In this document: in pieces, positions 1 through 59,565 of the stretch
Layout: every line of letters starts with the position of its first letter
Numbering within the stretch: position 1 is the stretch's first letter
DNA from: a virus
DNA length: 59,565 bases
Virus record (IMG/VR): IMGVR_UViG_3300041411_000035
Coordinates: 1-59,565 of that record
Strand: one strand, 5' to 3'
Translations under genes and position numbers: made by a program
Notes under the pieces: model-generated
Seen by the model: the letters and a program-made list of their open reading frames with translations, nothing else
Databases searched by the model: none
What the model was told of the DNA's origin: nothing

Positions 1-2
1 CT

Positions 3-773
3 GTAATTGCCAAGGCCAACCGTGAGAACGCTCGCTTCGAAATGTTCGAAGGCAATATGTGCTTCCGCTACAAGCAGAAGGACGTGCAGCAAGTGGCAAT
101 CTCTGTGGACTTCCCTCAGATCATGGCAGACAAAGGCGCTTTCTTCACTGGTGAATCCAAGCCAATGCCTCTGCGTTTGATCCTGAACGGTGAGTTCAAT
201 CGTCTGGTGCAGAAGCCGTTCAACCTGCGTTCGATGAACCACAACCAAGGCAAGCCGGGTGCTGCAAAGTGGGCACTGGCTAAAAACAGCCAACTGCACA
301 AACTGGCTGATGCTTCGGGGCTTTTGGACACTGATGGTTTGTTCAAAGCAGAACGTCTTGACGAACTGCTGGGCAAAGTTGTACAGTTCCAGATTCGTCT
401 GTACATCAACGATAAGGGTTTCTTCAAGGAAGATATCAAAATCGCTGGGATGGTTCCAGAAGGTCTGCCACACCCAACTCTGCCAGAAGGTGTAACACTG
501 GCTCTGGTTCAAATGTGGGATGACAACATTGACAAGACCGCTGCTCTGGAAGCACGTGCTTGCATCAAGAACCATCAGCGTAAAGCTGTAAACTTCACCA
601 GCACTGAAGCTGACGGCACTGTTAAAGACAGCCCGCTGAAAGCCATCATCGGTGAAGGTTGGAAGGCTGATGGCGACAAGCCAAAGGCTGCTGAGGCTGC
701 GAAGCCAACGGGCATTGCTCCAAGCGCTCCAGCGCCTGACAGCGACGACTTTGACGACGACGTGCCGTTCTGA
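3..773 (+). CDS. Single-stranded DNA-binding protein (5' partial)
   Basis: The frame is open through the left edge, so the N-terminus is missing; the first internal ATG is at 42. The C-terminus is an Ala/Pro/Lys-rich linker followed by an acidic tail ending DDFDDDVPF. This is the tail by which bacterial and phage SSBs recruit replication and repair partners. The body (about 220 residues) is not an obvious E. coli-type OB-fold, as is usual for divergent phage SSBs. SSB would coat single strands during phage replication. A GC hairpin follows the stop. Role is inferred mainly from the tail. Confidence 0.7.
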   Translation, partial: VIAKANRENARFEMFEGNMCFRYKQKDVQQVAISVDFPQIMADKGAFFTGESKPMPLRLILNGEFNRLVQKPFNLRSMNHNQGKPGAAKWALAKNSQLHKLADASGLLDTDGLFKAERLDELLGKVVQFQIRLYINDKGFFKEDIKIAGMVPEGLPHPTLPEGVTLALVQMWDDNIDKTAALEARACIKNHQRKAVNFTSTEADGTVKDSPLKAIIGEGWKADGDKPKAAEAAKPTGIAPSAPAPDSDDFDDDVPF

Positions 774-783
774 TCCACAAGAG

Positions 784-802
784 GCGGGGCTTTATGCCCC
801 GC
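784..802 (+). terminator. Hairpin terminator after the SSB gene
   Basis: GCGGGGC and GCCCCGC (7 bp) are separated by TTTAT and followed by a weak T-rich tail (TATTCTTTG). It lies 8 bases after the SSB stop. Confidence 0.65.
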
Positions 803-822
803 TATTCTTTGCGAGGTAAATG

Positions 823-1437
823 ATGTTTAGTTTTGGCAATATCACAGCACACGGGCAAACATACTTGTATCCTGAAAAACCTCCACAAGACTTGGTATGG
901 ACAGACCCAAAAGGTCATACAAACTACTGGTGTTCTGTGTTAGGTGATACATCCGGTAGCAGCTCTAGCCCACGCACAGAGAGTCGTCAAACACTTCCAG
1001 AGTCGGGTTTGCCCTACAATTGGATAGTGGATGGCGTGACACACGCAATGTCTGGCACTGTAAGAGTTGAACTGGCACCAAGCTCTGGTAAGGTGATCGT
1101 AGGTCAAATTCACGCACACAAAGCACCTAATCCATTCTTGATGGTTACATGGTGGAACGGTGTTGCACGGGTTGATTTAAGAGCTAATCCTACAGACTCA
1201 GCAGTCAAGGTGCTGTCTGTTCCTTGTCCGTTAGGTGAGACGTTCGAATACCGCTTAGAGGTTGATTCCTCTGGTGAGCTTCACATAAACCTTGAAGGCT
1301 TCGGCTATCACTTGAAGGTGAGCGAAGCATGGAAGGAATATCCATTCTACTTCAAAGCTGGTGCCTACGTGATCGACAATGTAGGGCCAGAGACTGAAGG
1401 TGGTTGGGTGGTGTACGAGAAGTTTGATGTGATTTAA
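823..1437 (+). CDS. Alginate lyase-like protein (polysaccharide lyase family 7 type)
   Basis: About 204 residues, close to a single PL7 catalytic domain. The three PL7 signature blocks are visible in order: RTESR (about residues 51-55; family RTELR/RSELR), QIH (about 95-97) and YFKAGAY (about 176-182). The Arg, Gln/His and Tyr in these blocks form the active site that cleaves alginate by beta-elimination. There is no signal peptide. ATG 823 is preferred over 820 because GAGG then sits 6 bases upstream. The gene lies among replication genes, not tail genes. Activity is inferred. An unrelated jelly-roll lectin is possible but less likely given three matching motifs. Confidence 0.7.
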   Translation: MFSFGNITAHGQTYLYPEKPPQDLVWTDPKGHTNYWCSVLGDTSGSSSSPRTESRQTLPESGLPYNWIVDGVTHAMSGTVRVELAPSSGKVIVGQIHAHKAPNPFLMVTWWNGVARVDLRANPTDSAVKVLSVPCPLGETFEYRLEVDSSGELHINLEGFGYHLKVSEAWKEYPFYFKAGAYVIDNVGPETEGGWVVYEKFDVI

Positions 1438-1440
1438 TTG

Positions 1441-1469
1441 TTGACATGGAAAGGTACAGTCTGTAAGAT
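1441..1469 (+). promoter_or_regulatory. Sigma70-type promoter with -10-bracketing inverted repeat
   Basis: TTGACA - 17 bp - TAAGAT. AAGGTACA (1451-1458) and TGTGCCTT (1469-1476) can pair over 8 bp with one G:T, leaving a 10-base loop that contains most of the -10 box. It drives the small membrane gene and the vWA gene. Confidence 0.75.
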
Positions 1470-1500
1470 GTGCCTTCACCACTTACCAAAAGGAATAATG

Positions 1501-1623
1501 ATGAATCTGTTCTGGTTTATTTTCTGGGCTTGCGTTGTGATCGACGTTGTAGTGCCGGGAGTTAACATCGCACTTGGCTGGTATATCCTCTGGGGTGTCC
1601 TCGGCCTGCTCAGTAATGATTAA
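1501..1623 (+). CDS. Small hydrophobic membrane protein (40 aa)
   Basis: Mostly hydrophobic, with one or two membrane segments (NLFWFIFWACVVIDVVV, then ALGWYILWGVLGLL) and a short SND tail. ATG 1501 has AGGA 6 bases upstream; ATG 1498 is the alternative. It is the first gene after the promoter at 1441 and lies 13 bases before the vWA gene. No family recognised. Confidence 0.6.
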   Translation: MNLFWFIFWACVVIDVVVPGVNIALGWYILWGVLGLLSND

Positions 1624-1636
1624 TAAAGGAGAGACA

Positions 1637-2200
1637 ATGACAAATCCAAATGCAGTACAAATCGTGTTCGTAATTGACGAATCGGGCAGCATGGGCCACC
1701 TACGTGGTGATGTGATCGGTGGCTTCAACACCTTGATTGCAGAGCAACGTAAGATCGAAGGCGCTGCTGACGTTACCCTGTACACCTTCAGCAACCGTGT
1801 ACACCTTACACTGGATGCCGTCGCACTGGCTGACGTACAAGACCTGACCGAAGCCTCGTATCAACCGGGTGGCATGACCGCGATGAACGACGCAATCGGC
1901 ACAGCACTCTCTAAAGTGCTGAAAGAAGCTCCAGACAAAGCAATCATCAACATCTTCACCGATGGTCATGAGAACGCTTCTGTCGAGTATAGTGGTGCTA
2001 AGATCAAAGAGCTGGTCAAGCAAGCAGAAGAGAAAGGATACCAAATCGTTTTCCTCGCTGCAAACATTGACGAAGTGGTTACTGGTGCAGCCTACGGTAT
2101 CTCCGCTGGTGCAACACGTGGTTTCGTAGCTGACGCTGTTGGCATGGAATGGGCAATGTTGAGCGCTTCGGCATCTACTAAGTCTTACCGCAGCCAGTAA
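1637..2200 (+). CDS. von Willebrand factor A domain protein
   Basis: 187 residues forming a single vWA domain. The N-terminal MIDAS motif DESGSMG (residues about 14-20), a Thr in the GGMTAMNDAI block and the FTDGHEN block are all present, so a bound divalent metal is expected. Such proteins act as adaptors for protein complexes, often with AAA+ ATPases or, in ter systems, with TerD-like proteins. AAAGGAGAG precedes ATG 1637. A strong hairpin terminator follows. A second vWA protein is encoded in the Ter cassette at 35753-36403. Partner unknown. Confidence 0.8.
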   Translation: MTNPNAVQIVFVIDESGSMGHLRGDVIGGFNTLIAEQRKIEGAADVTLYTFSNRVHLTLDAVALADVQDLTEASYQPGGMTAMNDAIGTALSKVLKEAPDKAIINIFTDGHENASVEYSGAKIKELVKQAEEKGYQIVFLAANIDEVVTGAAYGISAGATRGFVADAVGMEWAMLSASASTKSYRSQ

Positions 2201-2219
2201 GAGGACGATTTAAACAAAG

Positions 2220-2243
2220 GGCTACCTAAATGGGTAGCCTTTT
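2220..2243 (+). terminator. Intrinsic terminator after the vWA gene
   Basis: GGCTACC and GGTAGCC pair over 7 bp with a short loop and are followed directly by TTTT. Confidence 0.8.
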
Positions 2244-2261
2244 GCTATTGGGAGGAAAACA

Positions 2262-3296
2262 ATGAGCGAGGACATTCTAGTATTTGACGCAGACAGCATT
2301 GCATACAAGGCAGCAGCGGCAAACGAAGAGAAGAGTATCAAAACACAGCATATCGAAAAGGGTGTGATCGAACAGTGGAGCAACCGCACAGAGTTCAGAG
2401 CCTATCTGGCTGGTACTGACCACACTGAGGATATGTACACCATCACTGATGTACAAGACCCGCGACACTCCAGCTATGGGAAGAGCCTGATTCGCGATAT
2501 GATCAAGGGCTACCACACTCGTACTGGTGTCACCAAAGGTGAGATTTACATTGGCGGTGAGAACAACTTCCGTGACCTGATTCCTTTGCCAATGACTCAC
2601 GTTGCAACAGTTGGTAAATGGGCGGGCAAGAGTAAACTCGGCGGGAAATATAAAGAGAACCGTGAAGACACTATCCGTCCTTTACAGTTGAAAGAGCTAC
2701 GTGCGTACCTGATTGGTGAGTTGAAGGCTGGTATTGTCAATGGTATGGAAGTGGACGACAAACAGTCTATGCGTTCGTATGAAGGCTTTAAGACTGACAC
2801 TCGTATCATCACTGTAACAGAAGACAAAGATGCACTGGGTTGTTCTGGCTGGCTGTGGAATCCTGCGAAGATGATCAAACCTATCCTAATTAAAGGCTTT
2901 GGTGAGCTGCACAAGGAAGGGAAAGGCATCAAGGGTACTGGCAGACTGTGGCTGTACTACCAAGCGCTCTACGGTGATTCTGTGGACAACTATCATGGGT
3001 GTGACCTGTGGAAGATTGCACAGGACAAAGCAGGCAAGAGTGTAACGTTTGGTGAAGTGGCAGCATACAACGTGCTGAAAGACGCAACCAACGACAAAGA
3101 AGCTCTGACAGCTATGTACAACCAATACAAAAGCTGGTATCCTGAGCCGGTGACGTACATGGCTCATGACGGTGTTCTCCACACCAAAGACGCCCTTGAA
3201 ATCATGCAGATGTATTTTGATTGTGCTCACATGCGTCGTTGGGAAGATGACCGTATTGATGTTGCTGTGATGCTTGAGAAGTTGGGCATTGTATGA
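2262..3296 (+). CDS. 5'-3' exonuclease / flap endonuclease-like protein
   Basis: 344 residues. PIN/FEN-type acidic motifs are visible: VFDADSI near the N-terminus, EVDD in the middle, TEDKDALG, and YGDSVDNYHG, the helix-hairpin-helix-like GDxxDN block of phage and Pol I 5' nucleases. These Asp and Glu residues bind the catalytic metals. The enzyme would remove RNA primers or flaps or digest DNA 5' to 3'. GGGAGG precedes the ATG. The stop overlaps the next start (ATGA), so it is co-translated with the HNH gene. Confidence 0.8.
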   Translation: MSEDILVFDADSIAYKAAAANEEKSIKTQHIEKGVIEQWSNRTEFRAYLAGTDHTEDMYTITDVQDPRHSSYGKSLIRDMIKGYHTRTGVTKGEIYIGGENNFRDLIPLPMTHVATVGKWAGKSKLGGKYKENREDTIRPLQLKELRAYLIGELKAGIVNGMEVDDKQSMRSYEGFKTDTRIITVTEDKDALGCSGWLWNPAKMIKPILIKGFGELHKEGKGIKGTGRLWLYYQALYGDSVDNYHGCDLWKIAQDKAGKSVTFGEVAAYNVLKDATNDKEALTAMYNQYKSWYPEPVTYMAHDGVLHTKDALEIMQMYFDCAHMRRWEDDRIDVAVMLEKLGIV

Positions 3297-3847
3297 GTGA
3301 TATCCGTCCTTGGGAGTTATACCCAGAAATCTGGAAGACCGAGGCAATGTATCTAAGCTGGATTCGTGGCGGAATCCGGCGATACCTTTGGTCGAAGAAC
3401 CCAGTCAAACTTGAGTTTGTTAAAGAAGCTCGCAAGATGATCACCAACCCTAATGTGAAACTACGTAAAGGTCGTCCTAAAGTTTGGGGCGGAGTTTGTG
3501 AGATTTGCAAGAAGGAACACATCCTAAAGAATATGGAAGTGGATCACAGGACAGGCGAACACTCTTTGAGAAAGATCAGTGACATTCAACAGTTTGTCGA
3601 AGGGATTGTATTTGTCCGTAAAGAAGACTTGGCATTCCTGTGCAAGCCATGTCACAAGATCAAGACCCTTGCTGAACGTCAAGGTATGTCGCACGAAGAT
3701 GCAGCCATTGAGAAACAAGCGATTACCATTTGCAAAGAGAAAGCAGATGTGGTAAAGTCGTGGATCATCAAAAGAGGTGAGGTTCCTGCACGTCTTGTGA
3801 AAGAGAGACGGGAGCAGGTGACAAGACTATTGAAGGAGGGGAAATGA
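3293..3847 (+). CDS. HNH endonuclease-like protein
   Basis: 184 residues with a zinc-stabilised HNH/beta-beta-alpha core: CEIC, VDHRTGEHS (the catalytic His position), and later CKPCH. Flanking regions are basic. Starts inside the stop of the exonuclease gene (ATGA). It could be a recombination or packaging nuclease or a free-standing homing nuclease; nothing in the context decides. The neighbouring genes are intact. Confidence 0.75.
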   Translation: MSDIRPWELYPEIWKTEAMYLSWIRGGIRRYLWSKNPVKLEFVKEARKMITNPNVKLRKGRPKVWGGVCEICKKEHILKNMEVDHRTGEHSLRKISDIQQFVEGIVFVRKEDLAFLCKPCHKIKTLAERQGMSHEDAAIEKQAITICKEKADVVKSWIIKRGEVPARLVKERREQVTRLLKEGK

Positions 3848-4194
3848 TAAAGATGTACATCGCTGTATTAGATGAGGCACCAGATTACATGGTGCCAACT
3901 CTGGTAGCACACTCTGCAATAAACGCTCATATTCACTTTACCTCACCACTGGGGCAGGACGATGACTTCTTCATGTACCACCAATGGTTAGATTACTCTT
4001 TCCGTAAGGTCGTGGTAAGAGTTAATCGTAAAGAGTATGACAAGATTAAAGAGACGCTTGTTCACTGGGAAGGTCATGAGAACACCATCTGTGATGGCAA
4101 GGGCTCTTGTCTGGTTGTTTTACCATTGAAACAAGAGGCAGTTCCAAACGTATTAAAATTTGCCAAACTATGGGCACCAAAGGAGGTAGTATGA
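3844..4194 (+). CDS. Possible peptidyl-tRNA hydrolase 2-like protein
   Basis: 116 residues. The order of elements (a KMYIAVLD strand, an AHSAINAHIHF helix, KVVVRVNRKEYDKIKETL, then an exposed NTICDGKGSCLVVLPL block) recalls the Pth2 fold, which recycles peptidyl-tRNA. The match is by eye and weak. Start overlaps the previous stop (ATGATAA). Alternative: a conserved phage protein of unknown function. Confidence 0.4.
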   Translation: MIKMYIAVLDEAPDYMVPTLVAHSAINAHIHFTSPLGQDDDFFMYHQWLDYSFRKVVVRVNRKEYDKIKETLVHWEGHENTICDGKGSCLVVLPLKQEAVPNVLKFAKLWAPKEVV

Positions 4195-4373
4195 ATAACA
4201 GCCTTACAAATGAGCAGTATGAAGATGTTGCTAAGCTTGCATGTGAAGTTGCAAAAGCTGTGAGTGAGCACCAAATGGAGTCTGCTGTGGTTATTACACT
4301 TTTAATGTTGGGTCGTGGGGATTTGGTTGAGATGTTTAAAGAAATTTTAGCACAGAGAAAGGAGGTAGTATGA
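4191..4373 (+). CDS. Hypothetical protein (60 aa)
   Basis: Helical, with a hydrophobic central stretch (SAVVITLLMLG) and charged ends. ATG 4191 has AGGAGG at ideal spacing and overlaps the previous stop; its own stop overlaps the next start. Its place in a translationally coupled chain suggests a real gene. No family recognised. Confidence 0.65.
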   Translation: MNNSLTNEQYEDVAKLACEVAKAVSEHQMESAVVITLLMLGRGDLVEMFKEILAQRKEVV

Positions 4374-5140
4374 GTAAACACTTGATCATCGCAGACACAC
4401 AGGCCAAGCCAGAAGAAGACCTTGAGTACATGGGTTATATTGGCCAATATATTGCTGACAAGAAGCCTGATGTTGTTGTCCATATTGGCGACCACTGGGA
4501 TTTCCCAAGCCTCTCCAGCTACGACAAGGGCAAGAAAGTGATGGAAGGTCGTCGCGTCATCGATGATGTTCGTGCTGGTCACGAAGGCATGAAGAAGTTG
4601 ATGGCGCCAGTCATCGCACTACAGGAGCAACAACGTGCAAATAAAAAGAAGGTTTATAACCCTAAGATGGTATTCTGTCCGGGCAATCACGAAGATCGGT
4701 TTGACCGTTACGCCAACGATAATCCAGAGTTGTACGGCCTTGTCGGTGTGGACTCACTCAATATTCAGCAATATGGTTGGGAAGTTGCCCCTTATCTGAA
4801 ACCAATTTGCATCGACGGTATCTATTACGTCCACTACTTGGTCAACCCAATGAATGGTCGTCCACGTGCTGGTAATGCTGCTGCACAGTTGAAGGCTGTA
4901 GGCTCTTCTTTCGTTGTTGGGCACAAGCAAGTGTTGGACATTGCAATCGCTGACAACCAGCTTGATGGCAAATACCGCATTGGTATTATCAACGGTGCGT
5001 GTTACCCTCATGACGAGGCGTACAAAGGCCACCAAGGCAATCAACACTTCCGTGGCATTATGATGCTGAACGAAGTTGATGATGGTTTTGGCTTGCCATG
5101 CCCTGTGTCGCTTGATTACCTAACCAAAAAATACGCTTGA
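4370..5140 (+). CDS. Calcineurin-like metallophosphoesterase
   Basis: 256 residues. Metal-binding blocks of the superfamily are clear: an early Asp in IIADTQ, HIGDHWDF (GDxxD-like), CPGNHEDRF (GNHE), VHY and VVGHKQ (GH). These ligate two metals for phosphoester hydrolysis. Phage relatives are called DNA repair exonuclease or phosphoesterase; the substrate cannot be told from sequence. Last gene of the coupled run that starts at 2262. Confidence 0.8.
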   Translation: MSKHLIIADTQAKPEEDLEYMGYIGQYIADKKPDVVVHIGDHWDFPSLSSYDKGKKVMEGRRVIDDVRAGHEGMKKLMAPVIALQEQQRANKKKVYNPKMVFCPGNHEDRFDRYANDNPELYGLVGVDSLNIQQYGWEVAPYLKPICIDGIYYVHYLVNPMNGRPRAGNAAAQLKAVGSSFVVGHKQVLDIAIADNQLDGKYRIGIINGACYPHDEAYKGHQGNQHFRGIMMLNEVDDGFGLPCPVSLDYLTKKYA

Positions 5141-5165
5141 CACAAGAAAGGGGCTATCGTATGAT
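5137..5165 (+). promoter_or_regulatory. Sigma70-type promoter with inverted repeat
   Basis: TTGACA - 17 bp - TATGAT, overlapping the end of the phosphoesterase gene. AGGGGCT (5149-5155) pairs with GGCCCCT (5166-5172), 7 bp with one G:T, with the -10 in a 10-base loop. There is no U-run, so it is not a simple terminator. Confidence 0.75.
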
Positions 5166-5194
5166 GGCCCCTCATTCGTTATGGAGGCGGAAAT

Positions 5195-5350
5195 ATGAAA
5201 TACAAACTGTTCCACAAAGAGACTGGTGAGTGTATGGGGCAGGCTTCTAGCCTTGAATCACTCGGTGAGCTGTTCCTTGACCTCTACCATGACGACGATA
5301 TCTTCTCGCACCAGCTTCGAGTTGAAGAGGTGGAAGATGAGTCAGAGTAA
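5195..5350 (+). CDS. Hypothetical acidic protein (51 aa)
   Basis: Begins MKYKLFHKETGEC and ends VEEVEDESE. First gene after the promoter at 5137, with GGAGG upstream of ATG 5195. Overlaps the next gene by 14 bases in another frame. Function unknown. Confidence 0.6.
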   Translation: MKYKLFHKETGECMGQASSLESLGELFLDLYHDDDIFSHQLRVEEVEDESE

Positions 5351-5561
5351 AGCACAATCGTTGAAAGAAACCGTGTCCAATACGGGCATTGGTATGGTAG
5401 GAAGCTGGATCATCACAATGGTGACATTCAGTTTCATTAAAGACTTGACAGTGGCTTCTACTGTCGCTACAATCGGCTGCACAATCTGGAGCATTGGCCG
5501 TGGCTACTGCGTCCGCCGATACTTCAACAAACTACAAACTAACAAAGGAGAATCTGTATGA
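5337..5561 (+). CDS. Small membrane protein of a conserved phage type (DUF7220-like)
   Basis: 74 residues: a polar start MSQSKAQSLKET, two hydrophobic segments (IGMVGSWIITMVTFSF and VASTVATIGCTIW), then a basic CVRRYFNKL tail. This layout matches a small phage and prophage membrane family that I believe is DUF7220. Function unknown. ATG 5337 lies inside the previous gene. Confidence 0.6.
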   Translation: MSQSKAQSLKETVSNTGIGMVGSWIITMVTFSFIKDLTVASTVATIGCTIWSIGRGYCVRRYFNKLQTNKGESV

Positions 5562-5785
5562 AACTGATTACTATCAAACAATTTGAACCGGGCGAATTGA
5601 CTGCACAAGAAGAAGGCTTCTACCAAGAGTTCTCCGGCTTGGCTGGTGATATCGCAGCACGTGTTGTGGCCGATGGCGACTACGATCAGCTAGCCCTGAT
5701 CGCTGGCATCACTCGCGCTCTTATGCAAGTAGCAGGTAATGCACTTGATCTGGCTAACCAACTGGGAGTTGACACCGATGTATAA
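5558..5785 (+). CDS. Hypothetical protein (75 aa)
   Basis: Acidic and helical. AAAGGAG precedes ATG 5558, which overlaps the previous stop. Member of a run of very small coupled genes (5195-6141). No recognisable motif. Confidence 0.65.
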   Translation: MKLITIKQFEPGELTAQEEGFYQEFSGLAGDIAARVVADGDYDQLALIAGITRALMQVAGNALDLANQLGVDTDV

Positions 5786-5948
5786 TATTAAACTAACTGC
5801 TGAGCAAGGTGATCTGGCATTTCACATTCTGGCTGTCATGCAAGAGCGCTTCCCTGAGAACCCTGAGCTGACCATCCCTGCTCTACAGGTTGTCCTGCAA
5901 GCAACTAAAGAGTCTTGCATCGATGAAGGAACTTACGCTGATGAGTGA
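5778..5948 (+). CDS. Hypothetical protein (56 aa)
   Basis: ATG 5778 overlaps the end of the previous gene and the stop overlaps the next start. Helical composition, no motif. Kept because of the coupling and consistent frame. Confidence 0.55.
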   Translation: MYNIKLTAEQGDLAFHILAVMQERFPENPELTIPALQVVLQATKESCIDEGTYADE

Positions 5949-6141
5949 GAATAAAGTAAACCTTCGTGATCTGGTGAGTTTGGCAGAGTCTGTTGAGTTC
6001 CTTGACGAACTGCTTCAAAAACACGGCGGAAGTGAAGAAGCCCTGATGATTTTGCTGATCAAAGTGGCAAGCACCAAAGCCATCCTCGAAAAGGCGTTGG
6101 GCTGTGACCCAATCGTAGTTGAAATGGAGGACGAAGAGTGA
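5941..6141 (+). CDS. Hypothetical acidic protein (66 aa)
   Basis: Helical, ending VVEMEDEE. AAGGAA lies about 10 bases upstream of ATG 5941; an alternative ATG is at 5923. Overlaps both neighbours by a few bases. Function unknown. Confidence 0.6.
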   Translation: MSENKVNLRDLVSLAESVEFLDELLQKHGGSEEALMILLIKVASTKAILEKALGCDPIVVEMEDEE

Positions 6142-6824
6142 CAGTAAGAACACTTACAATTGAAGAAATGATGAGTCAAGAGACTGGCGATACCGCCGTC
6201 CTGCTGGGTCACTGGGAGACTATCCCAGTAGGGACAGTACTAACCCGTAGGCGTGATGTGTTTGATGACACTGACAGCGTAGCCTACGAATATGGTGCCG
6301 ACTGGACCTTCTTCGAAGAGGGTGAAGTGGGTGTGGTTGAAAGTGGAGTCGGCTCTGGTCGTATCGCCACTGACTTTAGCAAACACATGGAACTGTTCAC
6401 AACTCCACTGGTTGAACCGGGCTCTACTGTTGAAACTGGCTGCTCTGACACTCTCGGCATGTTCCGCCCTGAGCTTGAGACTCGAAAGGTTGGTAAGATT
6501 CGTGTAGAATTGGTTGACGATGGCTTCCCACTTGCCTTGCGTGAAGTGGCAAACGTGATGACTTGGGCACAAACTGCCAAGGGTTACAAAGACCATGACT
6601 GGCAGAATCTCCCAAACGCTGAGGAAGCTCTGGCTGCGGCTGCAAGCCGTCACCGTACAGACCATATCAAGCAACGTGTTGTTGACGGCTTTGATATCAG
6701 TCAGTGCGTAGATCATGAGTCTGGCCTGCTCCACAAGGCTCATGAAGCATTCGGTGTGTTGGCTCAACTAGAGTTGATGTTGAGAGGAAAATTTGTTGAC
6801 TCGCGTATGCAAGTCGGGGTATAA
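6138..6824 (+). CDS. dATP/dGTP diphosphohydrolase-like protein (N-terminal domain type)
   Basis: 228 residues. The C-terminal half (LREVANVMTWAQTAKGY, then HDWQNL, AASRHRTDH and HESGLLHKAHEAFGVLAQL) resembles the phage domain annotated dATP/dGTP diphosphohydrolase N-terminal (DUF5664), a MazG-like helical pyrophosphatase fold. The N-terminal 110 residues are unlike it. The start is GTG 6138 with TGGAGG 7 bases upstream. Context beside thyX and RNR fits a role in dNTP pool control. Whether it is catalytic is unclear. Confidence 0.6.
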   Translation: MTVRTLTIEEMMSQETGDTAVLLGHWETIPVGTVLTRRRDVFDDTDSVAYEYGADWTFFEEGEVGVVESGVGSGRIATDFSKHMELFTTPLVEPGSTVETGCSDTLGMFRPELETRKVGKIRVELVDDGFPLALREVANVMTWAQTAKGYKDHDWQNLPNAEEALAAAASRHRTDHIKQRVVDGFDISQCVDHESGLLHKAHEAFGVLAQLELMLRGKFVDSRMQVGV

Positions 6825-6825
6825 T
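6796..6825 (+). promoter_or_regulatory. Promoter for the thyX-RNR block
   Basis: TTGACT - 18 bp - TATAAT, inside the 3' end of the preceding gene. No strong inverted repeat around its -10, unlike most others here. Confidence 0.7.
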
Positions 6826-6852
6826 ATCCTCCTACACAGGCAATAACCTATA

Positions 6853-6889
6853 AAAGGGAAACCCATAAAAAGGTTTCCCTTTGCTTTTA
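6853..6889 (+). terminator. Terminator-like hairpin in the thyX leader (possible attenuator)
   Basis: AAAGGGAAACC and GGTTTCCCTTT pair over 11 bp with an 8-base loop, then GCTTTTAT. It lies between the 6796 promoter and thyX, and the thyX Shine-Dalgarno (AAGGAG) follows at once, so read-through must be partial or regulated. Confidence 0.65.
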
Positions 6890-6901
6890 TAAGGAGAAAT
6901 A

Positions 6902-7888
6902 ATGACAATTACTGCAAAAATCATCGCACACTCTATCGCACCTAATGGTCAAATGATCGTTACGTGGGAGCTGGAGTATCAACGCTTCATTCACGGAGAG
7001 TTCATGACCCATCGTCTGTTCTCACGTAATGCGGCATCTTCGCGGGCTATCCCCGTCGCCACAATCATCGATCAAGTAAGAAACAATCCAGCTATGCCAA
7101 TCCACTGGGGACAAAACCAGCCGGGGATGCAAGCTGCTAATGTCCTATCTGACGCACTGGCTCACTCTGCACAGTTTCTATGGAAGAGTGCTGCTAAGTT
7201 TGCTGCTGGTATTGCTGAGGCACTGGTTAAAGTAGGCTTGCATAAACAAGCAACTAACCGTATCCTTGAGCCGTTCCAGACAATGAAAACTGTCATGACA
7301 GCAACTTGCATGGACAACTTCTTCTGGCTGCGTAACCATCCAGATGCACAGCCTGAAATCAGAGAGCTTGCTCGTTTGATGTGGGAAGCTTTGCAGGCGA
7401 GCGAGCCATTTGAGTTGAAGCCGGGGGAGTGGCATGTACCTTACGTAGGTCGTATTCGTGATTGCGTTGGTAACCTGATGTACTACAGTGGCGAGCTTCC
7501 AACTTATAGCCACAAAACTCAAGTGCTGCCAACAGTCACTCTGGAAGAGGCTCTAGCAATCTCTTCTAGCTGCTGTGCTCAAGTGAGCTACCGTAAGCTG
7601 GATGATACGCTTGAGAAGGCTCAGATGGTGTATAAGCGCCTTGTGGACAGTGAGCCTGTACATGCTAGTCCTTTCGAGCATCAGGCGACACCTATGGCTC
7701 CATATAAATACCAACATGGATTCGCGTATGACTTTGAAGTCAACTCGCCAGCACTCCCAGAAACTTGGGAAGAAGGTGTTACCCATGCTGACCGAAAAGG
7801 TAATCTTTGGAGTGGTAATTTTATCAATTGGATTCAACACCGCCAATTGATCCCTAATAATGTTTGCACTAAGTATGAGGTGAAGTAA
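6902..7888 (+). CDS. thyX: FAD-dependent thymidylate synthase
   Basis: 328 residues, longer than the usual 220-270 but within the phage range. The ThyX motif (RHRxxSxNxxSxR type) is visible as HRLFSRNAASSR at about residues 38-49. ThyX methylates dUMP to dTMP using methylene-tetrahydrofolate and FADH2. TAAGGAG precedes the ATG; the stop shares bases with the next start (TAATG). It heads the dNTP block with RNR, glutaredoxin and MazG-like genes downstream and has a terminator-like hairpin in its leader. Confidence 0.9.
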   Translation: MTITAKIIAHSIAPNGQMIVTWELEYQRFIHGEFMTHRLFSRNAASSRAIPVATIIDQVRNNPAMPIHWGQNQPGMQAANVLSDALAHSAQFLWKSAAKFAAGIAEALVKVGLHKQATNRILEPFQTMKTVMTATCMDNFFWLRNHPDAQPEIRELARLMWEALQASEPFELKPGEWHVPYVGRIRDCVGNLMYYSGELPTYSHKTQVLPTVTLEEALAISSSCCAQVSYRKLDDTLEKAQMVYKRLVDSEPVHASPFEHQATPMAPYKYQHGFAYDFEVNSPALPETWEEGVTHADRKGNLWSGNFINWIQHRQLIPNNVCTKYEVK

Positions 7889-8226
7889 TGGCCGATTATG
7901 CACTGAGTTTCCATGACCTGAATCTGGTTGATGGTTTTAAAGAAGCACACGATACACAAAACAAGAAAGTATTCGAAGCAATTCTACAGACGAACGGCTT
8001 TGATGTGAGTTTGGGTTACGAGCTGGTAGCCTGTAACCACAGAACAATCAACAACATTGAATACTACGGCATTCGTGTTGAAGGCTTTGAGCGTACTGAC
8101 GCTGCTTGGCTCGCCACAGGCTGTGCCAGTATGGAAGCCCAAATCGAAGCCACAAAAGATAAGAGCCTGAGACATACTCTTCGCACGATGAGTTATCAGG
8201 GCACACTAACTCCTACAGACGATTAA
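7888..8226 (+). CDS. Hypothetical protein (112 aa)
   Basis: Sits between thyX and the RNR beta gene, starts within the thyX stop and ends 9 bases before nrdB. No cofactor or catalytic motif recognised. Position suggests a role in n dNTP supply, but nothing in the sequence shows it. Confidence 0.65.
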   Translation: MADYALSFHDLNLVDGFKEAHDTQNKKVFEAILQTNGFDVSLGYELVACNHRTINNIEYYGIRVEGFERTDAAWLATGCASMEAQIEATKDKSLRHTLRTMSYQGTLTPTDD

Positions 8227-8235
8227 GGAATATTA

Positions 8236-9285
8236 ATGACCGACCAACTAGAAGCGGTAGCAATGGGGCTACCGTTCGACTTCAATGCCAAAACTCGTAT
8301 CATGACAGAGACGGATAGCTACGCTACTATCTACCCTCAGTTCTACGAATTCGCAGACAAGCAGTTCGACAAACAGTTCTGGACAAATACAGAAATGAAA
8401 GTTGAGCTTGACAGAATGCAACTTTTGTTCGATCTTACACCTGCCCAACTTCACGCTGTTAAGTTTGTTCTTCAACTATTCCTCAAGTACGAGTTGATTG
8501 TTGGTGAAGAGTTCTGGGGTAACTTGTTTATCAAAGTGTTCCCAACACCAGAAGCTAAAGCAATGGCTGCGGCATTTGCTGCCTTTGAACTTCAAGTTCA
8601 CGCACGCTTCTACAACCAACTGAACGTACAACTTGGACTAGACAAAGACGAACACTACCGTGCCTACGCTGCTAACCCTGAACTGGCCGCACGTGTTGAA
8701 TGGCTTGAGAGTGTGCTGAACGGTGAGGATAAGTTACTGTCTGTTATCGTCTTCTCTATGACAGAAACTGCCCTGTTGTTTGCCAGCTTTGCAATCTTGA
8801 AAAGCTTCCAATCCAACGGATACAACAAGCTTCCAGTCGTGGTGCGTGGTACTAACCAATCTGCTATTGATGAAGACTTGCATGGATTTGGTGCAGCTTG
8901 GGCAATTAACCAACACTATAAAGAGCTGGGACGCCCACTACGGGAAGACACTGTACGTGTTGAGCAGATTTACAAGGCAATTCAATACGCTTACGAACAT
9001 GAGTGTTTGATTATTGATCTGGCATTCATTGAAGATAAGTTGAATGGCATGACCAAAGACGACTTCAAAAACTATATCAAAGTAAGACTTAACGTGTTTG
9101 CAACACGACTTGGATTGGATGAACCGTTCCCCGGAGCGAGCAGCCCGATTGAGGCTTGGTTTGTACTTGGAACTGACTCATACAAGATGGTGGACTTCTT
9201 CACACCGGGTATGGGTATGGAATATGAATCTAGCTGGGATGAACACGGATTTATCGTAGGCTACACAACGGAGGACACAGAGTGA
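8236..9285 (+). CDS. nrdB: Ribonucleotide reductase class I beta subunit
   Basis: 349 residues. Metal-ligand helices of the ferritin-like beta subunit are visible: VGEEFW (first Glu), FELQVHARFY (E-x-x-H), FSMTETALLF (Glu) and DEDLHGFG (carboxylate plus His). It would house the diiron/radical cofactor that activates the alpha subunit. AAGGAATATTA precedes the ATG; the stop overlaps the alpha start. Radical Tyr not assigned by eye. Confidence 0.9.
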   Translation: MTDQLEAVAMGLPFDFNAKTRIMTETDSYATIYPQFYEFADKQFDKQFWTNTEMKVELDRMQLLFDLTPAQLHAVKFVLQLFLKYELIVGEEFWGNLFIKVFPTPEAKAMAAAFAAFELQVHARFYNQLNVQLGLDKDEHYRAYAANPELAARVEWLESVLNGEDKLLSVIVFSMTETALLFASFAILKSFQSNGYNKLPVVVRGTNQSAIDEDLHGFGAAWAINQHYKELGRPLREDTVRVEQIYKAIQYAYEHECLIIDLAFIEDKLNGMTKDDFKNYIKVRLNVFATRLGLDEPFPGASSPIEAWFVLGTDSYKMVDFFTPGMGMEYESSWDEHGFIVGYTTEDTE

Positions 9286-11012
9286 TTAACTACTCTACAC
9301 TGCGAAAGCAACAAATTATTGATGGTGACTGCCCACCTTGGTACACTACAGGCGGTATCCAGTTGTTCTACGACAAGTATTCGTACAACAACGAAACAGT
9401 GAAGAGCCGATTCAAAACTGTGGCTGCTGCTCTGGCAGTTCACGCTCCTAAAGAGTATCCAACTTGGTGGAACGTGATTCCGTATTGGGCGGGGAAAACA
9501 TGGGAAGAGGCTTTCTTCCAAGTGATGTGGGATGGCTTTGTAAGCCCGTCTACGCCTCTTCTGGCCAACGGCGGTATCCGTAAACGCGGAACAACTGTAA
9601 GCTGTGCTGGTGGCAACGTAGGCAACAACCTGTTTGATCGTTACGACTTCCTGACAGAAGCGGCAATCCTGACGAAGCACAGCCACGGTACGAGCTACTG
9701 CTTGGACGACTGGCCTGCTGAGGGTGATCCAATTCGCGGTGGACGTTCGCAAGGGTTGATGCCTTTGATTCGTGACATTATCAACGTGATGGAAGAAGTG
9801 GCTCAGGGTCCACGTCGTGGCTCTTGTGCTTACAGCCTTCGCCCACAACACGGTGACTTTGACAAGGTGGCTGACTACCTGTACGAACGCACTGAATCGA
9901 ATAACGTAGGCTGGCTGATTGACGATGAGTTTGTCTTCCAAATGCGTGAACGTGATCCAGAGGCTCTTCGTAAGTTTGCCAAGATGTTGGGCGTTAAGAT
10001 GCCACGTGGTAAGGGCTACTTCACATTCATTGACAAGATGAACCGTAAGCTGGCTAAAGCGTTTAAACGTGCTGGGCTGCGAGCCAGAGCGAGCAATCTC
10101 TGCCAAGAAACCAACTTGCCAAGTAACGAGAAATATACATTCAGTTGTGTGATCCTCAATTACAACTTGGAAATGTATCGTAGCTGGCCTGAGAAGTTGG
10201 TGTTTGTTGGGCAAGTAATGTCTGACTGCAACATCAGTGAATATCTGGAGTGCATGGCAGAAATGTCTGACTTCGATAAGAAGGCGATGGCTAAGATTCA
10301 ACTGTTCACTGAACACTTCCGTGCCTTAGGCTCTGGTGTTCTGGGCTGGCACACCCTGCTGCAAACTGAAATGCTGAGTGTTTCGAGCATGGAAGCGATG
10401 ATGCTGAACATCAAAGTGTTCAAAGGTATCCGTGCCGATGCTGATGCAGCGAACGGTTGGCTGGCTGTCACTCTGGGAGAGCCTGTAGGCTGCGTAGGGC
10501 TTGGACAGCGTAACGCCACAATGCTGATGATGCCTCCAACCAAATCAACCGCTGAGTTGATGGCAGGAGCTTCTGAGGGTGTAGGCTTGGACGTTGCCAT
10601 GTGCTTCACCAAGCAATCGGCTGGCGGTGAGTTCTTCCGCATCAACAAGGTGCTGTTGCAACTGATCAAGAAAAAAGGTTTGGATATCAACCAATGCGTT
10701 AAGGATATGAACGAACGCAAAGGCAGTGTCCAGCACGTAACATGGCTGACAGACGAAGAGAAAGCTGTATTCCGCACAGGGTTTGAGATTCCAATGGAAG
10801 ATCACCTGATGCAGTGTTCTCAGCGTCAGAAATACATCGACCAAGGGCAGAGCATCAACCTCTACTTCACGTCGAATGACAGTCCTGAGTACATTGGGCG
10901 AATCCACAGGATTGCTTTTGAAGACCCTGAGATTCTGTCTCTGTACTACATCTATTCCATGCGTGGTGCCGGGGAAATTACCCGTATTGAATCGTGTGAA
11001 ATGTGCCAATAA
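9282..11012 (+). CDS. nrdA: Ribonucleotide reductase class I alpha subunit
   Basis: 576 residues, shorter than the cellular protein (about 760) because the N-terminal ATP-cone is missing, so dATP feedback through that domain is probably absent. Catalytic features are present: SCAGG (redox Cys), NLCQETN (active-site N-x-C-x-E), SCVIL (partner Cys) and a C-terminal CEMC tail for reduction by glutaredoxin or thioredoxin. The enzyme makes dNDPs with NrdB. No intron or intein interrupts it. Followed 4 bases later by the promoter at 11017. Confidence 0.92.
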   Translation: MINYSTLRKQQIIDGDCPPWYTTGGIQLFYDKYSYNNETVKSRFKTVAAALAVHAPKEYPTWWNVIPYWAGKTWEEAFFQVMWDGFVSPSTPLLANGGIRKRGTTVSCAGGNVGNNLFDRYDFLTEAAILTKHSHGTSYCLDDWPAEGDPIRGGRSQGLMPLIRDIINVMEEVAQGPRRGSCAYSLRPQHGDFDKVADYLYERTESNNVGWLIDDEFVFQMRERDPEALRKFAKMLGVKMPRGKGYFTFIDKMNRKLAKAFKRAGLRARASNLCQETNLPSNEKYTFSCVILNYNLEMYRSWPEKLVFVGQVMSDCNISEYLECMAEMSDFDKKAMAKIQLFTEHFRALGSGVLGWHTLLQTEMLSVSSMEAMMLNIKVFKGIRADADAANGWLAVTLGEPVGCVGLGQRNATMLMMPPTKSTAELMAGASEGVGLDVAMCFTKQSAGGEFFRINKVLLQLIKKKGLDINQCVKDMNERKGSVQHVTWLTDEEKAVFRTGFEIPMEDHLMQCSQRQKYIDQGQSINLYFTSNDSPEYIGRIHRIAFEDPEILSLYYIYSMRGAGEITRIESCEMCQ

Positions 11013-11016
11013 GGGG

Positions 11017-11044
11017 TTGACAGCCTTCTGAAACCCTGTAGAAT
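11017..11044 (+). promoter_or_regulatory. Promoter after nrdA
   Basis: TTGACA - 16 bp - TAGAAT. TTCTGA and TCAGAA bracket the -10 with a 21-base loop. The -10 itself forms part of the left arm of the next hairpin. Confidence 0.75.
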
Positions 11045-11074
11045 CCCTCCCATCAGAAACGGTGGCGAGGGATT
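11042..11074 (+). promoter_or_regulatory. Hairpin that hides the Shine-Dalgarno in read-through RNA
   Basis: AATCCCTC (11042-11049) pairs perfectly with GAGGGATT (11067-11074), 8 bp, followed by TTT. The right arm contains the GAGG ribosome-binding site of the gene at 11079. The left arm overlaps the -10 box, so RNA started from the 11017 promoter (expected start about 11050) would lack it, whereas RNA reading through from nrdA would fold and block the site. Confidence 0.55.
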
Positions 11075-11078
11075 TTTC

Positions 11079-11225
11079 ATGAGATTTTGTTGGCACAACT
11101 ACAAGGTGATTCACACAGAACAGCTTGTGACAGTCGTATTTATCTTCATCCAGCCAACTGGAGAACGTCGCACACTGGAATGTCAGAAGTGCGGTAAACA
11201 AAAGACCAAGAAGGTAAGTTACTAA
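11079..11225 (+). CDS. Small zinc-ribbon-like protein (48 aa)
   Basis: Contains FCWH near the start and a CQKCGKQKTKK knuckle at the end. GAGGG lies 8 bases upstream and may be sequestered (see the hairpin at 11042). Stop and next start overlap (TAATG). Function unknown. Confidence 0.6.
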   Translation: MRFCWHNYKVIHTEQLVTVVFIFIQPTGERRTLECQKCGKQKTKKVSY

Positions 11226-11470
11226 TGAACGGAGTAAAGAAGTTTCACAACCCAGACGGGCCAGCTTTCAATGCTGGTGAGATTTGGGTTGGGTCGAGCA
11301 ACTACCCTGTAGAAATCATTCGAACTGAACGTTATGGGGTTGACAAGTGGGATGTTGATGTGTTCTACTGGGCAACTATTTCGGGGAGTGAGAATCGCTC
11401 TGTTGAAATCCGTAAGAACGCTTGGGCCTTCCAAGTGAGATACCAACACAAAGCTGATTTGGAGATATGA
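11225..11470 (+). CDS. Hypothetical protein (81 aa)
   Basis: Beta-rich and Trp/Tyr-rich, starting MNGVKKFHNPDG. Reads like a small SH3-like or KTSC-like fold, but no family is recognised. Coupled to both neighbours. Confidence 0.6.
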   Translation: MNGVKKFHNPDGPAFNAGEIWVGSSNYPVEIIRTERYGVDKWDVDVFYWATISGSENRSVEIRKNAWAFQVRYQHKADLEI

Positions 11471-11686
11471 ATGTACTACCTTCGCACTGATAAAGGTATT
11501 CTAGTTGGGAAGCTTGACAACCGTGCATCGGGTATGATGATGAATCAATTACCGGGGCAATGGAAGGAAAAGGAGTTCACGACAGGAGAGAAGAAGACAG
11601 TCTACGAATTTACTGAGGATTCAGGCTTCGGTAACGAAATCATGAAGTTTGTCATTTGGACTGGCTTCTATCTGGAGAAAGTTTGA
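11471..11686 (+). CDS. Hypothetical protein (71 aa)
   Basis: ATG 11471 follows the previous stop (TGAATG). Mixed alpha/beta composition, no motif. The stop overlaps the ATG of the next membrane gene. Confidence 0.6.
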   Translation: MYYLRTDKGILVGKLDNRASGMMMNQLPGQWKEKEFTTGEKKTVYEFTEDSGFGNEIMKFVIWTGFYLEKV

Positions 11687-11820
11687 TGGGCATCGGAATA
11701 ATTGCAGGTTGGGGGTTGACAGTGGGCTGCTTCATCGGTATCATTGCCCTCCCTAAACACTACGTCCCAATCAACCTGATGGGAGTTGTCACTGGAGTCC
11801 TTTTACTTCAAGGAGCATAA
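11686..11820 (+). CDS. Small membrane protein (44 aa)
   Basis: Two hydrophobic segments (GIIAGWGLTVGCFIGIIAL and PINLMGVVTGVLLLQ) joined by a short KHY turn, a hairpin membrane protein. Overlaps the previous stop by one base (TGATG). No cleavable signal. Function unknown. Confidence 0.55.
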   Translation: MGIGIIAGWGLTVGCFIGIIALPKHYVPINLMGVVTGVLLLQGA

Positions 11821-11821
11821 G

Positions 11822-12163
11822 ATGCGTCACACTGAAAAACGTTTCCTGTCTGACGATGCTGGTGAGACAGGCTCGATGGTTTGCACTGTTGAGACGGCAC
11901 GGGTGAAGGATTTGACTGAATACTCAATCAAGTCTGACCCTCATATCAGCGGCGGGATTCAAATTCGTGATTGTGGTGGTCGTCCTGTCAATCTGGACTT
12001 CGATGCTTGGGGCGAGAAGCATTTCTTCAAACGTCTCACAAAGCTGGATGAAATGATTGCACAACTACAACGTATGCGTGTACAATACCACGAAATGTGG
12101 TACAGTCACCTGCGTGATATTGAATTCAAAAAGAAAGAATTTGAAAAGGAGAAAACGAAATGA
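11822..12163 (+). CDS. Hypothetical protein with C-terminal coiled coil (113 aa)
   Basis: The N-terminal half is beta-rich; the C-terminal 45 residues form a charged helix ending KKKEFEKEKTK. AAGGAGC precedes ATG 11822. No family recognised. Confidence 0.65.
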   Translation: MRHTEKRFLSDDAGETGSMVCTVETARVKDLTEYSIKSDPHISGGIQIRDCGGRPVNLDFDAWGEKHFFKRLTKLDEMIAQLQRMRVQYHEMWYSHLRDIEFKKKEFEKEKTK

Positions 12164-12339
12164 TTAAATACGAAGAGTTGGAAATGGGCACCAAGGTGCG
12201 TCTGATCAATCAAGACGGCTGGGGTCGTCTGGCCGTAGGCCAAGTGTACGAAGTGACTAACCTTTGGGGTGTTGGTATCCACCTTAACGACATCCCAGTT
12301 TCTATGGCCTTCGCAAAAGATTTTGAGGTGGTTGAATGA
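12160..12339 (+). CDS. Hypothetical protein (59 aa)
   Basis: Small beta-rich protein with an MGTKVRLINQDGW start that suggests an SH3-like barrel. AAAAGGAG precedes the ATG, and both ends overlap neighbours (ATGA). Directly upstream of glutaredoxin. Function unknown. Confidence 0.6.
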   Translation: MIKYEELEMGTKVRLINQDGWGRLAVGQVYEVTNLWGVGIHLNDIPVSMAFAKDFEVVE

Positions 12340-12572
12340 ACGTAACAATCTACAGCAAAGTGCCTTGCCCCTCTTGTGAGCAGGCCAAAAACGTGCTAAA
12401 GTCTCGCGGTATTCCATTCGATGTAAAGGTGCTCGGCACTGACTACGACATGGAAGAGTTGATGGACAAGCTGGAAGAAATCGGTATGATGGGCTTCCGC
12501 ACTTTCCCCCTGATGATTCAGGGCGGGCTGGGCTACACCTTCAATACAATCAACGATATCAGAGGGGAATAA
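12336..12572 (+). CDS. Glutaredoxin
   Basis: 78 residues, glutaredoxin size. Active site CPSC at about residues 11-14 after the first strand (NVTIYSKVP), and a TFP cis-Pro motif at about 52-54. It would reduce the C-terminal Cys pair of the phage RNR alpha subunit encoded 1.3 kb upstream, using host glutathione. The PSC variant replaces the usual PYC. Confidence 0.85.
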   Translation: MNVTIYSKVPCPSCEQAKNVLKSRGIPFDVKVLGTDYDMEELMDKLEEIGMMGFRTFPLMIQGGLGYTFNTINDIRGE

Positions 12573-12573
12573 G

Positions 12574-12789
12574 ATGACACCGTGCGAAGAAAAGGGTTAC
12601 AAAATTGGTGACAAGTTTGTTGCCTTAGAGGGCAGCCTGTTTCCAGTGGGCACTATCGTACAATTGTTTAAGGATGATGGTACAACCTGCCCGCTGTTCA
12701 AAGGCGAGGGTAGCGGTTGGGACCATGCTGGTGGCGAACCCGGTGCCTACGAATACCTCAGCGACCTCAAACCACTTAACAAGGAGTAA
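12574..12789 (+). CDS. Hypothetical protein (71 aa)
   Basis: Begins MTPCEEKGYKIGDKF, with a GDKF...LEG pattern typical of small beta-barrels. Two Cys residues. GAGGGGA lies upstream. No family recognised. Confidence 0.6.
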   Translation: MTPCEEKGYKIGDKFVALEGSLFPVGTIVQLFKDDGTTCPLFKGEGSGWDHAGGEPGAYEYLSDLKPLNKE

Positions 12790-12791
12790 TC

Positions 12792-12983
12792 ATGAATTCT
12801 CACGAAGCAACCCAATACCTCGCTGGCATGATCGAAGCCATTCAAGTGCTGCACGCACAAGCTCGGGCTGTCGCTGATGAACACGGCATTGCGTTCGATA
12901 TCACCCTTGAAGGTGGTCGAGCTTACAACACCACGGCTGACTATCAGCCTGACCACTGGTCGTCTAGCTACGGCACTTGCTAA
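12792..12983 (+). CDS. Small protein of a W-x-x-S-x-x-x-C tail family (63 aa)
   Basis: A long N-terminal helix ends in ADEHGIAF, followed by a Gly-rich strand and the C-terminal tail WSSSYGTC. The proteins at 13413 and 14192 have the same plan and end WDSSSMYC and WNASSQSC, with the Trp-to-Cys distance and the terminal Cys conserved. AAGGAG precedes the ATG. Function unknown. Confidence 0.65.
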   Translation: MNSHEATQYLAGMIEAIQVLHAQARAVADEHGIAFDITLEGGRAYNTTADYQPDHWSSSYGTC

Positions 12984-13005
12984 TTTCACACAATAAGGAG
13001 AGAAC

Positions 13006-13416
13006 ATGATCCAAAATCTAGAAGTATTCGAAGTGGCACGTATTCATCAAGGCTTGACACACCTGCAATGGGTCATCTACAATGGCAACGTTGAAGCAGG
13101 TTGGTGGAAGAACATCGCAACCAACGAACCCTTCCCTAAGGGTGACGTAACCCTGCAACTCGCCAAGCTGGCTCTGGTACACAGTGAGGTAAGCGAAGCT
13201 GTCGAGGGTGTTCGTAAGGGCTTGATGGACGATAAGCTGCCACATCGCCCAATGCCAGAAGTTGAACTGGCTGACGCCATCATCCGCGCGTTCGACCTTG
13301 CTGGTCATGAAGGTTGGGACTTGGCTGGTGCGATCTTGGAGAAGCTGGAATATAACGCTTCCCGTGCTGACCACAAAATTGAAAACCGATTGGCTGATGG
13401 AGGAAAGAAAGCATGA
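13006..13416 (+). CDS. MazG-like nucleotide pyrophosphohydrolase
   Basis: 136 residues, all-alpha NTP-PPase type. The Mg-binding pattern is visible as LVHSEVSEAVEGVRKG (ExxEA) and VELADAIIRAFDLAG (ExxD). It would hydrolyse (d)NTPs to monophosphates, lowering unwanted nucleotides or alarmone levels. AAGGAG precedes the ATG; the stop overlaps the next ATG. Confidence 0.8.
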   Translation: MIQNLEVFEVARIHQGLTHLQWVIYNGNVEAGWWKNIATNEPFPKGDVTLQLAKLALVHSEVSEAVEGVRKGLMDDKLPHRPMPEVELADAIIRAFDLAGHEGWDLAGAILEKLEYNASRADHKIENRLADGGKKA

Positions 13417-13853
13417 AGACTCTTCTGTATGTTGCAAATCTAGTTGTAAACGGTGAATTGGATATCGAAGGTGCCACCACTGTCGAGGCAGACAACCAGT
13501 GTGTCTACGCCAAGAATGGCCGTGACTACAAGGACGAGTATTATCTGGACAGTGAGCGTCTGGGTCCAGACAAGTATGACTTCGAACTGGAACATGCGGT
13601 CTTCACTGTCGAAGAAGTGCAAGCTTACATCGCTGGTAGCTTCTTCGACGATCAGGCTAATTACAATATCGCTAAGCGTGACGCTGTAGCACGTGTAGCT
13701 GAGTTGATTGCTCAAGTGACACCACAGATGAATGAGCTGCTGACTCTGGCAAACGAATTCAATATTCCGGCAAACATTCAAGTGGGACGTTACACCAATG
13801 ACTTCCGTCTGATTGACGCAGTGGACTGGGATTCCAGCTCCATGTACTGCTAA
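13413..13853 (+). CDS. W-x-x-S-x-x-x-C tail family protein (146 aa)
   Basis: N-terminal beta-rich domain (about 75 residues), then a helix ending ANEFNI and the tail WDSSSMYC. It is the longest of the three related tail proteins. Starts within the MazG-like stop (ATGA). The N-terminal part looks like a small regulatory or ligand-binding fold, but no family is recognised. Confidence 0.65.
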   Translation: MKTLLYVANLVVNGELDIEGATTVEADNQCVYAKNGRDYKDEYYLDSERLGPDKYDFELEHAVFTVEEVQAYIAGSFFDDQANYNIAKRDAVARVAELIAQVTPQMNELLTLANEFNIPANIQVGRYTNDFRLIDAVDWDSSSMYC

Positions 13854-13877
13854 TTTAACTAACAAAGGAGAATCACA

Positions 13878-14192
13878 ATGAAATTTGTTGAACAGAAATA
13901 TAGCTGGTCTGACTCCACTTACACTGCCATTGAATTCGATGAGGGTGTCACAGGTTTGGCAGAGCTTGCTGAACTGGCAGCTTGGCTGAAAGCCAACGAC
14001 GAAGACGCAGAGCATTACGAGCTGGTTCGTGAGTGGGCTGCTGATCTTGCCGAAGATTTGGAAGTGCCGTTCACTTACACTGACGTTGATGGCCGCTCTC
14101 AGACCTACACTCCAGCCTCTCTGTGGGAAGCTTCGGGTGGTTGTGAGTGGGAAGAGTCTGCTCAGGAAGGCGACTACGGGTGGAATATCTAA
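13878..14192 (+). CDS. Hypothetical acidic protein (104 aa)
   Basis: Strongly acidic and helical (GLAELAELAAWLKANDEDAE). AAAGGAG precedes the ATG; stop and next ATG overlap (TAATG). Lies between two of the W...C tail proteins and may work with them. No motif. Confidence 0.65.
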   Translation: MKFVEQKYSWSDSTYTAIEFDEGVTGLAELAELAAWLKANDEDAEHYELVREWAADLAEDLEVPFTYTDVDGRSQTYTPASLWEASGGCEWEESAQEGDYGWNI

Positions 14193-14419
14193 TGACTGAT
14201 ATCAAACGTGAGAAGACTGCCGAGATTGAAGCCTTGATTGAACAAGCCCAGAAGCTTGTCTACGAAGCTGAGAGCATCGCTGACGAATACGGCCTTGAGT
14301 TCACTATGGACCTCGGCGGTTACGGTATGGGCGGCACCTACTACTCTGAGAAGTACCACGAAGAGCAGGGTATGCGTTGGTCTGAGCCGGGTTGGAACGC
14401 TTCCAGCCAAAGCTGCTAA
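14192..14419 (+). CDS. Small protein of the W-x-x-S-x-x-x-C tail family (75 aa)
   Basis: Helix EALIEQAQKLVYEAESIADE, then YGLEF, a Gly/Tyr-rich strand region and the terminal WNASSQSC. Close in plan to the protein at 12792. A terminator with an embedded promoter follows 9 bases after the stop. Confidence 0.65.
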   Translation: MTDIKREKTAEIEALIEQAQKLVYEAESIADEYGLEFTMDLGGYGMGGTYYSEKYHEEQGMRWSEPGWNASSQSC

Positions 14420-14427
14420 AAGAATTA

Positions 14428-14461
14428 GCCCCGGCCCCTTGACAGGTGTCGGGGCTTTCTT
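14428..14461 (+). terminator. Terminator whose loop carries a promoter -35 box
   Basis: GCCCCG (14428-14433) pairs with CGGGGC (14450-14455), then TTTCTTT. The 16-base loop contains TTGACA of the next promoter, so end and start signals are fused. Confidence 0.7.
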
Positions 14462-14467
14462 TATGAT
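14439..14467 (+). promoter_or_regulatory. Promoter embedded in a terminator
   Basis: TTGACA - 17 bp - TATGAT. The spacer is the right arm and T-run of the terminator. A short GGGC/GCCC also brackets the -10. Confidence 0.75.
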
Positions 14468-14499
14468 GTGCCCATACAAACACAAACGAGGAATTCGAA

Positions 14500-15537
14500 A
14501 TGCTTCTGATTGGCTCACGCGCTCTGGTAGCAAACAACCCTGAACTGGAAGGTGTTCGACGTACCGTCGATTGGGACTTCATCTGCACCATCGAGCAGTT
14601 CACAGCTTGGCATAAAGCCAACAAGGACAAGCTGCAATTCGCTATACCAACGCAAGGTGGTAAATACTACCATGCACGTGACAAAGACGGCATGAACTAC
14701 GAGTTTGAGTTGGCGTGGGAAGGTACGTCTGCTGAAATGCTTCTTGAGCAGTACGGTTTGAAAGAGTTCAAATGGGTTCCTGAAGTTGGCCCATTCCCTG
14801 CTATCAACGACGACCTATATCTGATCAAGATGTGTCACCGCTACAAGCGTAACAGCCCACACTTTCTCAAGACAATGAGTGATATCAAATTCTTGCGTGA
14901 GAAGCTTGGGCGTGCTGAGGCTGATAAGTGGCTGGGGGTTGCCTCTATTAATGAACAGATTGTAAAGCTTCGTGAGGCTGAGTCCTACGACTACGCACAC
15001 CCAAAGCTGAACGTCAGTTCCAAGGACTTCTTCAATGGTGATGGTGTGAACTACGTGTACGACCATGATAGCATTCACTTGGCTGTTGCTCTGGACAGTT
15101 ACGTGGAATGGGGTCAGCCTTGCCCTGATGGCCGTGTAGGCTGTCTAGTGGCTCATGGCAAGCGTATCTTCTCGCCAGCTTACACCAAGTACATGAAGGA
15201 CGGCTCTGAGGTTATGACTTCCAAGGAGAAGTTTATGAGTGTTGACGAGAAGGTACGCCTATACGGTGTCTACGAAGAGTCCTGTGTGCTCGCCCTTGAG
15301 CGTTCGCAGATTCCTCATGGCTTGGGCAAGGAAGGTGGGCCAAGCGCTCGGTGGAGCTTTGAAATGGCTTTGATGAAAGTGTGTACATCTATCACCAGTG
15401 GATGGTTCCGTGAGTATGCTTGGGAAAATTATCAAAAAGTGCTTGACCTATACAACGAACTAGGTGAGAATGACTACATCGAACGGTTCAACAAGAACCA
15501 ACATCTGCTGAAGCCTTATACTGGAGAAACATATTAA
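14500..15537 (+). CDS. Phage protein with nucleotidyltransferase-like start (345 aa)
   Basis: Begins LLIGSRAL and RRTVDWDFI, which resembles the GS...DxD entry of minimal nucleotidyltransferases. The rest is a helical region with LYLIKMCHRYKRNSPHFLKT and HDSIHLAVAL. ATG 14500 follows a GAGG. The function, possibly transfer of a nucleotide to RNA, antibiotic-like substrate or protein, is inferred only from the start motif. Confidence 0.5.
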   Translation: MLLIGSRALVANNPELEGVRRTVDWDFICTIEQFTAWHKANKDKLQFAIPTQGGKYYHARDKDGMNYEFELAWEGTSAEMLLEQYGLKEFKWVPEVGPFPAINDDLYLIKMCHRYKRNSPHFLKTMSDIKFLREKLGRAEADKWLGVASINEQIVKLREAESYDYAHPKLNVSSKDFFNGDGVNYVYDHDSIHLAVALDSYVEWGQPCPDGRVGCLVAHGKRIFSPAYTKYMKDGSEVMTSKEKFMSVDEKVRLYGVYEESCVLALERSQIPHGLGKEGGPSARWSFEMALMKVCTSITSGWFREYAWENYQKVLDLYNELGENDYIERFNKNQHLLKPYTGETY

Positions 15538-15890
15538 TGCGTGTCATCTACAAGAAAGAGCTGGTCCTAACTAACAACAAACACGCCTCTTTCACTCTGG
15601 ACAGAGCCTACGAGCTAAAAGAGGCGGGCCCATACTCTGACGATGCAGAGTACCTACTAAAAGACGACAACGGTTTCAACCACTACTTCACTGTTGGTTG
15701 TCTGTTCGAACATTTCCGAGTGGAAAAACTCGCCAAGCGTATGACTGTCAGTGTTGCACACTGCATTGTTGCTCTGGACTCTGAGCTGGGTTGCTTGCAA
15801 GCTGAGCTTGAAAACCTGAAAAGCCGGATCAGCGAGCGTCAAGCGACTCTTGAAGAATTACTCAAAGAATACAACGTGGAGGGTATGTAA
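15537..15890 (+). CDS. Hypothetical protein with C-terminal coiled coil (117 aa)
   Basis: N-terminal beta-rich domain and a C-terminal helix (LGCLQAELENLKSRISERQ) likely to self-associate. Overlaps the previous stop and shares bases with the next start. No family recognised. Confidence 0.65.
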   Translation: MRVIYKKELVLTNNKHASFTLDRAYELKEAGPYSDDAEYLLKDDNGFNHYFTVGCLFEHFRVEKLAKRMTVSVAHCIVALDSELGCLQAELENLKSRISERQATLEELLKEYNVEGM

Positions 15891-16033
15891 TGTTTAAAGA
15901 ATATCGTTTGGAATTGGCTGTTGTAACTGCTGTATGCTGTGTATACAACATATACACCCTCAACGCACTCTTGGCTATCGTCTGTGGCGTTGCAGCCGTA
16001 GGCAACTACTTCCTCTATAAGGTAGGCAAATAA
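15890..16033 (+). CDS. Small membrane protein (47 aa)
   Basis: Two hydrophobic segments (LAVVTAVCCVYNIY and ALLAIVCGVAAVGNYFL) ending YKVGK. GGAGGG lies upstream of ATG 15890. Function unknown. Confidence 0.55.
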   Translation: MFKEYRLELAVVTAVCCVYNIYTLNALLAIVCGVAAVGNYFLYKVGK

Positions 16034-16037
16034 ACGC

Positions 16038-16065
16038 TTGACACGAAACATAAACACTGTAGAAT
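16038..16065 (+). promoter_or_regulatory. Sigma70-type promoter
   Basis: TTGACA - 16 bp - TAGAAT, then AGCCCACACAAACC. One of the few without a bracketing repeat. Confidence 0.75.
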
Positions 16066-16098
16066 AGCCCACACAAACCAATTAGGAGATTTAAAAGA

Positions 16099-16665
16099 AT
16101 GACCGTGACCACCAAAGCTCAGCTCATCACCAACTTCAAAGCAGCAGAAAAGCGTGCTAAAATTTCATCCTGCGGTATCGCCTTCTTAGTTGAAGACCGT
16201 ATGGTTTTGAACGCACAACGTCAAAAACTGAACCTGACCACCTATCAAGCCGCAAGACTTGTTAGTGGTGATGATCAGGCGCTGACTGCAAAGAATGAGC
16301 AACGCTTCCGTGTATGGGATCAGCAAGTGAGTGTTGGTGTTATCCGTATGCAGCCCGCACCTACTGGCGAGCATGTCGGCAAAGTACACATCACAAAACA
16401 GTTTGATGATGTTACCTTCGATGGCCGTATTAAGTCTCTGTCTGACGTTCAGCCAGCCTTTAACCGTGCTGCACGTCAACTGATCAAGGTGGGTGTAACC
16501 AATCCACATGAAGCGTTCAAGTATATGTCCACTGCTTTTGAAGTTGTGAAAGTCGAGCAGAAGATTGACCTGAAAGCAGAACGAATCGTCAAAGAACTGC
16601 AAATGGGTGATCTGACCAAGGATCAAGTGCTGGCTACGCTGGATCGTGTTAAACAAAGCTTCTAA
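16099..16665 (+). CDS. Hypothetical protein (188 aa)
   Basis: Single gene between two promoters. Basic, mixed alpha/beta; the C-terminal 60 residues are helical. A run of Lys/Arg and VKVEQKIDLKAERIVKELQ suggests nucleic-acid contact, but there is no recognised family. TTAGGAG precedes the ATG. Confidence 0.65.
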   Translation: MTVTTKAQLITNFKAAEKRAKISSCGIAFLVEDRMVLNAQRQKLNLTTYQAARLVSGDDQALTAKNEQRFRVWDQQVSVGVIRMQPAPTGEHVGKVHITKQFDDVTFDGRIKSLSDVQPAFNRAARQLIKVGVTNPHEAFKYMSTAFEVVKVEQKIDLKAERIVKELQMGDLTKDQVLATLDRVKQSF

Positions 16666-16672
16666 ATACTGC

Positions 16673-16701
16673 TTGACACTGAGGGTGAAAGCCCTCAGAA
16701 T
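16673..16701 (+). promoter_or_regulatory. Promoter with a palindromic spacer
   Basis: TTGACA - 17 bp - CAGAAT. CTGAGGG (16679-16685) and CCCTCAG (16692-16698) pair over 7 bp, filling the spacer and the first half of the -10. Confidence 0.7.
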
Positions 16702-16730
16702 GCCCACACACTAATAATGGAGCTACAACG

Positions 16731-17120
16731 ATGCGTTTCAACATGACCAAAACTGAATTCGACCTGTACTGTGCCAAGCACCTGACTTGGAAAGCAGAGA
16801 ACGCCAAGAAGCGTGGTATTGAATTCGACCTGTCATTCCAGTCGATGAAGAATTTGATGAGTGCTGAGCGTTGCTACTACACTGGCATCATCCTCACCAA
16901 GAGCACTGGCAAAGAAGCCAATGGCGAGCTTCGCCTGTCGGATGCCACCATTGACCGTATCGACGGCACTAAGGGTTATGTCAAAGGTAACGTTGTAGCC
17001 TGCTGCCATGCTGCAAACCAGATGAAGAATCAGTTTGAATCGATGGGTGTTGTGGGTTTGAAAGCTGGTCGTAACATTTTCGACAAGGCAATCAAACGTA
17101 TTGAAGGAGCCAAGAAATGA
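16731..17120 (+). CDS. HNH-family endonuclease-like protein
   Basis: 129 residues. CYYTGI followed by ATIDRIDGTKGYVKGNVVACC and AANQMK matches the degenerate HNH block common in small phage nucleases (IDRIDxxxGYxxxNV, then CxxxN). The general-base His is not obvious, so it may be inactive or divergent. GGAGC precedes the ATG. Overlaps the next start. Confidence 0.7.
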   Translation: MRFNMTKTEFDLYCAKHLTWKAENAKKRGIEFDLSFQSMKNLMSAERCYYTGIILTKSTGKEANGELRLSDATIDRIDGTKGYVKGNVVACCHAANQMKNQFESMGVVGLKAGRNIFDKAIKRIEGAKK

Positions 17121-17332
17121 GTAACTGCCCCGGCTGCAACAAGCCAATGATCGATGGCCAGTGGTTCAACGGCCTGCTCCAGTGTCACTGGGATTGCCAA
17201 GATGTTGTTCGTAAGAACATGGGTGATCGTAACGCTGATGATCTGGTACAGCTTCGAATTAACGAGCGCCTTCGTCAAGAGGGCTTATACCCCGGCCACC
17301 GACTGTGGCAAGTATGTGGAGGTAGTGTATGA
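17117..17332 (+). CDS. Small zinc-binding protein (71 aa)
   Basis: CPGC near the start and CHWDC about 15 residues later form a likely zinc site, followed by a helical basic region. Coupled to the genes on both sides. Function unknown. Confidence 0.6.
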   Translation: MSNCPGCNKPMIDGQWFNGLLQCHWDCQDVVRKNMGDRNADDLVQLRINERLRQEGLYPGHRLWQVCGGSV

Positions 17333-17565
17333 TGTGGGTGTATTACGTTGTAGGTTGGTTGTTGGTAGGGTTTGTGGCAGTAGCTAGCGGTGTATACTAT
17401 GGTTATAAGGACGGTGATGATTTTACTCTGGGTGATCTGGGCATGGTGTTTATCATCACTCTCACTGGTCCAATCTTCGCCATCTGGCTCTTGAAAGAAG
17501 TAGCTGTAGACAAGTCCTCGACAGTGTTGATCAAAGGGCGTAGAGCAAATGACGCTGAACGCTGA
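17329..17565 (+). CDS. Small membrane protein (78 aa)
   Basis: Two membrane segments (WVYYVVGWLLVGFVAVASGVYY and LGMVFIITLTGPIFAIWLL) around a KDGDD loop; basic cytoplasmic tail. Starts ATGATG inside the previous stop. Function unknown. Confidence 0.6.
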   Translation: MMWVYYVVGWLLVGFVAVASGVYYGYKDGDDFTLGDLGMVFIITLTGPIFAIWLLKEVAVDKSSTVLIKGRRANDAER

Positions 17566-17764
17566 GCAAAAGGTGAAACACGTTGAAGACTTCGTGGCAA
17601 TGGTGAGTGAGGCCAAGACTTATGAGTCTGCCCTTAGCCACTGCACATACACGAAGGGTATGGTGGGTGCATGGCACCTTGATGGCACAATCCCAACAAG
17701 TTTCTACCAGCAAGTGTGGGAAGATTTGGATACTATTATGACTAACAAAAGGAAACTATTTTGA
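17549..17764 (+). CDS. Hypothetical protein (71 aa)
   Basis: ATG 17549 lies inside the preceding gene, which is typical here. Helical, no motif. Followed 5 bases later by a basic mini-protein gene. Confidence 0.55.
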   Translation: MTLNAEQKVKHVEDFVAMVSEAKTYESALSHCTYTKGMVGAWHLDGTIPTSFYQQVWEDLDTIMTNKRKLF

Positions 17765-17769
17765 GAAAG

Positions 17770-17904
17770 ATGAGTGCAGAAGAGTTTGGCAAGAACTGGG
17801 AATACGAGAAAGCTAAGCGTGAACAACGCAAGACTGATCGTAACTCACGTGACCAACGCAAGGGTCGTAAGGGCCAGTGGGAAGCCAAACCAGCCGACGA
17901 ATAG
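17770..17904 (+). CDS. Small basic protein (44 aa)
   Basis: MSAEEFGKNWEYEKAKREQ is followed by a very basic stretch (RKTDRNSRDQRKGRKGQW). Resembles in style the mini-proteins at 20193 and 57155: short, Lys/Arg-rich, probably binding nucleic acid. The start is weakly supported because the preceding stop is close (GAGAAAG upstream). Confidence 0.5.
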   Translation: MSAEEFGKNWEYEKAKREQRKTDRNSRDQRKGRKGQWEAKPADE

Positions 17905-17907
17905 GGC

Positions 17908-17936
17908 TAGACACAAGTGCGTAAAGGTGTTATAAT
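17908..17936 (+). promoter_or_regulatory. Promoter with bracketing repeat and structured leader
   Basis: TAGACA - 17 bp - TATAAT. AAGGT/ACCTT brackets the -10 with a 9-base loop. The leader then folds: TGAGGC (17942-17947) with GCCTCA (17971-17976), enclosing GTATC-TTC-GATAC. Confidence 0.7.
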
Positions 17937-17994
17937 TACCTTGAGGCAAGGAGCGTATCTTCGATACACAGCCTCACATTATAAGGAGCCTAGT

Positions 17995-18186
17995 ATGGCT
18001 GACACAACACCCGCTGCACTGGTGGCTTACTATGCGAAAGAACAGGTCAGAATTCTTAGAGTCAAGCTCACTGCATTCCGTGAATGCTTGAAGACAACAA
18101 CAATCCCAAAGCGTAGAATGTGGCTTGAGGCAAGAATCGAAGAACTAACAACTGCTCTGTTTGATCGCACTGGTATTCGCTATTAA
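17995..18186 (+). CDS. Hypothetical basic protein (63 aa)
   Basis: Helical (ALVAYYAKEQVRILRVKL) and basic. TAAGGAG precedes ATG 17995. Monocistronic: its own promoter before and a clean terminator after. Function unknown. Confidence 0.65.
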   Translation: MADTTPAALVAYYAKEQVRILRVKLTAFRECLKTTTIPKRRMWLEARIEELTTALFDRTGIRY

Positions 18187-18188
18187 TG

Positions 18189-18213
18189 AACCCGCTTCGG
18201 CGGGTTTCTTTTT
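18189..18213 (+). terminator. Intrinsic terminator
   Basis: AACCCGC-TTCG-GCGGGTT followed by TCTTTTT. Classic UUCG tetraloop terminator. Confidence 0.9.
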
Positions 18214-18236
18214 GAGTTGAATAAAGTGAAAAAGAG

Positions 18237-18264
18237 TTGACACGGCTCCCCATTCCTGTAAAAT
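18237..18264 (+). promoter_or_regulatory. Promoter with bracketing repeat
   Basis: TTGACA - 16 bp - TAAAAT. CCCATT (18249-18254) and AATGGG (18262-18267) pair with a 7-base loop, the right arm overlapping the -10. Confidence 0.75.
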
Positions 18265-18295
18265 GGGCACATCAAGACAAACAACGGAGAAACAA

Positions 18296-18472
18296 ATGAA
18301 AGAGCTAGGAATGTGGGTATTATTGATGTGGACTGATGGGCAGGGTCCAACAGCACACAGCCAAGAGTTCACCAGTCAGGCTAAGTGTGACTACGCAGTA
18401 AGCCAGATTATATCTCGGCAGTCTTCTACAAATGACTACCGCCGATTCCGCATGATTTGCACGGAGAAATAA
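18296..18472 (+). CDS. Hypothetical protein (58 aa)
   Basis: MKELGMWVLLMW start, possibly a short hydrophobic strand rather than a membrane segment, then a polar half ending RRFRMICTEK. ACGGAG precedes ATG 18296. Function unknown. Confidence 0.6.
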   Translation: MKELGMWVLLMWTDGQGPTAHSQEFTSQAKCDYAVSQIISRQSSTNDYRRFRMICTEK

Positions 18473-18473
18473 G

Positions 18474-18656
18474 ATGATCAACTACGAACAGAAAGAAGAA
18501 TACATTAAAGTTCGGTGGCACAAGAAAGAGCTTGGCCGTATTTACAACGAGAGCAATGCTTGGCATTATCGCCCCCGAGGGTGTGGTGGGAAGATTCGGA
18601 GTGAAGAGTTTGCTTCTCTGACTGCACTTAAACAACACATTGAAGGAGGTAAATAA
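18474..18656 (+). CDS. Hypothetical basic protein (60 aa)
   Basis: Basic and aromatic (HKKELGRIYNESNAWHYRPR). GGAG upstream; the stop overlaps the next ATG. Function unknown. Confidence 0.6.
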   Translation: MINYEQKEEYIKVRWHKKELGRIYNESNAWHYRPRGCGGKIRSEEFASLTALKQHIEGGK

Positions 18657-18868
18657 TGATAACACTGTTGCTTTTCAAGATTGCTGCGACTGCACTGGTT
18701 GTGTTTCTGGTCATGCTGATGGTTGATAGCTTCTATAATTACGAGGACAGGGCCAAGGGCCATTACAAACGTAAAGTTCCAACGTTTGTGCCTTACGTTG
18801 GTGGTGCTGCCTGCCTTGTGGCGGCAGCCAGTGCGATTGCCAGCATCCTCATGGCGGTCTGGTTATAA
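18656..18868 (+). CDS. Small membrane protein (70 aa)
   Basis: Two hydrophobic segments (LLLFKIAATALVVFLVMLMV and VPYVGGAACLVAAASAIASI) with a basic loop between. GAAGGAGG precedes the ATG. Last gene before a sparse region. Confidence 0.6.
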   Translation: MITLLLFKIAATALVVFLVMLMVDSFYNYEDRAKGHYKRKVPTFVPYVGGAACLVAAASAIASILMAVWL

Positions 18869-18872
18869 TACC

Positions 18873-18905
18873 AAAGCCCTTACTTTTGTAGGGGCTTACT
18901 TGTTT
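18873..18905 (+). terminator. Weak hairpin terminator
   Basis: AAGCCC and GGGCTT pair around an AT-rich loop; the following TACTTGTTTG is only moderately T-rich. Confidence 0.45.
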
Positions 18906-19011
18906 GTCTTACTTTTAGGGCGGCAGGGTATTCAGCTTACTTTTTCGCACCACGGATTTTCGCCAAAAGGTTTCAATATGGGAATTTCCCAAATAGATTT
19001 TCACAGAGCTG

Positions 19012-19040
19012 TAGACAGAACCCAAACAACCCTGTATCAT
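19012..19040 (+). promoter_or_regulatory. Promoter for the zinc-ribbon gene at 19070
   Basis: TAGACA - 17 bp - TATCAT, 30 bases before the ATG. Confidence 0.6.
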
Positions 19041-19069
19041 AGCCAAATCAACCAATATGGAGAACCATC

Positions 19070-19288
19070 ATGGCTTACAAACTACGCTGCGACTACTGCA
19101 AAAGCACCTTCACTGCCCACTCTCGCAGTGCTCAGTGCCCCAAGAATCACGGTCGCTACCAGTCCACAACCTTTATCGAAGACGTGCTTGAGACAGCAGT
19201 GGACGTGGCTACAGCCTACTTCATGGTGGACGTGGCCGCTGATATGATTGGTGGTGTGGGTGACATGATCGGCTCCATCTTCGACTGA
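19070..19288 (+). CDS. Zinc-ribbon protein with hydrophobic C-terminus (72 aa)
   Basis: RCDYCKSTF and QCPKNHGRY form a C-x2-C...C-x3-H knuckle. The C-terminal half is a hydrophobic, Gly-rich helix (VATAYFMVDVAADMIGGVG) that could insert in a membrane. Flanked on both sides by copies of GATTTTC. Monocistronic. Function unknown. Confidence 0.6.
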   Translation: MAYKLRCDYCKSTFTAHSRSAQCPKNHGRYQSTTFIEDVLETAVDVATAYFMVDVAADMIGGVGDMIGSIFD

Positions 19289-19747
19289 GAAAAATACCCA
19301 ACGGGATTTTCAGGGAACCAAACAGATTTTCACGGGGAACCAGATACCCAAAGCGTTTTTTACAGATCGGTACATTTTTCCGCGAGGGTGGGGATTCCGG
19401 GGGAGTGACGTGCTACTCGAAAATGGTGTAGCACGTCTGTAGCCCACTGGCTGAGAGGGAGAATCATTCTCATCAGGTATCGAGATAGGTTCTCATTTGA
19501 GAATGATGCCGAGAGTCATTCGCTTCCGCAGTTGGGATTCATTCGCATTACCAGAATGACAGGCACCCTCCCCACCTTGTACTCCAGTGTCTGGCCTTTC
19601 GGCTTTCGTTCCTGCTATGTGTAATTATAGACAACCCAACAACGAATGCAAGCCCTTGACAAAAATAAATTATCCTGTATCACGCGCTCGCCCGGTTCAT
19701 TTATCTAGCACGCCTCAAAAGATTTTAAGGTTTATCGCGTTTTGTTG
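19289..19747 (+). other. Non-coding, repeat- and hairpin-rich region
   Basis: No credible gene in about 460 bases. It holds the tandem GATTTTC repeats, a perfect 10-bp stem GACGTGCTAC/GTAGCACGTC (about 19406-19436), a cluster of GAATGA/TCATTC words (about 19460-19560) including GAGAATCATTCTC and TTCTCATTTGAGAA, and a promoter at 19656. Candidate replication origin or regulatory region; nothing proves which. Confidence 0.6.
19656..19683 (+). promoter_or_regulatory. Upstream promoter of a tandem pair
   Basis: TTGACA - 16 bp - TATCAC in an A-rich context; the -10 is weak. It lies 92 bases upstream of the promoter at 19748. Confidence 0.45.
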
Positions 19748-19775
19748 TTGACGTAATGCCAAACGGTGATAAGAT
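19748..19775 (+). promoter_or_regulatory. Promoter for the WYL_2-like gene
   Basis: TTGACG - 16 bp - TAAGAT, then GGCCCCACACAAACAAAC. GCCA/TGGC brackets the -10 (4 bp only). Confidence 0.7.
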
Positions 19776-19815
19776 GGCCCCACACAAACAAACAACCCCA
19801 ACTAGAGGAACTAAG

Positions 19816-20118
19816 ATGCAAGCTTTGAAGACTGTAAAGACTGATGTTGTTAGCAAGCAAATTGCCGCACTGATCCACGCCAACGGCTCTAAGTTTTTCG
19901 GTGTTACATTCATTAAGAAGGACGGCACCGAACGCACACTAAACGGTCATATCCGCAAGACTGGTAAAGGTGGCGTTAATACTACGGCTCACATTGAAAA
20001 GTATGTGACGATTGTTCTTAACAAGAAGGACGATAAAGGCCGGGAACAACTCCGCAATGTCAACATGGAAACTATCAAAGCGTTATCCATTGGTGGCCGT
20101 CGAATTAAATTCGATTAA
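19816..20118 (+). CDS. Sm-like SH3 beta-barrel phage protein (WYL_2 type)
   Basis: 100 residues. FFGVTFIKKDGTERTLNG followed later by a basic sheet and SIGGRRIKFD matches the phage family with Sm-like beta-barrel fold (WYL_2). The longer open frame from 19756 is rejected because the promoter lies inside it; AGAGGAAC precedes ATG 19816. A related protein is encoded at 22209. Role in the phage unknown, possibly RNA or protein binding. Confidence 0.6.
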   Translation: MQALKTVKTDVVSKQIAALIHANGSKFFGVTFIKKDGTERTLNGHIRKTGKGGVNTTAHIEKYVTIVLNKKDDKGREQLRNVNMETIKALSIGGRRIKFD

Positions 20119-20122
20119 ACGC

Positions 20123-20151
20123 TTTACATGGTAAGCCGTTAACCATAGAAT
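20123..20151 (+). promoter_or_regulatory. Promoter with bracketing repeat
   Basis: TTTACA - 17 bp - TAGAAT. GCCGTT (20135-20140) and AACGGC (20152-20157) pair perfectly around an 11-base loop ending with the -10. Confidence 0.75.
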
Positions 20152-20192
20152 AACGGCACACTAACTAAGAACGGTTTAAGGATAAGTAGTAA

Positions 20193-20336
20193 ATGGCACG
20201 TCCAGTCAAAGCATCTGATTTTGTAGCCTCCTACCAGTATGAACAAGCCAAGAAACAAGCCCGAAAGGGTGACATAGGCCGCCGTTCGGGCCGCCGGGGC
20301 ACCCAAGCTTGGGGCATTTGGGCTGATAAAGAATAG
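20193..20336 (+). CDS. Small basic protein (47 aa)
   Basis: MARPVKASDFVASYQYEQAK, then a basic Arg/Gly stretch (RKGDIGRRSGRRG) and an aromatic end. Similar in layout to the mini-protein at 17770. AAGGATAAGTAGTAA precedes the ATG. Likely nucleic-acid binding by composition. Confidence 0.55.
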   Translation: MARPVKASDFVASYQYEQAKKQARKGDIGRRSGRRGTQAWGIWADKE

Positions 20337-20339
20337 GGC

Positions 20340-20368
20340 TTGACAGCCTGTCAATCGTTGTCTACACT
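20340..20368 (+). promoter_or_regulatory. Promoter whose -35 is half of a palindrome
   Basis: TTGACA - 17 bp - TACACT. TTGACA-GCC-TGTCAA is a perfect 6-bp inverted repeat on the -35. Confidence 0.6.
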
Positions 20369-20388
20369 CGGTTTTAGGAGATTGCAAA

Positions 20389-20502
20389 GTGTTGTTTTAT
20401 GTATGGTTTGACTCGATTCATCATGCGGTACTGTGGGCGGACACTTGCGGTTATGCTGTCAAGGTTGGCAAAACTTCCGGCAAGTGGTACGTAGGGTTTT
20501 AA
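20389..20502 (+). CDS. Tiny protein with GTG start (37 aa)
   Basis: Reads LFYVWFDSIHHAVLWADT, then KVGKTSGKWYVGF. GTG 20389 has AGGAG 8 bases upstream and a promoter just before. The stop lies one base before the next ATG. Small and unverified. Confidence 0.45.
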   Translation: MLFYVWFDSIHHAVLWADTCGYAVKVGKTSGKWYVGF

Positions 20503-20503
20503 T

Positions 20504-20890
20504 ATGGCTGGCATACGACGGGCTCCACAACCCAAAGCACAGCCTAAACCCAGAGTCAAGGTGAAGCCACCACTCCACCAACGGATTCTAGGCAAAGGCG
20601 CTGTAGAGGTTGATACAATCGATGATCTGAGGATAGAGCTGGAACGCGCTCTAAGCCTTGATATGATCGAATATGACACCTATCTAGACTGCCATGAGGC
20701 GCTAGATATTCGTGAAGCTAGGGCTAAAACAGCCATGCTCAAGGCTACAGGCCGTTACGTCAAGCCAGACAAAACGGTTGAAATCAAGGCACGGACGGTG
20801 CAAGCCAAGCCGTGGCCTAAATGGAAAGTCAAGCTAGTCTATGTTGTTGTGGCCATAATTCTTTTTAAATTTCTTGGTATTAAGGGTTGA
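20504..20890 (+). CDS. Basic protein with C-terminal membrane anchor (128 aa)
   Basis: N-terminal Pro/Lys/Arg-rich segment (PQPKAQPKPRVKVKPP), a central helical region, and a C-terminal hydrophobic helix (VKLVYVVVAIILFKFLGI). Tail-anchored topology with a basic cytoplasmic part. Function unknown. Confidence 0.6.
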   Translation: MAGIRRAPQPKAQPKPRVKVKPPLHQRILGKGAVEVDTIDDLRIELERALSLDMIEYDTYLDCHEALDIREARAKTAMLKATGRYVKPDKTVEIKARTVQAKPWPKWKVKLVYVVVAIILFKFLGIKG

Positions 20891-20914
20891 CGCTACATAT
20901 CAACGCTGTACAAT
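20887..20914 (+). promoter_or_regulatory. Sigma70-type promoter
   Basis: TTGACG - 16 bp - TACAAT, overlapping the preceding stop. No clear bracketing repeat. Confidence 0.65.
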
Positions 20915-20960
20915 ACTCGACATTGAAAAGCACAAACCCCCTAAGTAGTAAGGAATTGCA

Positions 20961-21662
20961 GTGTTCTACGTTCTTAATCCAGTTTCCGGCAACACTAAAA
21001 CCGGTCCTATGCCTGTCTCCACTTCTAACTCTACCACTTGCCCCGATGCTTGCCCTATCAAGGCTAAAGGCTGTTATGCCAAGTATGGTCCTGTCGGTAT
21101 GCATTGGCGTAAACTGGATAATGGCGAAAGCAAGAACGCTGTAGAGTGGCCTCAGTTTATCCGTCAAGTTAAAGCCCTTTCGAACAACACACTTTGGCGT
21201 CACAATCAAGCCGGTGATTTAAACGGTGATGCTGTAATGATTGACGGGCCTAAGTTGCGTGATTTGATTGTCGCCAATGGTCGTAAACGTGGCTTTACAT
21301 ATACGCATTATGACGTGCTGTCTGATACATTCGAAAGCCGACAAAACGCTTTGTTAATTCAAGATGCAAACGTTAAAGGCTTCACAATTAATGTTAGTGG
21401 CAATGACGTTAATCATGCTGATAAGTTGAAAGCTTTAAATGTTGCTCCAGTTGTTGTAATTATGCCGCGTGATGCTGAGAAAGTTAGCACTACGCCAGCC
21501 GGTAACAAAGTTATAATTTGCCCCGCTGAAAACACTGATAAGGTTAATTGCCTTAAGTGTGGCCTTTGTCAAGATGCAAAACGAGATTACATTATTGGCT
21601 TTCGCGCTCATGGTACAGCCGCAAAGACTGTCGAATTGATTGCACGGGCTAATAGAACATGA
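20961..21662 (+). CDS. Conserved Cys-rich phage protein (DUF7227-like)
   Basis: 233 residues. TTCPDACPIKAKGCYA near the start and CLKCGLCQDAKRD near the end give two Cys clusters that could bind zinc or an iron-sulfur cluster; LWRHNQAGDLNGD and RGFTYTHYDVLSD are further conserved-looking blocks. I recognise this as a widespread phage/plasmid family (DUF7227, as I recall) of unknown function. AAGGAATTGCAG precedes the start. Confidence 0.65.
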   Translation: MFYVLNPVSGNTKTGPMPVSTSNSTTCPDACPIKAKGCYAKYGPVGMHWRKLDNGESKNAVEWPQFIRQVKALSNNTLWRHNQAGDLNGDAVMIDGPKLRDLIVANGRKRGFTYTHYDVLSDTFESRQNALLIQDANVKGFTINVSGNDVNHADKLKALNVAPVVVIMPRDAEKVSTTPAGNKVIICPAENTDKVNCLKCGLCQDAKRDYIIGFRAHGTAAKTVELIARANRT

Positions 21663-21994
21663 ATAAAACGGTTATGCATGCGCTTAACCGTTGCACCACT
21701 ACCGGCCTTGAAACACTGGTAAGGGATGCAACAACGCCAGACGGTAAGCATATCAAGCTGTTCAAGGATCATAAAGGCTGGCATAGAATCGTAGCCTTTA
21801 AGTCAGAAGCGCACAGCGTAGGCTGTAGCGGCGTGATAGTCCAACCGTGTGGCGAGATATACTATAAAGAAACTTGCCCCGATATGCGCTCTAACGGCCT
21901 TACAAGACAGTTACAGGCAATGCTAACAGTATGGGGAGTTAAATGGTTCCCGTCTCAATTTCAAACTAAAGGCGGGGCTGCCTGCTATAAATAA
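21659..21994 (+). CDS. Hypothetical protein (111 aa)
   Basis: Coupled to the preceding Cys-rich gene (ATGA). Several Cys and His residues (VGCSGVIVQPCG, KETCPDM). May act with its neighbour. No family recognised. Confidence 0.6.
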   Translation: MNKTVMHALNRCTTTGLETLVRDATTPDGKHIKLFKDHKGWHRIVAFKSEAHSVGCSGVIVQPCGEIYYKETCPDMRSNGLTRQLQAMLTVWGVKWFPSQFQTKGGAACYK

Positions 21995-22004
21995 GGGTAA
22001 TAAA

Positions 22005-22151
22005 GTGTTCTGGAAAGTATATAAAAAAGGAGTACACAATCCTATTGACAAGGTGTTCTACCCTGCTACAATGGACGCTCAAGGTGTGATGAACTGTATA
22101 GAGGATGATTATGATTTTCCTGTTACAATCACCCTTGACGAATGTGACTAA
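22005..22151 (+). CDS. Hypothetical protein with GTG start (48 aa)
   Basis: Starts (M)FWKVYKKGVHNPIDKVFY and ends VTITLDECD, a small alpha/beta module. AAGGG lies 8 bases before GTG 22005. Its end overlaps the promoter at 22135. Confidence 0.5.
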   Translation: MFWKVYKKGVHNPIDKVFYPATMDAQGVMNCIEDDYDFPVTITLDECD

Positions 22152-22163
22152 TTGACCTAGAAT
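22135..22163 (+). promoter_or_regulatory. Promoter with bracketing repeat
   Basis: TTGACG - 17 bp - TAGAAT. TGTGAC (22143-22148) and GTCACA (22170-22175) pair perfectly around a 21-base loop holding the -10. Confidence 0.7.
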
Positions 22164-22208
22164 CATCATGTCACAACCCAATTGTTAACCTACAGTGAGT
22201 ACAGGCAA

Positions 22209-22547
22209 ATGGCTACCATCATCATCAAAGGCGCCAGTATCGACAAAAAGCGGGAAATTCTGGACACCAATAAAGGCCAGATGTTTTCTGTGACATGGGT
22301 TAAAAAGGACGGCACTACCACAAGCCGAGTGTTAAAGCAATGGATGAATAAAGCTTTGGCCAGCGGTACGAATCAGGTTGTTCAAGCCAACCCAGCGGCA
22401 CACAACCCTGACAACTATACCGCCGCTGATCCAGACAAGATCGCAAAGGGTAATCCCTACCCTTGGGTAAACGTCACCCTGTCGAAAATGACTCGTGTGA
22501 AGGTAGGAGGTGACGAGTATATTTTTGAAGACGATAAAGAGGGTTAA
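22209..22547 (+). CDS. Sm-like SH3 barrel phage protein, paralogue of the 19816 gene
   Basis: 112 residues. MFSVTWVKKDGTTTSR echoes FFGVTFIKKDGTERT of the protein at 19816, and the end (VNVTLSKMTRVKVGGDEYIF) echoes that protein's last strands. A polar insert lies in between. ATG 22209 is used; there is little Shine-Dalgarno (CAGGCAA). Role unknown. Confidence 0.55.
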   Translation: MATIIIKGASIDKKREILDTNKGQMFSVTWVKKDGTTTSRVLKQWMNKALASGTNQVVQANPAAHNPDNYTAADPDKIAKGNPYPWVNVTLSKMTRVKVGGDEYIFEDDKEG

Positions 22548-22586
22548 CGTAGTCCTAGGAGGCGTTGATTTGATTGAAAAAATCTG

Positions 22587-22614
22587 TTGACGCCTTTCCT
22601 AGATGCTGTATCAT
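22587..22614 (+). promoter_or_regulatory. Promoter inside a bulged inverted repeat
   Basis: TTGACG - 16 bp - TATCAT. CTAGGAGGCGT (22555-22565) can pair with ACGCC..TCCTAG (22590-22602), 11 bp with a TT bulge, placing the -35 at the right arm. GATG/CATC also brackets the -10. Confidence 0.65.
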
Positions 22615-22681
22615 CCACGCACCGGGATGGAATAAGCCACAAAGGCAGCCACCGGCTAACATAGGAGTAAAAAAGGAAATC

Positions 22682-22975
22682 ATGGGAAGTCTGAATCGGG
22701 TATTGATTGCATTGGGGAATGTAAAGGCTTTCCGTAGTTATAACGTAACATCAGGGATGGTCGAAGTATCAGATGCCGAGTTTGTCAAGCATCTTGATAG
22801 CACCTATGGGGATGCAATTATCTGTAACGTGGGGTTCGCTCCCGGTGCGGTATTGCAGCAAGTGTCACCGCTTCTGTTTCAAAGCAACAAAGAAGAGTAC
22901 AAAGAAGAGCTGCAAATGTGCTTGCAGTCTCAGCTTTCGCAAGGTAATGACGTAGATATAGATTTTCACGCTTGA
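22682..22975 (+). CDS. Hypothetical protein (97 aa)
   Basis: Alpha/beta composition, acidic C-terminus. AAAAGGAAATC precedes ATG 22682; the longer frame from 22574 overlaps the promoter and is rejected. A strong terminator follows. Function unknown. Confidence 0.6.
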   Translation: MGSLNRVLIALGNVKAFRSYNVTSGMVEVSDAEFVKHLDSTYGDAIICNVGFAPGAVLQQVSPLLFQSNKEEYKEELQMCLQSQLSQGNDVDIDFHA

Positions 22976-22992
22976 CGTAACCCCTTGATGTT

Positions 22993-23016
22993 AAAGCCCC
23001 TTCGGGGGCTTTTTCT
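22993..23016 (+). terminator. Intrinsic terminator
   Basis: AAAGCCCC-TTCG-GGGGCTTT followed by TTCTTTTC. Confidence 0.9.
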
Positions 23017-23043
23017 TTTCTTGAAAATAAATTGAAAATTTCC

Positions 23044-23071
23044 TTGACATGGTGAACCAGCCTGCTAATCT
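23044..23071 (+). promoter_or_regulatory. Promoter for the DGQHR gene
   Basis: TTGACA - 16 bp - TAATCT. Transcription would begin about 35 bases before the parS-like palindrome, so a protein bound there could block it. Confidence 0.55.
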
Positions 23072-23112
23072 CCTAATCAAGCAAGGGGAATACACAACAC
23101 CCCAGCTTGAAA

Positions 23113-23132
23113 GATGTTCCACGTGGAACATC
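23113..23132. promoter_or_regulatory. parS-like 20-bp perfect palindrome
   Basis: GATGTTCCACGTGGAACATC is a perfect palindrome. Its core TGTTCCACGTGGAACA matches the bacterial parS consensus (TGTTTCACGTGAAACA) at 14 of 16 positions, and the CC/GG variant is the form I recall for Pseudomonas. It lies in the 5' leader of the DGQHR gene, 25 bases before its ATG. A second copy of the core is at 31046-31059. Confidence 0.75.
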
Positions 23133-23156
23133 GTAACCTCTAGGAGAAACATCATC

Positions 23157-24614
23157 ATGTTTATGCATAATGAATCGCTTCCTACTCCGCTCGCTTCGAT
23201 TGACTCGCTGTTGAAAGAAGCTGATTCTCAAGTCAGACCTGAAAAGGTGTTCATTGGTCACAATCTGGGGCATCGCACCTTTATCGCCCTGATCCCAATG
23301 AAAGACTTCTACGCCATGAGCAAGGTGGCAAACGAGCGCCAGCCTGATGGCTCGCCAGCCACACAACGCCCACTCAATGAGGCGCACGCTACCGGGTTGG
23401 CAAAATACATCCTTCGCGGCATGATTGCAGCGGCTATCGAATACCGCCGCAACTTCAATAAGCCAGAGTCGCTGGCATTGCATGAGCTTCAAAGGGTTAT
23501 GGGGCCACAAACCTACATGAGTTTGCAGCCTATCGTTTGCAACCTTCGCACCGTTGCCCCCGGTGGCGCTGGCATCGAAGGAAAGCGGATGGAAGCCGAC
23601 GGTGAGACGGCGTGCTTTAAAGTGTTCCTTGGTCAGCGTGACATGCTGTATGTGATCGATGGTCAGCACCGTCGTTATGCGATGGATTTGGTTTTCGAAT
23701 TCCTGACTGAAATCAGGCTCAATCGGAAATATCCACGCAAGCCAAAGCTGTTCGAAGGCAACTTCAAGGAACCAATCCCTACTGAAGTGCTGGCGGCATG
23801 GGACGAATGCGACGAAGTTGCACGGGGCTTTAGCAAGATCGCTGTAGAGATTCACCTAGGGCTTGGCGTTCGGGAAGAACAGCAATTGTTCCACGACCTG
23901 AACAACCTTGCTAAAAAGGTGGAGCGTTCGCTGGCTCTGAAGTTTGACAGCGCCAACCCTGTTAACCAGTTCATCCAGAACGAACTACTGCCTCACATTC
24001 TGGACTGGGACGATGTAACAGACGGTGACCAGTCCAACTGGAACAAGGACACAGGCCGCTGGACATTCCGCGACCTTGCAGCGACTAACGCTATCCTGTT
24101 CCTGAACAAAACGAGCATTGCCAGTGCCACGCCAGCCGATGTAGAAGAAAAATATGCTACAGCTTGCAGAGCATGGGGCGCCATCGCTAACGTTCCGGGC
24201 TTTGGTAAGCCGGGGGCAAAAGCTTACACGGTGCTGGCACAGCCTGTAGTCGTCAAAGCTGTCGCTAAACTGGTATACGATCTGGGGTTTGGTCGTCGTC
24301 GTGACGCTACAGCCGGTGAAGACCTTGAAAGGCTTCTGCAAGGCTTGTCACAAGTCAACTTCAGCCACACTAACCCTGTATGGCGGTTTTATGAACTGAC
24401 TGAACAGGACCGCATCAAGCAAAAGCTTAACGGCTTGCGTGACTATCTGCCTGACGGCGGTGACACTAACCGGAACATTGGGACGTTCGATAGCCAGAAC
24501 AAATGGATGAAGTTTGGCACCCGCCATAACGACATTTACCCAATCATCGGTGACATGATTCGCTGGATGTTGAAACTCCCAAGCCGTACCGCTGAAAAGC
24601 CCGACGCGGCCTAA
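23157..24614 (+). CDS. DGQHR-domain (DndB/ParB-like fold) protein
   Basis: 485 residues. The hallmark YVIDGQHRRYAMDL lies at about residues 164-177, followed by a helical region and a large C-terminal domain. DGQHR proteins include DndB, the regulator of DNA phosphorothioation, and belong to the ParB/sulfiredoxin-like fold. ATG 23157 follows AGGAG at 10 bases; ATG 23163 is possible. The gene has its own promoter and terminator, with a parS-like site in its leader. It may be a DNA-binding regulator or an antagonist of Dnd/Ssp defence; catalysis is not shown. Confidence 0.75.
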   Translation: MFMHNESLPTPLASIDSLLKEADSQVRPEKVFIGHNLGHRTFIALIPMKDFYAMSKVANERQPDGSPATQRPLNEAHATGLAKYILRGMIAAAIEYRRNFNKPESLALHELQRVMGPQTYMSLQPIVCNLRTVAPGGAGIEGKRMEADGETACFKVFLGQRDMLYVIDGQHRRYAMDLVFEFLTEIRLNRKYPRKPKLFEGNFKEPIPTEVLAAWDECDEVARGFSKIAVEIHLGLGVREEQQLFHDLNNLAKKVERSLALKFDSANPVNQFIQNELLPHILDWDDVTDGDQSNWNKDTGRWTFRDLAATNAILFLNKTSIASATPADVEEKYATACRAWGAIANVPGFGKPGAKAYTVLAQPVVVKAVAKLVYDLGFGRRRDATAGEDLERLLQGLSQVNFSHTNPVWRFYELTEQDRIKQKLNGLRDYLPDGGDTNRNIGTFDSQNKWMKFGTRHNDIYPIIGDMIRWMLKLPSRTAEKPDAA

Positions 24615-24627
24615 CAGCAAACCCCTT

Positions 24628-24654
24628 GCCCCGCCTAACAGCGGGGCTTTTCTT
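24628..24654 (+). terminator. Intrinsic terminator after the DGQHR gene
   Basis: GCCCCGC-CTAACA-GCGGGGC followed by TTTTCTT. Confidence 0.9.
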
Positions 24655-24676
24655 CCCTCTAGGGAGATTGGCAGAC

Positions 24677-24772
24677 ATGACACCTGTAGAAAGAATCATC
24701 ATAACCGTATTGACATTTATGTTCGTTGTGTGGTTGGTATCGCTGTCGGTGCTGTTTTCAATTTCTCGTTAA
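24677..24772 (+). CDS. Tiny membrane protein (31 aa)
   Basis: MTPVERIIITVLTFMFVVWL continues hydrophobic to SRstop, a single-pass peptide. GGGAG precedes ATG 24677 but there is no obvious separate promoter after the terminator. Moderate support. Confidence 0.4.
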   Translation: MTPVERIIITVLTFMFVVWLVSLSVLFSISR

Positions 24773-24780
24773 AAATAGTG

Positions 24781-24808
24781 TTGACAGGGATGTTCAACCC
24801 TGTAGAAT
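24781..24808 (+). promoter_or_regulatory. Promoter with nested inverted repeats and leader stem-loop
   Basis: TTGACA - 16 bp - TAGAAT. GATGTT (24789-24794) and AACATC (24813-24818) bracket the -10; ACAGGG/CCCTGT spans the spacer. The leader forms AGAAGC-AAACAA-GCTTCT (24819-24836). Confidence 0.75.
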
Positions 24809-24858
24809 GACCAACATCAGAAGCAAACAAGCTTCTACCAACTGAAAAGGATTGCATC

Positions 24859-25359
24859 ATGGCTAAGCAAATCAACCCAATCGAAACTGCTATTACTGAA
24901 TACCTGAAAGCTCAAGGTGTTACGTTTATGGCTGTCGGTGGCGTAGCGAGCAATCGCGATGGCTGGGAGTGTGACGCATGGTTGTGTAAGTTTCAGCGTC
25001 AAGGTAAGGAAATGTTTTCTGACTTCTACACTGGCACCGGGCACCGCCAGTTGACTAAAGCAGGCGAGTTTGAATTGCGTCGTGCTGGCAAGTCGAGCGC
25101 TCGTTACCTCGAAAGCATCAAGGCCCGTCATTCGGTAGCTGTAGCGCCTCACGTGGCCAGCGTGCTGCATAGCTTGCTTCTGGATTCCAGTTCCGCCGAA
25201 CAGAATTTTCATGACTGGTGCGACGATTTCGGTTACGATAAAGACAGCATCAAGGCTCAAGGCATTTACAATGCATGCTGTGAAACCTTGACAAAAATGC
25301 GTTCGTTCTTCACTGGCACCGAACGTCAAGCCATGCAAGAAATCTTGCAGGACTATTAA
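24859..25359 (+). CDS. Hypothetical phage protein (166 aa)
   Basis: Monocistronic. Two parts: an N-terminal alpha/beta region and a C-terminal helical block with WCDDFGYDKDSIKAQGIYNA, a sequence style I recognise in many small phage and plasmid proteins without known function. AAAGGATTGCATC precedes the ATG. Confidence 0.65.
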   Translation: MAKQINPIETAITEYLKAQGVTFMAVGGVASNRDGWECDAWLCKFQRQGKEMFSDFYTGTGHRQLTKAGEFELRRAGKSSARYLESIKARHSVAVAPHVASVLHSLLLDSSSAEQNFHDWCDDFGYDKDSIKAQGIYNACCETLTKMRSFFTGTERQAMQEILQDY

Positions 25360-25367
25360 TCTAGGGC

Positions 25368-25395
25368 TTGCATTGCCCATTCAATTCGGTAGAAT
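25368..25395 (+). promoter_or_regulatory. Promoter with a perfect 8-bp bracketing repeat
   Basis: TTGCAT - 16 bp - TAGAAT. GCCCATTC (25375-25382) and GAATGGGC (25392-25399) pair perfectly around a 9-base loop; the right arm uses the last four bases of the -10. Confidence 0.8.
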
Positions 25396-25424
25396 GGGCC
25401 ACACACAAACAAAGGATACGCATC

Positions 25425-25706
25425 ATGACACCTTCAGACCTGAAATATCACGTACAGCAAGCCAACGGCGACAGCCACTATTTTGACCGTTCGTCCATGC
25501 GGTTTTTCGGTGATACGATGGCAAACTACGGCTGCCGGTCTGCTGAAGTGACAACCAACTATGACGCCAATGGCGAGTATGTCGGTGAAGGTGGCGTAGC
25601 TGTCGAAGTGTGGGAGCTGTACCGCAAACGAGCTGTTAAGCATGGCTTGAAGGATTCTGTGTATTTTGCAAAGGATGATTACCGCCGGGTTTATCCTGCA
25701 AAATAA
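25425..25706 (+). CDS. Conserved small phage protein (93 aa)
   Basis: HYFDRSSMRFFGDTMANYG followed by a strand-rich region with GGVAVEVWELYR matches a common phage protein type of unknown function. AAAGGATACGCATC precedes ATG 25425. Monocistronic. Confidence 0.6.
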   Translation: MTPSDLKYHVQQANGDSHYFDRSSMRFFGDTMANYGCRSAEVTTNYDANGEYVGEGGVAVEVWELYRKRAVKHGLKDSVYFAKDDYRRVYPAK

Positions 25707-25710
25707 AAGC

Positions 25711-25738
25711 TTGCAAGGGCTGTTCACTCTGATAGAAT
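25711..25738 (+). promoter_or_regulatory. Promoter with bracketing repeat
   Basis: TTGCAA - 16 bp - TAGAAT. GGGCTGTTC (25717-25725) and GAATAGCCC (25735-25743) pair over 9 bp with one G:T; 9-base loop. Confidence 0.8.
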
Positions 25739-25771
25739 AGCCCTACACAAACCGAAACAGGATGTAGCATC

Positions 25772-25996
25772 ATGGCAAAGTATCAGTCTGAAATCATGAC
25801 AGTCATTAACAATAAGACTGAAAAGCAGACGCACTTCATTCGCATTTGTGACGTATGGCGCCGTTGTACAGCCGCTGACAATCGTAAACGCTTTTCAGAA
25901 GCTACAGGCTACAGTTCTCTAATGACAACCAATGACGGCAAGTTTACCCGTCACTACACAACCCTGACGTTTGACTTTGAGGTGTCGTATGAATAA
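25772..25996 (+). CDS. Hypothetical basic protein (74 aa)
   Basis: Beta-rich, with a central ICDVWRRCTAADNRKRF segment. ATG 25772 in the CATCATG context, AGGA 11 bases upstream. Overlaps the next gene by 8 bases. Function unknown. Confidence 0.6.
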   Translation: MAKYQSEIMTVINNKTEKQTHFIRICDVWRRCTAADNRKRFSEATGYSSLMTTNDGKFTRHYTTLTFDFEVSYE

Positions 25997-26180
25997 TTAC
26001 GAAATTTCTGTCGAAGCCATTGGTGGATATGTAATTAAGTATTATGTATCCTTTAACCGTAAACCTCTTATCCACGAAGCTTGGGCATGGTTGGAAAAGA
26101 AGCACGGCAATCGTACCTGCTACTTGAAAGCAGAAACCGTATCTGTTATAGTTTTTAACATTGAACCTTTTGAGGTGTGA
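25989..26180 (+). CDS. Hypothetical protein (63 aa)
   Basis: ATG 25989 with TTGAGGTG upstream, inside the end of the preceding gene. Starts MNNYEISVEAIGGYVIKYYV; no family recognised. Confidence 0.55.
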   Translation: MNNYEISVEAIGGYVIKYYVSFNRKPLIHEAWAWLEKKHGNRTCYLKAETVSVIVFNIEPFEV

Positions 26181-26181
26181 C

Positions 26182-26418
26182 ATGAACACAAATCAACATG
26201 TAGCCACTTTCCACCGGTTGACAGACGGTGACGAATCGTATGGGCCGGACAAGTCCGCCAAGATTTACAAAATCACCACGCCAGACGGCAGTGTCAGCTT
26301 TGCCATTAGCTTGTTTGAGGGTGATGTTTTGCAAAGCTGTCAAGGTGATTACGTCTCTTATGGTTGGGCAATGCGGCCTGTTATCGAATGGCTGGATAAC
26401 AGCGATTTTTATCTGTAG
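26182..26418 (+). CDS. Hypothetical acidic protein (78 aa)
   Basis: Strand-rich with ITTPDGSVSFAISLFEGD. TGAGGTG precedes ATG 26182. Third gene of the short operon from 25711. Function unknown. Confidence 0.6.
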   Translation: MNTNQHVATFHRLTDGDESYGPDKSAKIYKITTPDGSVSFAISLFEGDVLQSCQGDYVSYGWAMRPVIEWLDNSDFYL

Positions 26419-26435
26419 ATTTTTAGTAATACCGC

Positions 26436-26464
26436 TTGCCAATGGTTGGCGGTATTGATAAGAT
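26436..26464 (+). promoter_or_regulatory. Promoter with the -35 in a hairpin loop
   Basis: TTGCCA - 17 bp - TAAGAT. AATACCGC (26428-26435) and GCGGTATT (26449-26456) pair perfectly over 8 bp; the 13-base loop is the -35 region. Confidence 0.7.
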
Positions 26465-26504
26465 GCCTACACACCCAACGCAACAACACAAAGGAAATGC
26501 CGCT

Positions 26505-26711
26505 ATGTTGATCTTCAATTATGAAACCAAAAAGGCTATGAAAGAGTGCATTGGCCAGCCTTTGAAATTCACTGAAACATCCATGTTCGGGCCTGAATAC
26601 AAGCCAGACGGTAAACTGTGCGGCTGCAATCGCCCACACTTGACAGGTTACAAACGTGAGTTTTTCGCTAACGTAACAATGGTTGACGGCAAGATAGCAA
26701 AAGTGGAATAG
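26505..26711 (+). CDS. Hypothetical protein (68 aa)
   Basis: Contains LCGCNRPHLTGYKREFF, a Cys/His-rich central segment that may bind metal. AAAGGAAATGCCGCT precedes ATG 26505. Monocistronic. Confidence 0.6.
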   Translation: MLIFNYETKKAMKECIGQPLKFTETSMFGPEYKPDGKLCGCNRPHLTGYKREFFANVTMVDGKIAKVE

Positions 26712-26727
26712 ATTCATATTCAAGGGC

Positions 26728-26756
26728 TTGCAATGAGTCGAGCCCTTCGATATGAT
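26728..26756 (+). promoter_or_regulatory. Promoter with the -35 in a hairpin loop
   Basis: TTGCAA - 17 bp - TATGAT. AAGGGCT (26722-26728) and AGCCCTT (26741-26747) pair perfectly over 7 bp across the -35. Confidence 0.7.
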
Positions 26757-26790
26757 GCCTGCACACAATCAACGCTCTAGGACGTTCGCC

Positions 26791-27075
26791 ATGATCACCA
26801 TTACCAGTCTGACCCATCCTGTCATGATCGCAAAGATTCGCCACGGCCTACGCTGTGCTGCCTTGGGTAATGGTCATTTGCTTGGCGGACATGATAACCG
26901 TGTGTATATCCAGAATCGCAAAGGCCACAACATCATGCGAATCGACTACAAAGGCAATGGGCAGTTTGTGGCGTATGGTGGCGCTGACTGGGGCTTAACT
27001 GAAGTGACTGAGGTTGTCAAGGCTGCATTGCGTCGTGCTACAGTTCGCACAATCCTCAATAGGAGGTTGACATGA
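26791..27075 (+). CDS. Hypothetical basic protein (94 aa)
   Basis: Beta-rich (GNGHLLGGHDNRVYIQNRKG), basic C-terminus. Only weak Shine-Dalgarno (TAGGACG). Its stop overlaps the next ATG. Function unknown. Confidence 0.6.
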   Translation: MITITSLTHPVMIAKIRHGLRCAALGNGHLLGGHDNRVYIQNRKGHNIMRIDYKGNGQFVAYGGADWGLTEVTEVVKAALRRATVRTILNRRLT

Positions 27076-27179
27076 ACGCTAAACATTTGAAAATCTATAA
27101 CACTGTGCTGTCTGTAGCCTTCTTGGTTATAGCTTCAGCCGTTGTCTATCAGTTGGGTATTGCATGGCTATCACAGTGA
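27072..27179 (+). CDS. Small membrane protein (35 aa)
   Basis: One membrane segment (VLSVAFLVIASAVVYQLGIA) after a basic MNAKHLKIYN start. AGGAGG lies directly upstream. Function unknown. Confidence 0.5.
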   Translation: MNAKHLKIYNTVLSVAFLVIASAVVYQLGIAWLSQ

Positions 27180-27337
27180 CGCTAGACAGGGCCAAGAAGC
27201 TTGTGGAAGTGTCAAGGCAAGGGAAGGTGTTCACTTCTGGCCTTGTCTACAACATGCCTCACTATAAAGCCATTGAGGCAAGGTTCAAAGCTTGGGATAG
27301 ACTAGGCTGGCCTTATGAGCCAAAGGACATAAAATGA
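27164..27337 (+). CDS. Hypothetical protein (57 aa)
   Basis: MAITVTLDRAKKLVEVSRQ, then a basic region ending WPYEPKDIK. Overlaps the previous gene by 16 bases and the next by 4. No family recognised. Confidence 0.5.
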   Translation: MAITVTLDRAKKLVEVSRQGKVFTSGLVYNMPHYKAIEARFKAWDRLGWPYEPKDIK

Positions 27338-27588
27338 AAAGCCCAATCGAAACTGTCTATCGTGTGCGCATCGATTATGATATTGAGATAGGCTGCGATA
27401 TTGAAGACTCAATAGAGAGCCGCGTTCTTAGCTTCAAGCATAACGGCCTGAGTGTTGTTTGCTGGCATGGTGGCCCTTGCTGGTCGCCGTATATCATTAT
27501 CGAAGGTGACAAGCTCTCTGAGGTCGAACGTTTTGGTTCAATGGTTGAACGGTATATAGATAGCCGCAAAGGTGCCAAAGTTTCGTAG
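27334..27588 (+). CDS. Hypothetical protein (84 aa)
   Basis: Mixed acidic/aromatic protein with VCWHGGPCWSPY in the middle, a possible metal or disulfide site. Fourth gene of the 26728 transcript. No family recognised. Confidence 0.55.
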   Translation: MKSPIETVYRVRIDYDIEIGCDIEDSIESRVLSFKHNGLSVVCWHGGPCWSPYIIIEGDKLSEVERFGSMVERYIDSRKGAKVS

Positions 27589-27749
27589 GGTATAGAATAA
27601 TTCAATCGATAAAGGGTTGACAAATCAAGCACGACGTTTTGTGAGGGTAGGCTAGGCCAGTATATAGATTGATACTAAAGCCCCTCAAAACGCACTACAG
27701 GAGCTTCTAGCCCCTATTGACACAACCCTGAAAAATGTGAGACTCTGAA
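27589..27749 (+). other. Structured intergenic region
   Basis: No gene. TTGACA occurs at 27617 and 27717, but neither has a convincing -10. CGTTTTG..AGGG (about 27633-27646) can pair with CCCTCAAAACG (about 27682-27692), enclosing AGTAT/ATACT. This could be a small RNA or a leader for the next gene. Confidence 0.4.
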
Positions 27750-27881
27750 ATGTTAACTCCATTGGAAATCTACAAACAAGGTGTGGCAGCTAAAGCAAAC
27801 GGCATGCCAGAATCAGCTAACCCATATCAGTATGGTACAAAGGAATATACCTATTGGTGGGATGGCTGGATGGCCTACTAA
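27750..27881 (+). CDS. Rmf/CrpP-fold small protein (43 aa)
   Basis: The pattern G-x2-A-x3-G...NPY...YWWDGWMAY matches ribosome modulation factor and the CrpP family of Pseudomonas elements (EGxxAxxxG, NPY, WxxGW). RMF dimerises and silences 70S ribosomes; CrpP-like proteins have been linked to fluoroquinolone response. The ribosome-binding site is weak. The function here could be control of host ribosomes; this is inferred from the fold pattern only. Confidence 0.6.
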   Translation: MLTPLEIYKQGVAAKANGMPESANPYQYGTKEYTYWWDGWMAY

Positions 27882-27906
27882 TTTCAATTTTCTTTGAAAA
27901 TAGTTG

Positions 27907-27934
27907 TTGACGTGTGTTGTGGCTTCTGTAGAAT
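27907..27934 (+). promoter_or_regulatory. Promoter with leader stem-loop
   Basis: TTGACG - 16 bp - TAGAAT. Bracketing repeat poor. The leader forms GGGAAGC-AAAACA-GCTTCCC (27945-27964), a perfect 7-bp stem. Confidence 0.7.
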
Positions 27935-27986
27935 GGCAGACATAGGGAAGCAAAACAGCTTCCCAGCCAACCAAAGGTAGAACATC

Positions 27987-28316
27987 ATGAACAAAGAAGC
28001 CGCTCAAGCCTACTTCGCAGACGCCATCAAACAAGCTGAAGCCCGTATTGCAGAGCTTGAAGCAATCGACACTACAGATGGCTATATTGTAGTGGTTGGC
28101 GATAAAATCCGCCTGCCGATGGACGAAGTGCAAGGCAAGTGGTGCAGGGTTGAACGTGCTTCCATCTTCTGGTATCGGGAAGACGCTCAACGATTCGCTG
28201 GCCGTATCGTTAACGGTAATGGTGAAGCGGGGCAAGTTGTCAAGAAGATTGACCAAATTGCTTGGGAAATCAGCGAACAAAATAAATTGATCGAAAGCCT
28301 CAAAACAGGGTTTTAA
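27987..28316 (+). CDS. Hypothetical protein with helical ends (109 aa)
   Basis: N- and C-terminal helices (AYFADAIKQAEARIAELEA; VVKKIDQIAWEISEQNKL) flank a small beta region. Monocistronic. AAAGGTAGAACATC precedes the ATG. Function unknown. Confidence 0.6.
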   Translation: MNKEAAQAYFADAIKQAEARIAELEAIDTTDGYIVVVGDKIRLPMDEVQGKWCRVERASIFWYREDAQRFAGRIVNGNGEAGQVVKKIDQIAWEISEQNKLIESLKTGF

Positions 28317-28319
28317 TGG

Positions 28320-28348
28320 TTGCACTGGGGTTGTGGAGTCGATACAAT
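28320..28348 (+). promoter_or_regulatory. Promoter with bracketing repeat
   Basis: TTGCAC - 17 bp - TACAAT. TGTGGAG (28332-28338) and CTTCACA (28351-28357) pair over 7 bp with one G:T, 12-base loop. Confidence 0.7.
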
Positions 28349-28380
28349 GGCTTCACACCCAACCAATGAGGCACAGCATC

Positions 28381-28590
28381 ATGACTAAGACCAAATCCTA
28401 CTACAGCCTTCTGATCCTTCAAGATGGCAAGTGGTGCATCCATTTTGGTGATTACGACCGTCAAGTGGTAGAAGACGAAAAGCAGGATTTTCAAGAATCC
28501 TATGGTGCGGCCTGCAAGATGAAAATCATTAGCACAGGCGATAGTCAGGCTGCAATTGACGCTAAAGTGGCTGAATTGAACAGCAAATAA
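28381..28590 (+). CDS. Small phage protein (69 aa)
   Basis: YYSLLILQDGKWCIHFGDYDRQVVEDE and a C-terminal helix match a recurrent small phage protein plan of unknown function. ATG 28381 in CATCATG context; GAGG about 11 bases upstream. Monocistronic. Confidence 0.6.
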   Translation: MTKTKSYYSLLILQDGKWCIHFGDYDRQVVEDEKQDFQESYGAACKMKIISTGDSQAAIDAKVAELNSK

Positions 28591-28594
28591 AAGC

Positions 28595-28624
28595 TTGTAC
28601 AGGGGGCATTCTCTAAGGTAGAAT
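28595..28624 (+). promoter_or_regulatory. Promoter with a 10-bp bracketing repeat
   Basis: TTGTAC - 18 bp - TAGAAT. GGGGGCATTC (28602-28611) and GAATGCTCTC (28621-28630) pair over 10 bp with two G:T; 9-base loop. Confidence 0.75.
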
Positions 28625-28655
28625 GCTCTCACACCCACTAGATAGAGTGCCCATC

Positions 28656-29021
28656 ATGTCTAAAGTATGGAAGTTCACAGCAGAACAAAAGCGCCAGATT
28701 CGTGAAGCAGCCCAAAGGTCTAGCGGCTGCAAACGTGTGAAGCTTGAAGCTGGTCAGCGTGTTTCAATTGTGAGTACGGTCGCTGACTTCAAGGTGTCCA
28801 CTAACGGCATTCTGGTTGATGATTCACCAGACTTTTGCAGTAAATCTGACCTATGGGATACCCTTGATTGGGCTTTCATTGTAAAGCACGGTGTGGAGTT
28901 GACAGAAGACGGTCGTGCGTTTGTTGACTTCTATGTGTATAGCGTTGGCGAGTATGGCCAGCTTGAGACTAATATCGGTGTGTATTATGCCGATGGCGAG
29001 ATTAAAAGAATCAAAGAATAA
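28656..29021 (+). CDS. Hypothetical protein (121 aa)
   Basis: Basic N-terminal helix ([18 protein letters not shown]) then a beta-rich domain. Hardly any Shine-Dalgarno before ATG 28656. Monocistronic with its own promoter. No family recognised. Confidence 0.6.
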
Positions 29022-29024
29022 AGC

Positions 29025-29054
29025 TTGTATAGCGGGGCATTGCTTTGATAGAAT
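29025..29054 (+). promoter_or_regulatory. Promoter with bracketing repeat
   Basis: TTGTAT - 18 bp - TAGAAT. GGGGCATT (29034-29041) and AATGCTCC (29052-29059) pair over 8 bp with one G:T; 10-base loop. Nearly a copy of the 28595 promoter. Confidence 0.75.
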
Positions 29055-29084
29055 GCTCCCACACCAAACGTAGGAGCTTGCAGC

Positions 29085-29327
29085 ATGAAAAAGATTCAAA
29101 CCTTTACCAATGCCAACCTTGAATCCGTCAAAGTGGCGAACATCTTTCAAACCACACCCCAGCCGGGTATGGAGGCAATCCACGTGCCATCCTATGAGGT
29201 GTCGACTACATCCGGTGGGGTCGATGTTGGTTGGAAGTTTGAAAGCTTTGCACAGCTTGAAGATGCACAGCAATTCGCTTTGCAGTTCATCATGCCTAAG
29301 GGTATGCTTTGCAAGATTGTTTCTTGA
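29085..29327 (+). CDS. Hypothetical protein (80 aa)
   Basis: Beta strands followed by a helix (SFAQLEDAQQFALQFI). TAGGAGC precedes the ATG. First of two genes on this transcript. Function unknown. Confidence 0.55.
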   Translation: MKKIQTFTNANLESVKVANIFQTTPQPGMEAIHVPSYEVSTTSGGVDVGWKFESFAQLEDAQQFALQFIMPKGMLCKIVS

Positions 29328-29339
29328 GGAATAAATCAA

Positions 29340-29567
29340 ATGCCTATCGTAGACAGAACAGACGTGGGAAGCGGGGATTGTGTGCTGGTAACAGGCTCTA
29401 TTGGCCCTCAGTTTGAGCCTAAATTGTTTGCCGCAAAAGATGCAGCAATGGCTTATGCTAAAGAGATAATGAAGTATGGGAAGGCTCACAAGGTGTGGCC
29501 AGAATTCTCCCCTTGCTTAGAAAATCGTTGGAAATCGGACATGATCCGTATGAAAATAATTTCATAA
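29340..29567 (+). CDS. Hypothetical basic protein (75 aa)
   Basis: Starts MPIVDRTDVGSGDCVLVTG; helix AAMAYAKEIMKYGKAH. GAGGAATAAATCAA precedes the ATG. Same general plan as the preceding protein. Function unknown. Confidence 0.55.
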   Translation: MPIVDRTDVGSGDCVLVTGSIGPQFEPKLFAAKDAAMAYAKEIMKYGKAHKVWPEFSPCLENRWKSDMIRMKIIS

Positions 29568-29572
29568 TCCGC

Positions 29573-29601
29573 TTGCAATGCCTTTTCCATGGGTCTAGAA
29601 T
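29573..29601 (+). promoter_or_regulatory. Sigma70-type promoter with structured leader
   Basis: TTGCAA - 17 bp - TAGAAT. Repeat around the -10 weak. The leader can fold as GGGG-GGC-AATCAA-GCC-CCCC with an internal loop (about 29611-29635). Confidence 0.65.
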
Positions 29602-29655
29602 GTATTTCAAGGGGCAAGGCAATCAAGCCAACCCCACTCTAGATAGGGTAACATC

Positions 29656-29904
29656 ATGAAACTGGAAAACACTGTAAGCGTCTACGGCCACACCTTCAGC
29701 TTGAATGTATCTGTAAAGAGTGGCATGGATTGGACAGGCGAAAAGCCAGCCTACACTCACTTTTGCCTGATTCAACTGGGCGACGACAAAGCACAAGCCG
29801 AAGGCAAGGCTGCTGTGATTAAGTCTCTGATGGCTGCTGGCGGTGTCTACAAATTCACCTTACAGGCAACGCCTAAAGTGGCATCCTACAGTGAAGAATT
29901 GTAA
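29656..29904 (+). CDS. Hypothetical protein (82 aa)
   Basis: Beta-rich start (LENTVSVYGHTFSLNVSV), then a helix (AEGKAAVIKSLMAAGG). Monocistronic, CATCATG context. Function unknown. Confidence 0.55.
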   Translation: MKLENTVSVYGHTFSLNVSVKSGMDWTGEKPAYTHFCLIQLGDDKAQAEGKAAVIKSLMAAGGVYKFTLQATPKVASYSEEL

Positions 29905-29912
29905 ATAAAAGC

Positions 29913-29941
29913 TTGCTCTAGTGTGTGATGGCTGATAAGAT
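29913..29941 (+). promoter_or_regulatory. Promoter with a 12-bp bracketing repeat
   Basis: TTGCTC - 17 bp - TAAGAT. GTGTGTGATGGC (29921-29932) pairs with GCTGTCACACAC (29942-29953), 12 bp with two G:T, leaving TGATAAGAT (the -10) as the 9-base loop. The clearest example of the family. Confidence 0.8.
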
Positions 29942-29966
29942 GCTGTCACACACAAAGGAGAACATC

Positions 29967-30056
29967 ATGCTAACCATCACCGAAACTTGTATCATCGTAG
30001 GCTTTTGCAGTGCTGCTGTGATCGCTCAATATCTGTTCACACTCTACAGGAAGTAA
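29967..30056 (+). CDS. Tiny membrane protein (29 aa)
   Basis: MLTITETCIIVGFCSAAVIA continues QYLFTLYRK: a single hydrophobic segment with a basic tail. AAAGGAG precedes ATG 29967 and a strong promoter lies just upstream. Function unknown. Confidence 0.5.
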   Translation: MLTITETCIIVGFCSAAVIAQYLFTLYRK

Positions 30057-30060
30057 AATA

Positions 30061-30318
30061 ATGTTTGCCCTTGTCCTAAGCTTGTGCGTCAACTTCACAT
30101 CCTGCAATGACTACATTGTCGATAGCTTTGACAATGAAAAGGATTGCCATGCAATGCTTGTGGAGCGCTCTGATAGCTTTGCAGAAGCTTGGGGCGATGA
30201 ATACGCTAACCGTGAATTAGCCAAGTGGCTCAAGCCCTACAACATCAAGGAAGACGTCACACGCATACATGAATACGACTTCACTTGCCCATTCATTCCA
30301 GATAGTGACCTTCCATAA
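30061..30318 (+). CDS. Probable exported small Cys protein (85 aa)
   Basis: Hydrophobic start MFALVLSLCVNFTSCNDYIV with Cys residues, then an acidic domain containing CHAM and FTCPF. The layout recalls small phage and enterobacterial DUF1482-like proteins. Whether it is exported is uncertain because the N-terminus lacks a basic n-region. Last gene of the rightward block. Confidence 0.5.
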   Translation: MFALVLSLCVNFTSCNDYIVDSFDNEKDCHAMLVERSDSFAEAWGDEYANRELAKWLKPYNIKEDVTRIHEYDFTCPFIPDSDLP

Positions 30319-30322
30319 GCCC

Positions 30323-30365
30323 AAAGCGTAGCTTTAAAGGTAGTATAAAACCAAAGCTACGCTTT
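30323..30365. repeat. 13-bp inverted repeat, each arm itself a hairpin
   Basis: AAAGCGTAGCTTT (30323-30335) and its reverse complement AAAGCTACGCTTT (30353-30365). Each half is a 5-bp stem with a 3-base loop, and both are preceded by CC and followed by AAAGG. Confidence 0.8.
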
Positions 30366-30929
30366 AAAGGTTTCGCACGGATCAATGCCGAAGGCATAAG
30401 GCCAACCCCTTTCAATTCGTTTAGAATTGATTTGTTTTTGTCTATAAAAACCAACAATAAACTAACTCAAAACTATATCAAAACCTAAGCCATCGGCTTA
30501 GCATGGATTGACCCAAACCTACGGTTTAAAGGGCTCTAAAACGGCCTGTAGGCCACGTATTACAAGGCTTAGAGCTTTGTACAACCGTTAGCATACGCTA
30601 ACAAGAAAACCCCTCAGAATCGTTCTAAACCCCTTTCCGTAGCGTGTAGGCCCGAAGGGAGTGGGCGATAGCCTACGTTCTACTAAGCGAAGCGCTCTCA
30701 CCCTGACAAATATGTCAAGCATAATCTTTAAATATATTCCTATCCAATGCGTAGCATTGATTAATACATTCAATGGATGATCCCTCACAGGTTGGCATGA
30801 TCCTAGCCTAGCATAATGCATGCCAGAATAAACACTCTGAGCTACGCTCACATCTGTACGCACATGTCAAATATCCCTTGTGTGCTAACCAATGTTGACA
30901 GTTGTTCGTCCTTGTGAATGTGTATGATG

Positions 30930-31029
30930 CTCTATATATAGTGCGTCACAATCAAAATGGCTTGCCATTGAATGATAAACCCCTTTGCTGTGTGCAACCA
31001 TTGACAATGTATCCTCTATATAGTGCGTC
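30930..31029. repeat. Repeated CTCTATATA(TA)GTGCGTC box
   Basis: CTCTATATATAGTGCGTC at 30930-30947 and CTCTATATAGTGCGTC at 31014-31029; both are preceded by a TTGACA (30895, 31001) and followed by AATCA. Possible non-sigma70 promoter or protein-binding site. Confidence 0.6.
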
Positions 31030-31044
31030 GGAATCACATTGTAC

Positions 31045-31060
31045 TGTTCCACGTGGAACG
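31045..31060. promoter_or_regulatory. Second parS-like site
   Basis: TGTTCCACGTGGAACG; the palindromic core GTTCCACGTGGAAC (31046-31059) is identical to the site at 23113-23132. It lies in the gene-free region, not in a leader. Confidence 0.7.
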
Positions 31061-31249
31061 AATTCACCCCATAGGGTAGACCCACGGGCGAGCCACCCCA
31101 TAGAGTGTATGCATCATTGAGGGTACATCGATAGGTTATTTCCATTTTACGTGGCGCCAGCCCTCGGGCCTTCTTGCTTGGTTAAGCACCTCTCGCTTAA
31201 ATCTGTGTCCCAGAAAGGGTGTACAAGTCAATGATTATATTTCTCCAGA

Positions 31250-31277
31250 CAAAGAAAAGCCCCCAATAAAGGAGGCT
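31250..31277 (-). terminator. Terminator of the leftward block
   Basis: Read on the - strand: AGCCTCC-TTTATT-GGGGGCT (one mismatch) followed by TTTCTTT, 22 bases after the last - strand stop. Confidence 0.75.
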
Positions 31278-31298
31278 GTTTTCTACGGCGGGGCGGGG

Positions 31299-31532
31299 TT
31301 AGTCACGGAAGAAACGCATTGTAGGTTCCCAATCATCAATGCTACCATATAGAGGCTTCGCCTCTGGCTTTGGCTCCACAGTGTTGTATAAATGTTTCAC
31401 ACATTCAACACACAGAATGATTGGTGCATTCTTACCGCCATACCTGAATGGGATTACGATTGCTTTAGCGTTGGTGGCTGTCTCACATAGACGACAGAAG
31501 CCCTTTGTTACCCTGAATTCGTATTCTTTCAT
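31299..31532 (-). CDS. Zinc-binding small protein (77 aa)
   Basis: FCRLCETATNAKA and LCVECVKHL give two CxxC knuckles about 25 residues apart. Last gene of the leftward block, overlapping the stop of the gene before it. Function unknown. Confidence 0.6.
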   Translation of the reverse strand: MKEYEFRVTKGFCRLCETATNAKAIVIPFRYGGKNAPIILCVECVKHLYNTVEPKPEAKPLYGSIDDWEPTMRFFRD

Positions 31533-31660
31533 TCATCCTCCCAGTCTGCTTGTCTGTGCAAATCCTCAGAATGTTCACGGCATTTGCCACACCATCCACA
31601 CCAACCGTTGGAGCTTGAACAGGGTTCATTCGCATTTTCGATTTCTTTCCAGTCGTCCAT
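31529..31660 (-). CDS. Cys-rich mini-protein (43 aa)
   Basis: PCSSSNGWCGWCGKCREH gives a dense Cys cluster, a probable zinc site, in an acidic protein (ends DWEDE). Its start overlaps the stop of 31660-31854 and its stop overlaps the next ATG. Function unknown. Confidence 0.55.
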   Translation of the reverse strand: MDDWKEIENANEPCSSSNGWCGWCGKCREHSEDLHRQADWEDE

Positions 31661-31854
31661 TATTGCTTGCTCAGGTCAATGCTGATTGGTGCAACTTGGA
31701 TGTTCATACGGTCTACAACAATCTGGAGAGCGTTACGAATAGCGTTCTCGATGATCATCTTGTCAGCAGAGCGTGAGCCAGAGTTATAGATGGCTCCTTC
31801 AGCACGGTCAGCAATATTGTAGATTTCTTGAGCAGTTGGCATTGGTAGTTTCAT
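31660..31854 (-). CDS. Hypothetical helical protein (64 aa)
   Basis: MKLPMPTAQEIYNIADRAEG then a helix through NAIRNALQIVVDR. GGAGAG precedes the ATG. Start overlaps the previous stop. Function unknown. Confidence 0.6.
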   Translation of the reverse strand: MKLPMPTAQEIYNIADRAEGAIYNSGSRSADKMIIENAIRNALQIVVDRMNIQVAPISIDLSKQ

Positions 31855-32003
31855 ACGGGCTCTCCTTCATGAGTCTCATCGAGACGAATTCCTTTGATAT
31901 ATTGTTTCATTAGCTCCTTGTAATCTACGATTACATCAGGATGTTTCTCTTTGTACGCACGCACATAGGCTGTCCAGCCTGTTGGGGATTCGCCCTTCAC
32001 CAT
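31851..32003 (-). CDS. Hypothetical protein (50 aa)
   Basis: WTAYVRAYKEKHPDVIVDYKELMKQ is a small helical module. ATG at 32001-32003 lies 4 bases inside the RF-1-like gene's end. Coupled to its neighbours; modest support. Confidence 0.5.
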   Translation of the reverse strand: MVKGESPTGWTAYVRAYKEKHPDVIVDYKELMKQYIKGIRLDETHEGEPV

Positions 32004-32437
32004 TCACACCCACAGTGCGTTGGGTGCCCTTGAGGCATTGTGCAGATTGTAGGGCTCTTCATCTTCAAGTGCAAGACAGCCATTTCAACATCATAGAACT
32101 GGTCTACTGCTTCCTTCGCCTCTCTGAGTTGGCAACCTGTTTGAGTCCGCACTTCTTTGATCATCCTCACCCTATCCGGTGTAGACAGCACAGGCGAAAG
32201 GATGGCTGCTTTATAGCTTTTCTCACTCTCAGTGGTAAATATAAGAGCTTCCAGCAGTTGTAAAGCTTTCTCTTTATTCTGGTGCTGACTCCGCTCACTG
32301 TCACAGCTTACACCAAGGCCAGAAGGCATATGATGTACGATAATACCACTGGTGGTGAGTCCAACGGTCATTCCGCCAGCTCCGTGTCCAGACTGAGGCA
32401 GGTAGCTGGTGATTCGTAGGTCATGTGGGTTAAGCAT
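31997..32437 (-). CDS. RF-1-domain (release-factor-like) protein with altered GGQ
   Basis: 146 residues. GHGAGGMTVGLTTSGIIVHH and SCDSERSQHQNKEKAL match the class I release factor domain (GGQ-NV...VxH.PTG...C.DERSQHxNKxKA). The catalytic Gln of GGQ appears as Met (GGM), so peptidyl-tRNA hydrolysis is doubtful. The C-terminal MIKEVRTQTGCQLREAKEAV looks like an L7/L12-CTD or EF-Ts UBA-type helix pair. GGAG lies 6 bases before ATG 32437 (ATG 32440 also possible). Likely acts on ribosomes; role unknown. Confidence 0.7.
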   Translation of the reverse strand: MLNPHDLRITSYLPQSGHGAGGMTVGLTTSGIIVHHMPSGLGVSCDSERSQHQNKEKALQLLEALIFTTESEKSYKAAILSPVLSTPDRVRMIKEVRTQTGCQLREAKEAVDQFYDVEMAVLHLKMKSPTICTMPQGHPTHCGCEW

Positions 32438-32900
32438 CATCGTCTCCGTAGTAGAGGATTTCTTCAAACTCATTGCCAAAGTTTTCCAGCACTGCCTCAT
32501 TGAACCAGCGACTAGCACCAGCAGGACAGAGCTTTCCGCACTCAGCAAGGGCAGCATAGAAGTTATTGTACTGGGTTTTCTCTTTCAGTGCAAGCTCATG
32601 TTCCGTAGGAATACGTCTCCAACCGAAGGAAGCTGTCTCGATCTGTACGCCCTTGTCGTTGGTCAACACTAGCACAGTCTCAGACGTGAAGTTTCCTCTC
32701 CATGTGTAGGTGTCTTCCAGATACCACTTCTCTTTGCCAGCTCTGCTTTGCAGATCATAAACTTGGGAACGCCCAACATCAAGGCTGTTCAGGCTTCTGC
32801 GATAGAAAGAGAAGTCACTGCTGGTGTAGCCAGTTTCCATTGTATAACAAGGTCGTTTGTCTGTCATGTTGCACACATCACAATAACCAGTACCAACCAC
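32430..32900 (-). CDS. Hypothetical protein with N-terminal CxxC (156 aa)
   Basis: Starts GYCDVCNMTDKRPC, a possible zinc knuckle, then a beta-rich domain and a helical end (acidic FEEILYYGDDDA). Overlaps the RF-1-like gene and the tiny membrane gene. No family recognised. Confidence 0.6.
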   Translation of the reverse strand: MVGTGYCDVCNMTDKRPCYTMETGYTSSDFSFYRRSLNSLDVGRSQVYDLQSRAGKEKWYLEDTYTWRGNFTSETVLVLTNDKGVQIETASFGWRRIPTEHELALKEKTQYNNFYAALAECGKLCPAGASRWFNEAVLENFGNEFEEILYYGDDDA

Positions 32901-32935
32901 ATCATGTATATAAACCAGAAATCAGTTGCTGTCAT
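32864..32935 (-). CDS. Tiny membrane peptide (23 aa)
   Basis: MTATDFWFIYMMWLVLVIVM then CAT: one membrane segment. AGGAGG lies at ideal spacing, but half of it overlaps the next gene in another frame. Possible. Confidence 0.4.
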   Translation of the reverse strand: MTATDFWFIYMMWLVLVIVMCAT

Positions 32936-32945
32936 ATCGTCCCTC

Positions 32946-33125
32946 CTATAATAGCCAATAGATGCCACACTGGCGCCTCAATTTATTGTACTCACCCACA
33001 GACATGTATGAGTCGTCCTTCAGTTTATACACATAGCCGCGTGTAGCGTGGAAGAAGAGAGAAGCGCCTCTCAGGCGCTCCCTCAACGCACGTCGTTGTT
33101 GCTCAAGCTCTTGGTAGCGGGTCAT
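32946..33125 (-). CDS. Hypothetical basic protein (59 aa)
   Basis: MTRYQELEQQRRALRERLRG is a basic helix, followed by a short beta region (YVYKLKDDSYMSVGEY). Start overlaps the previous stop. Function unknown. Confidence 0.55.
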   Translation of the reverse strand: MTRYQELEQQRRALRERLRGASLFFHATRGYVYKLKDDSYMSVGEYNKLRRQCGIYWLL

Positions 33126-33367
33126 TAGCCGCCCCAGTAGGAGAGTTCTTCATCGACTGCTTCTTTAGCAGTATACATCAATTCTCCGCCCTCATCACGT
33201 GCGTGAAACTCAAGGCTTTCCGCCAGTGCAAAGCAACCATCAACTTCTTCCTGTGCGTAGATGCCAAGGCCAATCAGATAGCCCACAGCATCAGCAATCC
33301 ACTCTTTACGTTCAGCCGCATGGCGTTCTGTGCGTGTTACAAAACTCACTTCTTTCACTGCTGTCAT
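33125..33367 (-). CDS. Hypothetical acidic protein (80 aa)
   Basis: MTAVKEVSFVTRTERHAAER then helical, acidic (ESLEFHARDEGGEL). GGAGGG precedes ATG 33367; the longer upstream frame is rejected. Function unknown. Confidence 0.6.
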   Translation of the reverse strand: MTAVKEVSFVTRTERHAAERKEWIADAVGYLIGLGIYAQEEVDGCFALAESLEFHARDEGGELMYTAKEAVDEELSYWGG

Positions 33368-33552
33368 TCTAATCCCTCCGATAAGCCCCAAGCTTCTAAT
33401 TCTGCAAGGAGCGAAGTGTTAAAGGTTTTCACTGGTGATGTGTAGCTTTGTGCGTAGGCACGGATTGTCTCATTCATGGGTTGTTGCCACCAAGGTTGAG
33501 GTTCTTCCGCACCGCACAGGTTACAGACTTTCGGAGTGTGTAACTGTTCCAT
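33364..33552 (-). CDS. CxxC small protein (62 aa)
   Basis: VCNLCGAEEPQPWWQQP near the start, a single knuckle, then a helix. ATG 33552 lies inside the gene upstream; no clear Shine-Dalgarno. Start uncertain. Confidence 0.5.
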   Translation of the reverse strand: MEQLHTPKVCNLCGAEEPQPWWQQPMNETIRAYAQSYTSPVKTFNTSLLAELEAWGLSEGLE

Positions 33553-33907
33553 CTTCAATTACCACCGCTTGGTGAGAGTAGTAGCCGTTGTGCTCGTTGT
33601 AAGCCACAAACTGCAAGATACCCTTGGAAGTGTTGATGTTGATGAACATGATGCCACCTTCGTAGACACCTTTGATTTCGACGTGTTCCAGAGCTTGGCC
33701 TACAGCCTCGATGCCCAGATACTCCGCACCAACATACTCGCTGAGGTTGTCCTCAGACATTAGGTAGCCCCAATTCTCGCAGCAGGACTGACCATTGTCA
33801 ATACCCATTTTGATTTGAGTGCCATCTTCGAGGGTTATTGCGTAACCTTCGTAAGAATACCAGCGTTCACCACCGAAGTCGTCACGTTTGATAGATGCAA
33901 TTTTCAT
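33521..33907 (-). CDS. Conserved phage protein (DUF7448-like, 128 aa)
   Basis: The block MGIDNGQSCCENWGYL and the following EYVGAEYLGIE match a widespread phage family that I believe is DUF7448, of unknown function; the adjacent Cys pair is its hallmark. AAAAGGAG precedes the ATG. Confidence 0.6.
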   Translation of the reverse strand: MKIASIKRDDFGGERWYSYEGYAITLEDGTQIKMGIDNGQSCCENWGYLMSEDNLSEYVGAEYLGIEAVGQALEHVEIKGVYEGGIMFININTSKGILQFVAYNEHNGYYSHQAVVIEDGTVTHSESL

Positions 33908-33965
33908 GTTGTTCTCCTTTTAAAGTGATGGGCAAGCAACTTGCCCAGATTTTCAACGCGGTCGC

Positions 33966-34310
33966 TTAGGCGATGATATCGTCCCAAGGCACAGCCACCA
34001 TGTTGAAGTCAGCGTATGGAATCAGGTGTTCGACAGCCTCTCCAAGGTCGTTATAGGTGCTGTAGCTCACCATTTCGCCAGTCCACTGTGCATCAGGGAA
34101 CCACTTACTCCAAACTCGGGTGCGTACACCGTAAGGTAAGCCTCTTGGTAGTGCGAAGGTGAGGGCATTGAACATCGTTGCTTCAGCCAGTACCAGAGGT
34201 ACATCTTGCACATAGAAGTTGATGCTTTTGGCCTTCATTACATCATCCAGACGGTAGTCAGAGATTTGACCGATTGGTCTGCAAGAAGGTCCGTCATATC
34301 CGTAGAACAT
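33966..34310 (-). CDS. Hypothetical protein (114 aa)
   Basis: Alpha/beta composition, aromatic-rich. It follows the Ter cassette and is separated from it by a strong terminator. GGAGACACACA precedes the ATG. No family recognised. Confidence 0.6.
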   Translation of the reverse strand: MFYGYDGPSCRPIGQISDYRLDDVMKAKSINFYVQDVPLVLAEATMFNALTFALPRGLPYGVRTRVWSKWFPDAQWTGEMVSYSTYNDLGEAVEHLIPYADFNMVAVPWDDIIA

Positions 34311-34345
34311 TGTGTGTCTCCTGTGGGTTTTAGTATCTTTAGTAC

Positions 34346-34372
34346 CAAGAAACCCCGCCGAAGCGGGGTTAG
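34346..34372 (-). terminator. Terminator after the TerD gene
   Basis: On the - strand AACCCCGC-TTC-GGCGGGGTT then TCTTGGT, directly after the TerD stop. Closes the Ter cassette. Confidence 0.8.
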
Positions 34373-34375
34373 GTG

Positions 34376-34951
34376 TTACGCGAAAGCTTGCAGCACTTGG
34401 TTTGGATCAGCTACTGCCGACTCACCTACAGGCTGGAAGCCCCATCCGCCAGCCACTCGTTGCAGGGTGCCGATGTGCAGGGCAGTGCCGTTAACGAAGG
34501 TTTGCAGCTTGTAATCCTGAATCAGGATGTTGTTCTGATCGAACAGTTTGAAGCTACCATTCTTGATCATCGAGAAGTCCTGACCGCGTTTTGCTGCTTC
34601 GTGCAAGAACACGAAGTGTTCAATCTTGTGGATATGAGCCGGAATCTTGGTCACGTCAGTGATCAGCTCTTCGTCATCATCACCTTCGCCAGTACGGTTA
34701 TCACGTGGGTAAACAACAGCTCCGTCGAAAGCACTCATGTTGTTGAAGAATACAACGTTGTTCATGTTGCCTTGAATACTGCCGTTTGCATCGGTGCAGA
34801 AGGCGAACACATCAAGGTCAAAACCGTATTCTTTCGAAGAACCATGTACCGGATGGCAGTCCCAGTTCAGCAGACCACGCAGGCGGGTCAGTTGTGGTGC
34901 GGCTTTGGTCAGGTCCAACATCATAGTATTTTTGCTCAAGTTAAGCTCCAT
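34376..34951 (-). CDS. TerD-family tellurite/stress resistance protein
   Basis: 191 residues, standard TerD length. LSKNTMMLDLTK start, GLLNWDC (family GLGWD), FDLDVFAF (DLD calcium-binding), VVFFNNM and the hallmark DNRTGEGDDDEE near the centre are all visible. TerD proteins bind calcium and form stress-response complexes at the membrane with TerC. GAGGACTTGATA precedes ATG 34951. A hairpin (34973-34991) separates it from TerC. Confidence 0.85.
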   Translation of the reverse strand: MELNLSKNTMMLDLTKAAPQLTRLRGLLNWDCHPVHGSSKEYGFDLDVFAFCTDANGSIQGNMNNVVFFNNMSAFDGAVVYPRDNRTGEGDDDEELITDVTKIPAHIHKIEHFVFLHEAAKRGQDFSMIKNGSFKLFDQNNILIQDYKLQTFVNGTALHIGTLQRVAGGWGFQPVGESAVADPNQVLQAFA

Positions 34952-34972
34952 TATCAAGTCCTCTTTAGTGTT

Positions 34973-34991
34973 GAGGGGCGTTGTGCCCCTC
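34973..34991. other. Hairpin between the TerC and TerD genes
   Basis: GAGGGGC and GCCCCTC pair over 7 bp with a 5-base loop. The T-run lies on the + strand side (TTTTTC), so it would end + strand rather than - strand transcription; in the - transcript it may set the TerC/TerD ratio. Confidence 0.5.
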
Positions 34992-35006
34992 TTTTTCAGT
35001 TTGGTG

Positions 35007-35684
35007 TTAAGCCGTTTTAGCGACAAAACGTTTGTTGGCGAAAGCAGCAGCTACAACAATCAGACCACCTACAGTCTTGGCAAGCAAGTGGTTAGCTTCA
35101 CCAACGTGGCTCACGAAGAATGGATCACTCACCAGCATTTCAGCACCAACTACACCCAACATTGCAGCACCGATCCAGATGATGATCTTGAAACGATCCA
35201 TCAAACCGCTCAGGTATTTAGCACCGTAGATGATGATTGGGATCGACAGAACAATACCAGCGATTGCGTAGATTGTCGAGTGTTCCGAACCAGAAGCGGC
35301 ACCAGCTACAGCCATTACGTTGTCCAGCGAGAGCATGAAGTCAGCTACGATGATAGTCCAAACAGCGCCCCAGATAGTGTCTTTCTGTGCAACTTCGTGG
35401 GGTTCATCGTGTCCAGTCAGAAGCGAGTAACCAATCCAGACAAGGTACAGACCAGCTACCAACTTCAGGAACGGAACGCCCAAGAGGAACGTTGCGAAGA
35501 CCAGCAGGACAGCTCGGAGTGCGATGGCGCCAGCAGTACCCAGAAGGATTGCCTTACCACGAACACTTACAGCCAGTGTAGCACATGCTAGAGCAATTAC
35601 GATGGCGTTGTCAAGGCCGAGAAGCAAGTCAACCATCACGATCTTGAAGATCACAGCCCAGTCTAGCGATGCGAAAAATTCCAT
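35007..35684 (-). CDS. TerC-family integral membrane protein
   Basis: 225 residues with about seven membrane segments. The two acidic signature blocks LLGLDNAIVIAL (about 21-32) and DFMLSLDNVMAVA (about 115-127) are those of TerC/YjbE proteins, thought to be metal carriers or membrane hubs of ter systems. It has its own promoter at 35721. Downstream partner is TerD. Confidence 0.88.
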   Translation of the reverse strand: MEFFASLDWAVIFKIVMVDLLLGLDNAIVIALACATLAVSVRGKAILLGTAGAIALRAVLLVFATFLLGVPFLKLVAGLYLVWIGYSLLTGHDEPHEVAQKDTIWGAVWTIIVADFMLSLDNVMAVAGAASGSEHSTIYAIAGIVLSIPIIIYGAKYLSGLMDRFKIIIWIGAAMLGVVGAEMLVSDPFFVSHVGEANHLLAKTVGGLIVVAAAFANKRFVAKTA

Positions 35685-35720
35685 TATGTTGTTCCCCTTT
35701 CAGTTTGTTTGTGTGGGGCC

Positions 35721-35749
35721 ATCTTAACGATAAGCCCCATTGTTGTCAA
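35721..35749 (-). promoter_or_regulatory. Promoter for terC-terD
   Basis: - strand TTGACA - 17 bp - TAAGAT, then GGCCCCACACAAACAAAC. The arms at 35714-35720 and 35733-35739 pair over 7 bp with one G:T around the -10. Confidence 0.8.
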
Positions 35750-35752
35750 CGT

Positions 35753-36403
35753 TTATTTTACTGCGAAAGCTTTGAACTCTTCGTTCAGAATCAGCTCATA
35801 GAACTTGTTCTGATCTACAGCCTTCGGATTCGGGATGTACAGCACTTCAACAGTGTCGTACTTCGCAGCGATAAAGTCAAGGTAACGCTTGTCAACGCCG
35901 TTGCCGATTGCCACGATCTGTACGAAGGTGTTCTCCAGCGAATCCAGTTGAGCTTCGAAGTCACGCTGATCGTTGTTGCTACCATCAGTGATGAAGCCGA
36001 TGTAGGTTGGGGTTGCAGGCTTGGAACCGCCGAAACCGAACAGGCCACGCTTGGTTGCACTACCTTTCAGACCTTTGATAGCATCTGCGAAGTTGGTGCC
36101 GCCACCAGCGGTGATGCGGTGCTTACGAACGTACTGGCCGTGGTCGTCAACAGTTGCATCTGGAGTGCGGTCAAAACTGGTGTTGAAGAAACCAATCTCC
36201 ATCTTACCGTCATCGTCAAACTTCATGGCAGCAGCCAAGAACAGGTCGATAGTGTCTTGTACCCAACCGCAGCGGAACTCGTCGTCCATGCTACCAGATT
36301 TGTCTACGGCCAGCTTAACGGCCATAGTGATTGGTGTGAAAATCTGAGCCTTTTCGAGATTCAGTTCCAGCGATTTAGTCAGGTCTAACATTGGCATACC
36401 CAT
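35753..36403 (-). CDS. TerF-like von Willebrand factor A protein
   Basis: 216 residues. The MIDAS motif DKSGSMDDE (about 34-42), AGGGTNF and FITDGSNND are present. The N-terminus MLDLTKSLELNLEKA echoes TerD (MMLDLTKAAPQL), as in TerF/TerX-type proteins. It would bridge TerD and other partners in a metal-dependent way. AAAGGAGGATAT precedes the ATG. Confidence 0.8.
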   Translation of the reverse strand: MGMPMLDLTKSLELNLEKAQIFTPITMAVKLAVDKSGSMDDEFRCGWVQDTIDLFLAAAMKFDDDGKMEIGFFNTSFDRTPDATVDDHGQYVRKHRITAGGGTNFADAIKGLKGSATKRGLFGFGGSKPATPTYIGFITDGSNNDQRDFEAQLDSLENTFVQIVAIGNGVDKRYLDFIAAKYDTVEVLYIPNPKAVDQNKFYELILNEEFKAFAVK

Positions 36404-36424
36404 ATATCCTCCTTTGAATGTGTG

Positions 36425-37552
36425 TTAGATTGTACCGGAAGCTTTCAACGCCGTCAACAGCGATTTTTGCCCTTCTACAATCTGTACTGCTTCTTGTTCA
36501 CGTTTGATCTGAGCATCAGATTCAACCCGTTTTACTTCCACTACGGTTTCCATTACACGGTTACGCAGTATTTGAAGCGTGTCGCTTGTGATCACCGGGG
36601 TGTTCAATGCTTTAGCGCTTTCAATGGCAGCCATCTTAGCACCGTCAGCACCTTTGATCAAGGTTTTTGTTGCCAAAGTTCGCACCTCGTTTGTCAGTTT
36701 GATACTCTTCTGGCTATCTACTGTCTGGATGTACAGTGCAAACTCCATCTTGACGATAGGAATAGTCTGACTGATGATATCCTTCAACGTGCTGATGGTC
36801 ACACGACTTGTGTCCTGCTGCTGACGAATCTTCGGGCTGTTCAGCTCGGTCATCGCTTTCAGACGGATCAAGTTGTCATGCTTCATACGCAAGCGGTTAA
36901 GCTTGGATTCAGCGTCACGTGTCTGTTGGATAGACATTGCAGCGGTTGGGCTACTCAGGTCAATCTCAGGCCAGCTCTTAATCTGGTCATCGACATAGCC
37001 GATTAGACGTTCCACGTCCTGCATTTCCTTGATGATCTTTTGGTAGTGATGGAAGTTTTCATTATACAAAGCTTCCAAGTCCTTCACCCACTCCTGTTGA
37101 ACAGTAATGTGCGAGGAAATCTTACCTTCAAGATTGTCGAACACTCCTTGAGCGCTCTTCAACCGCATGGTGAGAGTGGCCTTCACGTCAGTAAACTTGT
37201 TCTGCATCCAGCCGATCATACCACCTTTTTGCAAGGAAGCTGGGTCGAGCTTGTCCACTTCGCCAGTGATCTGAGTTAGGATTGCACCCAAGTCATCAAA
37301 CTTGCCCACAACCATCTTATCGATGATCTTCTGAGTGGTTTGACCAATCTCACGGCTCACATCTTCACCGATCTTATCAATGTCAGCGTCACTCACTACG
37401 AGGTTCTGCATTGGTGCAATCTGAGATTGCTGTGTAGCAGCCGGAAACATGCTCTTACCCACACCGGTATGTGCTGCAATGACAGGCACTTCACCAACCT
37501 TAAAGCCAACATTCACAGCATCTTGTACACCAGCTTTAGCGAACAAACTCAT
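36425..37552 (-). CDS. TelA-family toxic anion resistance protein
   Basis: 375 residues, mostly long helices as in TelA/KlaA. Family-like blocks include MIGWMQNKF, DNLEGKI, QEWVKDLEALYNEN, LRMKHDNLIRLKAMTELNSPKIRQQQ and IVKMEFALYIQTV (given here in pieces). TelA sits with TerC/TerD in tellurite-type operons. It is 21 bases upstream of the vWA gene on the same strand. Confidence 0.82.
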   Translation of the reverse strand: MSLFAKAGVQDAVNVGFKVGEVPVIAAHTGVGKSMFPAATQQSQIAPMQNLVVSDADIDKIGEDVSREIGQTTQKIIDKMVVGKFDDLGAILTQITGEVDKLDPASLQKGGMIGWMQNKFTDVKATLTMRLKSAQGVFDNLEGKISSHITVQQEWVKDLEALYNENFHHYQKIIKEMQDVERLIGYVDDQIKSWPEIDLSSPTAAMSIQQTRDAESKLNRLRMKHDNLIRLKAMTELNSPKIRQQQDTSRVTISTLKDIISQTIPIVKMEFALYIQTVDSQKSIKLTNEVRTLATKTLIKGADGAKMAAIESAKALNTPVITSDTLQILRNRVMETVVEVKRVESDAQIKREQEAVQIVEGQKSLLTALKASGTI

Positions 37553-37555
37553 TCC

Positions 37556-37933
37556 TTAACCCTCCAGTTTACCAAGTTCAACGGGCTTGCCCTTGCAATC
37601 CCATTTCAGTGTGCGACCGTTCAATCCGTGGAAGAGAATATACCCGTCTTTGGAGAACAAGTCAACACCTTCTGTCACTGGATCACCGTAGCGAGTTGGA
37701 ACTTCGTAGCCTTTAACGTTCCAGAACGACCAGCGTTCACCGCAGCAGTCACAGTAGTTCCATGCGTCAGCCTTACCAATCATTTCACGCATGATTTCTT
37801 CCGCTTGATCAGCGTCCATAGCTTGCACGAATACTACGTCAGACACGAAGTCATCACGCTCATAGTAACCACCTGAGTTGTTCTGGTCAAACTCATACCA
37901 CAATGCACCTTCAATCTTAACCGACTTATCCAT
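37556..37933 (-). CDS. Hypothetical protein with CDCC motif (125 aa)
   Basis: Acidic protein with NYCDCCGERWSFW in the centre, a likely zinc or redox site. It precedes telA by 3 bases and may belong to the cassette. GGAGGATTAA precedes the ATG. Family unknown. Confidence 0.6.
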   Translation of the reverse strand: MDKSVKIEGALWYEFDQNNSGGYYERDDFVSDVVFVQAMDADQAEEIMREMIGKADAWNYCDCCGERWSFWNVKGYEVPTRYGDPVTEGVDLFSKDGYILFHGLNGRTLKWDCKGKPVELGKLEG

Positions 37934-38437
37934 TTAATCCTCCTTCAAATCTGATAATGGCATGTCTTCTCTTGGGTAGATGAAGACTGCTGGGTATTTC
38001 ATCAATCTTACGTTGTCGTCACAGAAGCTGTCAATCAGTTTTTCGTGTAATATCTCGCAAGCTTTAAAGTACCTCAATGACTGGCGTTTACCAATATTGA
38101 GAAGGTGCGAGATTGTACTACCGTTAATCTCTTCAAGGCAAGCAAAGCATTGCATAATACTTTTCGTACTAAGGGGTCTGCTTCTCTCTGACCTGTCATA
38201 CCAATCCAATCTTGCCACGCCAGATACTAGGTCGTCAACCCATAAAGGCCAACTGTCTTCATCCATGTAACGAATCTCTTGTATCTCTGGCAAAATGCAG
38301 TTACAAAAAGAGGCGGGCTTGCGGCCCGCCTTAATTGGTTTGAAATTGTAGAGGGATTTCTCCCTCTTCGCAATCAACTTATCAGCATTGGCAGAGAGAC
38401 GTGCGTCAAGAGCCGCAAGTTCCTCCACTGTCATCAT
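37934..38437 (-). CDS. Hypothetical protein, possible HTH (167 aa)
   Basis: Charged N-terminal helix, FCNCILPEIQ in the middle, and a C-terminal TISHLLNIGKRQSLRYFKAC segment that reads like a helix-turn-helix recognition unit. ATG pair at 38432-38437. Could be a small DNA-binding protein. Weak inference. Confidence 0.55.
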   Translation of the reverse strand: MMTVEELAALDARLSANADKLIAKREKSLYNFKPIKAGRKPASFCNCILPEIQEIRYMDEDSWPLWVDDLVSGVARLDWYDRSERSRPLSTKSIMQCFACLEEINGSTISHLLNIGKRQSLRYFKACEILHEKLIDSFCDDNVRLMKYPAVFIYPREDMPLSDLKED

Positions 38438-38754
38438 GCCGGTAGAAGCTCCGGCGTAGGGTACAACGGGTTAGGACGCAAGGACGGGTCAGAAGGCCAC
38501 AGTGCAGCTTCCTCTACCAAGTAGTAGTTTTCCTTGAAGCGAGCGTGCCCTCCGTCAGCGTAGTAGACGTGATACTGAACAACAGACGTTTTGGTGTTGT
38601 TCCCTGCACTATTACGTTCAAGTTTGATTGCAGCTACTTCTGTCGATCCAGTGGTAGTCACGTCAACCCACCAATCGTCTACGATTGCCCCTGTTCCCTG
38701 TCCAGCAACTTCCACCAAACGGCAGATGATGTAAACCATTACTCTTTGTGTCAT
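38434..38754 (-). CDS. Hypothetical protein (106 aa)
   Basis: Beta-rich, starting MVYIICRLVEVAGQG region after MTQR; ends in a Pro-rich tail (PSLRPNPLYPTPELLPA). Overlaps both neighbours by 4 bases. Function unknown. Confidence 0.55.
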   Translation of the reverse strand: MTQRVMVYIICRLVEVAGQGTGAIVDDWWVDVTTTGSTEVAAIKLERNSAGNNTKTSVVQYHVYYADGGHARFKENYYLVEEAALWPSDPSLRPNPLYPTPELLPA

Positions 38755-38957
38755 TTTGTAATCCTTGTATTAGGAGAGGCGTAACTCGCCTCTACAGCTA
38801 ATTGTACCATATCCATGAGAATATGTACACCCCTATTGTAGGTGGGGCCAGTACGCCAACGAGCCTCTTCGATCTGGTCGAGCATGTAGTCTCTGTCGGC
38901 ATCTTCCAGCAATTCTACGCCCCGCATAAAGCGATCACGTATTTCCTCAGTACCCAT
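38751..38957 (-). CDS. Hypothetical helical protein (68 aa)
   Basis: MGTEEIRDRFMRGVELLED and further charged helices. Start uncertain: ATG 38957 or GTG 38978; neither has a good Shine-Dalgarno. Function unknown. Confidence 0.5.
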   Translation of the reverse strand: MGTEEIRDRFMRGVELLEDADRDYMLDQIEEARWRTGPTYNRGVHILMDMVQLAVEASYASPNTRITK

Positions 38958-39171
38958 GTCCACTAGCAGAAACCTCACGATAGATACGAAGACCTTGTTC
39001 TAAGGTAGTGATTTTACTGACTACCCACCCAAAGAGGATTGCACCCTCGAAATAGGTCATAACTTCGTACTTATCAACGTCATCCTCACAGACAACACTT
39101 GACGATGTGATAGCTGGACGACCATGCTCCAGACGGCTTGCGTGTACAAAGTCAACTCTTACTGTTTTCAT
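38947..39171 (-). CDS. Hypothetical protein (74 aa)
   Basis: MKTVRVDFVHASRLEHGRPA then mixed alpha/beta. AGGAGG 7 bases before ATG 39171 decides the start. Overlaps the gene upstream by 4 bases. Function unknown. Confidence 0.6.
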   Translation of the reverse strand: MKTVRVDFVHASRLEHGRPAITSSSVVCEDDVDKYEVMTYFEGAILFGWVVSKITTLEQGLRIYREVSASGHGY

Positions 39172-39743
39172 GACATGCCTCCTATCCATTTGGTGATTCG
39201 TTCATGATCCTCAGCCTTGTTCAGGTTGAAGCATTGAACGCCATTCTCAGTTGCCAGTTTGATTGCAGTGGCAGTTCCACCTTTAGGATTGCCTTGCTTA
39301 TCCAACTTCGTCCATGCTATCAGCATTTTGGAAGGTTGGTCAAGCGTTTTCCCAAGCACTTGGAACACATTGCGAGTGTGCATCTTTCTTGCACCTTGCT
39401 TGCAAGCTTCCCAAGCCGGATGAACTGCCATCGCCATACCCTCAGCAATGGACTCAGTGTTAAAGTGGATTTCGCTTGGAAGGACGTTTAACCCTCCATG
39501 CGTATACCTGTGATGGTTTTCGTAGCCTGCCCAAGGTAGGTAGATTTCAGCGGGTGTCCACTCGTAAGGGCCATCCAATCCAGCAAACCTGAACATTCCT
39601 CTTTCAAACGCTTGATCCGCTCCTACAGCACCTCCAGACCTTAGTGTCCAGCCTTGGGAGGCGAGGGCAAAGCCCACGTCCTCCATCAGCGTTAGAATGT
39701 TGGCAGGCGTCTCTCTCGATCCAACGCCTGTATACCACTTCAT
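39168..39743 (-). CDS. DprA/SLOG-like Rossmann protein
   Basis: 191 residues. YTGVGSRETP followed by SQGWTLRSGGAVGADQAFE is the nucleotide-binding start of the SLOG superfamily (DprA, LOG, TIR-linked sensors), with GSR and SGGAxGAD as key elements. DprA proteins load RecA on ssDNA; other SLOG proteins bind cyclic or ADP-ribose-type nucleotides. Given nearby NAD and ADP-ribose genes, ligand binding is as likely as DNA work. Start overlaps the membrane gene. Confidence 0.65.
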   Translation of the reverse strand: MKWYTGVGSRETPANILTLMEDVGFALASQGWTLRSGGAVGADQAFERGMFRFAGLDGPYEWTPAEIYLPWAGYENHHRYTHGGLNVLPSEIHFNTESIAEGMAMAVHPAWEACKQGARKMHTRNVFQVLGKTLDQPSKMLIAWTKLDKQGNPKGGTATAIKLATENGVQCFNLNKAEDHERITKWIGGMS

Positions 39744-40039
39744 ACCACAGAACGACCCGAGGTTTTAGGCTCTTCCTTCGGAAGGCCAACGTTAACCATT
39801 GCCAGAATGCTTACCTTGACGGTAGACATGGCATCACCGATCATGCGGCATGGCAGGATGAATGGTCCGTATACAGCTTCACCACAAGCTTCGCTGAAGT
39901 CACGCGATGTTACACGACGTACCTCTTTGAAACGAATGCTGTACAGGAAGTAGAACACGTAGGTGGCATACACGATACCATAGGCAACTGCGATGACCAA
40001 CCAGTTGTTTACCAAGAAACTCAGTGCAGAATCAATCAT
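39740..40039 (-). CDS. Membrane protein (99 aa)
   Basis: One or two N-terminal membrane segments (LVNNWLVIAVAYGIVYATYVFYFLYS) followed by a basic then amphipathic cytoplasmic part. AGGGAGAGATAA precedes the ATG. Function unknown. Confidence 0.6.
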   Translation of the reverse strand: MIDSALSFLVNNWLVIAVAYGIVYATYVFYFLYSIRFKEVRRVTSRDFSEACGEAVYGPFILPCRMIGDAMSTVKVSILAMVNVGLPKEEPKTSGRSVV

Positions 40040-40191
40040 TTATCTCTCCCTTCTAATTTACGCCATGCGGCATCAGTTTGTTTTAGTAGAGCTTCAAGCT
40101 CCTTCCACTTCTTGGCTTTGTAAAGCTCTAAGGCTTCACTTCCCGGTGCTAGCCAATGGCCCGGTTTGTACTCAATTGCATCGCGGTACAT
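40036..40191 (-). CDS. Hypothetical basic helical protein (51 aa)
   Basis: MYRDAIEYKPGHWLAPGSEA then a Lys-rich helix (LYKAKKWKELEALLKQT). GAGGGAAGAAG precedes the ATG inside the macro-domain gene. Coupled to the next gene. Function unknown. Confidence 0.55.
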   Translation of the reverse strand: MYRDAIEYKPGHWLAPGSEALELYKAKKWKELEALLKQTDAAWRKLEGRDK

Positions 40192-40669
40192 CTTCTTCCC
40201 TCAGCACGTAGATGGTTACGTCAAATCCATCGAATAGTTTGTCGATGATTTCAGCAATTGTATCCCAATCTCCGCCCCCAAGTCCAGCACCAATTTTAGG
40301 GAAACCAATATGCCAAGGGCCGTTGCCAGTCAGGAGGTCATCACGCATCACCGTCAGAGCCTGTTCCAGCTTGGAATAATCAGTGTAACCCTTCTGGTCG
40401 TAGCCGTAGTTGTACTGGCCGTAAAGGTTGTAGATGGCCCCAATACCGCCGTTGTCGTAGTAGTGGATGCCCAAACTCAGATCACCAAACTTGCCCTTAT
40501 CGCCTTTCACAGTTTCTTGGTCAGCTTCCCAAGCATCATGGAACGCCAACTTGATTGCCTTGGCAACACCAGAATTCATCGTGTTGAAGCAGTTGGCTTG
40601 GTGGCCGATTACGTTCACTTCACCGTCGAGCAGAGCTTTGCACAGATCGCCCACTTTGTATTTAAGCAT
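40172..40669 (-). CDS. Macro-domain ADP-ribose binding/hydrolase protein
   Basis: 165 residues, a single Poa1p-like macro domain. The ligand loops are visible: VIGHQANCFNTMNSGVAKAI (N and G loops) and IGFPKIGAGLGGGDW. These proteins bind ADP-ribose and hydrolyse ADP-ribose-1''-phosphate or remove ADP-ribose from targets. AAGGAGACGATCT precedes ATG 40669. Downstream of the Nampt-like gene; suggests handling of ADP-ribose made by defence enzymes or by tRNA ligation. Confidence 0.8.
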   Translation of the reverse strand: MLKYKVGDLCKALLDGEVNVIGHQANCFNTMNSGVAKAIKLAFHDAWEADQETVKGDKGKFGDLSLGIHYYDNGGIGAIYNLYGQYNYGYDQKGYTDYSKLEQALTVMRDDLLTGNGPWHIGFPKIGAGLGGGDWDTIAEIIDKLFDGFDVTIYVLREEDVPRCN

Positions 40670-40784
40670 AGATCGTCTCCTTGAAGTGTTTGGCCTTAAC
40701 CATTTGTCGTTTGTGATAACCCTCATGGATATCGGCAGCCAGTGCAAGAGCACCAAGACCCAGAATGAAAAGCAAAAATTCCAT
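40662..40784 (-). CDS. Small membrane protein (40 aa)
   Basis: MEFLLFILGLGALALAADIH then a basic tail (HKRQMVKAKHFKET). AGGAGGAAAC precedes the ATG; the stop overlaps the macro-domain start. Function unknown. Confidence 0.5.
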   Translation of the reverse strand: MEFLLFILGLGALALAADIHEGYHKRQMVKAKHFKETIYA

Positions 40785-40797
40785 GTTTCCTCCTTCG

Positions 40798-40824
40798 AAA
40801 AGAAGCCCCTCCGAAGAGGGGCGA
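40798..40824 (-). terminator. Terminator after the Nampt-like gene
   Basis: - strand GCCCCTC-TTCG-GAGGGGC followed by TTCTTTT. Confidence 0.9.
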
Positions 40825-40828
40825 TTTG

Positions 40829-42622
40829 TTACAGCGAACGTTGGCGAATCTCGTCGAGTGTCACACGTTTCAGGAATTCCCCGTCACGGTAGATCAGCTC
40901 AAGCTTGTTCTCTGGACGTTCTTCAACTTCCTGAGTAACGTTATCAGACAGCTCGAAACGTCGAGTACCATCTTCAAACTCAAACTCACCAACATACAGA
41001 CGACCTTTGGCAGATTTCTTCTTGCTGTCAGTCTTCGGGTCTTTGAAAATTGCCACTTCGTCACCATTGATAATAGAGTTGGTTGCCTTCACAGCGAAGC
41101 CGAACACATCACGTGTTACACACTGGTAGGTGTAAGAACCCACACCAAATACAACGTTTGCAGCAGCGTAGCCTTGTTCTTCCAGACGACGCAGGATTTC
41201 TTCTGCACGCTTGGTGGTGATCGAGTCACCGTAGATCAGACCGATGTGCGAATCCAACAGTTTGTGACCAGTGGAAGTGATAGTGCCACCGAAGGTTTTG
41301 TATAGAGTGCGGATCGCACCAGCAACAACTTCGTATGGGTACACCACGTCAGTGTCAATACCACAACCTTCGATGTAATCGTCGTATACGTTAGCCTCAA
41401 ACCCGTAGAACACACCACCGACCTTAATGCAATCCTTGTCCTTCATCTGACGGATTCGGTCATCAGCATCCAACCAATCATAGGCAGCGTCTTCACTTTC
41501 GAAGTCAATCGCCTTACCATCAGAACCAGAAACAGGCTTCATGCCGCAGATCACCAGAACAGGATCACCAGAGTCTGGACGTACTACCACTTTACCCGGT
41601 TGCAGGCCCAGTGGATCACGACGCATGATCACTTCTTTCAGGTACGGATACCCGCGAGTCAACATAGCCCAGAAGTCATAAGTGTCCGATACGTTCGACA
41701 CGATACCGTTTGGTACAATGCGAGTGATCAGGTCATACACGAACATCACCTCAGCAATCAGGCGGGTTTCCTCACCAGTGATTGCCATGTTCACCATGAT
41801 CTGAATCTGCTCTTCACAAGCATATTCGTAGGTGCCAGCGATCAACTCATTCTCAATCGAGATAATGTTGTTCGAAGTTACAGCGTGTTCGGTTGCTGGA
41901 ACCGAGATACCGATCAAACCAGTTGCATCGTAGTAACGCTTAGCGTGACGGATGGCTGGCAGTGTGTCAGTACCAACAAATTGAGTCAAGTGACCTACGC
42001 CCGAACGAGCAGCGTCTTCGATACCAGACATACCACGCATAGAGAAGTCGTGGCACATAACCGAGACAGTGAAGGCATCGTAGCAGCCGGTCAACTTGGT
42101 GTAGTGTTCACAAATCTTGCGGTATTCACGTGCAATCGTTGCGTTGGTTGCAGTCTTCCAAGTGGTGGCAGACAGCGGAGTTTCGTGGTAGTTCACCAGC
42201 CAGAAGAACTCATCCAGAGTGTTAGTCACGGTCAGGACAGGGATACCCATCGGAACCAGCGAGCCCTCTGGCAGAGAGCGGAACTCCAGTGGCAGGTAGC
42301 CCAGATCGTGCAGTGCAGCCATTTGTTGGCTGGTTGGAAGATCACGACCGAGGTAGTCCATCAGGAACTCTTCATATTCAGGGATCACGTCAGCTTTTGG
42401 CTGAGAGAAGAAAGAGCGTTCCCAGTTTTCGGTCAGCTCTTGAATAGCAGCTTGACCACCGACCCAAACCAGTTGGTTGTCGTAGAATGTAGTGCAAGTA
42501 CGCTTGTAGATTTTGTCGGTACGTGGAGTCAGGTTACTACCAACTTTGGAAGTACCGCGACGATACATTGGACCGTGACCCAGTTTGTAACCATCAGTAG
42601 CGAACATCATTTCAAAGAACAT
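40829..42622 (-). CDS. Nicotinamide phosphoribosyltransferase-like protein (Nampt/Namat)
   Basis: 597 residues, the longer form seen in phages. Type II phosphoribosyltransferase fold features: YKLGHGPMY at the N-terminus, SFEFR-like LPLEFRSLPEGSLVP, VSVMCHDFSMRGMSG, VVRPDSGDPV (PRPP/substrate site) and VFGVGSYTYQ. Nampt couples nicotinamide to PRPP; phage relatives named Namat use ADP-ribose pyrophosphate to make NAD directly. Own promoter at 42659 and terminator after. Pairs with the Prs-like gene 1.3 kb upstream. Confidence 0.88.
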   Translation of the reverse strand: MFFEMMFATDGYKLGHGPMYRRGTSKVGSNLTPRTDKIYKRTCTTFYDNQLVWVGGQAAIQELTENWERSFFSQPKADVIPEYEEFLMDYLGRDLPTSQQMAALHDLGYLPLEFRSLPEGSLVPMGIPVLTVTNTLDEFFWLVNYHETPLSATTWKTATNATIAREYRKICEHYTKLTGCYDAFTVSVMCHDFSMRGMSGIEDAARSGVGHLTQFVGTDTLPAIRHAKRYYDATGLIGISVPATEHAVTSNNIISIENELIAGTYEYACEEQIQIMVNMAITGEETRLIAEVMFVYDLITRIVPNGIVSNVSDTYDFWAMLTRGYPYLKEVIMRRDPLGLQPGKVVVRPDSGDPVLVICGMKPVSGSDGKAIDFESEDAAYDWLDADDRIRQMKDKDCIKVGGVFYGFEANVYDDYIEGCGIDTDVVYPYEVVAGAIRTLYKTFGGTITSTGHKLLDSHIGLIYGDSITTKRAEEILRRLEEQGYAAANVVFGVGSYTYQCVTRDVFGFAVKATNSIINGDEVAIFKDPKTDSKKKSAKGRLYVGEFEFEDGTRRFELSDNVTQEVEERPENKLELIYRDGEFLKRVTLDEIRQRSL

Positions 42623-42658
42623 ATTTGTGTCTCTCCTTTGTGTTTGTCTATGTGGGCC

Positions 42659-42687
42659 ATCTTACAGACTGGCCCAAACCATGTCAA
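42659..42687 (-). promoter_or_regulatory. Promoter of the Nampt-like gene
   Basis: - strand TTGACA - 17 bp - TAAGAT. TGGGCCA (42670-42676 region) and TGGCCCA (42653-42659 region) pair perfectly over 7 bp with a 10-base loop. Confidence 0.8.
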
Positions 42688-42690
42688 CAG

Positions 42691-43452
42691 TTATTTAGGC
42701 TGTTCACAGTAGAACTTAGGGTCCATCACCAGCGGTGCATCTTGTGGCAGGAAGCATTGTGGCACCACTTGGGGTTGCTGCACTGGTACTTTCTGCTCAA
42801 GCAAGCTCAGGTTTTGGTTCTGAATCTGCTGATTCGCAAGGATGGTGTTCATCTTAGCTTCCAGATGCTTAGTCTCATTATTAGAGGTCAAAGCATCATA
42901 GATCATCATTCCGCCGAACGCACCCAATGCACCACCCAGCATAGAGGTTCCCATGCCGCTACTACCATAGTGATTACCATAATAGCCACCACCATAACCT
43001 CGATTGTATCCATTGTAGCCTCCGTAGCTATTGCCGTAATAATTGCGTTGAATCACTGTCACGTTACGTGGCTGTGAACGATAAGCTGTAGGGCTTATCA
43101 CCTTGCGGACTGGTGGTTTATAAGCTGGTGTAGAGCTTACACGCTTCTGAGAAAACCAGCCACCAGAAGTGGTTGTAGTCTTTGCCACAGGCTTAGACGA
43201 TGCGGACACACTTCGATTGCTTACCGTCGGGGTAGAAGCAGGCTTTGAAAAGCCCAGTGCTTTTAAACCCGGATTGCTCGACGTACCCGCTTGTTGCTTT
43301 GGGGCAGAGTAGGTACTCTTTGGTGCGCTATACGAAGAGCGAGAACTTGAGAAGCTGCTTCTCGAAGAAGAAACACGGCTGGCCGCGTCAGCCTCAACAG
43401 CAATCATACCCACCATCAAGAAACCCATCATACCAGCCATAATCTTTTTCAA
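42691..43452 (-). CDS. Secreted Ser/Gly/Tyr-rich low-complexity protein
   Basis: 253 residues. Signal peptide MKKIMAGMMGFLMVGMIAVE with likely cleavage after ADA. Then Ser/Arg repeats (SSSRSSFSSSRSS), Lys/Pro/Thr-rich linker, a Gly/Tyr/Asn-rich segment (YYGNSYGGYNGYNRGYGGG), a hydrophobic helix (LGGALGAFGGMMIYDAL) and a coiled-coil-like Gln/Asn region. Looks like an exported, partly disordered adhesive or envelope protein. It is unusual for an early phage region. Function unknown. Confidence 0.65.
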   Translation of the reverse strand: MKKIMAGMMGFLMVGMIAVEADAASRVSSSRSSFSSSRSSYSAPKSTYSAPKQQAGTSSNPGLKALGFSKPASTPTVSNRSVSASSKPVAKTTTTSGGWFSQKRVSSTPAYKPPVRKVISPTAYRSQPRNVTVIQRNYYGNSYGGYNGYNRGYGGGYYGNHYGSSGMGTSMLGGALGAFGGMMIYDALTSNNETKHLEAKMNTILANQQIQNQNLSLLEQKVPVQQPQVVPQCFLPQDAPLVMDPKFYCEQPK

Positions 43453-43466
43453 TTTGAAACTCCTAA

Positions 43467-43895
43467 TTAATCACAAGAAGAGGAAGAGCTGCTGCTAGAG
43501 CTGCTGTCGCAAGAAGAGCTGGAGCTGCTGGACCCACTATCACCACCCCAACTGGAGTAGCTGCTGTAGCCATCATCACTGCTTCGACTGGAACGACTTG
43601 AGCTGCTTCCCGAAGTGGAGCCAGAATACGACCTTGGTGGTGCCTTGTCAACAGGTTTTTGCTGAGACTTTGCAACTACTGGAACACCACGTGGGATTCC
43701 TGCGTTCACACGTACTTCCTGAACAGACTCAGCTCGCAATTGGTCTAGAGTGAATTCAGACACTTCTACCCGTGTCGGCTTAACTGCTGGCATTGGCGGC
43801 ACTTGGTAGTGCCTGATAGGCTTCGGCTCACGCACGATCAGCCAGATCAAGCCCAGAGTAGCAGCACCAATTGCAATCATAATCAAAATTTCCAT
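43467..43895 (-). CDS. Membrane protein with poly-Ser tail (142 aa)
   Basis: N-terminal membrane segment (MEILIMIAIGAATLGLIWLIV), a Pro-rich linker, then a Ser-rich C-terminus (about 60 residues) that ends CD after two long Ser runs. Lies 14 bases upstream of the secreted Ser-rich gene, so the two are probably one functional unit. Tail compositional bias suggests disorder or modification. Confidence 0.6.
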   Translation of the reverse strand: MEILIMIAIGAATLGLIWLIVREPKPIRHYQVPPMPAVKPTRVEVSEFTLDQLRAESVQEVRVNAGIPRGVPVVAKSQQKPVDKAPPRSYSGSTSGSSSSRSSRSSDDGYSSYSSWGGDSGSSSSSSSCDSSSSSSSSSSCD

Positions 43896-43904
43896 GTAGC
43901 CTCC

Positions 43905-44792
43905 TTACAGTTTAACAACAGTGAGTTTAGAATGTGCCTGTTGTGGCAACGTGTCAGTGGTGTAGACATGATCAAACTCGTCAGTCAATACACCAACACC
44001 TTTCGAGAAGATACCGTGTGTAACGGCCAGCTCAATGGTGTAATCCATCTTGCCTGTGTAGTAGCCCGGAGAGACACGCTCGATGGCACCCGCCACTTCA
44101 ATGAAGGTACGGCCACCGTCACAGATATCGTCCAACACCAACAACTTACTGCCGAGCGTCTGAAGAATCTCAGGGTTGAGAATGCTCATACCCAGAATCT
44201 TACCGTCAGACAGATTACGCTTCTTGTTACAGTACAGAACATCCTTGGCTCCGACCAGTTTGGCGAAGTCTTCGGTCTTCTTGGTAGCACCCATATCAGG
44301 AGCAACGATTGTCCAGTTGTGCCAGTCTTGTTTGATGCCTTTGAAGGCGTCTTTCTGCTCAATGACGAAGCAGCGGTCCAAGGCAGCCACCAGAACAGGG
44401 CTGTGAGGGTCTACAACCGTCACTGTGGAGTATTTCATCGCATTGATGAGCTGAGCTACCACCTTCACGCTCAAAGCCTCTCCAGCGTTGCATACGCGGT
44501 CCTGACGGGCATACGGAAAGTATGGGATCAACAGGTCGATGTGTGCGAACGGGTAGACACGCTTCAAGGCATCAGTCGCCATAAACATTTGCATCAGGTT
44601 GTCGCTCGACTGAATCTTTGCAGTGAGTGTGATCGTGATCACGCCTTGTGCTTCCGTGGTGAACGGATTGAGACTGCCAGTGTTGATGTTCACGCCCACT
44701 TCACCACCGGGAAACTTCATGGTGCTGATAGACACGCGATGATTTTTGTTCTGGTTCAAAGTGTAGAACAGGTTTTCGTTAAACTCGGTCAT
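43905..44792 (-). CDS. prs: Ribose-phosphate pyrophosphokinase-like protein (Prs / Adps type)
   Basis: 295 residues, slightly short of cellular Prs (about 315). PYFPYARQDR (about 92-101), VVDPHS, and LLVLDDICDGGRTF (PRPP-binding loop) are present. Cellular Prs makes PRPP from ribose-5-phosphate and ATP. Phage homologues in NAD-reconstitution pathway 1 (Adps) instead pyrophosphorylate ADP-ribose to feed the Nampt-like partner. Sequence alone does not separate the two. Own promoter at 44822. Confidence 0.88.
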   Translation of the reverse strand: MTEFNENLFYTLNQNKNHRVSISTMKFPGGEVGVNINTGSLNPFTTEAQGVITITLTAKIQSSDNLMQMFMATDALKRVYPFAHIDLLIPYFPYARQDRVCNAGEALSVKVVAQLINAMKYSTVTVVDPHSPVLVAALDRCFVIEQKDAFKGIKQDWHNWTIVAPDMGATKKTEDFAKLVGAKDVLYCNKKRNLSDGKILGMSILNPEILQTLGSKLLVLDDICDGGRTFIEVAGAIERVSPGYYTGKMDYTIELAVTHGIFSKGVGVLTDEFDHVYTTDTLPQQAHSKLTVVKL

Positions 44793-44821
44793 TATAGACC
44801 CTCCTTTGTTTGTGTGGGGCC

Positions 44822-44850
44822 ATTCTGTCAGGAGTGGCCCCTCTTGTCAA
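44822..44850 (-). promoter_or_regulatory. Promoter of the Prs-like gene
   Basis: - strand TTGACA - 17 bp - CAGAAT, then GGCCCCACACAAAC. GGGGCCA/TGGCCCC (44816-44822 and 44835-44841) pair perfectly over 7 bp; 12-base loop. Confidence 0.8.
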
Positions 44851-45249
44851 CTACCAATCAATATCGATTGTGTATTTACCCTCTTCCAGCAAACCACGTT
44901 TTACGAGGTCATGTGCAATGGATTCAGCGGTTGGGTAGAAATTACGCTCCCACCACAGCTCAAGTCCAAAGGAGCCTTCCCGCCCCGGCAGCGCTTGCTT
45001 AGGGTCACGGGCAAGCCATGCTTCGAAGCTTACACCCATTTCATCGTGGTTTACAATCTCTGGCACGGTTTCGTTGTCGAAGTCACCGACATACTCAGGG
45101 TTGGATGTGGCATCAAGCCGCACACGTTGGCGCTCCTTGCAGCCGTCCTGTTGTTGGAAGCTGTAGGGGCGACCGTAGGTCTTAATCACCAAATCATCCC
45201 AATCAGAAACGTCGATCACCAACTCAGTTCGAATTCTAGCGATACTCAT
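44851..45249 (-). CDS. Hypothetical protein (132 aa)
   Basis: Acidic alpha/beta protein ending in a helix (AESIAHDLVKRGLLEEG) and DIDW. GGAGGTTTT precedes the ATG. The -35 of the prs promoter lies at its 3' end. No family recognised. Confidence 0.6.
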   Translation of the reverse strand: MSIARIRTELVIDVSDWDDLVIKTYGRPYSFQQQDGCKERQRVRLDATSNPEYVGDFDNETVPEIVNHDEMGVSFEAWLARDPKQALPGREGSFGLELWWERNFYPTAESIAHDLVKRGLLEEGKYTIDIDW

Positions 45250-45258
45250 AAAACCTCC

Positions 45259-45651
45259 TTAAATAGAAACTTGAAATGCTTTACGCATATCATCCAACGC
45301 CTCTTGAGGCACATCATGGATGTTCACACCACCACGACGGTTCTCTACGACGATGTACGTCACACGGTGTCCATACTTCTCAGCCAGCTTCCTGTAGTTT
45401 TTCAACGACTTGGAGGTTGGGAACACGTTAGACACAACCACTGGCTCACCTTCAGCCATTGTAGCTTCCGTATCACGCAGACATTGACGATAGGCATAAG
45501 CCATACGCTGTTCAGTCCAAAGGTATTCACCCTCTTCGGTGTACAGATACTTGTCATGCTCATAATGATTGCAGTCCAGAGCATCTGCCAGCGACTTAGC
45601 GAAGGTGGACTTGCCTGAACCCGGCAAGCCACGAATCAGGTAGAGGTTCAC
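45259..45651 (-). CDS. P-loop kinase (polynucleotide-kinase-like)
   Basis: 130 residues. Walker A GLPGSGKST at about 8-16 right after a first strand (NLYLIR), then DKYLYTEEGEYLWT and a C-terminal VTYIVVENRRGGVNIHDVP. This is the compact kinase domain of the AAA_33/Pnk kind; it lacks the phosphatase half of T4 Pnk. With RNA ligase 0.4 kb upstream it may repair tRNA or RNA 5' ends. Substrate is inferred. Confidence 0.7.
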   Translation of the reverse strand: MNLYLIRGLPGSGKSTFAKSLADALDCNHYEHDKYLYTEEGEYLWTEQRMAYAYRQCLRDTEATMAEGEPVVVSNVFPTSKSLKNYRKLAEKYGHRVTYIVVENRRGGVNIHDVPQEALDDMRKAFQVSI

Positions 45652-46067
45652 AGCAAGATTTTCTCACGCAGGATATCACGTGCCATTTCTGGAGTGACCA
45701 ACTCTTTCATCAAAGCCTTCATGTCCCGAGTCAGGAAGTCCCGCTCTACACGCATTTGAGAACCAACAACCTCAGTTACAATGGCCTTGATTGTCTCAGA
45801 GAGTTCTGCACGTACTTCCGCATCAATAGCAGCCTTGATAGCAGCTTTAATCTTAGGGTCTTTTGCAACCCAGCGTGGCGAGTAGTACGAACCAGTGTTC
45901 TCCATCATACCCTGAAGACAAGCTTCAACCTTGGCGTCAATACCACGCTTGATGATATCGTCTTTGATGTTGTTGGTCACTTCTTGGCCGATTTCAACCT
46001 CCAACTCAGGGTTGGAAGCCAACAGATCACGTAGGGATTGTGTATCCAGCCGCATTTTAATAGTCAT
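45648..46067 (-). CDS. Hypothetical helical protein (139 aa)
   Basis: Long charged helices throughout. AAAGGAGAATATTG precedes ATG 46067. It sits between the kinase and the RNA ligase and overlaps the kinase start, so it may be part of the same repair unit. No family recognised. Confidence 0.6.
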   Translation of the reverse strand: MTIKMRLDTQSLRDLLASNPELEVEIGQEVTNNIKDDIIKRGIDAKVEACLQGMMENTGSYYSPRWVAKDPKIKAAIKAAIDAEVRAELSETIKAIVTEVVGSQMRVERDFLTRDMKALMKELVTPEMARDILREKILL

Positions 46068-46068
46068 A

Positions 46069-46974
46069 TCAATATTCTCCTTTCTTTGCGTCATATACAA
46101 TTTCGTGAAAGTATTGTTCAATAATCTCACGACGTTCTTGGTCAGTGTAGCCTTTCCACTTGTCGGCATCGAACCAACGAGTGATATAATGCACAACGTT
46201 GTAGAACTCTTCGTCAATCGTCTTGAGGAATTCTTCCTTGTTGTCAAACATCACATCCACTTTCTTCATCCCCATACGCATCAGGAATTTCTTCGTGAGG
46301 TAGTGTGGAGACTTGATCTTCATGATAGTGGTGCCATCATCAGGATCACGGATCATGAAACCTTCGTGCTTGCACGTTTCTGCCATGTGGTGAGCTTCAC
46401 GGAATGTCATGTAAGACCATTCAGGGCGCTTTGCACCAATCTCTTCTGCCAGATCATCCAACTGATACTCATGAGCCATTGGATAACCGTTAGCCATACG
46501 GCGAGCACCGATCAGATACGCACCTTCCTGTTCCTCGACAATGTGTGGATCAGATGGATCACAAATCTCGAAGATATAAGTCAGAATATCACGCATTTCT
46601 GAAGTTTTCAGCTTCTCGATGTGGGTACGAGCCAAGGCAGCGAAATCAGAGTCCAGTGAGCCTGTTGTCGAGACGATCAACTCACCGTTGTACCAACGGG
46701 CAGCAGCCATGAAACCATTCACCTTACGGGCAACACAAACAGTACGGTCAGGTTCACACTCAGTGCCGTTCTCATGGTGGTTGAACACCTTAGTGAAAGG
46801 CCAGATCACTGGGTAGTTATCGTCGTCCAGTACGATACCACGTGCCTCCAGCAGCAGATCATCAGTGTCCCAGAGCTTATCGTAGAACACCTTACGTGCG
46901 TACTTGAAGACCGAGAGGCCGTTTTCATAACGCTTACGCTTTACCAGTCCAGCCTCAATCAGTGCTTCAAACAT
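46069..46974 (-). CDS. RNA ligase (Rnl1-like)
   Basis: 301 residues. Nucleotidyltransferase motifs: ARKVNGF (motif I, Lys in KxxG, about 82-88), ARGIVLD upstream, FEICDP (IIIa-like), EGFMIRD (IV) and MKIKSPHYL (V). It would seal 3'-OH and 5'-phosphate ends of broken RNA, typically tRNA cut by anticodon nucleases. Slightly shorter than T4 Rnl1 (374). Context with P-loop kinase and phosphoesterase fits a repair set. Confidence 0.85.
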   Translation of the reverse strand: MFEALIEAGLVKRKRYENGLSVFKYARKVFYDKLWDTDDLLLEARGIVLDDDNYPVIWPFTKVFNHHENGTECEPDRTVCVARKVNGFMAAARWYNGELIVSTTGSLDSDFAALARTHIEKLKTSEMRDILTYIFEICDPSDPHIVEEQEGAYLIGARRMANGYPMAHEYQLDDLAEEIGAKRPEWSYMTFREAHHMAETCKHEGFMIRDPDDGTTIMKIKSPHYLTKKFLMRMGMKKVDVMFDNKEEFLKTIDEEFYNVVHYITRWFDADKWKGYTDQERREIIEQYFHEIVYDAKKGEY

Positions 46975-46975
46975 A

Positions 46976-47197
46976 TTATTGCTCCAATGTTAATTTGCCG
47001 ATGAATGGTACAAACTGTACAGCATCATACTCGATCCTGATCCCAGTTTCAAGGTCTGTTCCCCAAAAGCCTTCACCACCGCCTGTCACTTCATCTACAA
47101 TGACAACCATTGGCGGCTCATTCTTATGGATCATCAAGACGCCCTCTCTGAGGTCTGGAGTCTTTGGAACACCTCCAATCACTTCAAGTCTAGCCAT
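46976..47197 (-). CDS. Hypothetical protein (73 aa)
   Basis: Beta-rich (PPMVVIVDEVTGGGEGFWG). Ends one base before the RNA ligase start and overlaps the phosphoesterase stop. No family recognised. Confidence 0.6.
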   Translation of the reverse strand: MARLEVIGGVPKTPDLREGVLMIHKNEPPMVVIVDEVTGGGEGFWGTDLETGIRIEYDAVQFVPFIGKLTLEQ

Positions 47198-47766
47198 TAT
47201 TCACGCTCCCCTGTGTGGTGGTCTACAATCTGGAACTCTTGCTTAGCCATGTGAATCTTGATTTCAGCCAGCGAGAATACCTGACGATCTGGGTGGTTGT
47301 CAATACCAACATCCAAACGTTTACCACGTGGAGCCAAACTGCCGTGGCAATGACCATGCAGGTGCCATGCACCGTGGTGTGCCTTGTTCCAAGTCTCCAA
47401 TGGGTAGTGGAACAGAACAACCTTGTTACGCTCGATGGTGATTTCCTTGTAGTCACAAATCTCCTTGACGTGAGCAAGATTCTGACGCTCAATCAAATCC
47501 CACAGGCCAGTTTGGCAGTGGTTGCCTTTGATGAATGTGATATTACCATTCAACTCTTTGATGATATCAACAACCTTGTTCAGACCTTTGGAGCCAGTGA
47601 ACACGAAGTCTCCCAAGTGATACACATCGTCCATCAGGCCAACACGGCTGTTCCAGCGAGTGATGATTTCCTCGCGTTGTTGCTCAAACGTCCAAGGACG
47701 ATTGCAGTATTCGATAATGTTTTTATGATCTACGTGCAGATCACTGGTGAACCAAACTTCACTCAT
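47197..47766 (-). CDS. Metallophosphoesterase (YfcE-like)
   Basis: 189 residues. FTSDLHVDHKN (DxH), YHLGDFVF (GD), IKGNHC (GNH), VLFHYP and LHGHCHGS (GHxH) give the complete metal-binding set of small phosphoesterases. It could remove 2',3'-cyclic or terminal phosphates before ligation. AAGGAGAGAAG precedes ATG 47766. Confidence 0.85.
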   Translation of the reverse strand: MSEVWFTSDLHVDHKNIIEYCNRPWTFEQQREEIITRWNSRVGLMDDVYHLGDFVFTGSKGLNKVVDIIKELNGNITFIKGNHCQTGLWDLIERQNLAHVKEICDYKEITIERNKVVLFHYPLETWNKAHHGAWHLHGHCHGSLAPRGKRLDVGIDNHPDRQVFSLAEIKIHMAKQEFQIVDHHTGERE

Positions 47767-47929
47767 TCTTCTCTCCTTCAAAATGTTCTAGTAACCAGTT
47801 GGCTTTCCAGACAACCTCTGCTAAGCGCTCCATCAGGTCAGGTCGTGCCCGAAGAGGTTCAATGTTATCCAGAAGGATACAAATCTCTCCGTTGGCATTC
47901 TCGATCTTCTGACGCAGATAGTCACTCAT
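47759..47929 (-). CDS. Hypothetical helical protein (56 aa)
   Basis: MSDYLRQKIENANGEICILL followed by a helical acidic part. Its end overlaps the phosphoesterase start and supplies that gene's AAGGAGAG. Function unknown. Confidence 0.55.
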   Translation of the reverse strand: MSDYLRQKIENANGEICILLDNIEPLRARPDLMERLAEVVWKANWLLEHFEGEKNE

Positions 47930-48368
47930 AATAAACCCCTGTTACCAAAATTGTCAGTTGACGTGGGTACTTCACCAAGCCTTTAGTGTTCCCACTCTTG
48001 ATGCTCTCCACCATATTGGCCATAGTATCGCAGATTTTAACTTCACGTGCAAGAGCAGCAGCTACAATCAGCTCCATATATTCCTGATAGGAAAGTTCTG
48101 GATGTTTGCTCAGGCGTGCCACACAGAACGCAACAGCAGTACCAAACTCACGCTCAAGTTCTCTATACTCAACGTCAGTATCCTCCAGAACATCGTGCAA
48201 CCATGCGATGGCAACCAGAGTGGACAAAAGCGGATGACCTTGATTACGCTTATTGACATTCTCCACAACCTGACGCAGGTGGTAGGTGTACTCCTTATCA
48301 CCATATTTCTGGCCTTTGTGTTTCTCAGTTGCAAAGGCTTCTGCACGTTTCTCAAGGTCTAGCGACAT
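47922..48368 (-). CDS. HD-domain protein, (p)ppGpp hydrolase-like
   Basis: 148 residues, the size of MESH1/small alarmone hydrolases. KHKGQKYGDKEYTYHLRQV, AIAWLHDVLEDTD (HD motif with ED) and VKICDTMANM (late Asp) match the SpoT/MESH1 hydrolase core. It would degrade (p)ppGpp, or toxic alarmone analogues, keeping the host growing during infection. RelA-type synthetase domain absent. Confidence 0.75.
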   Translation of the reverse strand: MSLDLEKRAEAFATEKHKGQKYGDKEYTYHLRQVVENVNKRNQGHPLLSTLVAIAWLHDVLEDTDVEYRELEREFGTAVAFCVARLSKHPELSYQEYMELIVAAALAREVKICDTMANMVESIKSGNTKGLVKYPRQLTILVTGVYYE

Positions 48369-48394
48369 ATGGTTCTCCTAAATTTCAGGGATAA

Positions 48395-48420
48395 AGATGC
48401 CCGCCTTGTGGGCGGGCAGT
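48395..48420 (-). terminator. Intrinsic terminator
   Basis: - strand GCCCGCC-CACAA-GGCGGGC then ATCTTTAT, right after the stop of the 48424 gene. Confidence 0.75.
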
Positions 48421-48423
48421 CAT

Positions 48424-48855
48424 TTAAGCTTCTGGTTCGATCAGAGCCAGAACTGTGGCGTTCAAAGGCTTGACCATAACGTCTTGAGTTACAACGTTAC
48501 CCTTGCGGGTGACGGAGAATTTAACCTTCTGTACCAGCTTAGAAGCGATGGCCAGATTCACACCGATAGGCGAGAAGCCTTGCTGGAGGCTGACACCTTT
48601 AGGCAGTGTTATGCTCAGGGTCAAGTCTTCGTTCTGGTAAACTTCCCACTGATGCTGTGGAAGGTTGTGCATACGGATAGCCACACCCATGCTCAAGTAG
48701 CGGTTGCCTTGATGTTCACGATGATTGGTTACAAACCGACCAGTCTTGGAAGTTTCATCGAGGCGGTAGCCCAGTGCGTACATGAAGTTCAGCACAGAGC
48801 GTACTTGGATAACAGTGGTGTCAACCTTTTGGAATTCTTGAGTTTCTTGAGTCAT
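48424..48855 (-). CDS. Hypothetical protein (143 aa)
   Basis: Alpha/beta protein with no catalytic motif. AAGGAGGAAAAT precedes ATG 48855, which rules out the longer frame. It lies between DNA ligase and a terminator. Function unknown. Confidence 0.6.
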   Translation of the reverse strand: MTQETQEFQKVDTTVIQVRSVLNFMYALGYRLDETSKTGRFVTNHREHQGNRYLSMGVAIRMHNLPQHQWEVYQNEDLTLSITLPKGVSLQQGFSPIGVNLAIASKLVQKVKFSVTRKGNVVTQDVMVKPLNATVLALIEPEA

Positions 48856-48865
48856 ATTTTCCTCC

Positions 48866-49990
48866 TTATTCATAATCACGGATAACCACACCAGTTGGGA
48901 ACTGGGGAAGTTTTGTCTTTTTGTATCGAGATTGGTATCTTACAGTAATCATCTTACCGATGTAAAGATGTTTGTTTGCCAGATACTCAGCTCGTTGAGC
49001 CATAGAGCCCAGTGTAACAGTGAACGTTCGGTCGTTCAAGTTGTTTCGAACAACGAATCGACTTCCGTCTTCTTTGTCTGGGATTACATCAAGAATCTCA
49101 AACTCAGCGTCAACAAACTCTTTGTACTTCTGCAAGTCTGTCGAGCGTTTCCCGCTCTCATACAAACCCTTGAAGTTGCGGAGCATCAAGCCTTCGTAGC
49201 CACGATCTACAGCATCATCGTGCTTCACTTTCATATCTTCCGCATCAGCAACCCAAACATACTGAGTAACCTGAATGCAGGGCGATACTACAGGAATACC
49301 ACACAACTCGTCAAGGTCTTTTACACGTTCATCGAATGTCTTATCCGAATGCACGTCAAAGATATGGAACTCCAGCTTAGGGCGAATCTCATGGATGTGT
49401 ATGGCTTCTTGCAGAGCCTCGTAGTTATCGTCGCACACAACCTTCTCGTATTTACGCTGAGCAGCATCAATCTTCGCCTGAGTATCAGTACGACCTACAG
49501 CAGATGTAATGTCTTGCAGCACTTCACCATGTAGGTAGATTTCACCATCCCAAATATCACCGTCTTGCATATGGATCACAAGAGCTTCATGGATATGCGG
49601 GATATCGTAAAGCTGTGAGGTACGAGATTCGATGGTTACAACGCCATTGCGTTTCTTCGCCAGAGCACGAACACCGTCATACTTGTCAGAGCCGTAGCAC
49701 GGATACACGATGCTCTTACCACGCTTGCGGTAGTCAGCAGCCAGCATAGCCAGAATGTCAAGGTTGGCAAGATCAGCCGTATTCTCACGGTAGTTCTTAT
49801 CTTCCTGCTTCTTGATGCGAGCCTTAGCTTCAAGGACAGCTTGTTCAAAGCAGTTGCGGCCTTGCTTGCCTTCAGTGATGCTCTCAGGTTTGACGGTCAT
49901 CTTACCGCCGAGCTTGCCGTGCGTGATGGTGATGATTGCTTCATCATTGTCACATTCAACTTGCTCAACCTGAATAGTCCAAACCTTCAT
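48866..49990 (-). CDS. ATP-dependent DNA ligase with WGR-like domain
   Basis: 374 residues. N-terminal WGR-like module (VWTIQVEQV...ITHGKLGGK...EQAVLEAKARIKKQ). Adenylation motif I SDKYDGVRALA (Lys nucleophile), then WDGEIY (III), YEGLMLRN (IV) and LQKYKEF (V); a C-terminal OB-type region follows. It seals nicks during phage replication. AAAGGCGAC precedes ATG 49990. Confidence 0.9.
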   Translation of the reverse strand: MKVWTIQVEQVECDNDEAIITITHGKLGGKMTVKPESITEGKQGRNCFEQAVLEAKARIKKQEDKNYRENTADLANLDILAMLAADYRKRGKSIVYPCYGSDKYDGVRALAKKRNGVVTIESRTSQLYDIPHIHEALVIHMQDGDIWDGEIYLHGEVLQDITSAVGRTDTQAKIDAAQRKYEKVVCDDNYEALQEAIHIHEIRPKLEFHIFDVHSDKTFDERVKDLDELCGIPVVSPCIQVTQYVWVADAEDMKVKHDDAVDRGYEGLMLRNFKGLYESGKRSTDLQKYKEFVDAEFEILDVIPDKEDGSRFVVRNNLNDRTFTVTLGSMAQRAEYLANKHLYIGKMITVRYQSRYKKTKLPQFPTGVVIRDYE

Positions 49991-50021
49991 GTCGCCTTTC
50001 TTGTCAAGGCCATAGAGTGTC

Positions 50022-50261
50022 TTAATCAAAGAAACCGTCCTCCAGTCGTTGTTGCTCTTCGATACGCTCTTGCAGAGCATGTTTGTAGACGTTGGTTTCC
50101 CCATCGTCAGTTACGATTTGCGAGTAGTAGACATAGGCAAGCTCTTCACCCATTTCGTCTGCTACACGGGCAACAAAGTCTTTTGGCCCTGTCACACCAG
50201 TGAACATCGACAGGTAGTCGTCACCAGATTCAGTCCTCATTGCTACAGCGATAGTTGTCAT
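50022..50261 (-). CDS. Hypothetical acidic protein (79 aa)
   Basis: MTTIAVAMRTESGDDYLSMF then helical, ending in a Gln/Glu-rich stretch. Start overlaps the previous stop; 31 bases before the ligase gene. Function unknown. Confidence 0.6.
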   Translation of the reverse strand: MTTIAVAMRTESGDDYLSMFTGVTGPKDFVARVADEMGEELAYVYYSQIVTDDGETNVYKHALQERIEEQQRLEDGFFD

Positions 50262-50629
50262 TTCCCCTCCCTCATTTTTGCACGTTCTTCATAGACTTTA
50301 TCAACCTTCGCTTGGTGTTCTGCACTCCAATGCCAAGGACAGTCACTCACGCGATAGCGGTCAGCAGTATGCCCGATTAGCTCGTAGTTGTCCAGCTTTG
50401 GACAAGTACAACCTTTAATTTCCAACTGGTAGCGATGGAACTTGGGGTCTTCTGGGAATCTCCAGAGCCGTTGCAGATTGAATTCAATCTGACGGACGTT
50501 AGCCTCAATGTCAGCGAAGACTTCTGGATGCTCAAGAGCATAAAACAACTCTTCATACACCTTGTCGAGGTCTTCACGATCAGCGTCAGTCAAACCTTGC
50601 TTGTCAGCTAGTGCTTCATTGTAGTGCAT
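50258..50629 (-). CDS. Hypothetical Cys/His protein (123 aa)
   Basis: Helical N-terminal half; the second half has GCTCPKLDNYE, GHTADRYRVSDCPWHW and thus a plausible zinc site. GGGGG upstream. Seen in style in many phages but no function known. Confidence 0.6.
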   Translation of the reverse strand: MHYNEALADKQGLTDADREDLDKVYEELFYALEHPEVFADIEANVRQIEFNLQRLWRFPEDPKFHRYQLEIKGCTCPKLDNYELIGHTADRYRVSDCPWHWSAEHQAKVDKVYEERAKMREGK

Positions 50630-50638
50630 AAAACCCCC

Positions 50639-50809
50639 TTACGATGGCAACCACGAAGAATGGTAGACACGAACGTTATCGTACTCATCCTCAAGTTCAG
50701 CTTTCAAATCAGCCAACTCTTCCTCAGTGTTGGCACACATTTTGATATTGCCAAGGCCACTATCAGGATAGTAATTGTCCCAAGCACACAGCAGATAAAA
50801 ATTACCCAT
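50639..50809 (-). CDS. Hypothetical acidic protein (56 aa)
   Basis: MGNFYLLCAWDNYYPDSGLG followed by a helix (TEEELADLKAELEDEY). GGAGGTGGAACAAT precedes the ATG. Overlaps the dCMP deaminase stop. Function unknown. Confidence 0.55.
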   Translation of the reverse strand: MGNFYLLCAWDNYYPDSGLGNIKMCANTEEELADLKAELEDEYDNVRVYHSSWLPS

Positions 50810-51200
50810 ATTGTTCCACCTCCACTCCGTATTTTCTTAAATAATCAAGTCCGGTTGTCAGGCGATACTCATCCCGATAAACGACGCGCCTGACCCCCGC
50901 TCTAACCAACAATTTCGAGCATTCAAGGCAAGGTGAGAGAGTAACATACATTGTCGCCCCTTTGGTTGATAATCCTTGCTCCAGACATTTCCCCAGCGAA
51001 TTAAGTTCGGCATGTACAACCTCGGGGTTCCCGTCAGGTGAGAATTCCCATTGATTAGGTCCACCACTTGCCATCCCGTTGAGGCCGGGAGATACGACGC
51101 CCGAAGCCAATACGAGAGCACACCCGACTTTAGTACGAGGACACTGAGACTTAGCGGCGAACGCTTCTGCGGTTTCCATATACGACTCGTCATAGTTCAT
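50802..51200 (-). CDS. Deoxycytidylate deaminase
   Basis: 132 residues. The zinc site is complete: HAE (about 62-64) and SPCLEC (about 88-93); CPRTKVGCALV is the usual N-terminal block. It converts dCMP to dUMP, feeding ThyX. Shorter than T4 Cd (193) and lacks its allosteric zinc insert. GGAGGTAAA precedes the ATG. Confidence 0.88.
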   Translation of the reverse strand: MNYDESYMETAEAFAAKSQCPRTKVGCALVLASGVVSPGLNGMASGGPNQWEFSPDGNPEVVHAELNSLGKCLEQGLSTKGATMYVTLSPCLECSKLLVRAGVRRVVYRDEYRLTTGLDYLRKYGVEVEQYG

Positions 51201-51391
51201 TTTACCTCCTTATGCCTGAACCTGTCTTGATATGTCTTGAAGGACATGCACTCAAGTGATTCCCTCCAGCTCATGATCCATAGTCCACGGTTAAGGACGG
51301 CATACACCTCACCGTCCCAGCCTCCCATCTTCTCTTTGGGCTTCTCCTTGTAGGCACACCAAGTGCCACAAGGGTGTTGGGCAATCCACAT
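51197..51391 (-). CDS. Hypothetical Trp-rich protein (64 aa)
   Basis: MWIAQHPCGTWCAYKEKPKE, several Trp and Cys residues. Start shares a base with the previous stop. Function unknown. Confidence 0.55.
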   Translation of the reverse strand: MWIAQHPCGTWCAYKEKPKEKMGGWDGEVYAVLNRGLWIMSWRESLECMSFKTYQDRFRHKEVK

Positions 51392-51597
51392 TATGGAAAA
51401 ACCACAACAACTTCACGGGCATCTTCTCCAGCTTCCTCACGACAATCAGCCGTAGAACCATCCTCATAGAAGGTACGCTCTGCACCACGTGCATATTCGT
51501 AGTAGTTACCCTCTTGATCGGATTGTAAGATCACCGGGATGTTTCCGTGGGTTTTATGCAGGTCGATCAATTGTACAATAAGTTCAAGCAATTTCAT
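51391..51597 (-). CDS. Small phage protein (68 aa)
   Basis: KLLELIVQLIDLHKTHGNIPV followed by strands and an acidic end; the hgdxPV pattern is common in small phage proteins of unknown function. Overlaps its neighbour by 4 bases. Confidence 0.55.
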   Translation of the reverse strand: MKLLELIVQLIDLHKTHGNIPVILQSDQEGNYYEYARGAERTFYEDGSTADCREEAGEDAREVVVVFP

Positions 51598-51938
51598 CGT
51601 TTTTGTCCTCTGCGAGTTGCGGTTCCGAAGGCAGGCTTGCTGTCTTCTCCAAGTGGTTTGCCCTTCTGCAAGCGGCTTGTATTTACTGAGTATCGCCCTT
51701 TTCCGTATTCCTTGTCAACCCATTCCTGTGCAACAGCTCGCTTAGCTGTGTGGATAAAAATGTAATCACCCATTGCGTCTTTAATAAAAAATGTAGCTGG
51801 CGGAATGAATTCCCATTTGGCGAAATCTGAGTAGGATACAATCGTAATCTTCTGTTTGTCAACGGTGTATACAACATAAATGCTCTCCTTAGCCTGCATC
51901 TTCTCCAAAACTTGTTCCATTAGGCTAATCTTGCTCAC
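51594..51938 (-). CDS. Hypothetical protein with GTG start (114 aa)
   Basis: Starts (M)SKISLMEQVLEKMQAKE; a strand region and a basic tail (FGTATRRGQKR). AGGAGG lies 6 bases before GTG 51938, which is better supported than the upstream ATG. Function unknown. Confidence 0.6.
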   Translation of the reverse strand: MSKISLMEQVLEKMQAKESIYVVYTVDKQKITIVSYSDFAKWEFIPPATFFIKDAMGDYIFIHTAKRAVAQEWVDKEYGKGRYSVNTSRLQKGKPLGEDSKPAFGTATRRGQKR

Positions 51939-51964
51939 TAATACCTCCTTTCGACAGACATAAA

Positions 51965-51994
51965 AATAGCCGGACACCAAGGTATCCGGCATGG
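51965..51994 (-). terminator. Terminator after the ClpP-like gene
   Basis: - strand GCCGGA-8 bases-TCCGGC followed by TATTTTTAT. Confidence 0.75.
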
Positions 51995-52001
51995 GCACAT
52001 C

Positions 52002-52610
52002 TTAATCGCTAAACGGGTCTTCGTCAACCACTTCTTGCTCATCGTGACGATTGGCTTCACGAATCGCTTCACGGTACACGCTGTACGCAGATAGGCGCTG
52101 AGCAAGCTCTTCACCTTCGAAGTACATTTCACGACCATCGATAACACGCTCAATCTCTTCCTCAGTCAAGAATCCTGCGTAGGTGAGGCGAACGTAGCGT
52201 TCAATCATCTTCGTGTTGTGGCGAACGTTAGCTTCAACGTGTGGAGCCATCCCAACGTAGCCGTAGCTGCCAGTGTGGATCATGAAAGAAGACATGTCAT
52301 CAATCTCCCACTCTTCACAGGCCAGAGCAATCGCTGTACCAGCAGACGCACAGGTAGGACCAATATACGCCACTACGTGAGCTTGTGTACGTTGAATGGC
52401 ACGACACAGCATGTGAGCTGTATCCATAGAGCCACCCGGCGTTACGATATCAATGTGGATCAAATCACGCTCGCCAGCGGCAGCAAACAACTGAAACTCG
52501 TCTTCAAAATCATCCACTTCTGTGATAGGGCGTGCCAGTCTCAGATGGTATTCATTCGCAACGTGTTGTGTCATCATAATACGATTTGGTTTGCTCATAT
52601 CTTCACTCAT
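52002..52610 (-). CDS. ClpP-like serine protease
   Basis: 202 residues. VTPGGSMDTA, the nucleophile elbow PTCASAGTAIAL (Ser about residue 89) and SFMIHTGSYG (His) are ClpP/SDH-family features. It may work with host ClpX/ClpA or alone in protein turnover or head maturation. GGAGGG precedes ATG 52610. Translationally coupled to the PhoH-like gene. Confidence 0.8.
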   Translation of the reverse strand: MSEDMSKPNRIMMTQHVANEYHLRLARPITEVDDFEDEFQLFAAAGERDLIHIDIVTPGGSMDTAHMLCRAIQRTQAHVVAYIGPTCASAGTAIALACEEWEIDDMSSFMIHTGSYGYVGMAPHVEANVRHNTKMIERYVRLTYAGFLTEEEIERVIDGREMYFEGEELAQRLSAYSVYREAIREANRHDEQEVVDEDPFSD

Positions 52611-53379
52611 ACTTTACACCCTCCCGTTCGTCTTTCTCGAAAGCGATGATCCAATCCTTACAGGCTTGGCTACGCTCAATGTCGTTTACATGGTTGAAGT
52701 CGATAAAACCGATTGGCAAATGAGTGTGCTTAGATGCCATACGAGTCAGCATCTTCAAACCAGAATGGCTCTTCAAAGCACTCTGACTTACGTCGCCACT
52801 AATCACCATTTTGCAATTCTTACCTTGACGGGTAACAATGTTCTTGGCTTCTTCTTGGTTAATGTCTTCACCTTCGTCAACAATAAAGAAGCAGCTCTCA
52901 GCACTGAAACCTTTCAACACTTCCAGAGGTACATACTGGATGTTCCCGTTTTCGATAGCAGTTTGAAGTCCACCCGGTGTCAGACGATCCTTGAGGATGT
53001 TGATTACAGGCATCAGCCACATTTCCATCTTCTCTACCGCACTGCCTTTGAACATCCCCAGCGACTTGCTGTTGGAAATGTTAGGACGCACGAACACAAT
53101 CTTATCAATCTCACCTTTCAGGTAAGCATCACATGCCATAACAGTTGGGATGTAGGTTTTAGATGTGCCAGCGTAGCCTGTGGCGATGGTGAGAGGGTTT
53201 TCGTTGATGGACTGGATGTACGCAGCTTGTTTGTCGTTGCGTGGCTTCAGCGGCGTGGTGTTGGCTTTGGAGCGGCCATCTTCTCTTGCTTCTACAAACT
53301 TTGGATTAACTTCCCGACCACGTTGTTCTTTTTCTTCCCAGCGTTTTCCAATAACTTTCGCTTGGTTTCTCTTAGCCAT
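52603..53379 (-). CDS. PhoH-like ATPase
   Basis: 258 residues. Walker A ATGYAGTSKT (about 66-75, GTSKT instead of GTGKT), Walker B FFIVDEGED, and ISGDVSQ as sensor match phage PhoH proteins. An extended basic N-terminus precedes it. Phage PhoH roles are unsettled (RNA handling or phosphate stress). Its end overlaps the ClpP-like start by 8 bases. Confidence 0.85.
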   Translation of the reverse strand: MAKRNQAKVIGKRWEEKEQRGREVNPKFVEAREDGRSKANTTPLKPRNDKQAAYIQSINENPLTIATGYAGTSKTYIPTVMACDAYLKGEIDKIVFVRPNISNSKSLGMFKGSAVEKMEMWLMPVINILKDRLTPGGLQTAIENGNIQYVPLEVLKGFSAESCFFIVDEGEDINQEEAKNIVTRQGKNCKMVISGDVSQSALKSHSGLKMLTRMASKHTHLPIGFIDFNHVNDIERSQACKDWIIAFEKDEREGVKYE

Positions 53380-53421
53380 TATGCACCTCCATGAAAGAGG
53401 GAGCCGAAGCTCCCGAATAGA

Positions 53422-53793
53422 TTAGCCCTCTTGTTCGTCAGTCAGACCAAGAGCTTCTTCATCTGCAACTGGAATCAGTGCAGCGAGAATACGGATACGC
53501 TCATCGTTTACAGCATCACTCACTTGCTGCGATGCAACAATCACATTGTTGAACTCATCGCTCTTCATGATCTTGTCTACACGCTTGATGGTGGTGAAGT
53601 CTACACGCTCAAGGAACGCTTGACCTACGATTTCGGTATAGGCATCAAGATCAACCATGTTCAGCAAGCTCTCAGCCAGTTCTGGCGTTAGTTGCAAACC
53701 CTGTGCGTGCAGGATAGGGAACAGGATATTGCTCAGGTCATTCTTTGCGAAGTCGTAGAAGAACTCACGTTGTGCTTTAGTTAGTTTTGCCAT
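53422..53793 (-). CDS. Hypothetical helical protein (123 aa)
   Basis: Almost all helix, acidic C-terminus (LTDEQEG). GGAGGCTGAATAATT precedes the ATG. Near the start of the leftward block; function unknown. Confidence 0.6.
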   Translation of the reverse strand: MAKLTKAQREFFYDFAKNDLSNILFPILHAQGLQLTPELAESLLNMVDLDAYTEIVGQAFLERVDFTTIKRVDKIMKSDEFNNVIVASQQVSDAVNDERIRILAALIPVADEEALGLTDEQEG

Positions 53794-53795
53794 AA

Positions 53796-54224
53796 TTATT
53801 CAGCCTCCTTCAATTCATCAATAGTTGGTTCAGCTTTCAAAGCTTTCTTTGCAGGAGCTTTCTTCGCTGGTTTTTCTTCTTTCGGCTCATCTTTGACAAG
53901 CTCCATTTCAATACTCTTCAAACCCTTTTCATCAAAGAAGTGATTACCACCTTCCTTAAATGTGTATCCAGCGTGTACGAAGTTTTGCACCAGCAGTATG
54001 AAGGCCATTGGCTCATAATGTTCTACACGTCCACTGTGGTCAGCAGAAATGATCACACCACCCGGCTTTTCAGCCTTGAACATGCGTACAGCGTTGCCAT
54101 AGGCGCCAAACTGAGGATAGCCGGGGATTGTGTTCTGAATTGCGTAGCCTTCTGCAATCGCCTCACAGACGCTCTTGACGAACACGATAGGGTTGTGTTC
54201 AACTACATCAATGAAATCGGTCAT
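53796..54224 (-). CDS. Hypothetical protein with Ala/Lys-rich tail (142 aa)
   Basis: First gene of the leftward block. An alpha/beta domain is followed by a basic/acidic low-complexity tail (EEKPAKKAPAKKALKAEP). AAGGAG precedes ATG 54224. The promoter at 54256 reads directly into it. Function unknown. Confidence 0.65.
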   Translation of the reverse strand: MTDFIDVVEHNPIVFVKSVCEAIAEGYAIQNTIPGYPQFGAYGNAVRMFKAEKPGGVIISADHSGRVEHYEPMAFILLVQNFVHAGYTFKEGGNHFFDEKGLKSIEMELVKDEPKEEKPAKKAPAKKALKAEPTIDELKEAE

Positions 54225-54255
54225 AGGGTTCTCCTTATTGATTTGATAATTCCTG

Positions 54256-54283
54256 ATAGTAACACAGTTTTCCTGATTGTCAA
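54256..54283 (-). promoter_or_regulatory. Leftward divergent promoter with direct repeats
   Basis: - strand TTGACA - 16 bp - TACTAT. ATCAGGAA occurs twice, 21 bases apart, flanking the spacer and -10; a possible operator. Start of the 23-kb leftward block. Confidence 0.75.
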
Positions 54284-54287
54284 GACC

Positions 54288-54316
54288 TTGACGTAGGGCA
54301 ATTGCCGTGTTAGTAT
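54288..54316 (+). promoter_or_regulatory. Rightward divergent promoter
   Basis: TTGACG - 17 bp - TAGTAT. A GGCAATTGCC palindrome (54297-54306) lies in the spacer. Its -35 is back to back with the leftward one. Confidence 0.7.
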
Positions 54317-54336
54317 GGAAAAACTGATGGAGAGAT

Positions 54337-54426
54337 ATGTCTGAATTCACTCACCGGCCATCAGGGAACACGCCTATGAAGAGGATGCTACTGGGCAAGC
54401 TGAGTTCTAATCTGGTTAAAGCGTAG
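54337..54426 (+). CDS. Possible short peptide (29 aa)
   Basis: MSEFTHRPSGNTPMKRMLLG then KLSSNLVKA; GGAGAG precedes ATG 54337 and a promoter lies just upstream. Could be a leader peptide for the structured region that follows. Weakly supported. Confidence 0.4.
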   Translation: MSEFTHRPSGNTPMKRMLLGKLSSNLVKA

Positions 54427-54700
54427 CGACGACACCGCAAGGTGGAATGACCAGAATCTGACAGAGCAATCTGTCTCCTGCCAATGCAGGCCAATCACGA
54501 TCTCAAGCGTCATGAGAATGTGGGGAGATAGAACCAAGGTAGGTCTTAGGCAGATTAATTTCTGTATGGCCTTCCTTGGGACAGTTCTATCTTCCAATAC
54601 GAAACTCAGCGTCATGAGCAGATCAAATACAATAACCAACACATACAACCACCTAAACCACTGATACTAAAGGAGATTGTATGGAATAACCCTAAACAAT
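54427..54700 (+). ncRNA. Candidate structured non-coding RNA
   Basis: No convincing gene in about 270 bases downstream of the 54288 promoter. GATAGAAC (about 54529-54536) pairs with GTTCTATC (about 54585-54592), and CCAAGG with CCTTGG inside it. Two nearly identical hairpins CTCA-(A)GCGTCA-TGAG flank this helix (about 54500-54515 and 54606-54620). The class is not recognised. Confidence 0.45.
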
Positions 54701-54716
54701 ATAAGGAAACCAAACT

Positions 54717-54911
54717 ATGAGATGCCGATGCTGCGACGTACCGCTGATCAATAATGACAGCCCCGCATGGAATAAGCTCGCACAGAGAGAAGAAGACTTT
54801 TGTAGTGTGTGCAGAAATCTTGTATACAATTCATACACAGAGAAAGAGTATGTCTGCGGACGATATCCGACTGACGGTGTGACAGGGCCAGTACCCATCA
54901 AAGAAAATTAA
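54717..54911 (+). CDS. Zinc-finger small protein (64 aa)
   Basis: MRCRCCDVPL and DFCSVCRNLVYN form two CxxC knuckles. TAAGGAAACCAAACT precedes the ATG. Phage proteins of this look are common; role unknown. Confidence 0.6.
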   Translation: MRCRCCDVPLINNDSPAWNKLAQREEDFCSVCRNLVYNSYTEKEYVCGRYPTDGVTGPVPIKEN

Positions 54912-54924
54912 TCCTATCAAGGGG

Positions 54925-54952
54925 TTGACAGACAGTGCAATCATGGTATACT
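54925..54952 (+). promoter_or_regulatory. Promoter with bracketing repeat
   Basis: TTGACA - 16 bp - TATACT. ATGGTA (54943-54948) and TACCAT (54953-54958) pair with a 4-base loop on the -10. Confidence 0.75.
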
Positions 54953-54985
54953 TACCATACTTAGACAGAAATGTCCTACAAGTTA

Positions 54986-55040
54986 TGTGAGTGGAGCGTG
55001 CCTGTTTCCTCCTCCTTTCGGGCTGTAAGCCTACCACTCA
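54986..55040 (+). other. Leader stem-loop with pyrimidine tract
   Basis: TGAGTGG and CCACTCA close a long loop containing TTTCCTCCTCCTTTC, complementary to Shine-Dalgarno sequences. It lies between the 54925 promoter and ATG 55063. Confidence 0.4.
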
Positions 55041-55062
55041 CTCTAATCCGAGGTATAGCGAA

Positions 55063-55380
55063 ATGGAACAAAAGAATAAAGGTGGTCGTCCAACAAAAGC
55101 TGAAATGGCTGCACGTGGGGTGACAAAGACAGAACTAGATGCTGGTTTGAGAATTCTTAAAAGAATTTACGGACAGGCTATTGACAAGATGATTGAAATC
55201 AGCGATGATGAGTCCATTCCAGCTAAGGACCGTTTCAAGATGAAACAGGTGTTGGTTGATATGTACAACAATCTATACAAGTCTAACGAAGCATTGAAGA
55301 TTCAACTAGCAAAAGGAAGTGAGGGACCGGACGAGCTAGAGGACAAACCTCTCGCCCCAGTATTTAACTTCGCTAAATAA
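55063..55380 (+). CDS. Basic, helical DNA-binding-like protein (105 aa)
   Basis: Starts MEQKNKGGRPTKAEMAARG, where GGRPTKAE is an AT-hook-like basic segment seen at the N-terminus of many small terminase-type and regulatory phage proteins; two long helices follow. Just before the tRNA cluster. Small terminase subunit is one possibility; not established. GAGGTATAGCGAA precedes the ATG. Confidence 0.5.
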   Translation: MEQKNKGGRPTKAEMAARGVTKTELDAGLRILKRIYGQAIDKMIEISDDESIPAKDRFKMKQVLVDMYNNLYKSNEALKIQLAKGSEGPDELEDKPLAPVFNFAK

Positions 55381-55384
55381 TAAT

Positions 55385-55462
55385 TGGACGCTAATTCAAT
55401 TGGCTTAGAATAACCGGCTTTTACCCGGTAGGTTCCCGGTTCAAGTCCGGGGCGTCCAACCA
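55385..55462 (+). tRNA. tRNA-Lys (TTT)
   Basis: Acceptor TGGACGC/GCGTCCA, anticodon loop CTTTTAC in an ACCGG/CCGGT stem, T arm CCCGG-TTCAAGT-CCGGG, encoded CCA. First tRNA of the cluster. Confidence 0.92.
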
Positions 55463-55471
55463 AAATATGAT

Positions 55472-55548
55472 GTACTGTTAGATTACGTTAGGCGGCGTAT
55501 TCTCTGAAATACAGTATGTCAGGCAGTTACGCTTGCTGCCACTAACAT
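55472..55548 (+). other. tRNA-like structured spacer 1
   Basis: TGTTAG/CTAACA closes two inner stems, GTATT/AATAC and GGCAG/CTGCC, like a cloverleaf without anticodon identity or CCA. Contains GCGGCGTA and CTGAAATA, also found in the spacer at 57690-57776. Confidence 0.45.
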
Positions 55549-55637
55549 AGAGAGTTACCCAGTCAGGTGGCTGGCCTTGTTTGCTAAACAAAGGGATCGT
55601 TAACACGGTTGGGGATCAAGACCTCAGCTCTCTGCCA
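55549..55637 (+). tRNA. tRNA-Ser (GCT)
   Basis: Acceptor AGAGAGT/GCTCTCT, discriminator G, CCA. D arm CCAG/CTGG; anticodon loop TTGCTAA; long variable arm, as expected for Ser. T-loop ATCAAGA is unusual. Confidence 0.85.
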
Positions 55638-55757
55638 AGATGTTCAGGTCGCTCCTGAAAAGAAAACTGCATCAGCGTGAGGGTTCGCGGCTGGGTTGCA
55701 CTCGGAATGTTGCGATAGTCCGGTAGGGGTATGAGTCCCAAGTTGAACTTCTAAATT
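55638..55757 (+). other. Unassigned tRNA-cluster spacer
   Basis: Contains a perfect TTCAGG/CCTGAA hairpin (about 55644-55660) and a T-arm-like GGG..CCC, plus TTGCA that could be a Cys anticodon, but no complete cloverleaf could be drawn. Confidence 0.4.
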
Positions 55758-55759
55758 TT

Positions 55760-55849
55760 GGCGAGTTGGTAGAGTGAACGATTGCTCTAGTTTAGAAAAC
55801 TAGCGACTCCGAAAGGGGTCCGAGGGTTTGAATCCCTCACTCGCCTCCA
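55760..55849 (+). tRNA. tRNA-Ser (AGA)
   Basis: Acceptor GGCGAGT/ACTCGCC, anticodon stem CTAGT/ACTAG with loop TTAGAAA (AGA), long variable arm GACTCC-GAAA-GGGGTC, T arm GAGGG-TTTGAAT-CCCTC, CCA. A34 is unusual in bacteria. Confidence 0.8.
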
Positions 55850-55858
55850 AACAAAAAT

Positions 55859-55935
55859 GGGCCTTTGATGCAATTGGCAGTCATGCTTCACTCAAAATGA
55901 AGATGTTCCCAGTTCGAGTCTGGGAAGGCCCACCA
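55859..55935 (+). tRNA. tRNA with anticodon CAA (Leu by anticodon), short variable loop
   Basis: Acceptor GGGCCTT/AAGGCCC, anticodon stem CTTCA/TGAAG with loop CTCAAAA, T arm CCCAG-TTCGAGT-CTGGG, CCA. The variable loop is only 5 bases, whereas Leu tRNAs are normally class II. Confidence 0.8.
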
Positions 55936-55940
55936 AACAA

Positions 55941-56014
55941 GCTTCGTTCGTCTAATGGTAGGGCCGTTGCTTTACACGCAACAGACGGAGGTTCAATTCC
56001 TTCACGAAGCACCA
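55941..56014 (+). tRNA. tRNA-Val (TAC)
   Basis: Acceptor GCTTCGT/ACGAAGC, anticodon stem GTTGC/GCAAC with loop TTTACAC, encoded CCA. Confidence 0.92.
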
Positions 56015-56021
56015 AACATCA

Positions 56022-56062
56022 CAAAGTAATCGCGTTAGGGTTCGATTCCCTCCCAAGCCTCG
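56022..56062 (+). pseudogene. Possible tRNA 3' remnant
   Basis: GGG-TTCGATT-CCC looks like a T arm followed by an acceptor-like CCCAAGCCT, but there is no 5' half or CCA end. Confidence 0.4.
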
Positions 56063-56115
56063 GCGGACACCTGAAAGGGTGTGGTTCACAAAGCGGATGA
56101 AACGTGACTAGAGAG

Positions 56116-56142
56116 TTGACGACGGATGGCCATCCTTAGAAT
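56116..56142 (+). promoter_or_regulatory. Promoter within the tRNA cluster
   Basis: TTGACG - 15 bp - TAGAAT. GGATGGCCATCC is a perfect 12-bp palindrome in the spacer, and GAGAG/CTCTC brackets the whole element. Confidence 0.55.
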
Positions 56143-56162
56143 GCTCTCGGTACTAATTTAAT

Positions 56163-56239
56163 TGAGGGATGGCGGAACTGGTAGACGCACTGGACTTTGA
56201 ATCCAGCAATTGTGGGTTCGACCCCCACTCCCTCTTCCA
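56163..56239 (+). tRNA. tRNA-Gln (TTG)
   Basis: Acceptor TGAGGGA/TCCCTCT with a U1-U72 non-pair (a weak first pair is typical of Gln tRNA), anticodon stem CTGGA/TCCAG with loop CTTTGAA, T arm GTGGG-TTCGACC-CCCAC, CCA. Confidence 0.88.
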
Positions 56240-56256
56240 AACAAACTGGAGGCACA

Positions 56257-56817
56257 ATGATTTACCTACGATTCACAATGCTACTCGTTGTTGATATCTT
56301 GATGACAATCTTCACTGCACTTCCCGCAGCATTGATCGTTCCTCTGTTCACACGGGCACAGGAATACGGTAAGACTGAATATACTTGGGGATGGCTTTGG
56401 GGTACATACGATAACCCTCCACAGGGTGATCAAGGATTCGTAGCCAAACGTTGTTTGTTCCTCGGTGTTACAACAGGCTTCAAAGGATACGTGAACCGTG
56501 TCATGTGGATGCTCAGAAACCCTCTGTACGGCCTTGCCAAGCGCTCTGCCATCAAGTGGTCTGATACAGCTACAATGACCATCACAGGTAATCCTGATAT
56601 CTCTGACAAGTCTAAGATTCCCGGCAGCATGTTTGCCAAGCTGTGTGAAGGTAACAAGCTGATTGGATTCGAATACTACTGTGTCAAGCCTTGGAGTGCT
56701 ACACGTGATTTGCGTGTGCGTCTCGGCTGGAAGATGACCACAGAGAAGTTTAAAAACAAGGGCTTTGCCCAGTTCGTTGGTACGTGCAATCCATTTGATG
56801 GATACGGTGACGAATAA
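56257..56817 (+). CDS. Conserved phage membrane protein (DUF7338-like, 186 aa)
   Basis: N-terminal membrane segment (MLLVVDILMTIFTALPAALI), then NPPQGDQGF, GFKGYVNRVMWMLRNPLYG and a soluble C-terminal domain. This layout matches a family I recall as DUF7338, found in many large phages; function unknown. CTGGAGGCACA precedes ATG 56257. Lies inside the tRNA cluster. Confidence 0.6.
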   Translation: MIYLRFTMLLVVDILMTIFTALPAALIVPLFTRAQEYGKTEYTWGWLWGTYDNPPQGDQGFVAKRCLFLGVTTGFKGYVNRVMWMLRNPLYGLAKRSAIKWSDTATMTITGNPDISDKSKIPGSMFAKLCEGNKLIGFEYYCVKPWSATRDLRVRLGWKMTTEKFKNKGFAQFVGTCNPFDGYGDE

Positions 56818-56822
56818 GAGAA

Positions 56823-56905
56823 CATACCGCGCCTTGGTATGATCACCAAACCAACTGGTGATGTGACGCTCAGGAGACAGCGTGTTATAAGTGTCTCCCA
56901 CGAAT
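56823..56905 (+). other. Tandem hairpins between gene and tRNA-Trp
   Basis: CATACC/GGTATG, ATCACCA/TGGTGAT and GGAGAC/GTCTCC follow one another. Possibly RNA-processing signals or a weak terminator set. Confidence 0.5.
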
Positions 56906-56908
56906 TAA

Positions 56909-56983
56909 GGGTCTTGATTGTGATGGCAGCATACTGGCCTCCAAAGCCATGTGGACGGGGATCGTAACCTCGATGGCCCGCCA
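56909..56983 (+). tRNA. tRNA-Trp (CCA)
   Basis: Acceptor GGGTCTT/ATGGCCC (one mismatch, one G:T), anticodon loop CTCCAAA, T arm CGGGG/CCTCG, discriminator G, CCA. Confidence 0.85.
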
Positions 56984-56988
56984 AATAA

Positions 56989-57063
56989 GCTGGATTGGTA
57001 TATTGGATGTGCAGCGGTCTTCTAAGCCGCTTTAGGTAGGTTCGAACCCTACATCCAGCACCA
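56989..57063 (+). tRNA. tRNA-Arg (TCT)
   Basis: Acceptor GCTGGAT/ATCCAGC, anticodon stem GCGGT/GCCGC with loop CTTCTAA, T arm GTAGG-TTCGAAC-CCTAC, CCA. Confidence 0.92.
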
Positions 57064-57092
57064 AATAAAGTAAAATAATTTGAAGTAAGGTA

Positions 57093-57121
57093 TTGACAAT
57101 ATGGGTTTCCCATGTTCTAAT
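57093..57121 (+). promoter_or_regulatory. Promoter of the basic mini-protein
   Basis: TTGACA - 17 bp - TCTAAT; ATGGG-TTT-CCCAT lies in the spacer. Confidence 0.6.
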
Positions 57122-57154
57122 ACTCTAACAAGTTAAATAAAAGGAGAGAAAGAA

Positions 57155-57280
57155 ATGGCACAACGTCCATACGATGCAACAAAAGAACACGCTCCGGTTG
57201 ATAAGACTCGCTTGAAAGACAGCAAAGGTCGTCATCCGAACAAAGCCCGCAAAGACAAACACCCTGTCAGCGGCAAATAA
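57155..57280 (+). CDS. Small basic protein (41 aa)
   Basis: MAQRPYDATKEHAPVDKTRL then Lys/Arg/His-rich (KGRHPNKARKDKHPVSGK). AAGGAGAGAAAGAA precedes the ATG; own promoter. Likely nucleic-acid binding by charge. Third small basic protein of this style in the window. Confidence 0.6.
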   Translation: MAQRPYDATKEHAPVDKTRLKDSKGRHPNKARKDKHPVSGK

Positions 57281-57288
57281 GAATTAAT

Positions 57289-57365
57289 GCTCTTGTCGTC
57301 TAAAGGTATAGGATGGCTGACTTTCAATCAGTTGATGTTGGGTTCGAGTCCCACCAAGAGTACCA
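57289..57365 (+). tRNA. tRNA-Glu (TTC)
   Basis: Acceptor GCTCTTG/CAAGAGT (G:T first pair), anticodon loop CTTTCAA, T loop TTCGAGT, CCA. Confidence 0.9.
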
Positions 57366-57369
57366 ATTT

Positions 57370-57445
57370 GGCTCATTAGTGTTAGCGGTTAGCACACTTG
57401 ACTGTCTATCAGGAAGGAGGGATTCGAATTCCCTATGAGCCGCCA
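57370..57445 (+). tRNA. tRNA-Asp (GTC)
   Basis: Acceptor GGCTCAT/ATGAGCC, anticodon loop CTGTCTA, discriminator G as in Asp tRNAs, CCA. Confidence 0.92.
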
Positions 57446-57450
57446 AATTC

Positions 57451-57525
57451 GCCCTTGTCATATAAAGGCTATTATGCCTGTTTTGTAATCAGGTTATTGC
57501 GGTTCGAATCCGTACTGGGGCACCA
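57451..57525 (+). tRNA. tRNA-Thr (TGT)
   Basis: Acceptor GCCCTTG/CTGGGGC (one T:T), anticodon loop TTTGTAA, T arm GCGG-TTCGAAT-CCGT, CCA. Confidence 0.85.
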
Positions 57526-57531
57526 AACAAT

Positions 57532-57606
57532 AGTCGCTTGGCCGATTGGATTAGGCAAAGGTCTACGAAGCCTTTTAGAGTGGTTCGATCCCACTAGTGA
57601 CTACCA
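57532..57606 (+). tRNA. tRNA-Arg (ACG)
   Basis: Acceptor AGTCGCT/AGTGACT, anticodon stem AAGGT/GCCTT with loop CTACGAA, T loop TTCGATC, CCA. Confidence 0.9.
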
Positions 57607-57612
57607 AACAAT

Positions 57613-57686
57613 TGCCCGTTAGCATAGTGGTAATGCGCTCGGCTGATAACCGAATGAGGGGTGTTCAATTCACTCACGGGCAACCA
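57613..57686 (+). tRNA. tRNA-Ile (GAT)
   Basis: Acceptor TGCCCGT/ACGGGCA, anticodon loop CTGATAA, T loop TTCAATT, CCA. Confidence 0.92.
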
Positions 57687-57689
57687 AAT

Positions 57690-57776
57690 TTGATGATGCT
57701 ATAAAGTGGTATGCGGCGTACCGACCCACTAGGCCCGCTGAAATAGAACGAGAGGGTCATTCATCAAAGTTATAAT
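57690..57776 (+). other. tRNA-like structured spacer 2
   Basis: TTTGATGA/TCATCAAA closes stems AGTGG/CCACT, GGTA/TACC and GACCC/GGGTC. Shares GCGGCGTA and CTGAAATA with spacer 1. No anticodon identity or CCA. Confidence 0.5.
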
Positions 57777-57858
57777 GGCGAGTCGGCTAAGACTGACTGG
57801 TGTTGTCTCTGGGTTCATATCCCAGTGCTTACGTGTTCGATTCACGGACTCGCTACCA
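57777..57858 (+). tRNA. tRNA-Met (CAT)
   Basis: Acceptor GGCGAGT/ACTCGCT (G:T first pair), anticodon stem CTGGG/CCCAG with loop TTCATAT, T loop TTCGATT, CCA. Four extra bases lie between the acceptor and D stems, and it could be a lysidine-modified Ile tRNA. Confidence 0.8.
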
Positions 57859-57927
57859 AACACGTGCTTCCCCACGCGTACAGCCAGATAGAGTGTGCTG
57901 TATAAATATAGTCTCTATCAGAATTAT

Positions 57928-58004
57928 AGGCAATGATCTGACTAGGTGTTGGTCTGTGACTGTTAATCACAAGATGGGAGGTTCGAATCCTCTATTGCCT
58001 GCCA
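57928..58004 (+). tRNA. tRNA-Asn (GTT)
   Basis: Acceptor AGGCAAT/ATTGCCT, discriminator G, anticodon stem TGTGA/TCACA with loop CTGTTAA, T loop TTCGAAT, CCA. The spacer before it (57859-57927) folds as ACAGC/GCTGT and GATAGA/TCTATC. Confidence 0.92.
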
Positions 58005-58010
58005 AACAAT

Positions 58011-58099
58011 GCGTCGTGATTTATGGGGACTGGGATTCCCGCTGGGCTGTAAACCCGGTGTCCAAGACTGCGTGGTTCGATTCCGACCATGACGCACCA
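58011..58099 (+). tRNA. tRNA-Tyr (GTA)
   Basis: Acceptor GCGTCGT/ATGACGC, anticodon stem CTGGG/CCCGG with loop CTGTAAA, long variable arm typical of bacterial Tyr, T loop TTCGATT, CCA. Confidence 0.92.
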
Positions 58100-58120
58100 A
58101 TTAAGATGTAAATGTTTTAT

Positions 58121-58194
58121 CTCTCGGAAGCGTTACGGTAGCGTACTTTGTTTGGAACGAAGTGGCGGTGGTTCGACTCCACCCCGAGTGACCA
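58121..58194 (+). tRNA. tRNA-Pro (TGG)
   Basis: Acceptor CTCTCGG/CCGAGTG (one T:T), anticodon loop TTTGGAA, T arm GGTGG-TTCGACT-CCACC, CCA. Confidence 0.88.
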
Positions 58195-58204
58195 ATTTTA
58201 CTGT

Positions 58205-58300
58205 AAAGGTGGCATATGGGCTTATACCCAAGCTTATCGTTCCAGCCACAAGCACGACCACTTACGGCGTAGGAGTGGAACATCTGGCAGTAGACGCGAT
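58205..58300 (+). other. Structured spacer 3 before tRNA-Ala
   Basis: GTGGC/GCCAC and CCACT-11 bases-AGTGG hairpins; the second loop contains TACGGCGTAGG, sharing GGCGTA with spacers 1 and 2. Confidence 0.4.
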
Positions 58301-58305
58301 ACAAT

Positions 58306-58380
58306 GGGCTTATAGTGTTAATGGGAACACGCCGTGTTTGCAGCTCGGAGTTTACGGTTCGAGTCCGTATAGGTCCACCA
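58306..58380 (+). tRNA. tRNA-Ala (TGC)
   Basis: Acceptor GGGCTTA/TAGGTCC (two G:T), D arm GTGTT/ACAC, anticodon loop TTTGCAG, T loop TTCGAGT, CCA. Confidence 0.88.
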
Positions 58381-58397
58381 AATTATAGGAGTGCAGA

Positions 58398-58562
58398 ATG
58401 AAAGTTAGAATCAGAGAGCCAAGAGTGGCACGGTTGAAACGCAATGGCAGTTACTGTCCCTGCTGTGATCACCTCACTTGGAAGCACAAACTGATGGATC
58501 AACAAGCATTGAAAGAAGCACTTGAAGAAATAAGCAACACGCTTGACTGTGAGGCTGTGTAG
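58398..58562 (+). CDS. Small basic CPCC protein (54 aa)
   Basis: MKVRIREPRVARLKRNGSYC, then PCCDHLTWKHK: a basic protein with a single CPCC/H site. Its last 14 bases are also the first bases of tRNA-His. TAGGAGTGCAGA precedes the ATG. Function unknown. Confidence 0.5.
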   Translation: MKVRIREPRVARLKRNGSYCPCCDHLTWKHKLMDQQALKEALEEISNTLDCEAV

Positions 58563-58622
58563 TCTGGGACTACCTTCCGGTTGTGACCCGGTTGATGCAG
58601 ATCGAAACTGCACCTCACCCCA
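58549..58622 (+). tRNA. tRNA-His (GTG)
   Basis: Anticodon stem CCGG/CCGG with loop TTGTGAC, T arm TGCAG-ATCGAAA-CTGCA, 3' end CACCCCA with C73 as in His tRNAs. Six clear acceptor pairs (GTGAGG/CCTCAC); the -1 G is not encoded. Overlaps the end of the 58398 gene. Confidence 0.82.
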
Positions 58623-58626
58623 ATTC

Positions 58627-58703
58627 GCCCCTGTATCCCAACTGGCAGAGGAAGCGGTCTTAGAAACCGTACAGTGAGAGTTCGAATCTCTCTGGGGGCA
58701 CCA
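58627..58703 (+). tRNA. tRNA with anticodon TAG (Leu by anticodon), short variable loop
   Basis: Acceptor GCCCCTG/TGGGGGC, anticodon stem GCGGT/ACCGT with loop CTTAGAA, T arm GAGAG-TTCGAAT-CTCTC, CCA. The variable loop is 5 bases, unlike normal Leu tRNAs. Confidence 0.82.
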
Positions 58704-58709
58704 AACAAA

Positions 58710-58782
58710 GCAGGTACGTACAAGGTGTATCGCCCGCCTTCCAAGCGGTGTAGCAAGGGTTCGATTCCCTTTATCTGCTCCA
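58710..58782 (+). tRNA. tRNA-Gly (TCC)
   Basis: Acceptor GCAGGTA/TATCTGC, discriminator T as in Gly tRNAs, anticodon stem CCGC/GCGG with loop CTTCCAA, T arm AAGGG-TTCGATT-CCCTT, CCA. Confidence 0.92.
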
Positions 58783-58786
58783 ATAC

Positions 58787-58862
58787 GCATTCTAAGCTAA
58801 CTAGGTAGAAGCACTGGATTGAAACCCCAGAGGATGAGGCTCGATACCTCAAGAATGCACCA
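58787..58862 (+). tRNA. tRNA-Phe (GAA)
   Basis: Acceptor GCATTCT/AGAATGC, anticodon stem CTGG/CCAG with loop TTGAAAC, T arm TGAGG-CTCGATA-CCTCA, CCA. Last tRNA. Confidence 0.9.
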
Positions 58863-58927
58863 AACACAGACAACTGACCCACCTCTACATAGCTTCGTGC
58901 TATCAACGCAGTCTGTCTTGTCTCGAC

Positions 58928-58955
58928 AACCCTCTTCTTGAGGGTTTTCTTGTTT
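58928..58955 (+). terminator. Terminator of the tRNA cluster
   Basis: AACCCTC-TTCTT-GAGGGTT followed by TTCTTGTTT. Upstream, ACAGAC/GTCTGT encloses ATAGC-TTCGT-GCTAT (58866-58918). Confidence 0.88.
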
Positions 58956-58979
58956 CTATAATTCCAAAAAGGAACAACC

Positions 58980-59565
58980 ATGAACCTAACACCAAACGAT
59001 ATGCTGAAAGCTCTAGCCTCTATTGGACTTGACGGTATTATCTCTGCTGGCCTTATCTCTAGTGCTGGAGTCAAGCCCCTACGACGTAACGTAGCCATTT
59101 ATGGTGATAGTCGTACAGCAAACTGTTCTAGCGGCACCCTTCCAAACAAGATCACAGAAAACTATGGCTACGCCTCTTGGCTTGGTCAATACTCTGGTGG
59201 TCGTATCTTCTTTGAACCAGCGTTCAACTTTGGTGTCGGTGGTAACACATCTGCCCAGTGGGCTGCTCGCGTAGGTGATGTAATTGCCTCTGCTGCTGAT
59301 ATTGTTATTTGCCTAATCTCTACTAACGACCGTACTTCCGATTTCACTCTTGCACAAACTCAACAGAACATCGAAGGTGTTGTGATGAAGTTGAAACAAG
59401 CAGGTAAGATCGTTGTATTCATTAACGAGACTCCACGCGGTGGTGCTAACGCCCTATCTGCCCCACGTCAGCTTATTCACGAACAGGTGAGAGCTTGGAT
59501 CAACAGCTACCTTCCAAAGCTTGGTGTGCGTGTTGTAGACGTTTGGGACAAGATGACTGATACCG
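58980..59565 (+). CDS. SGNH/GDSL hydrolase-like protein, probably tail-associated (3' partial)
   Basis: Runs off the right edge after about 195 codons. YGDSRT (block I, Ser nucleophile, about 42-47), VGGNTSAQW (block II Gly) and ISTNDRT (block III Asn) are present; the late D-x-x-H block is not yet reached. These enzymes deacetylate or de-esterify polysaccharides; in phages they sit on tail fibres or spikes. AAAGGAACAACC precedes ATG 58980. First gene after the tRNA terminator. Confidence 0.75.
   Translation, partial: MNLTPNDMLKALASIGLDGIISAGLISSAGVKPLRRNVAIYGDSRTANCSSGTLPNKITENYGYASWLGQYSGGRIFFEPAFNFGVGGNTSAQWAARVGDVIASAADIVICLISTNDRTSDFTLAQTQQNIEGVVMKLKQAGKIVVFINETPRGGANALSAPRQLIHEQVRAWINSYLPKLGVRVVDVWDKMTDT

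Follow-up and report, generated by a model that had tools for sequence, protein, structure and literature searches.

The TerD protein and the TerF-like vWA protein encoded by a four-gene Ter cassette of a large phage both open with a tandem LxLxK leader, and the spelling of this leader agrees between the two proteins of one locus. The likeliest reading is that the leader serves as a docking tag, specific to its operon, within a Ter complex at the membrane, with the two tagged proteins probably binding each other or one common partner. At its most specific, an interpretation to which we give slightly less than even credence, TerD and the TerF-type vWA protein would carry a matched address tag that drives selective Ter assembly, possibly through homotypic strand pairing, and the systems of phages, megaplasmids and cells would be kept apart by spelling. 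Ter proteins have a role in phage, metal and stress resistance and their mechanism is a decades-old question; a short conserved tag carried by precisely two components would offer a direct handle on the Ter complex and its phenotype. Of these results, the paired tag is the one that merits further work: no description of it was found in the literature searched, to which the core 2012 Ter review (PMC4104200), a text that may mention the leader, did not belong.

The stretch of DNA analyzed (the window) comprises 59,565 bases of a linear IMG/VR virus record. Much of the cassette region is ~80% identical to Otagovirus phages, among them phiPsa374 and phiPsa300, and the window is part of an Otagovirus-like phage genome. 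The original prediction, made from the letters alone, was of a Ter cassette in a lytic phage, with telA, a TerF-like vWA gene, terC and terD encoded consecutively. This order is indeed found on the minus strand (34376-37552; Table 1), with all four products scoring above the Pfam cut-offs, and the placement in a virulent-type phage is likewise supported. The name TerF-like holds for the vWA part of the second protein but not for the whole, as it has no TerD domain. Purifying selection acts on all four genes (median dN/dS 0.12-0.22 in up to 11 Otagovirus-like genomes), and the cassette is alike in base composition to the remaining sequence (0.487 versus 0.475 elsewhere).

Table 1. Coordinates of the Ter cassette genes, their leaders and the adjacent regulatory elements in the window
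Feature	Position	Strand	Description
telA	36425..37552	-	375 aa, TelA family (toxic anion resistance); PF05816 E 6e-23; phrog_5890 E 2e-116; dN/dS ~0.18
TerF-like vWA gene	35753..36403	-	216 aa; PF10138 E 3.5e-21; dN/dS ~0.12
Tandem LxLxK leader of vWA protein	36350..36388	-	Residues 6-18, LDLTK..LNLEK
Sigma70-like promoter before terC	35716..35749	-	TTGACA-N17-TAAGAT with GGGC..GCCC inverted repeat; hairpin
terC	35007..35684	-	225 aa, YjbE-type membrane protein; PF03741 E 1e-40; TIGR03717; dN/dS ~0.16
GC-rich hairpin in terC-terD gap	34973..34991	-	T-run absent on minus strand
terD	34376..34951	-	191 aa; PF02342 E ~2e-34; dN/dS ~0.22
Tandem LxLxK leader of TerD	34904..34945	-	Native residues 3-16, LNLSK..LDLTK
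Terminator-type hairpin after terD	34351..34370	-	AACCCCGC TTCG GCGGGGTT

TelA, whose family assignment lies above the curated cut-off, has no predicted TM segments. The vWA protein retains an intact MIDAS (D34-S36-S38, T103 and D140), the residues of which are unchanged across 25 relatives; its AF2 model (pLDDT 88) adopts the vWA fold with confidence and vWA/I-domain structures are matched in the PDB. TerC belongs to the NCBIfam YjbE subfamily (188 bits, with the cut-off at 135) and keeps both D-x5-DN motifs, as DLLLGLDN and DFMLSLDN. TerD, for which the sequence is read as initiating at 34951, retains the acidic DNRTGEGDDDEE motif in its domain and has an AF2 model with a pLDDT of 84; its family matches the PDB entries 2kxt, 2kxv and 3ibz, the first of which, K. 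pneumoniae TerD, is aligned over its length. The PDB sequence search recovered neither a convincing TelA homolog nor a leader-bearing TerF-type vWA protein, and none of the four cassette proteins was matched by the PADLOC models at E 0.01.

An MLDLTK block had been noted at the start of both the vWA protein and TerD. The likeness is real and far more general than first described, for the block is part of a tandem LxLxK leader present on both. Two such units open every phage vWA protein in our first alignment, and nearly every TerD likewise. Among the 1,708 ORFs of the first 98 loci, a tandem within the first 32 residues occurs in 39 TerD and 32 vWA proteins and in no other ORF class. Within each unit, the second L and the K hold ranks 1-4 for conservation among the 192 positions of TerD, and ranks 2, 12, 13 and 15 among the 216 of the vWA protein. 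At a minority of loci one protein of the pair has no recognizable leader, in part because extraction failed.

The first nine residues of TerD have a pLDDT of only ~40 in the AF2 model, which puts the leader outside the TerD sandwich there, whereas the vWA leader is modeled as a helix (pLDDT 75-87). With a helix in one protein and no confident fold in the other, AF2 does not support a common structure of the two leaders, nor does it lend support to the leader being a folded TerD β-hairpin. That the leader is left over from a TerD fusion since lost is also unlikely: TerF proteins of the R478 type possess a TerD domain and, between it and the vWA domain, three LxLxK units of their own, so that the leader is an element in its own right.

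The agreement in spelling within a locus can be seen in pairs such as LSVEK/LSVEK in Bertelyvirus, VSLKK/VSLKK in a further locus (L169), INLAK/INLTK in CcrColossus and FNLEK..FALVK/FNLTK..FALSK in another (L064). For a statistical assessment, leaders were extracted automatically, one representative was taken per vWA group, and observed pairs were compared with permuted ones. With the groups treated as independent, that is, with kinship ignored, the observed pairs agree more closely than the permuted ones at 19 groups (z 7.8, p 1e-4), at 11 groups (z 5.8) and at 7 groups (p 4e-4). Core β-strand controls gave null results, save for weak signals (p 0.01-0.03) in two controls at the loosest groupings. 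The covariation was replicated on 27 later-fetched loci forming 17 groups below 60% identity (p 5e-5), while p was 0.12 in a background control that drew its units from unrelated ORFs at these loci.

These figures bear on the alternative that the match is a by-product of common ancestry, of amino-acid composition or of a recent gene-conversion event linking terD with the vWA gene. One ancestral motif may well underlie both leaders. Ancestry alone, however, would not hold two genes matched across groups with less than 45% identity, and the null or weak controls, together with the independent replication on new loci, further argue against a by-product. Gene conversion should leave a codon-level sign of copying, which was not found: where the residue is the same, 230 of 472 codons match, against 221.7 predicted from codon usage. 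Hence, the leader match is maintained at the protein level, and we consider the by-product explanation improbable. The covariation also persists at seven loci where Pfam recognizes no TelA (exact p 0.0024). TelA is thereby a less likely candidate for the sole docking partner, and also for a necessary one, though coiled proteins at these loci may substitute for it.

A tblastn search against ~50,700 phage records recovered the vWA protein in 202, TelA in 219, TerD in 73 and this TerC in 40 of them; among the matches listed, the vWA-positive records are large genomes of 94 kb and more. The order TelA, vWA, membrane protein, TerD is kept even between very distantly related phages: it occurs in Otagovirus, in phages of Rhizobium (L003), Caulobacter (L005) and Brevundimonas (L007, L008), in P. 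syringae phage Cygsa01 (L006) and in many uncultivated viral contigs of up to ~500 kb (L102-L104, L107, L127 and others). A conjugative megaplasmid of Caballeronia (L076) has it as well. The genes are thus conserved together in relatives rather than absent or scattered, with dispersal across several kb seen in the Stephanstirmvirinae. The membrane slot is occupied by a YjbE-type TerC, an Alx-type TerC or DUF475; within the Dolichocephalovirinae it alternates between the latter two, while the gene order and a downstream RtcB gene stay unchanged. Phage, plasmid and chromosomal Ter cassettes can be joined in this way in one modular scheme, in which the membrane part is exchangeable. The Otagovirus TerC sequences fall into a single clade of the TerC tree (96/94). 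This clade lies within an 18-row group (100/100) that also includes other phages and TerC from betaproteobacterial chromosomes, and the inner branching of the group is partly unresolved.

The closest cellular TerC proteins found (54-56% identity) come from chromosomal clusters of Achromobacter and Azonexus (L035, L037), which share with the window a YjbE-type TerC, TerD and a standalone leader-vWA protein. They differ in gene order, and L035 has coiled proteins without a Pfam TelA match instead of TelA. These clusters belong to a second type of Ter module (L035, L037, L065, L110, L113), present both on chromosomes and in viral contigs, that combines a TerC-superfamily membrane protein, TerD and a leader-vWA protein without a recognized TelA; two coiled proteins lie in between in L035 and L065. 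Separately, most of a set of viral contigs (L147-L160) carry two to five TerD genes in a row, with no vWA or TelA recognized nearby. A 203-kb plasmid record of Bacillus halotolerans (L075), which may be a phage or phage-plasmid, has genes for replication (a DnaB-like helicase, a primase, Rad52 and nrdE) along with one for a leader-vWA protein.

Among described systems, phiPsa374 gp11-gp15 (PMC9796965) have the identical four-gene order and ~67-87% protein identity to the window, with one additional small gene between telA and the vWA gene that the window lacks. The operons of Caulobacter jumbo phages (PMC7824862) also follow the TelA-vWA-membrane-TerD order, but place DUF475 in the slot held by a YjbE-type TerC in the window and are only ~17-30% identical at the protein level. 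Since ter genes have been published for both, and a use against superinfecting phages for the latter, neither the cassette nor the superinfection idea is new in kind.

The phenotypes by which operons of the R478 type (terZABCDEF) are recognized are tellurite resistance, phage inhibition and colicin resistance. The R478 (IncHI2) operon has the TerC, TerD and TerF vWA families in common with the window cassette, and its LxLxK units start TerD and precede the TerF vWA domain, as in the window proteins. It differs in possessing TerB and TerZ/A/E, which are not found next to the window cassette, in the fusion of its TerF to a degenerate TerD domain, and in having no TelA annotated in that stretch.

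The inhibition of phages by cellular ter operons, and a leader plan common to phage and cellular vWA proteins, would suit a decoy, in which the phage Ter proteins join and poison a host Ter-type defense complex, as had been suggested for this cassette. However, each operon has its own leader spelling, which covaries between the two proteins encoded in the phage operon; this favors self-assembly over mixing. The cassette is also complete, with a membrane protein of its own. Close relatives of the phage vWA protein are moreover rare or absent among the cellular genomes searched: within a sample of 399 Pseudomonadota genomes, not aimed at Pseudomonas hosts, one had a standalone leader-vWA gene and five had long-frame TerF-type genes, and a profile search of genome contigs with the vWA alignment gave no matches. 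Poisoning of a host complex hence found no support here, and we regard it as quite improbable.

Returning to the docking tag, the phage Ter complex would sit at the host cell's inner membrane during infection, with the YjbE-type TerC as its divalent-metal membrane protein and TelA as a helical cytosolic scaffold. TerD, with its Ca2+-binding fold, and the MIDAS-bearing vWA protein would act as metal-binding adaptors, paired by the tandem LxLxK tag either directly, strand to strand, or via the same docking surface; operon-specific spelling would keep the complex private to its own operon. Its likeliest use would be to steady the envelope and ion balance, so that competing phages or stress-induced lysis are hindered. 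Taken whole, this picture of a compact membrane complex, with vWA and TerD paired by an operon-specific tag and protection of envelope and ions that hinders competitors, is one we advance tentatively, as it falls just short of an even chance. The sequences themselves show gene content and order, selection, intact motifs and a leader that is conserved and covaries; docking by the tag, assembly of a complex, the metal substrate and the part played in infection are inferred from them. If it is true, changes to the tag could break the Ter complex or redirect a partner to another operon.

Protection of the infected cell or exclusion of superinfecting phages, both suggested for this cassette from the letters alone, is plausible. 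Iyer et al. 2021 (PMC7824862) had already proposed a use against superinfecting phages for the abbreviated TerD/TerC/TerF/TelA operons that Caulobacter jumbo phages carry. In K. pneumoniae, a terC mutant yields larger plaques and is sensitive to Zn and Mn (PMC12054061); according to an excerpt of the R478 work quoted in that paper, phage inhibition needs terC, terD and terZ, with insertions in terE and terF being without effect. By analogy, these data support a part for TerC and TerD in competition or in envelope or metal stress, but not for the vWA protein specifically, which, given the terF insertion, may not matter for exclusion. As a counterpoint, P. putida relatives without the cassette (e.g., Amme-3) still propagate; they retain NAMPT and DprA.

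The same terC phenotype is compatible with metal supply or detoxification, whereby TerC/YjbE, TerD and the vWA protein manage Mn2+, Zn2+ or Ca2+ for metalating phage enzymes or membrane proteins, and effects on other phages are incidental. The annotation of the YjbE subfamily as metal transport, the preservation of both D-x5-DN motifs and the acceptance of three TerC-superfamily types in the membrane slot all fit this explanation, as does the metalation of exported enzymes by TerC proteins of B. subtilis, reported in PMC12096827. On its own, however, it leaves unexplained both the tag-matched vWA-TerD pair and the absence of the cassette from close relatives with similar enzymes. We see it as a serious contender, yet on balance unlikely.

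Family annotation is what suggests a tellurite resistance set carried for the benefit of the host. The phages are virulent, however, and neither terB nor a terZ/terA set lies adjacent; among the adjacent genes tested TerB is absent and TerD is represented by a single protein. The phiPsa374 authors, whose passage on these genes leaves the function open and does not mention the leader, hold the terC, terD, terF and telA of that phage "unlikely to provide tellurium resistance" (PMC9796965). Tellurite resistance as such is thereby weakened, and we think it very improbable.

The phage-type promoter anticipated before terC was found, and TTGACA-N17-TAAGATGGCCCC or a close variant recurs in the vWA-terC gap of five Otagovirus-like relatives. 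The terminator foreseen after terD corresponds to a hairpin at 34370-34351, where the stretch scores -18.1 kcal/mol (z -3.3), yet its T-run is short and the terminator consensus scan did not list it. The terC promoter has a palindromic twin on the minus strand at 42654-42687, ahead of the NAMPT gene; both display a GGGCC..GGCCC inverted repeat around TAAGAT, a motif that recurs in relatives, and these promoter-like sites may represent a class of phage promoters under regulation.

An NAD+/ADP-ribose-related cluster immediately upstream of the cassette (39168-44792, minus strand) codes for NAMPT, a PRPP-synthetase-like protein, a DprA/SLOG-like protein and a macro-domain protein that weakly matches DarG (E 9e-8). 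The NAMPT and PRPP-synthetase-like genes, 3-7 kb upstream of the cassette, differ in family from the ATP-grasp/PRTase/HAD nucleoside-like biosynthesis module, of which no member was detected among the adjacent genes tested, a part of the genes in the window. A second vWA gene (1637-2200, plus strand; phrog_7371), preceded by an exact TTGACA-N17-TAAGAT at 1441, had been put forward as a possible interactor; it is unlinked to the cassette and its product has no LxLxK leader, so an interaction gains no support. Elsewhere on the plus strand are genes for a DndB-like protein associated with DNA-sulfur modification (23049-24614; PF14072 E 3e-29) and for an alginate-lyase-like protein (820-1437; PF08787 E 2e-30), which is perhaps a depolymerase.
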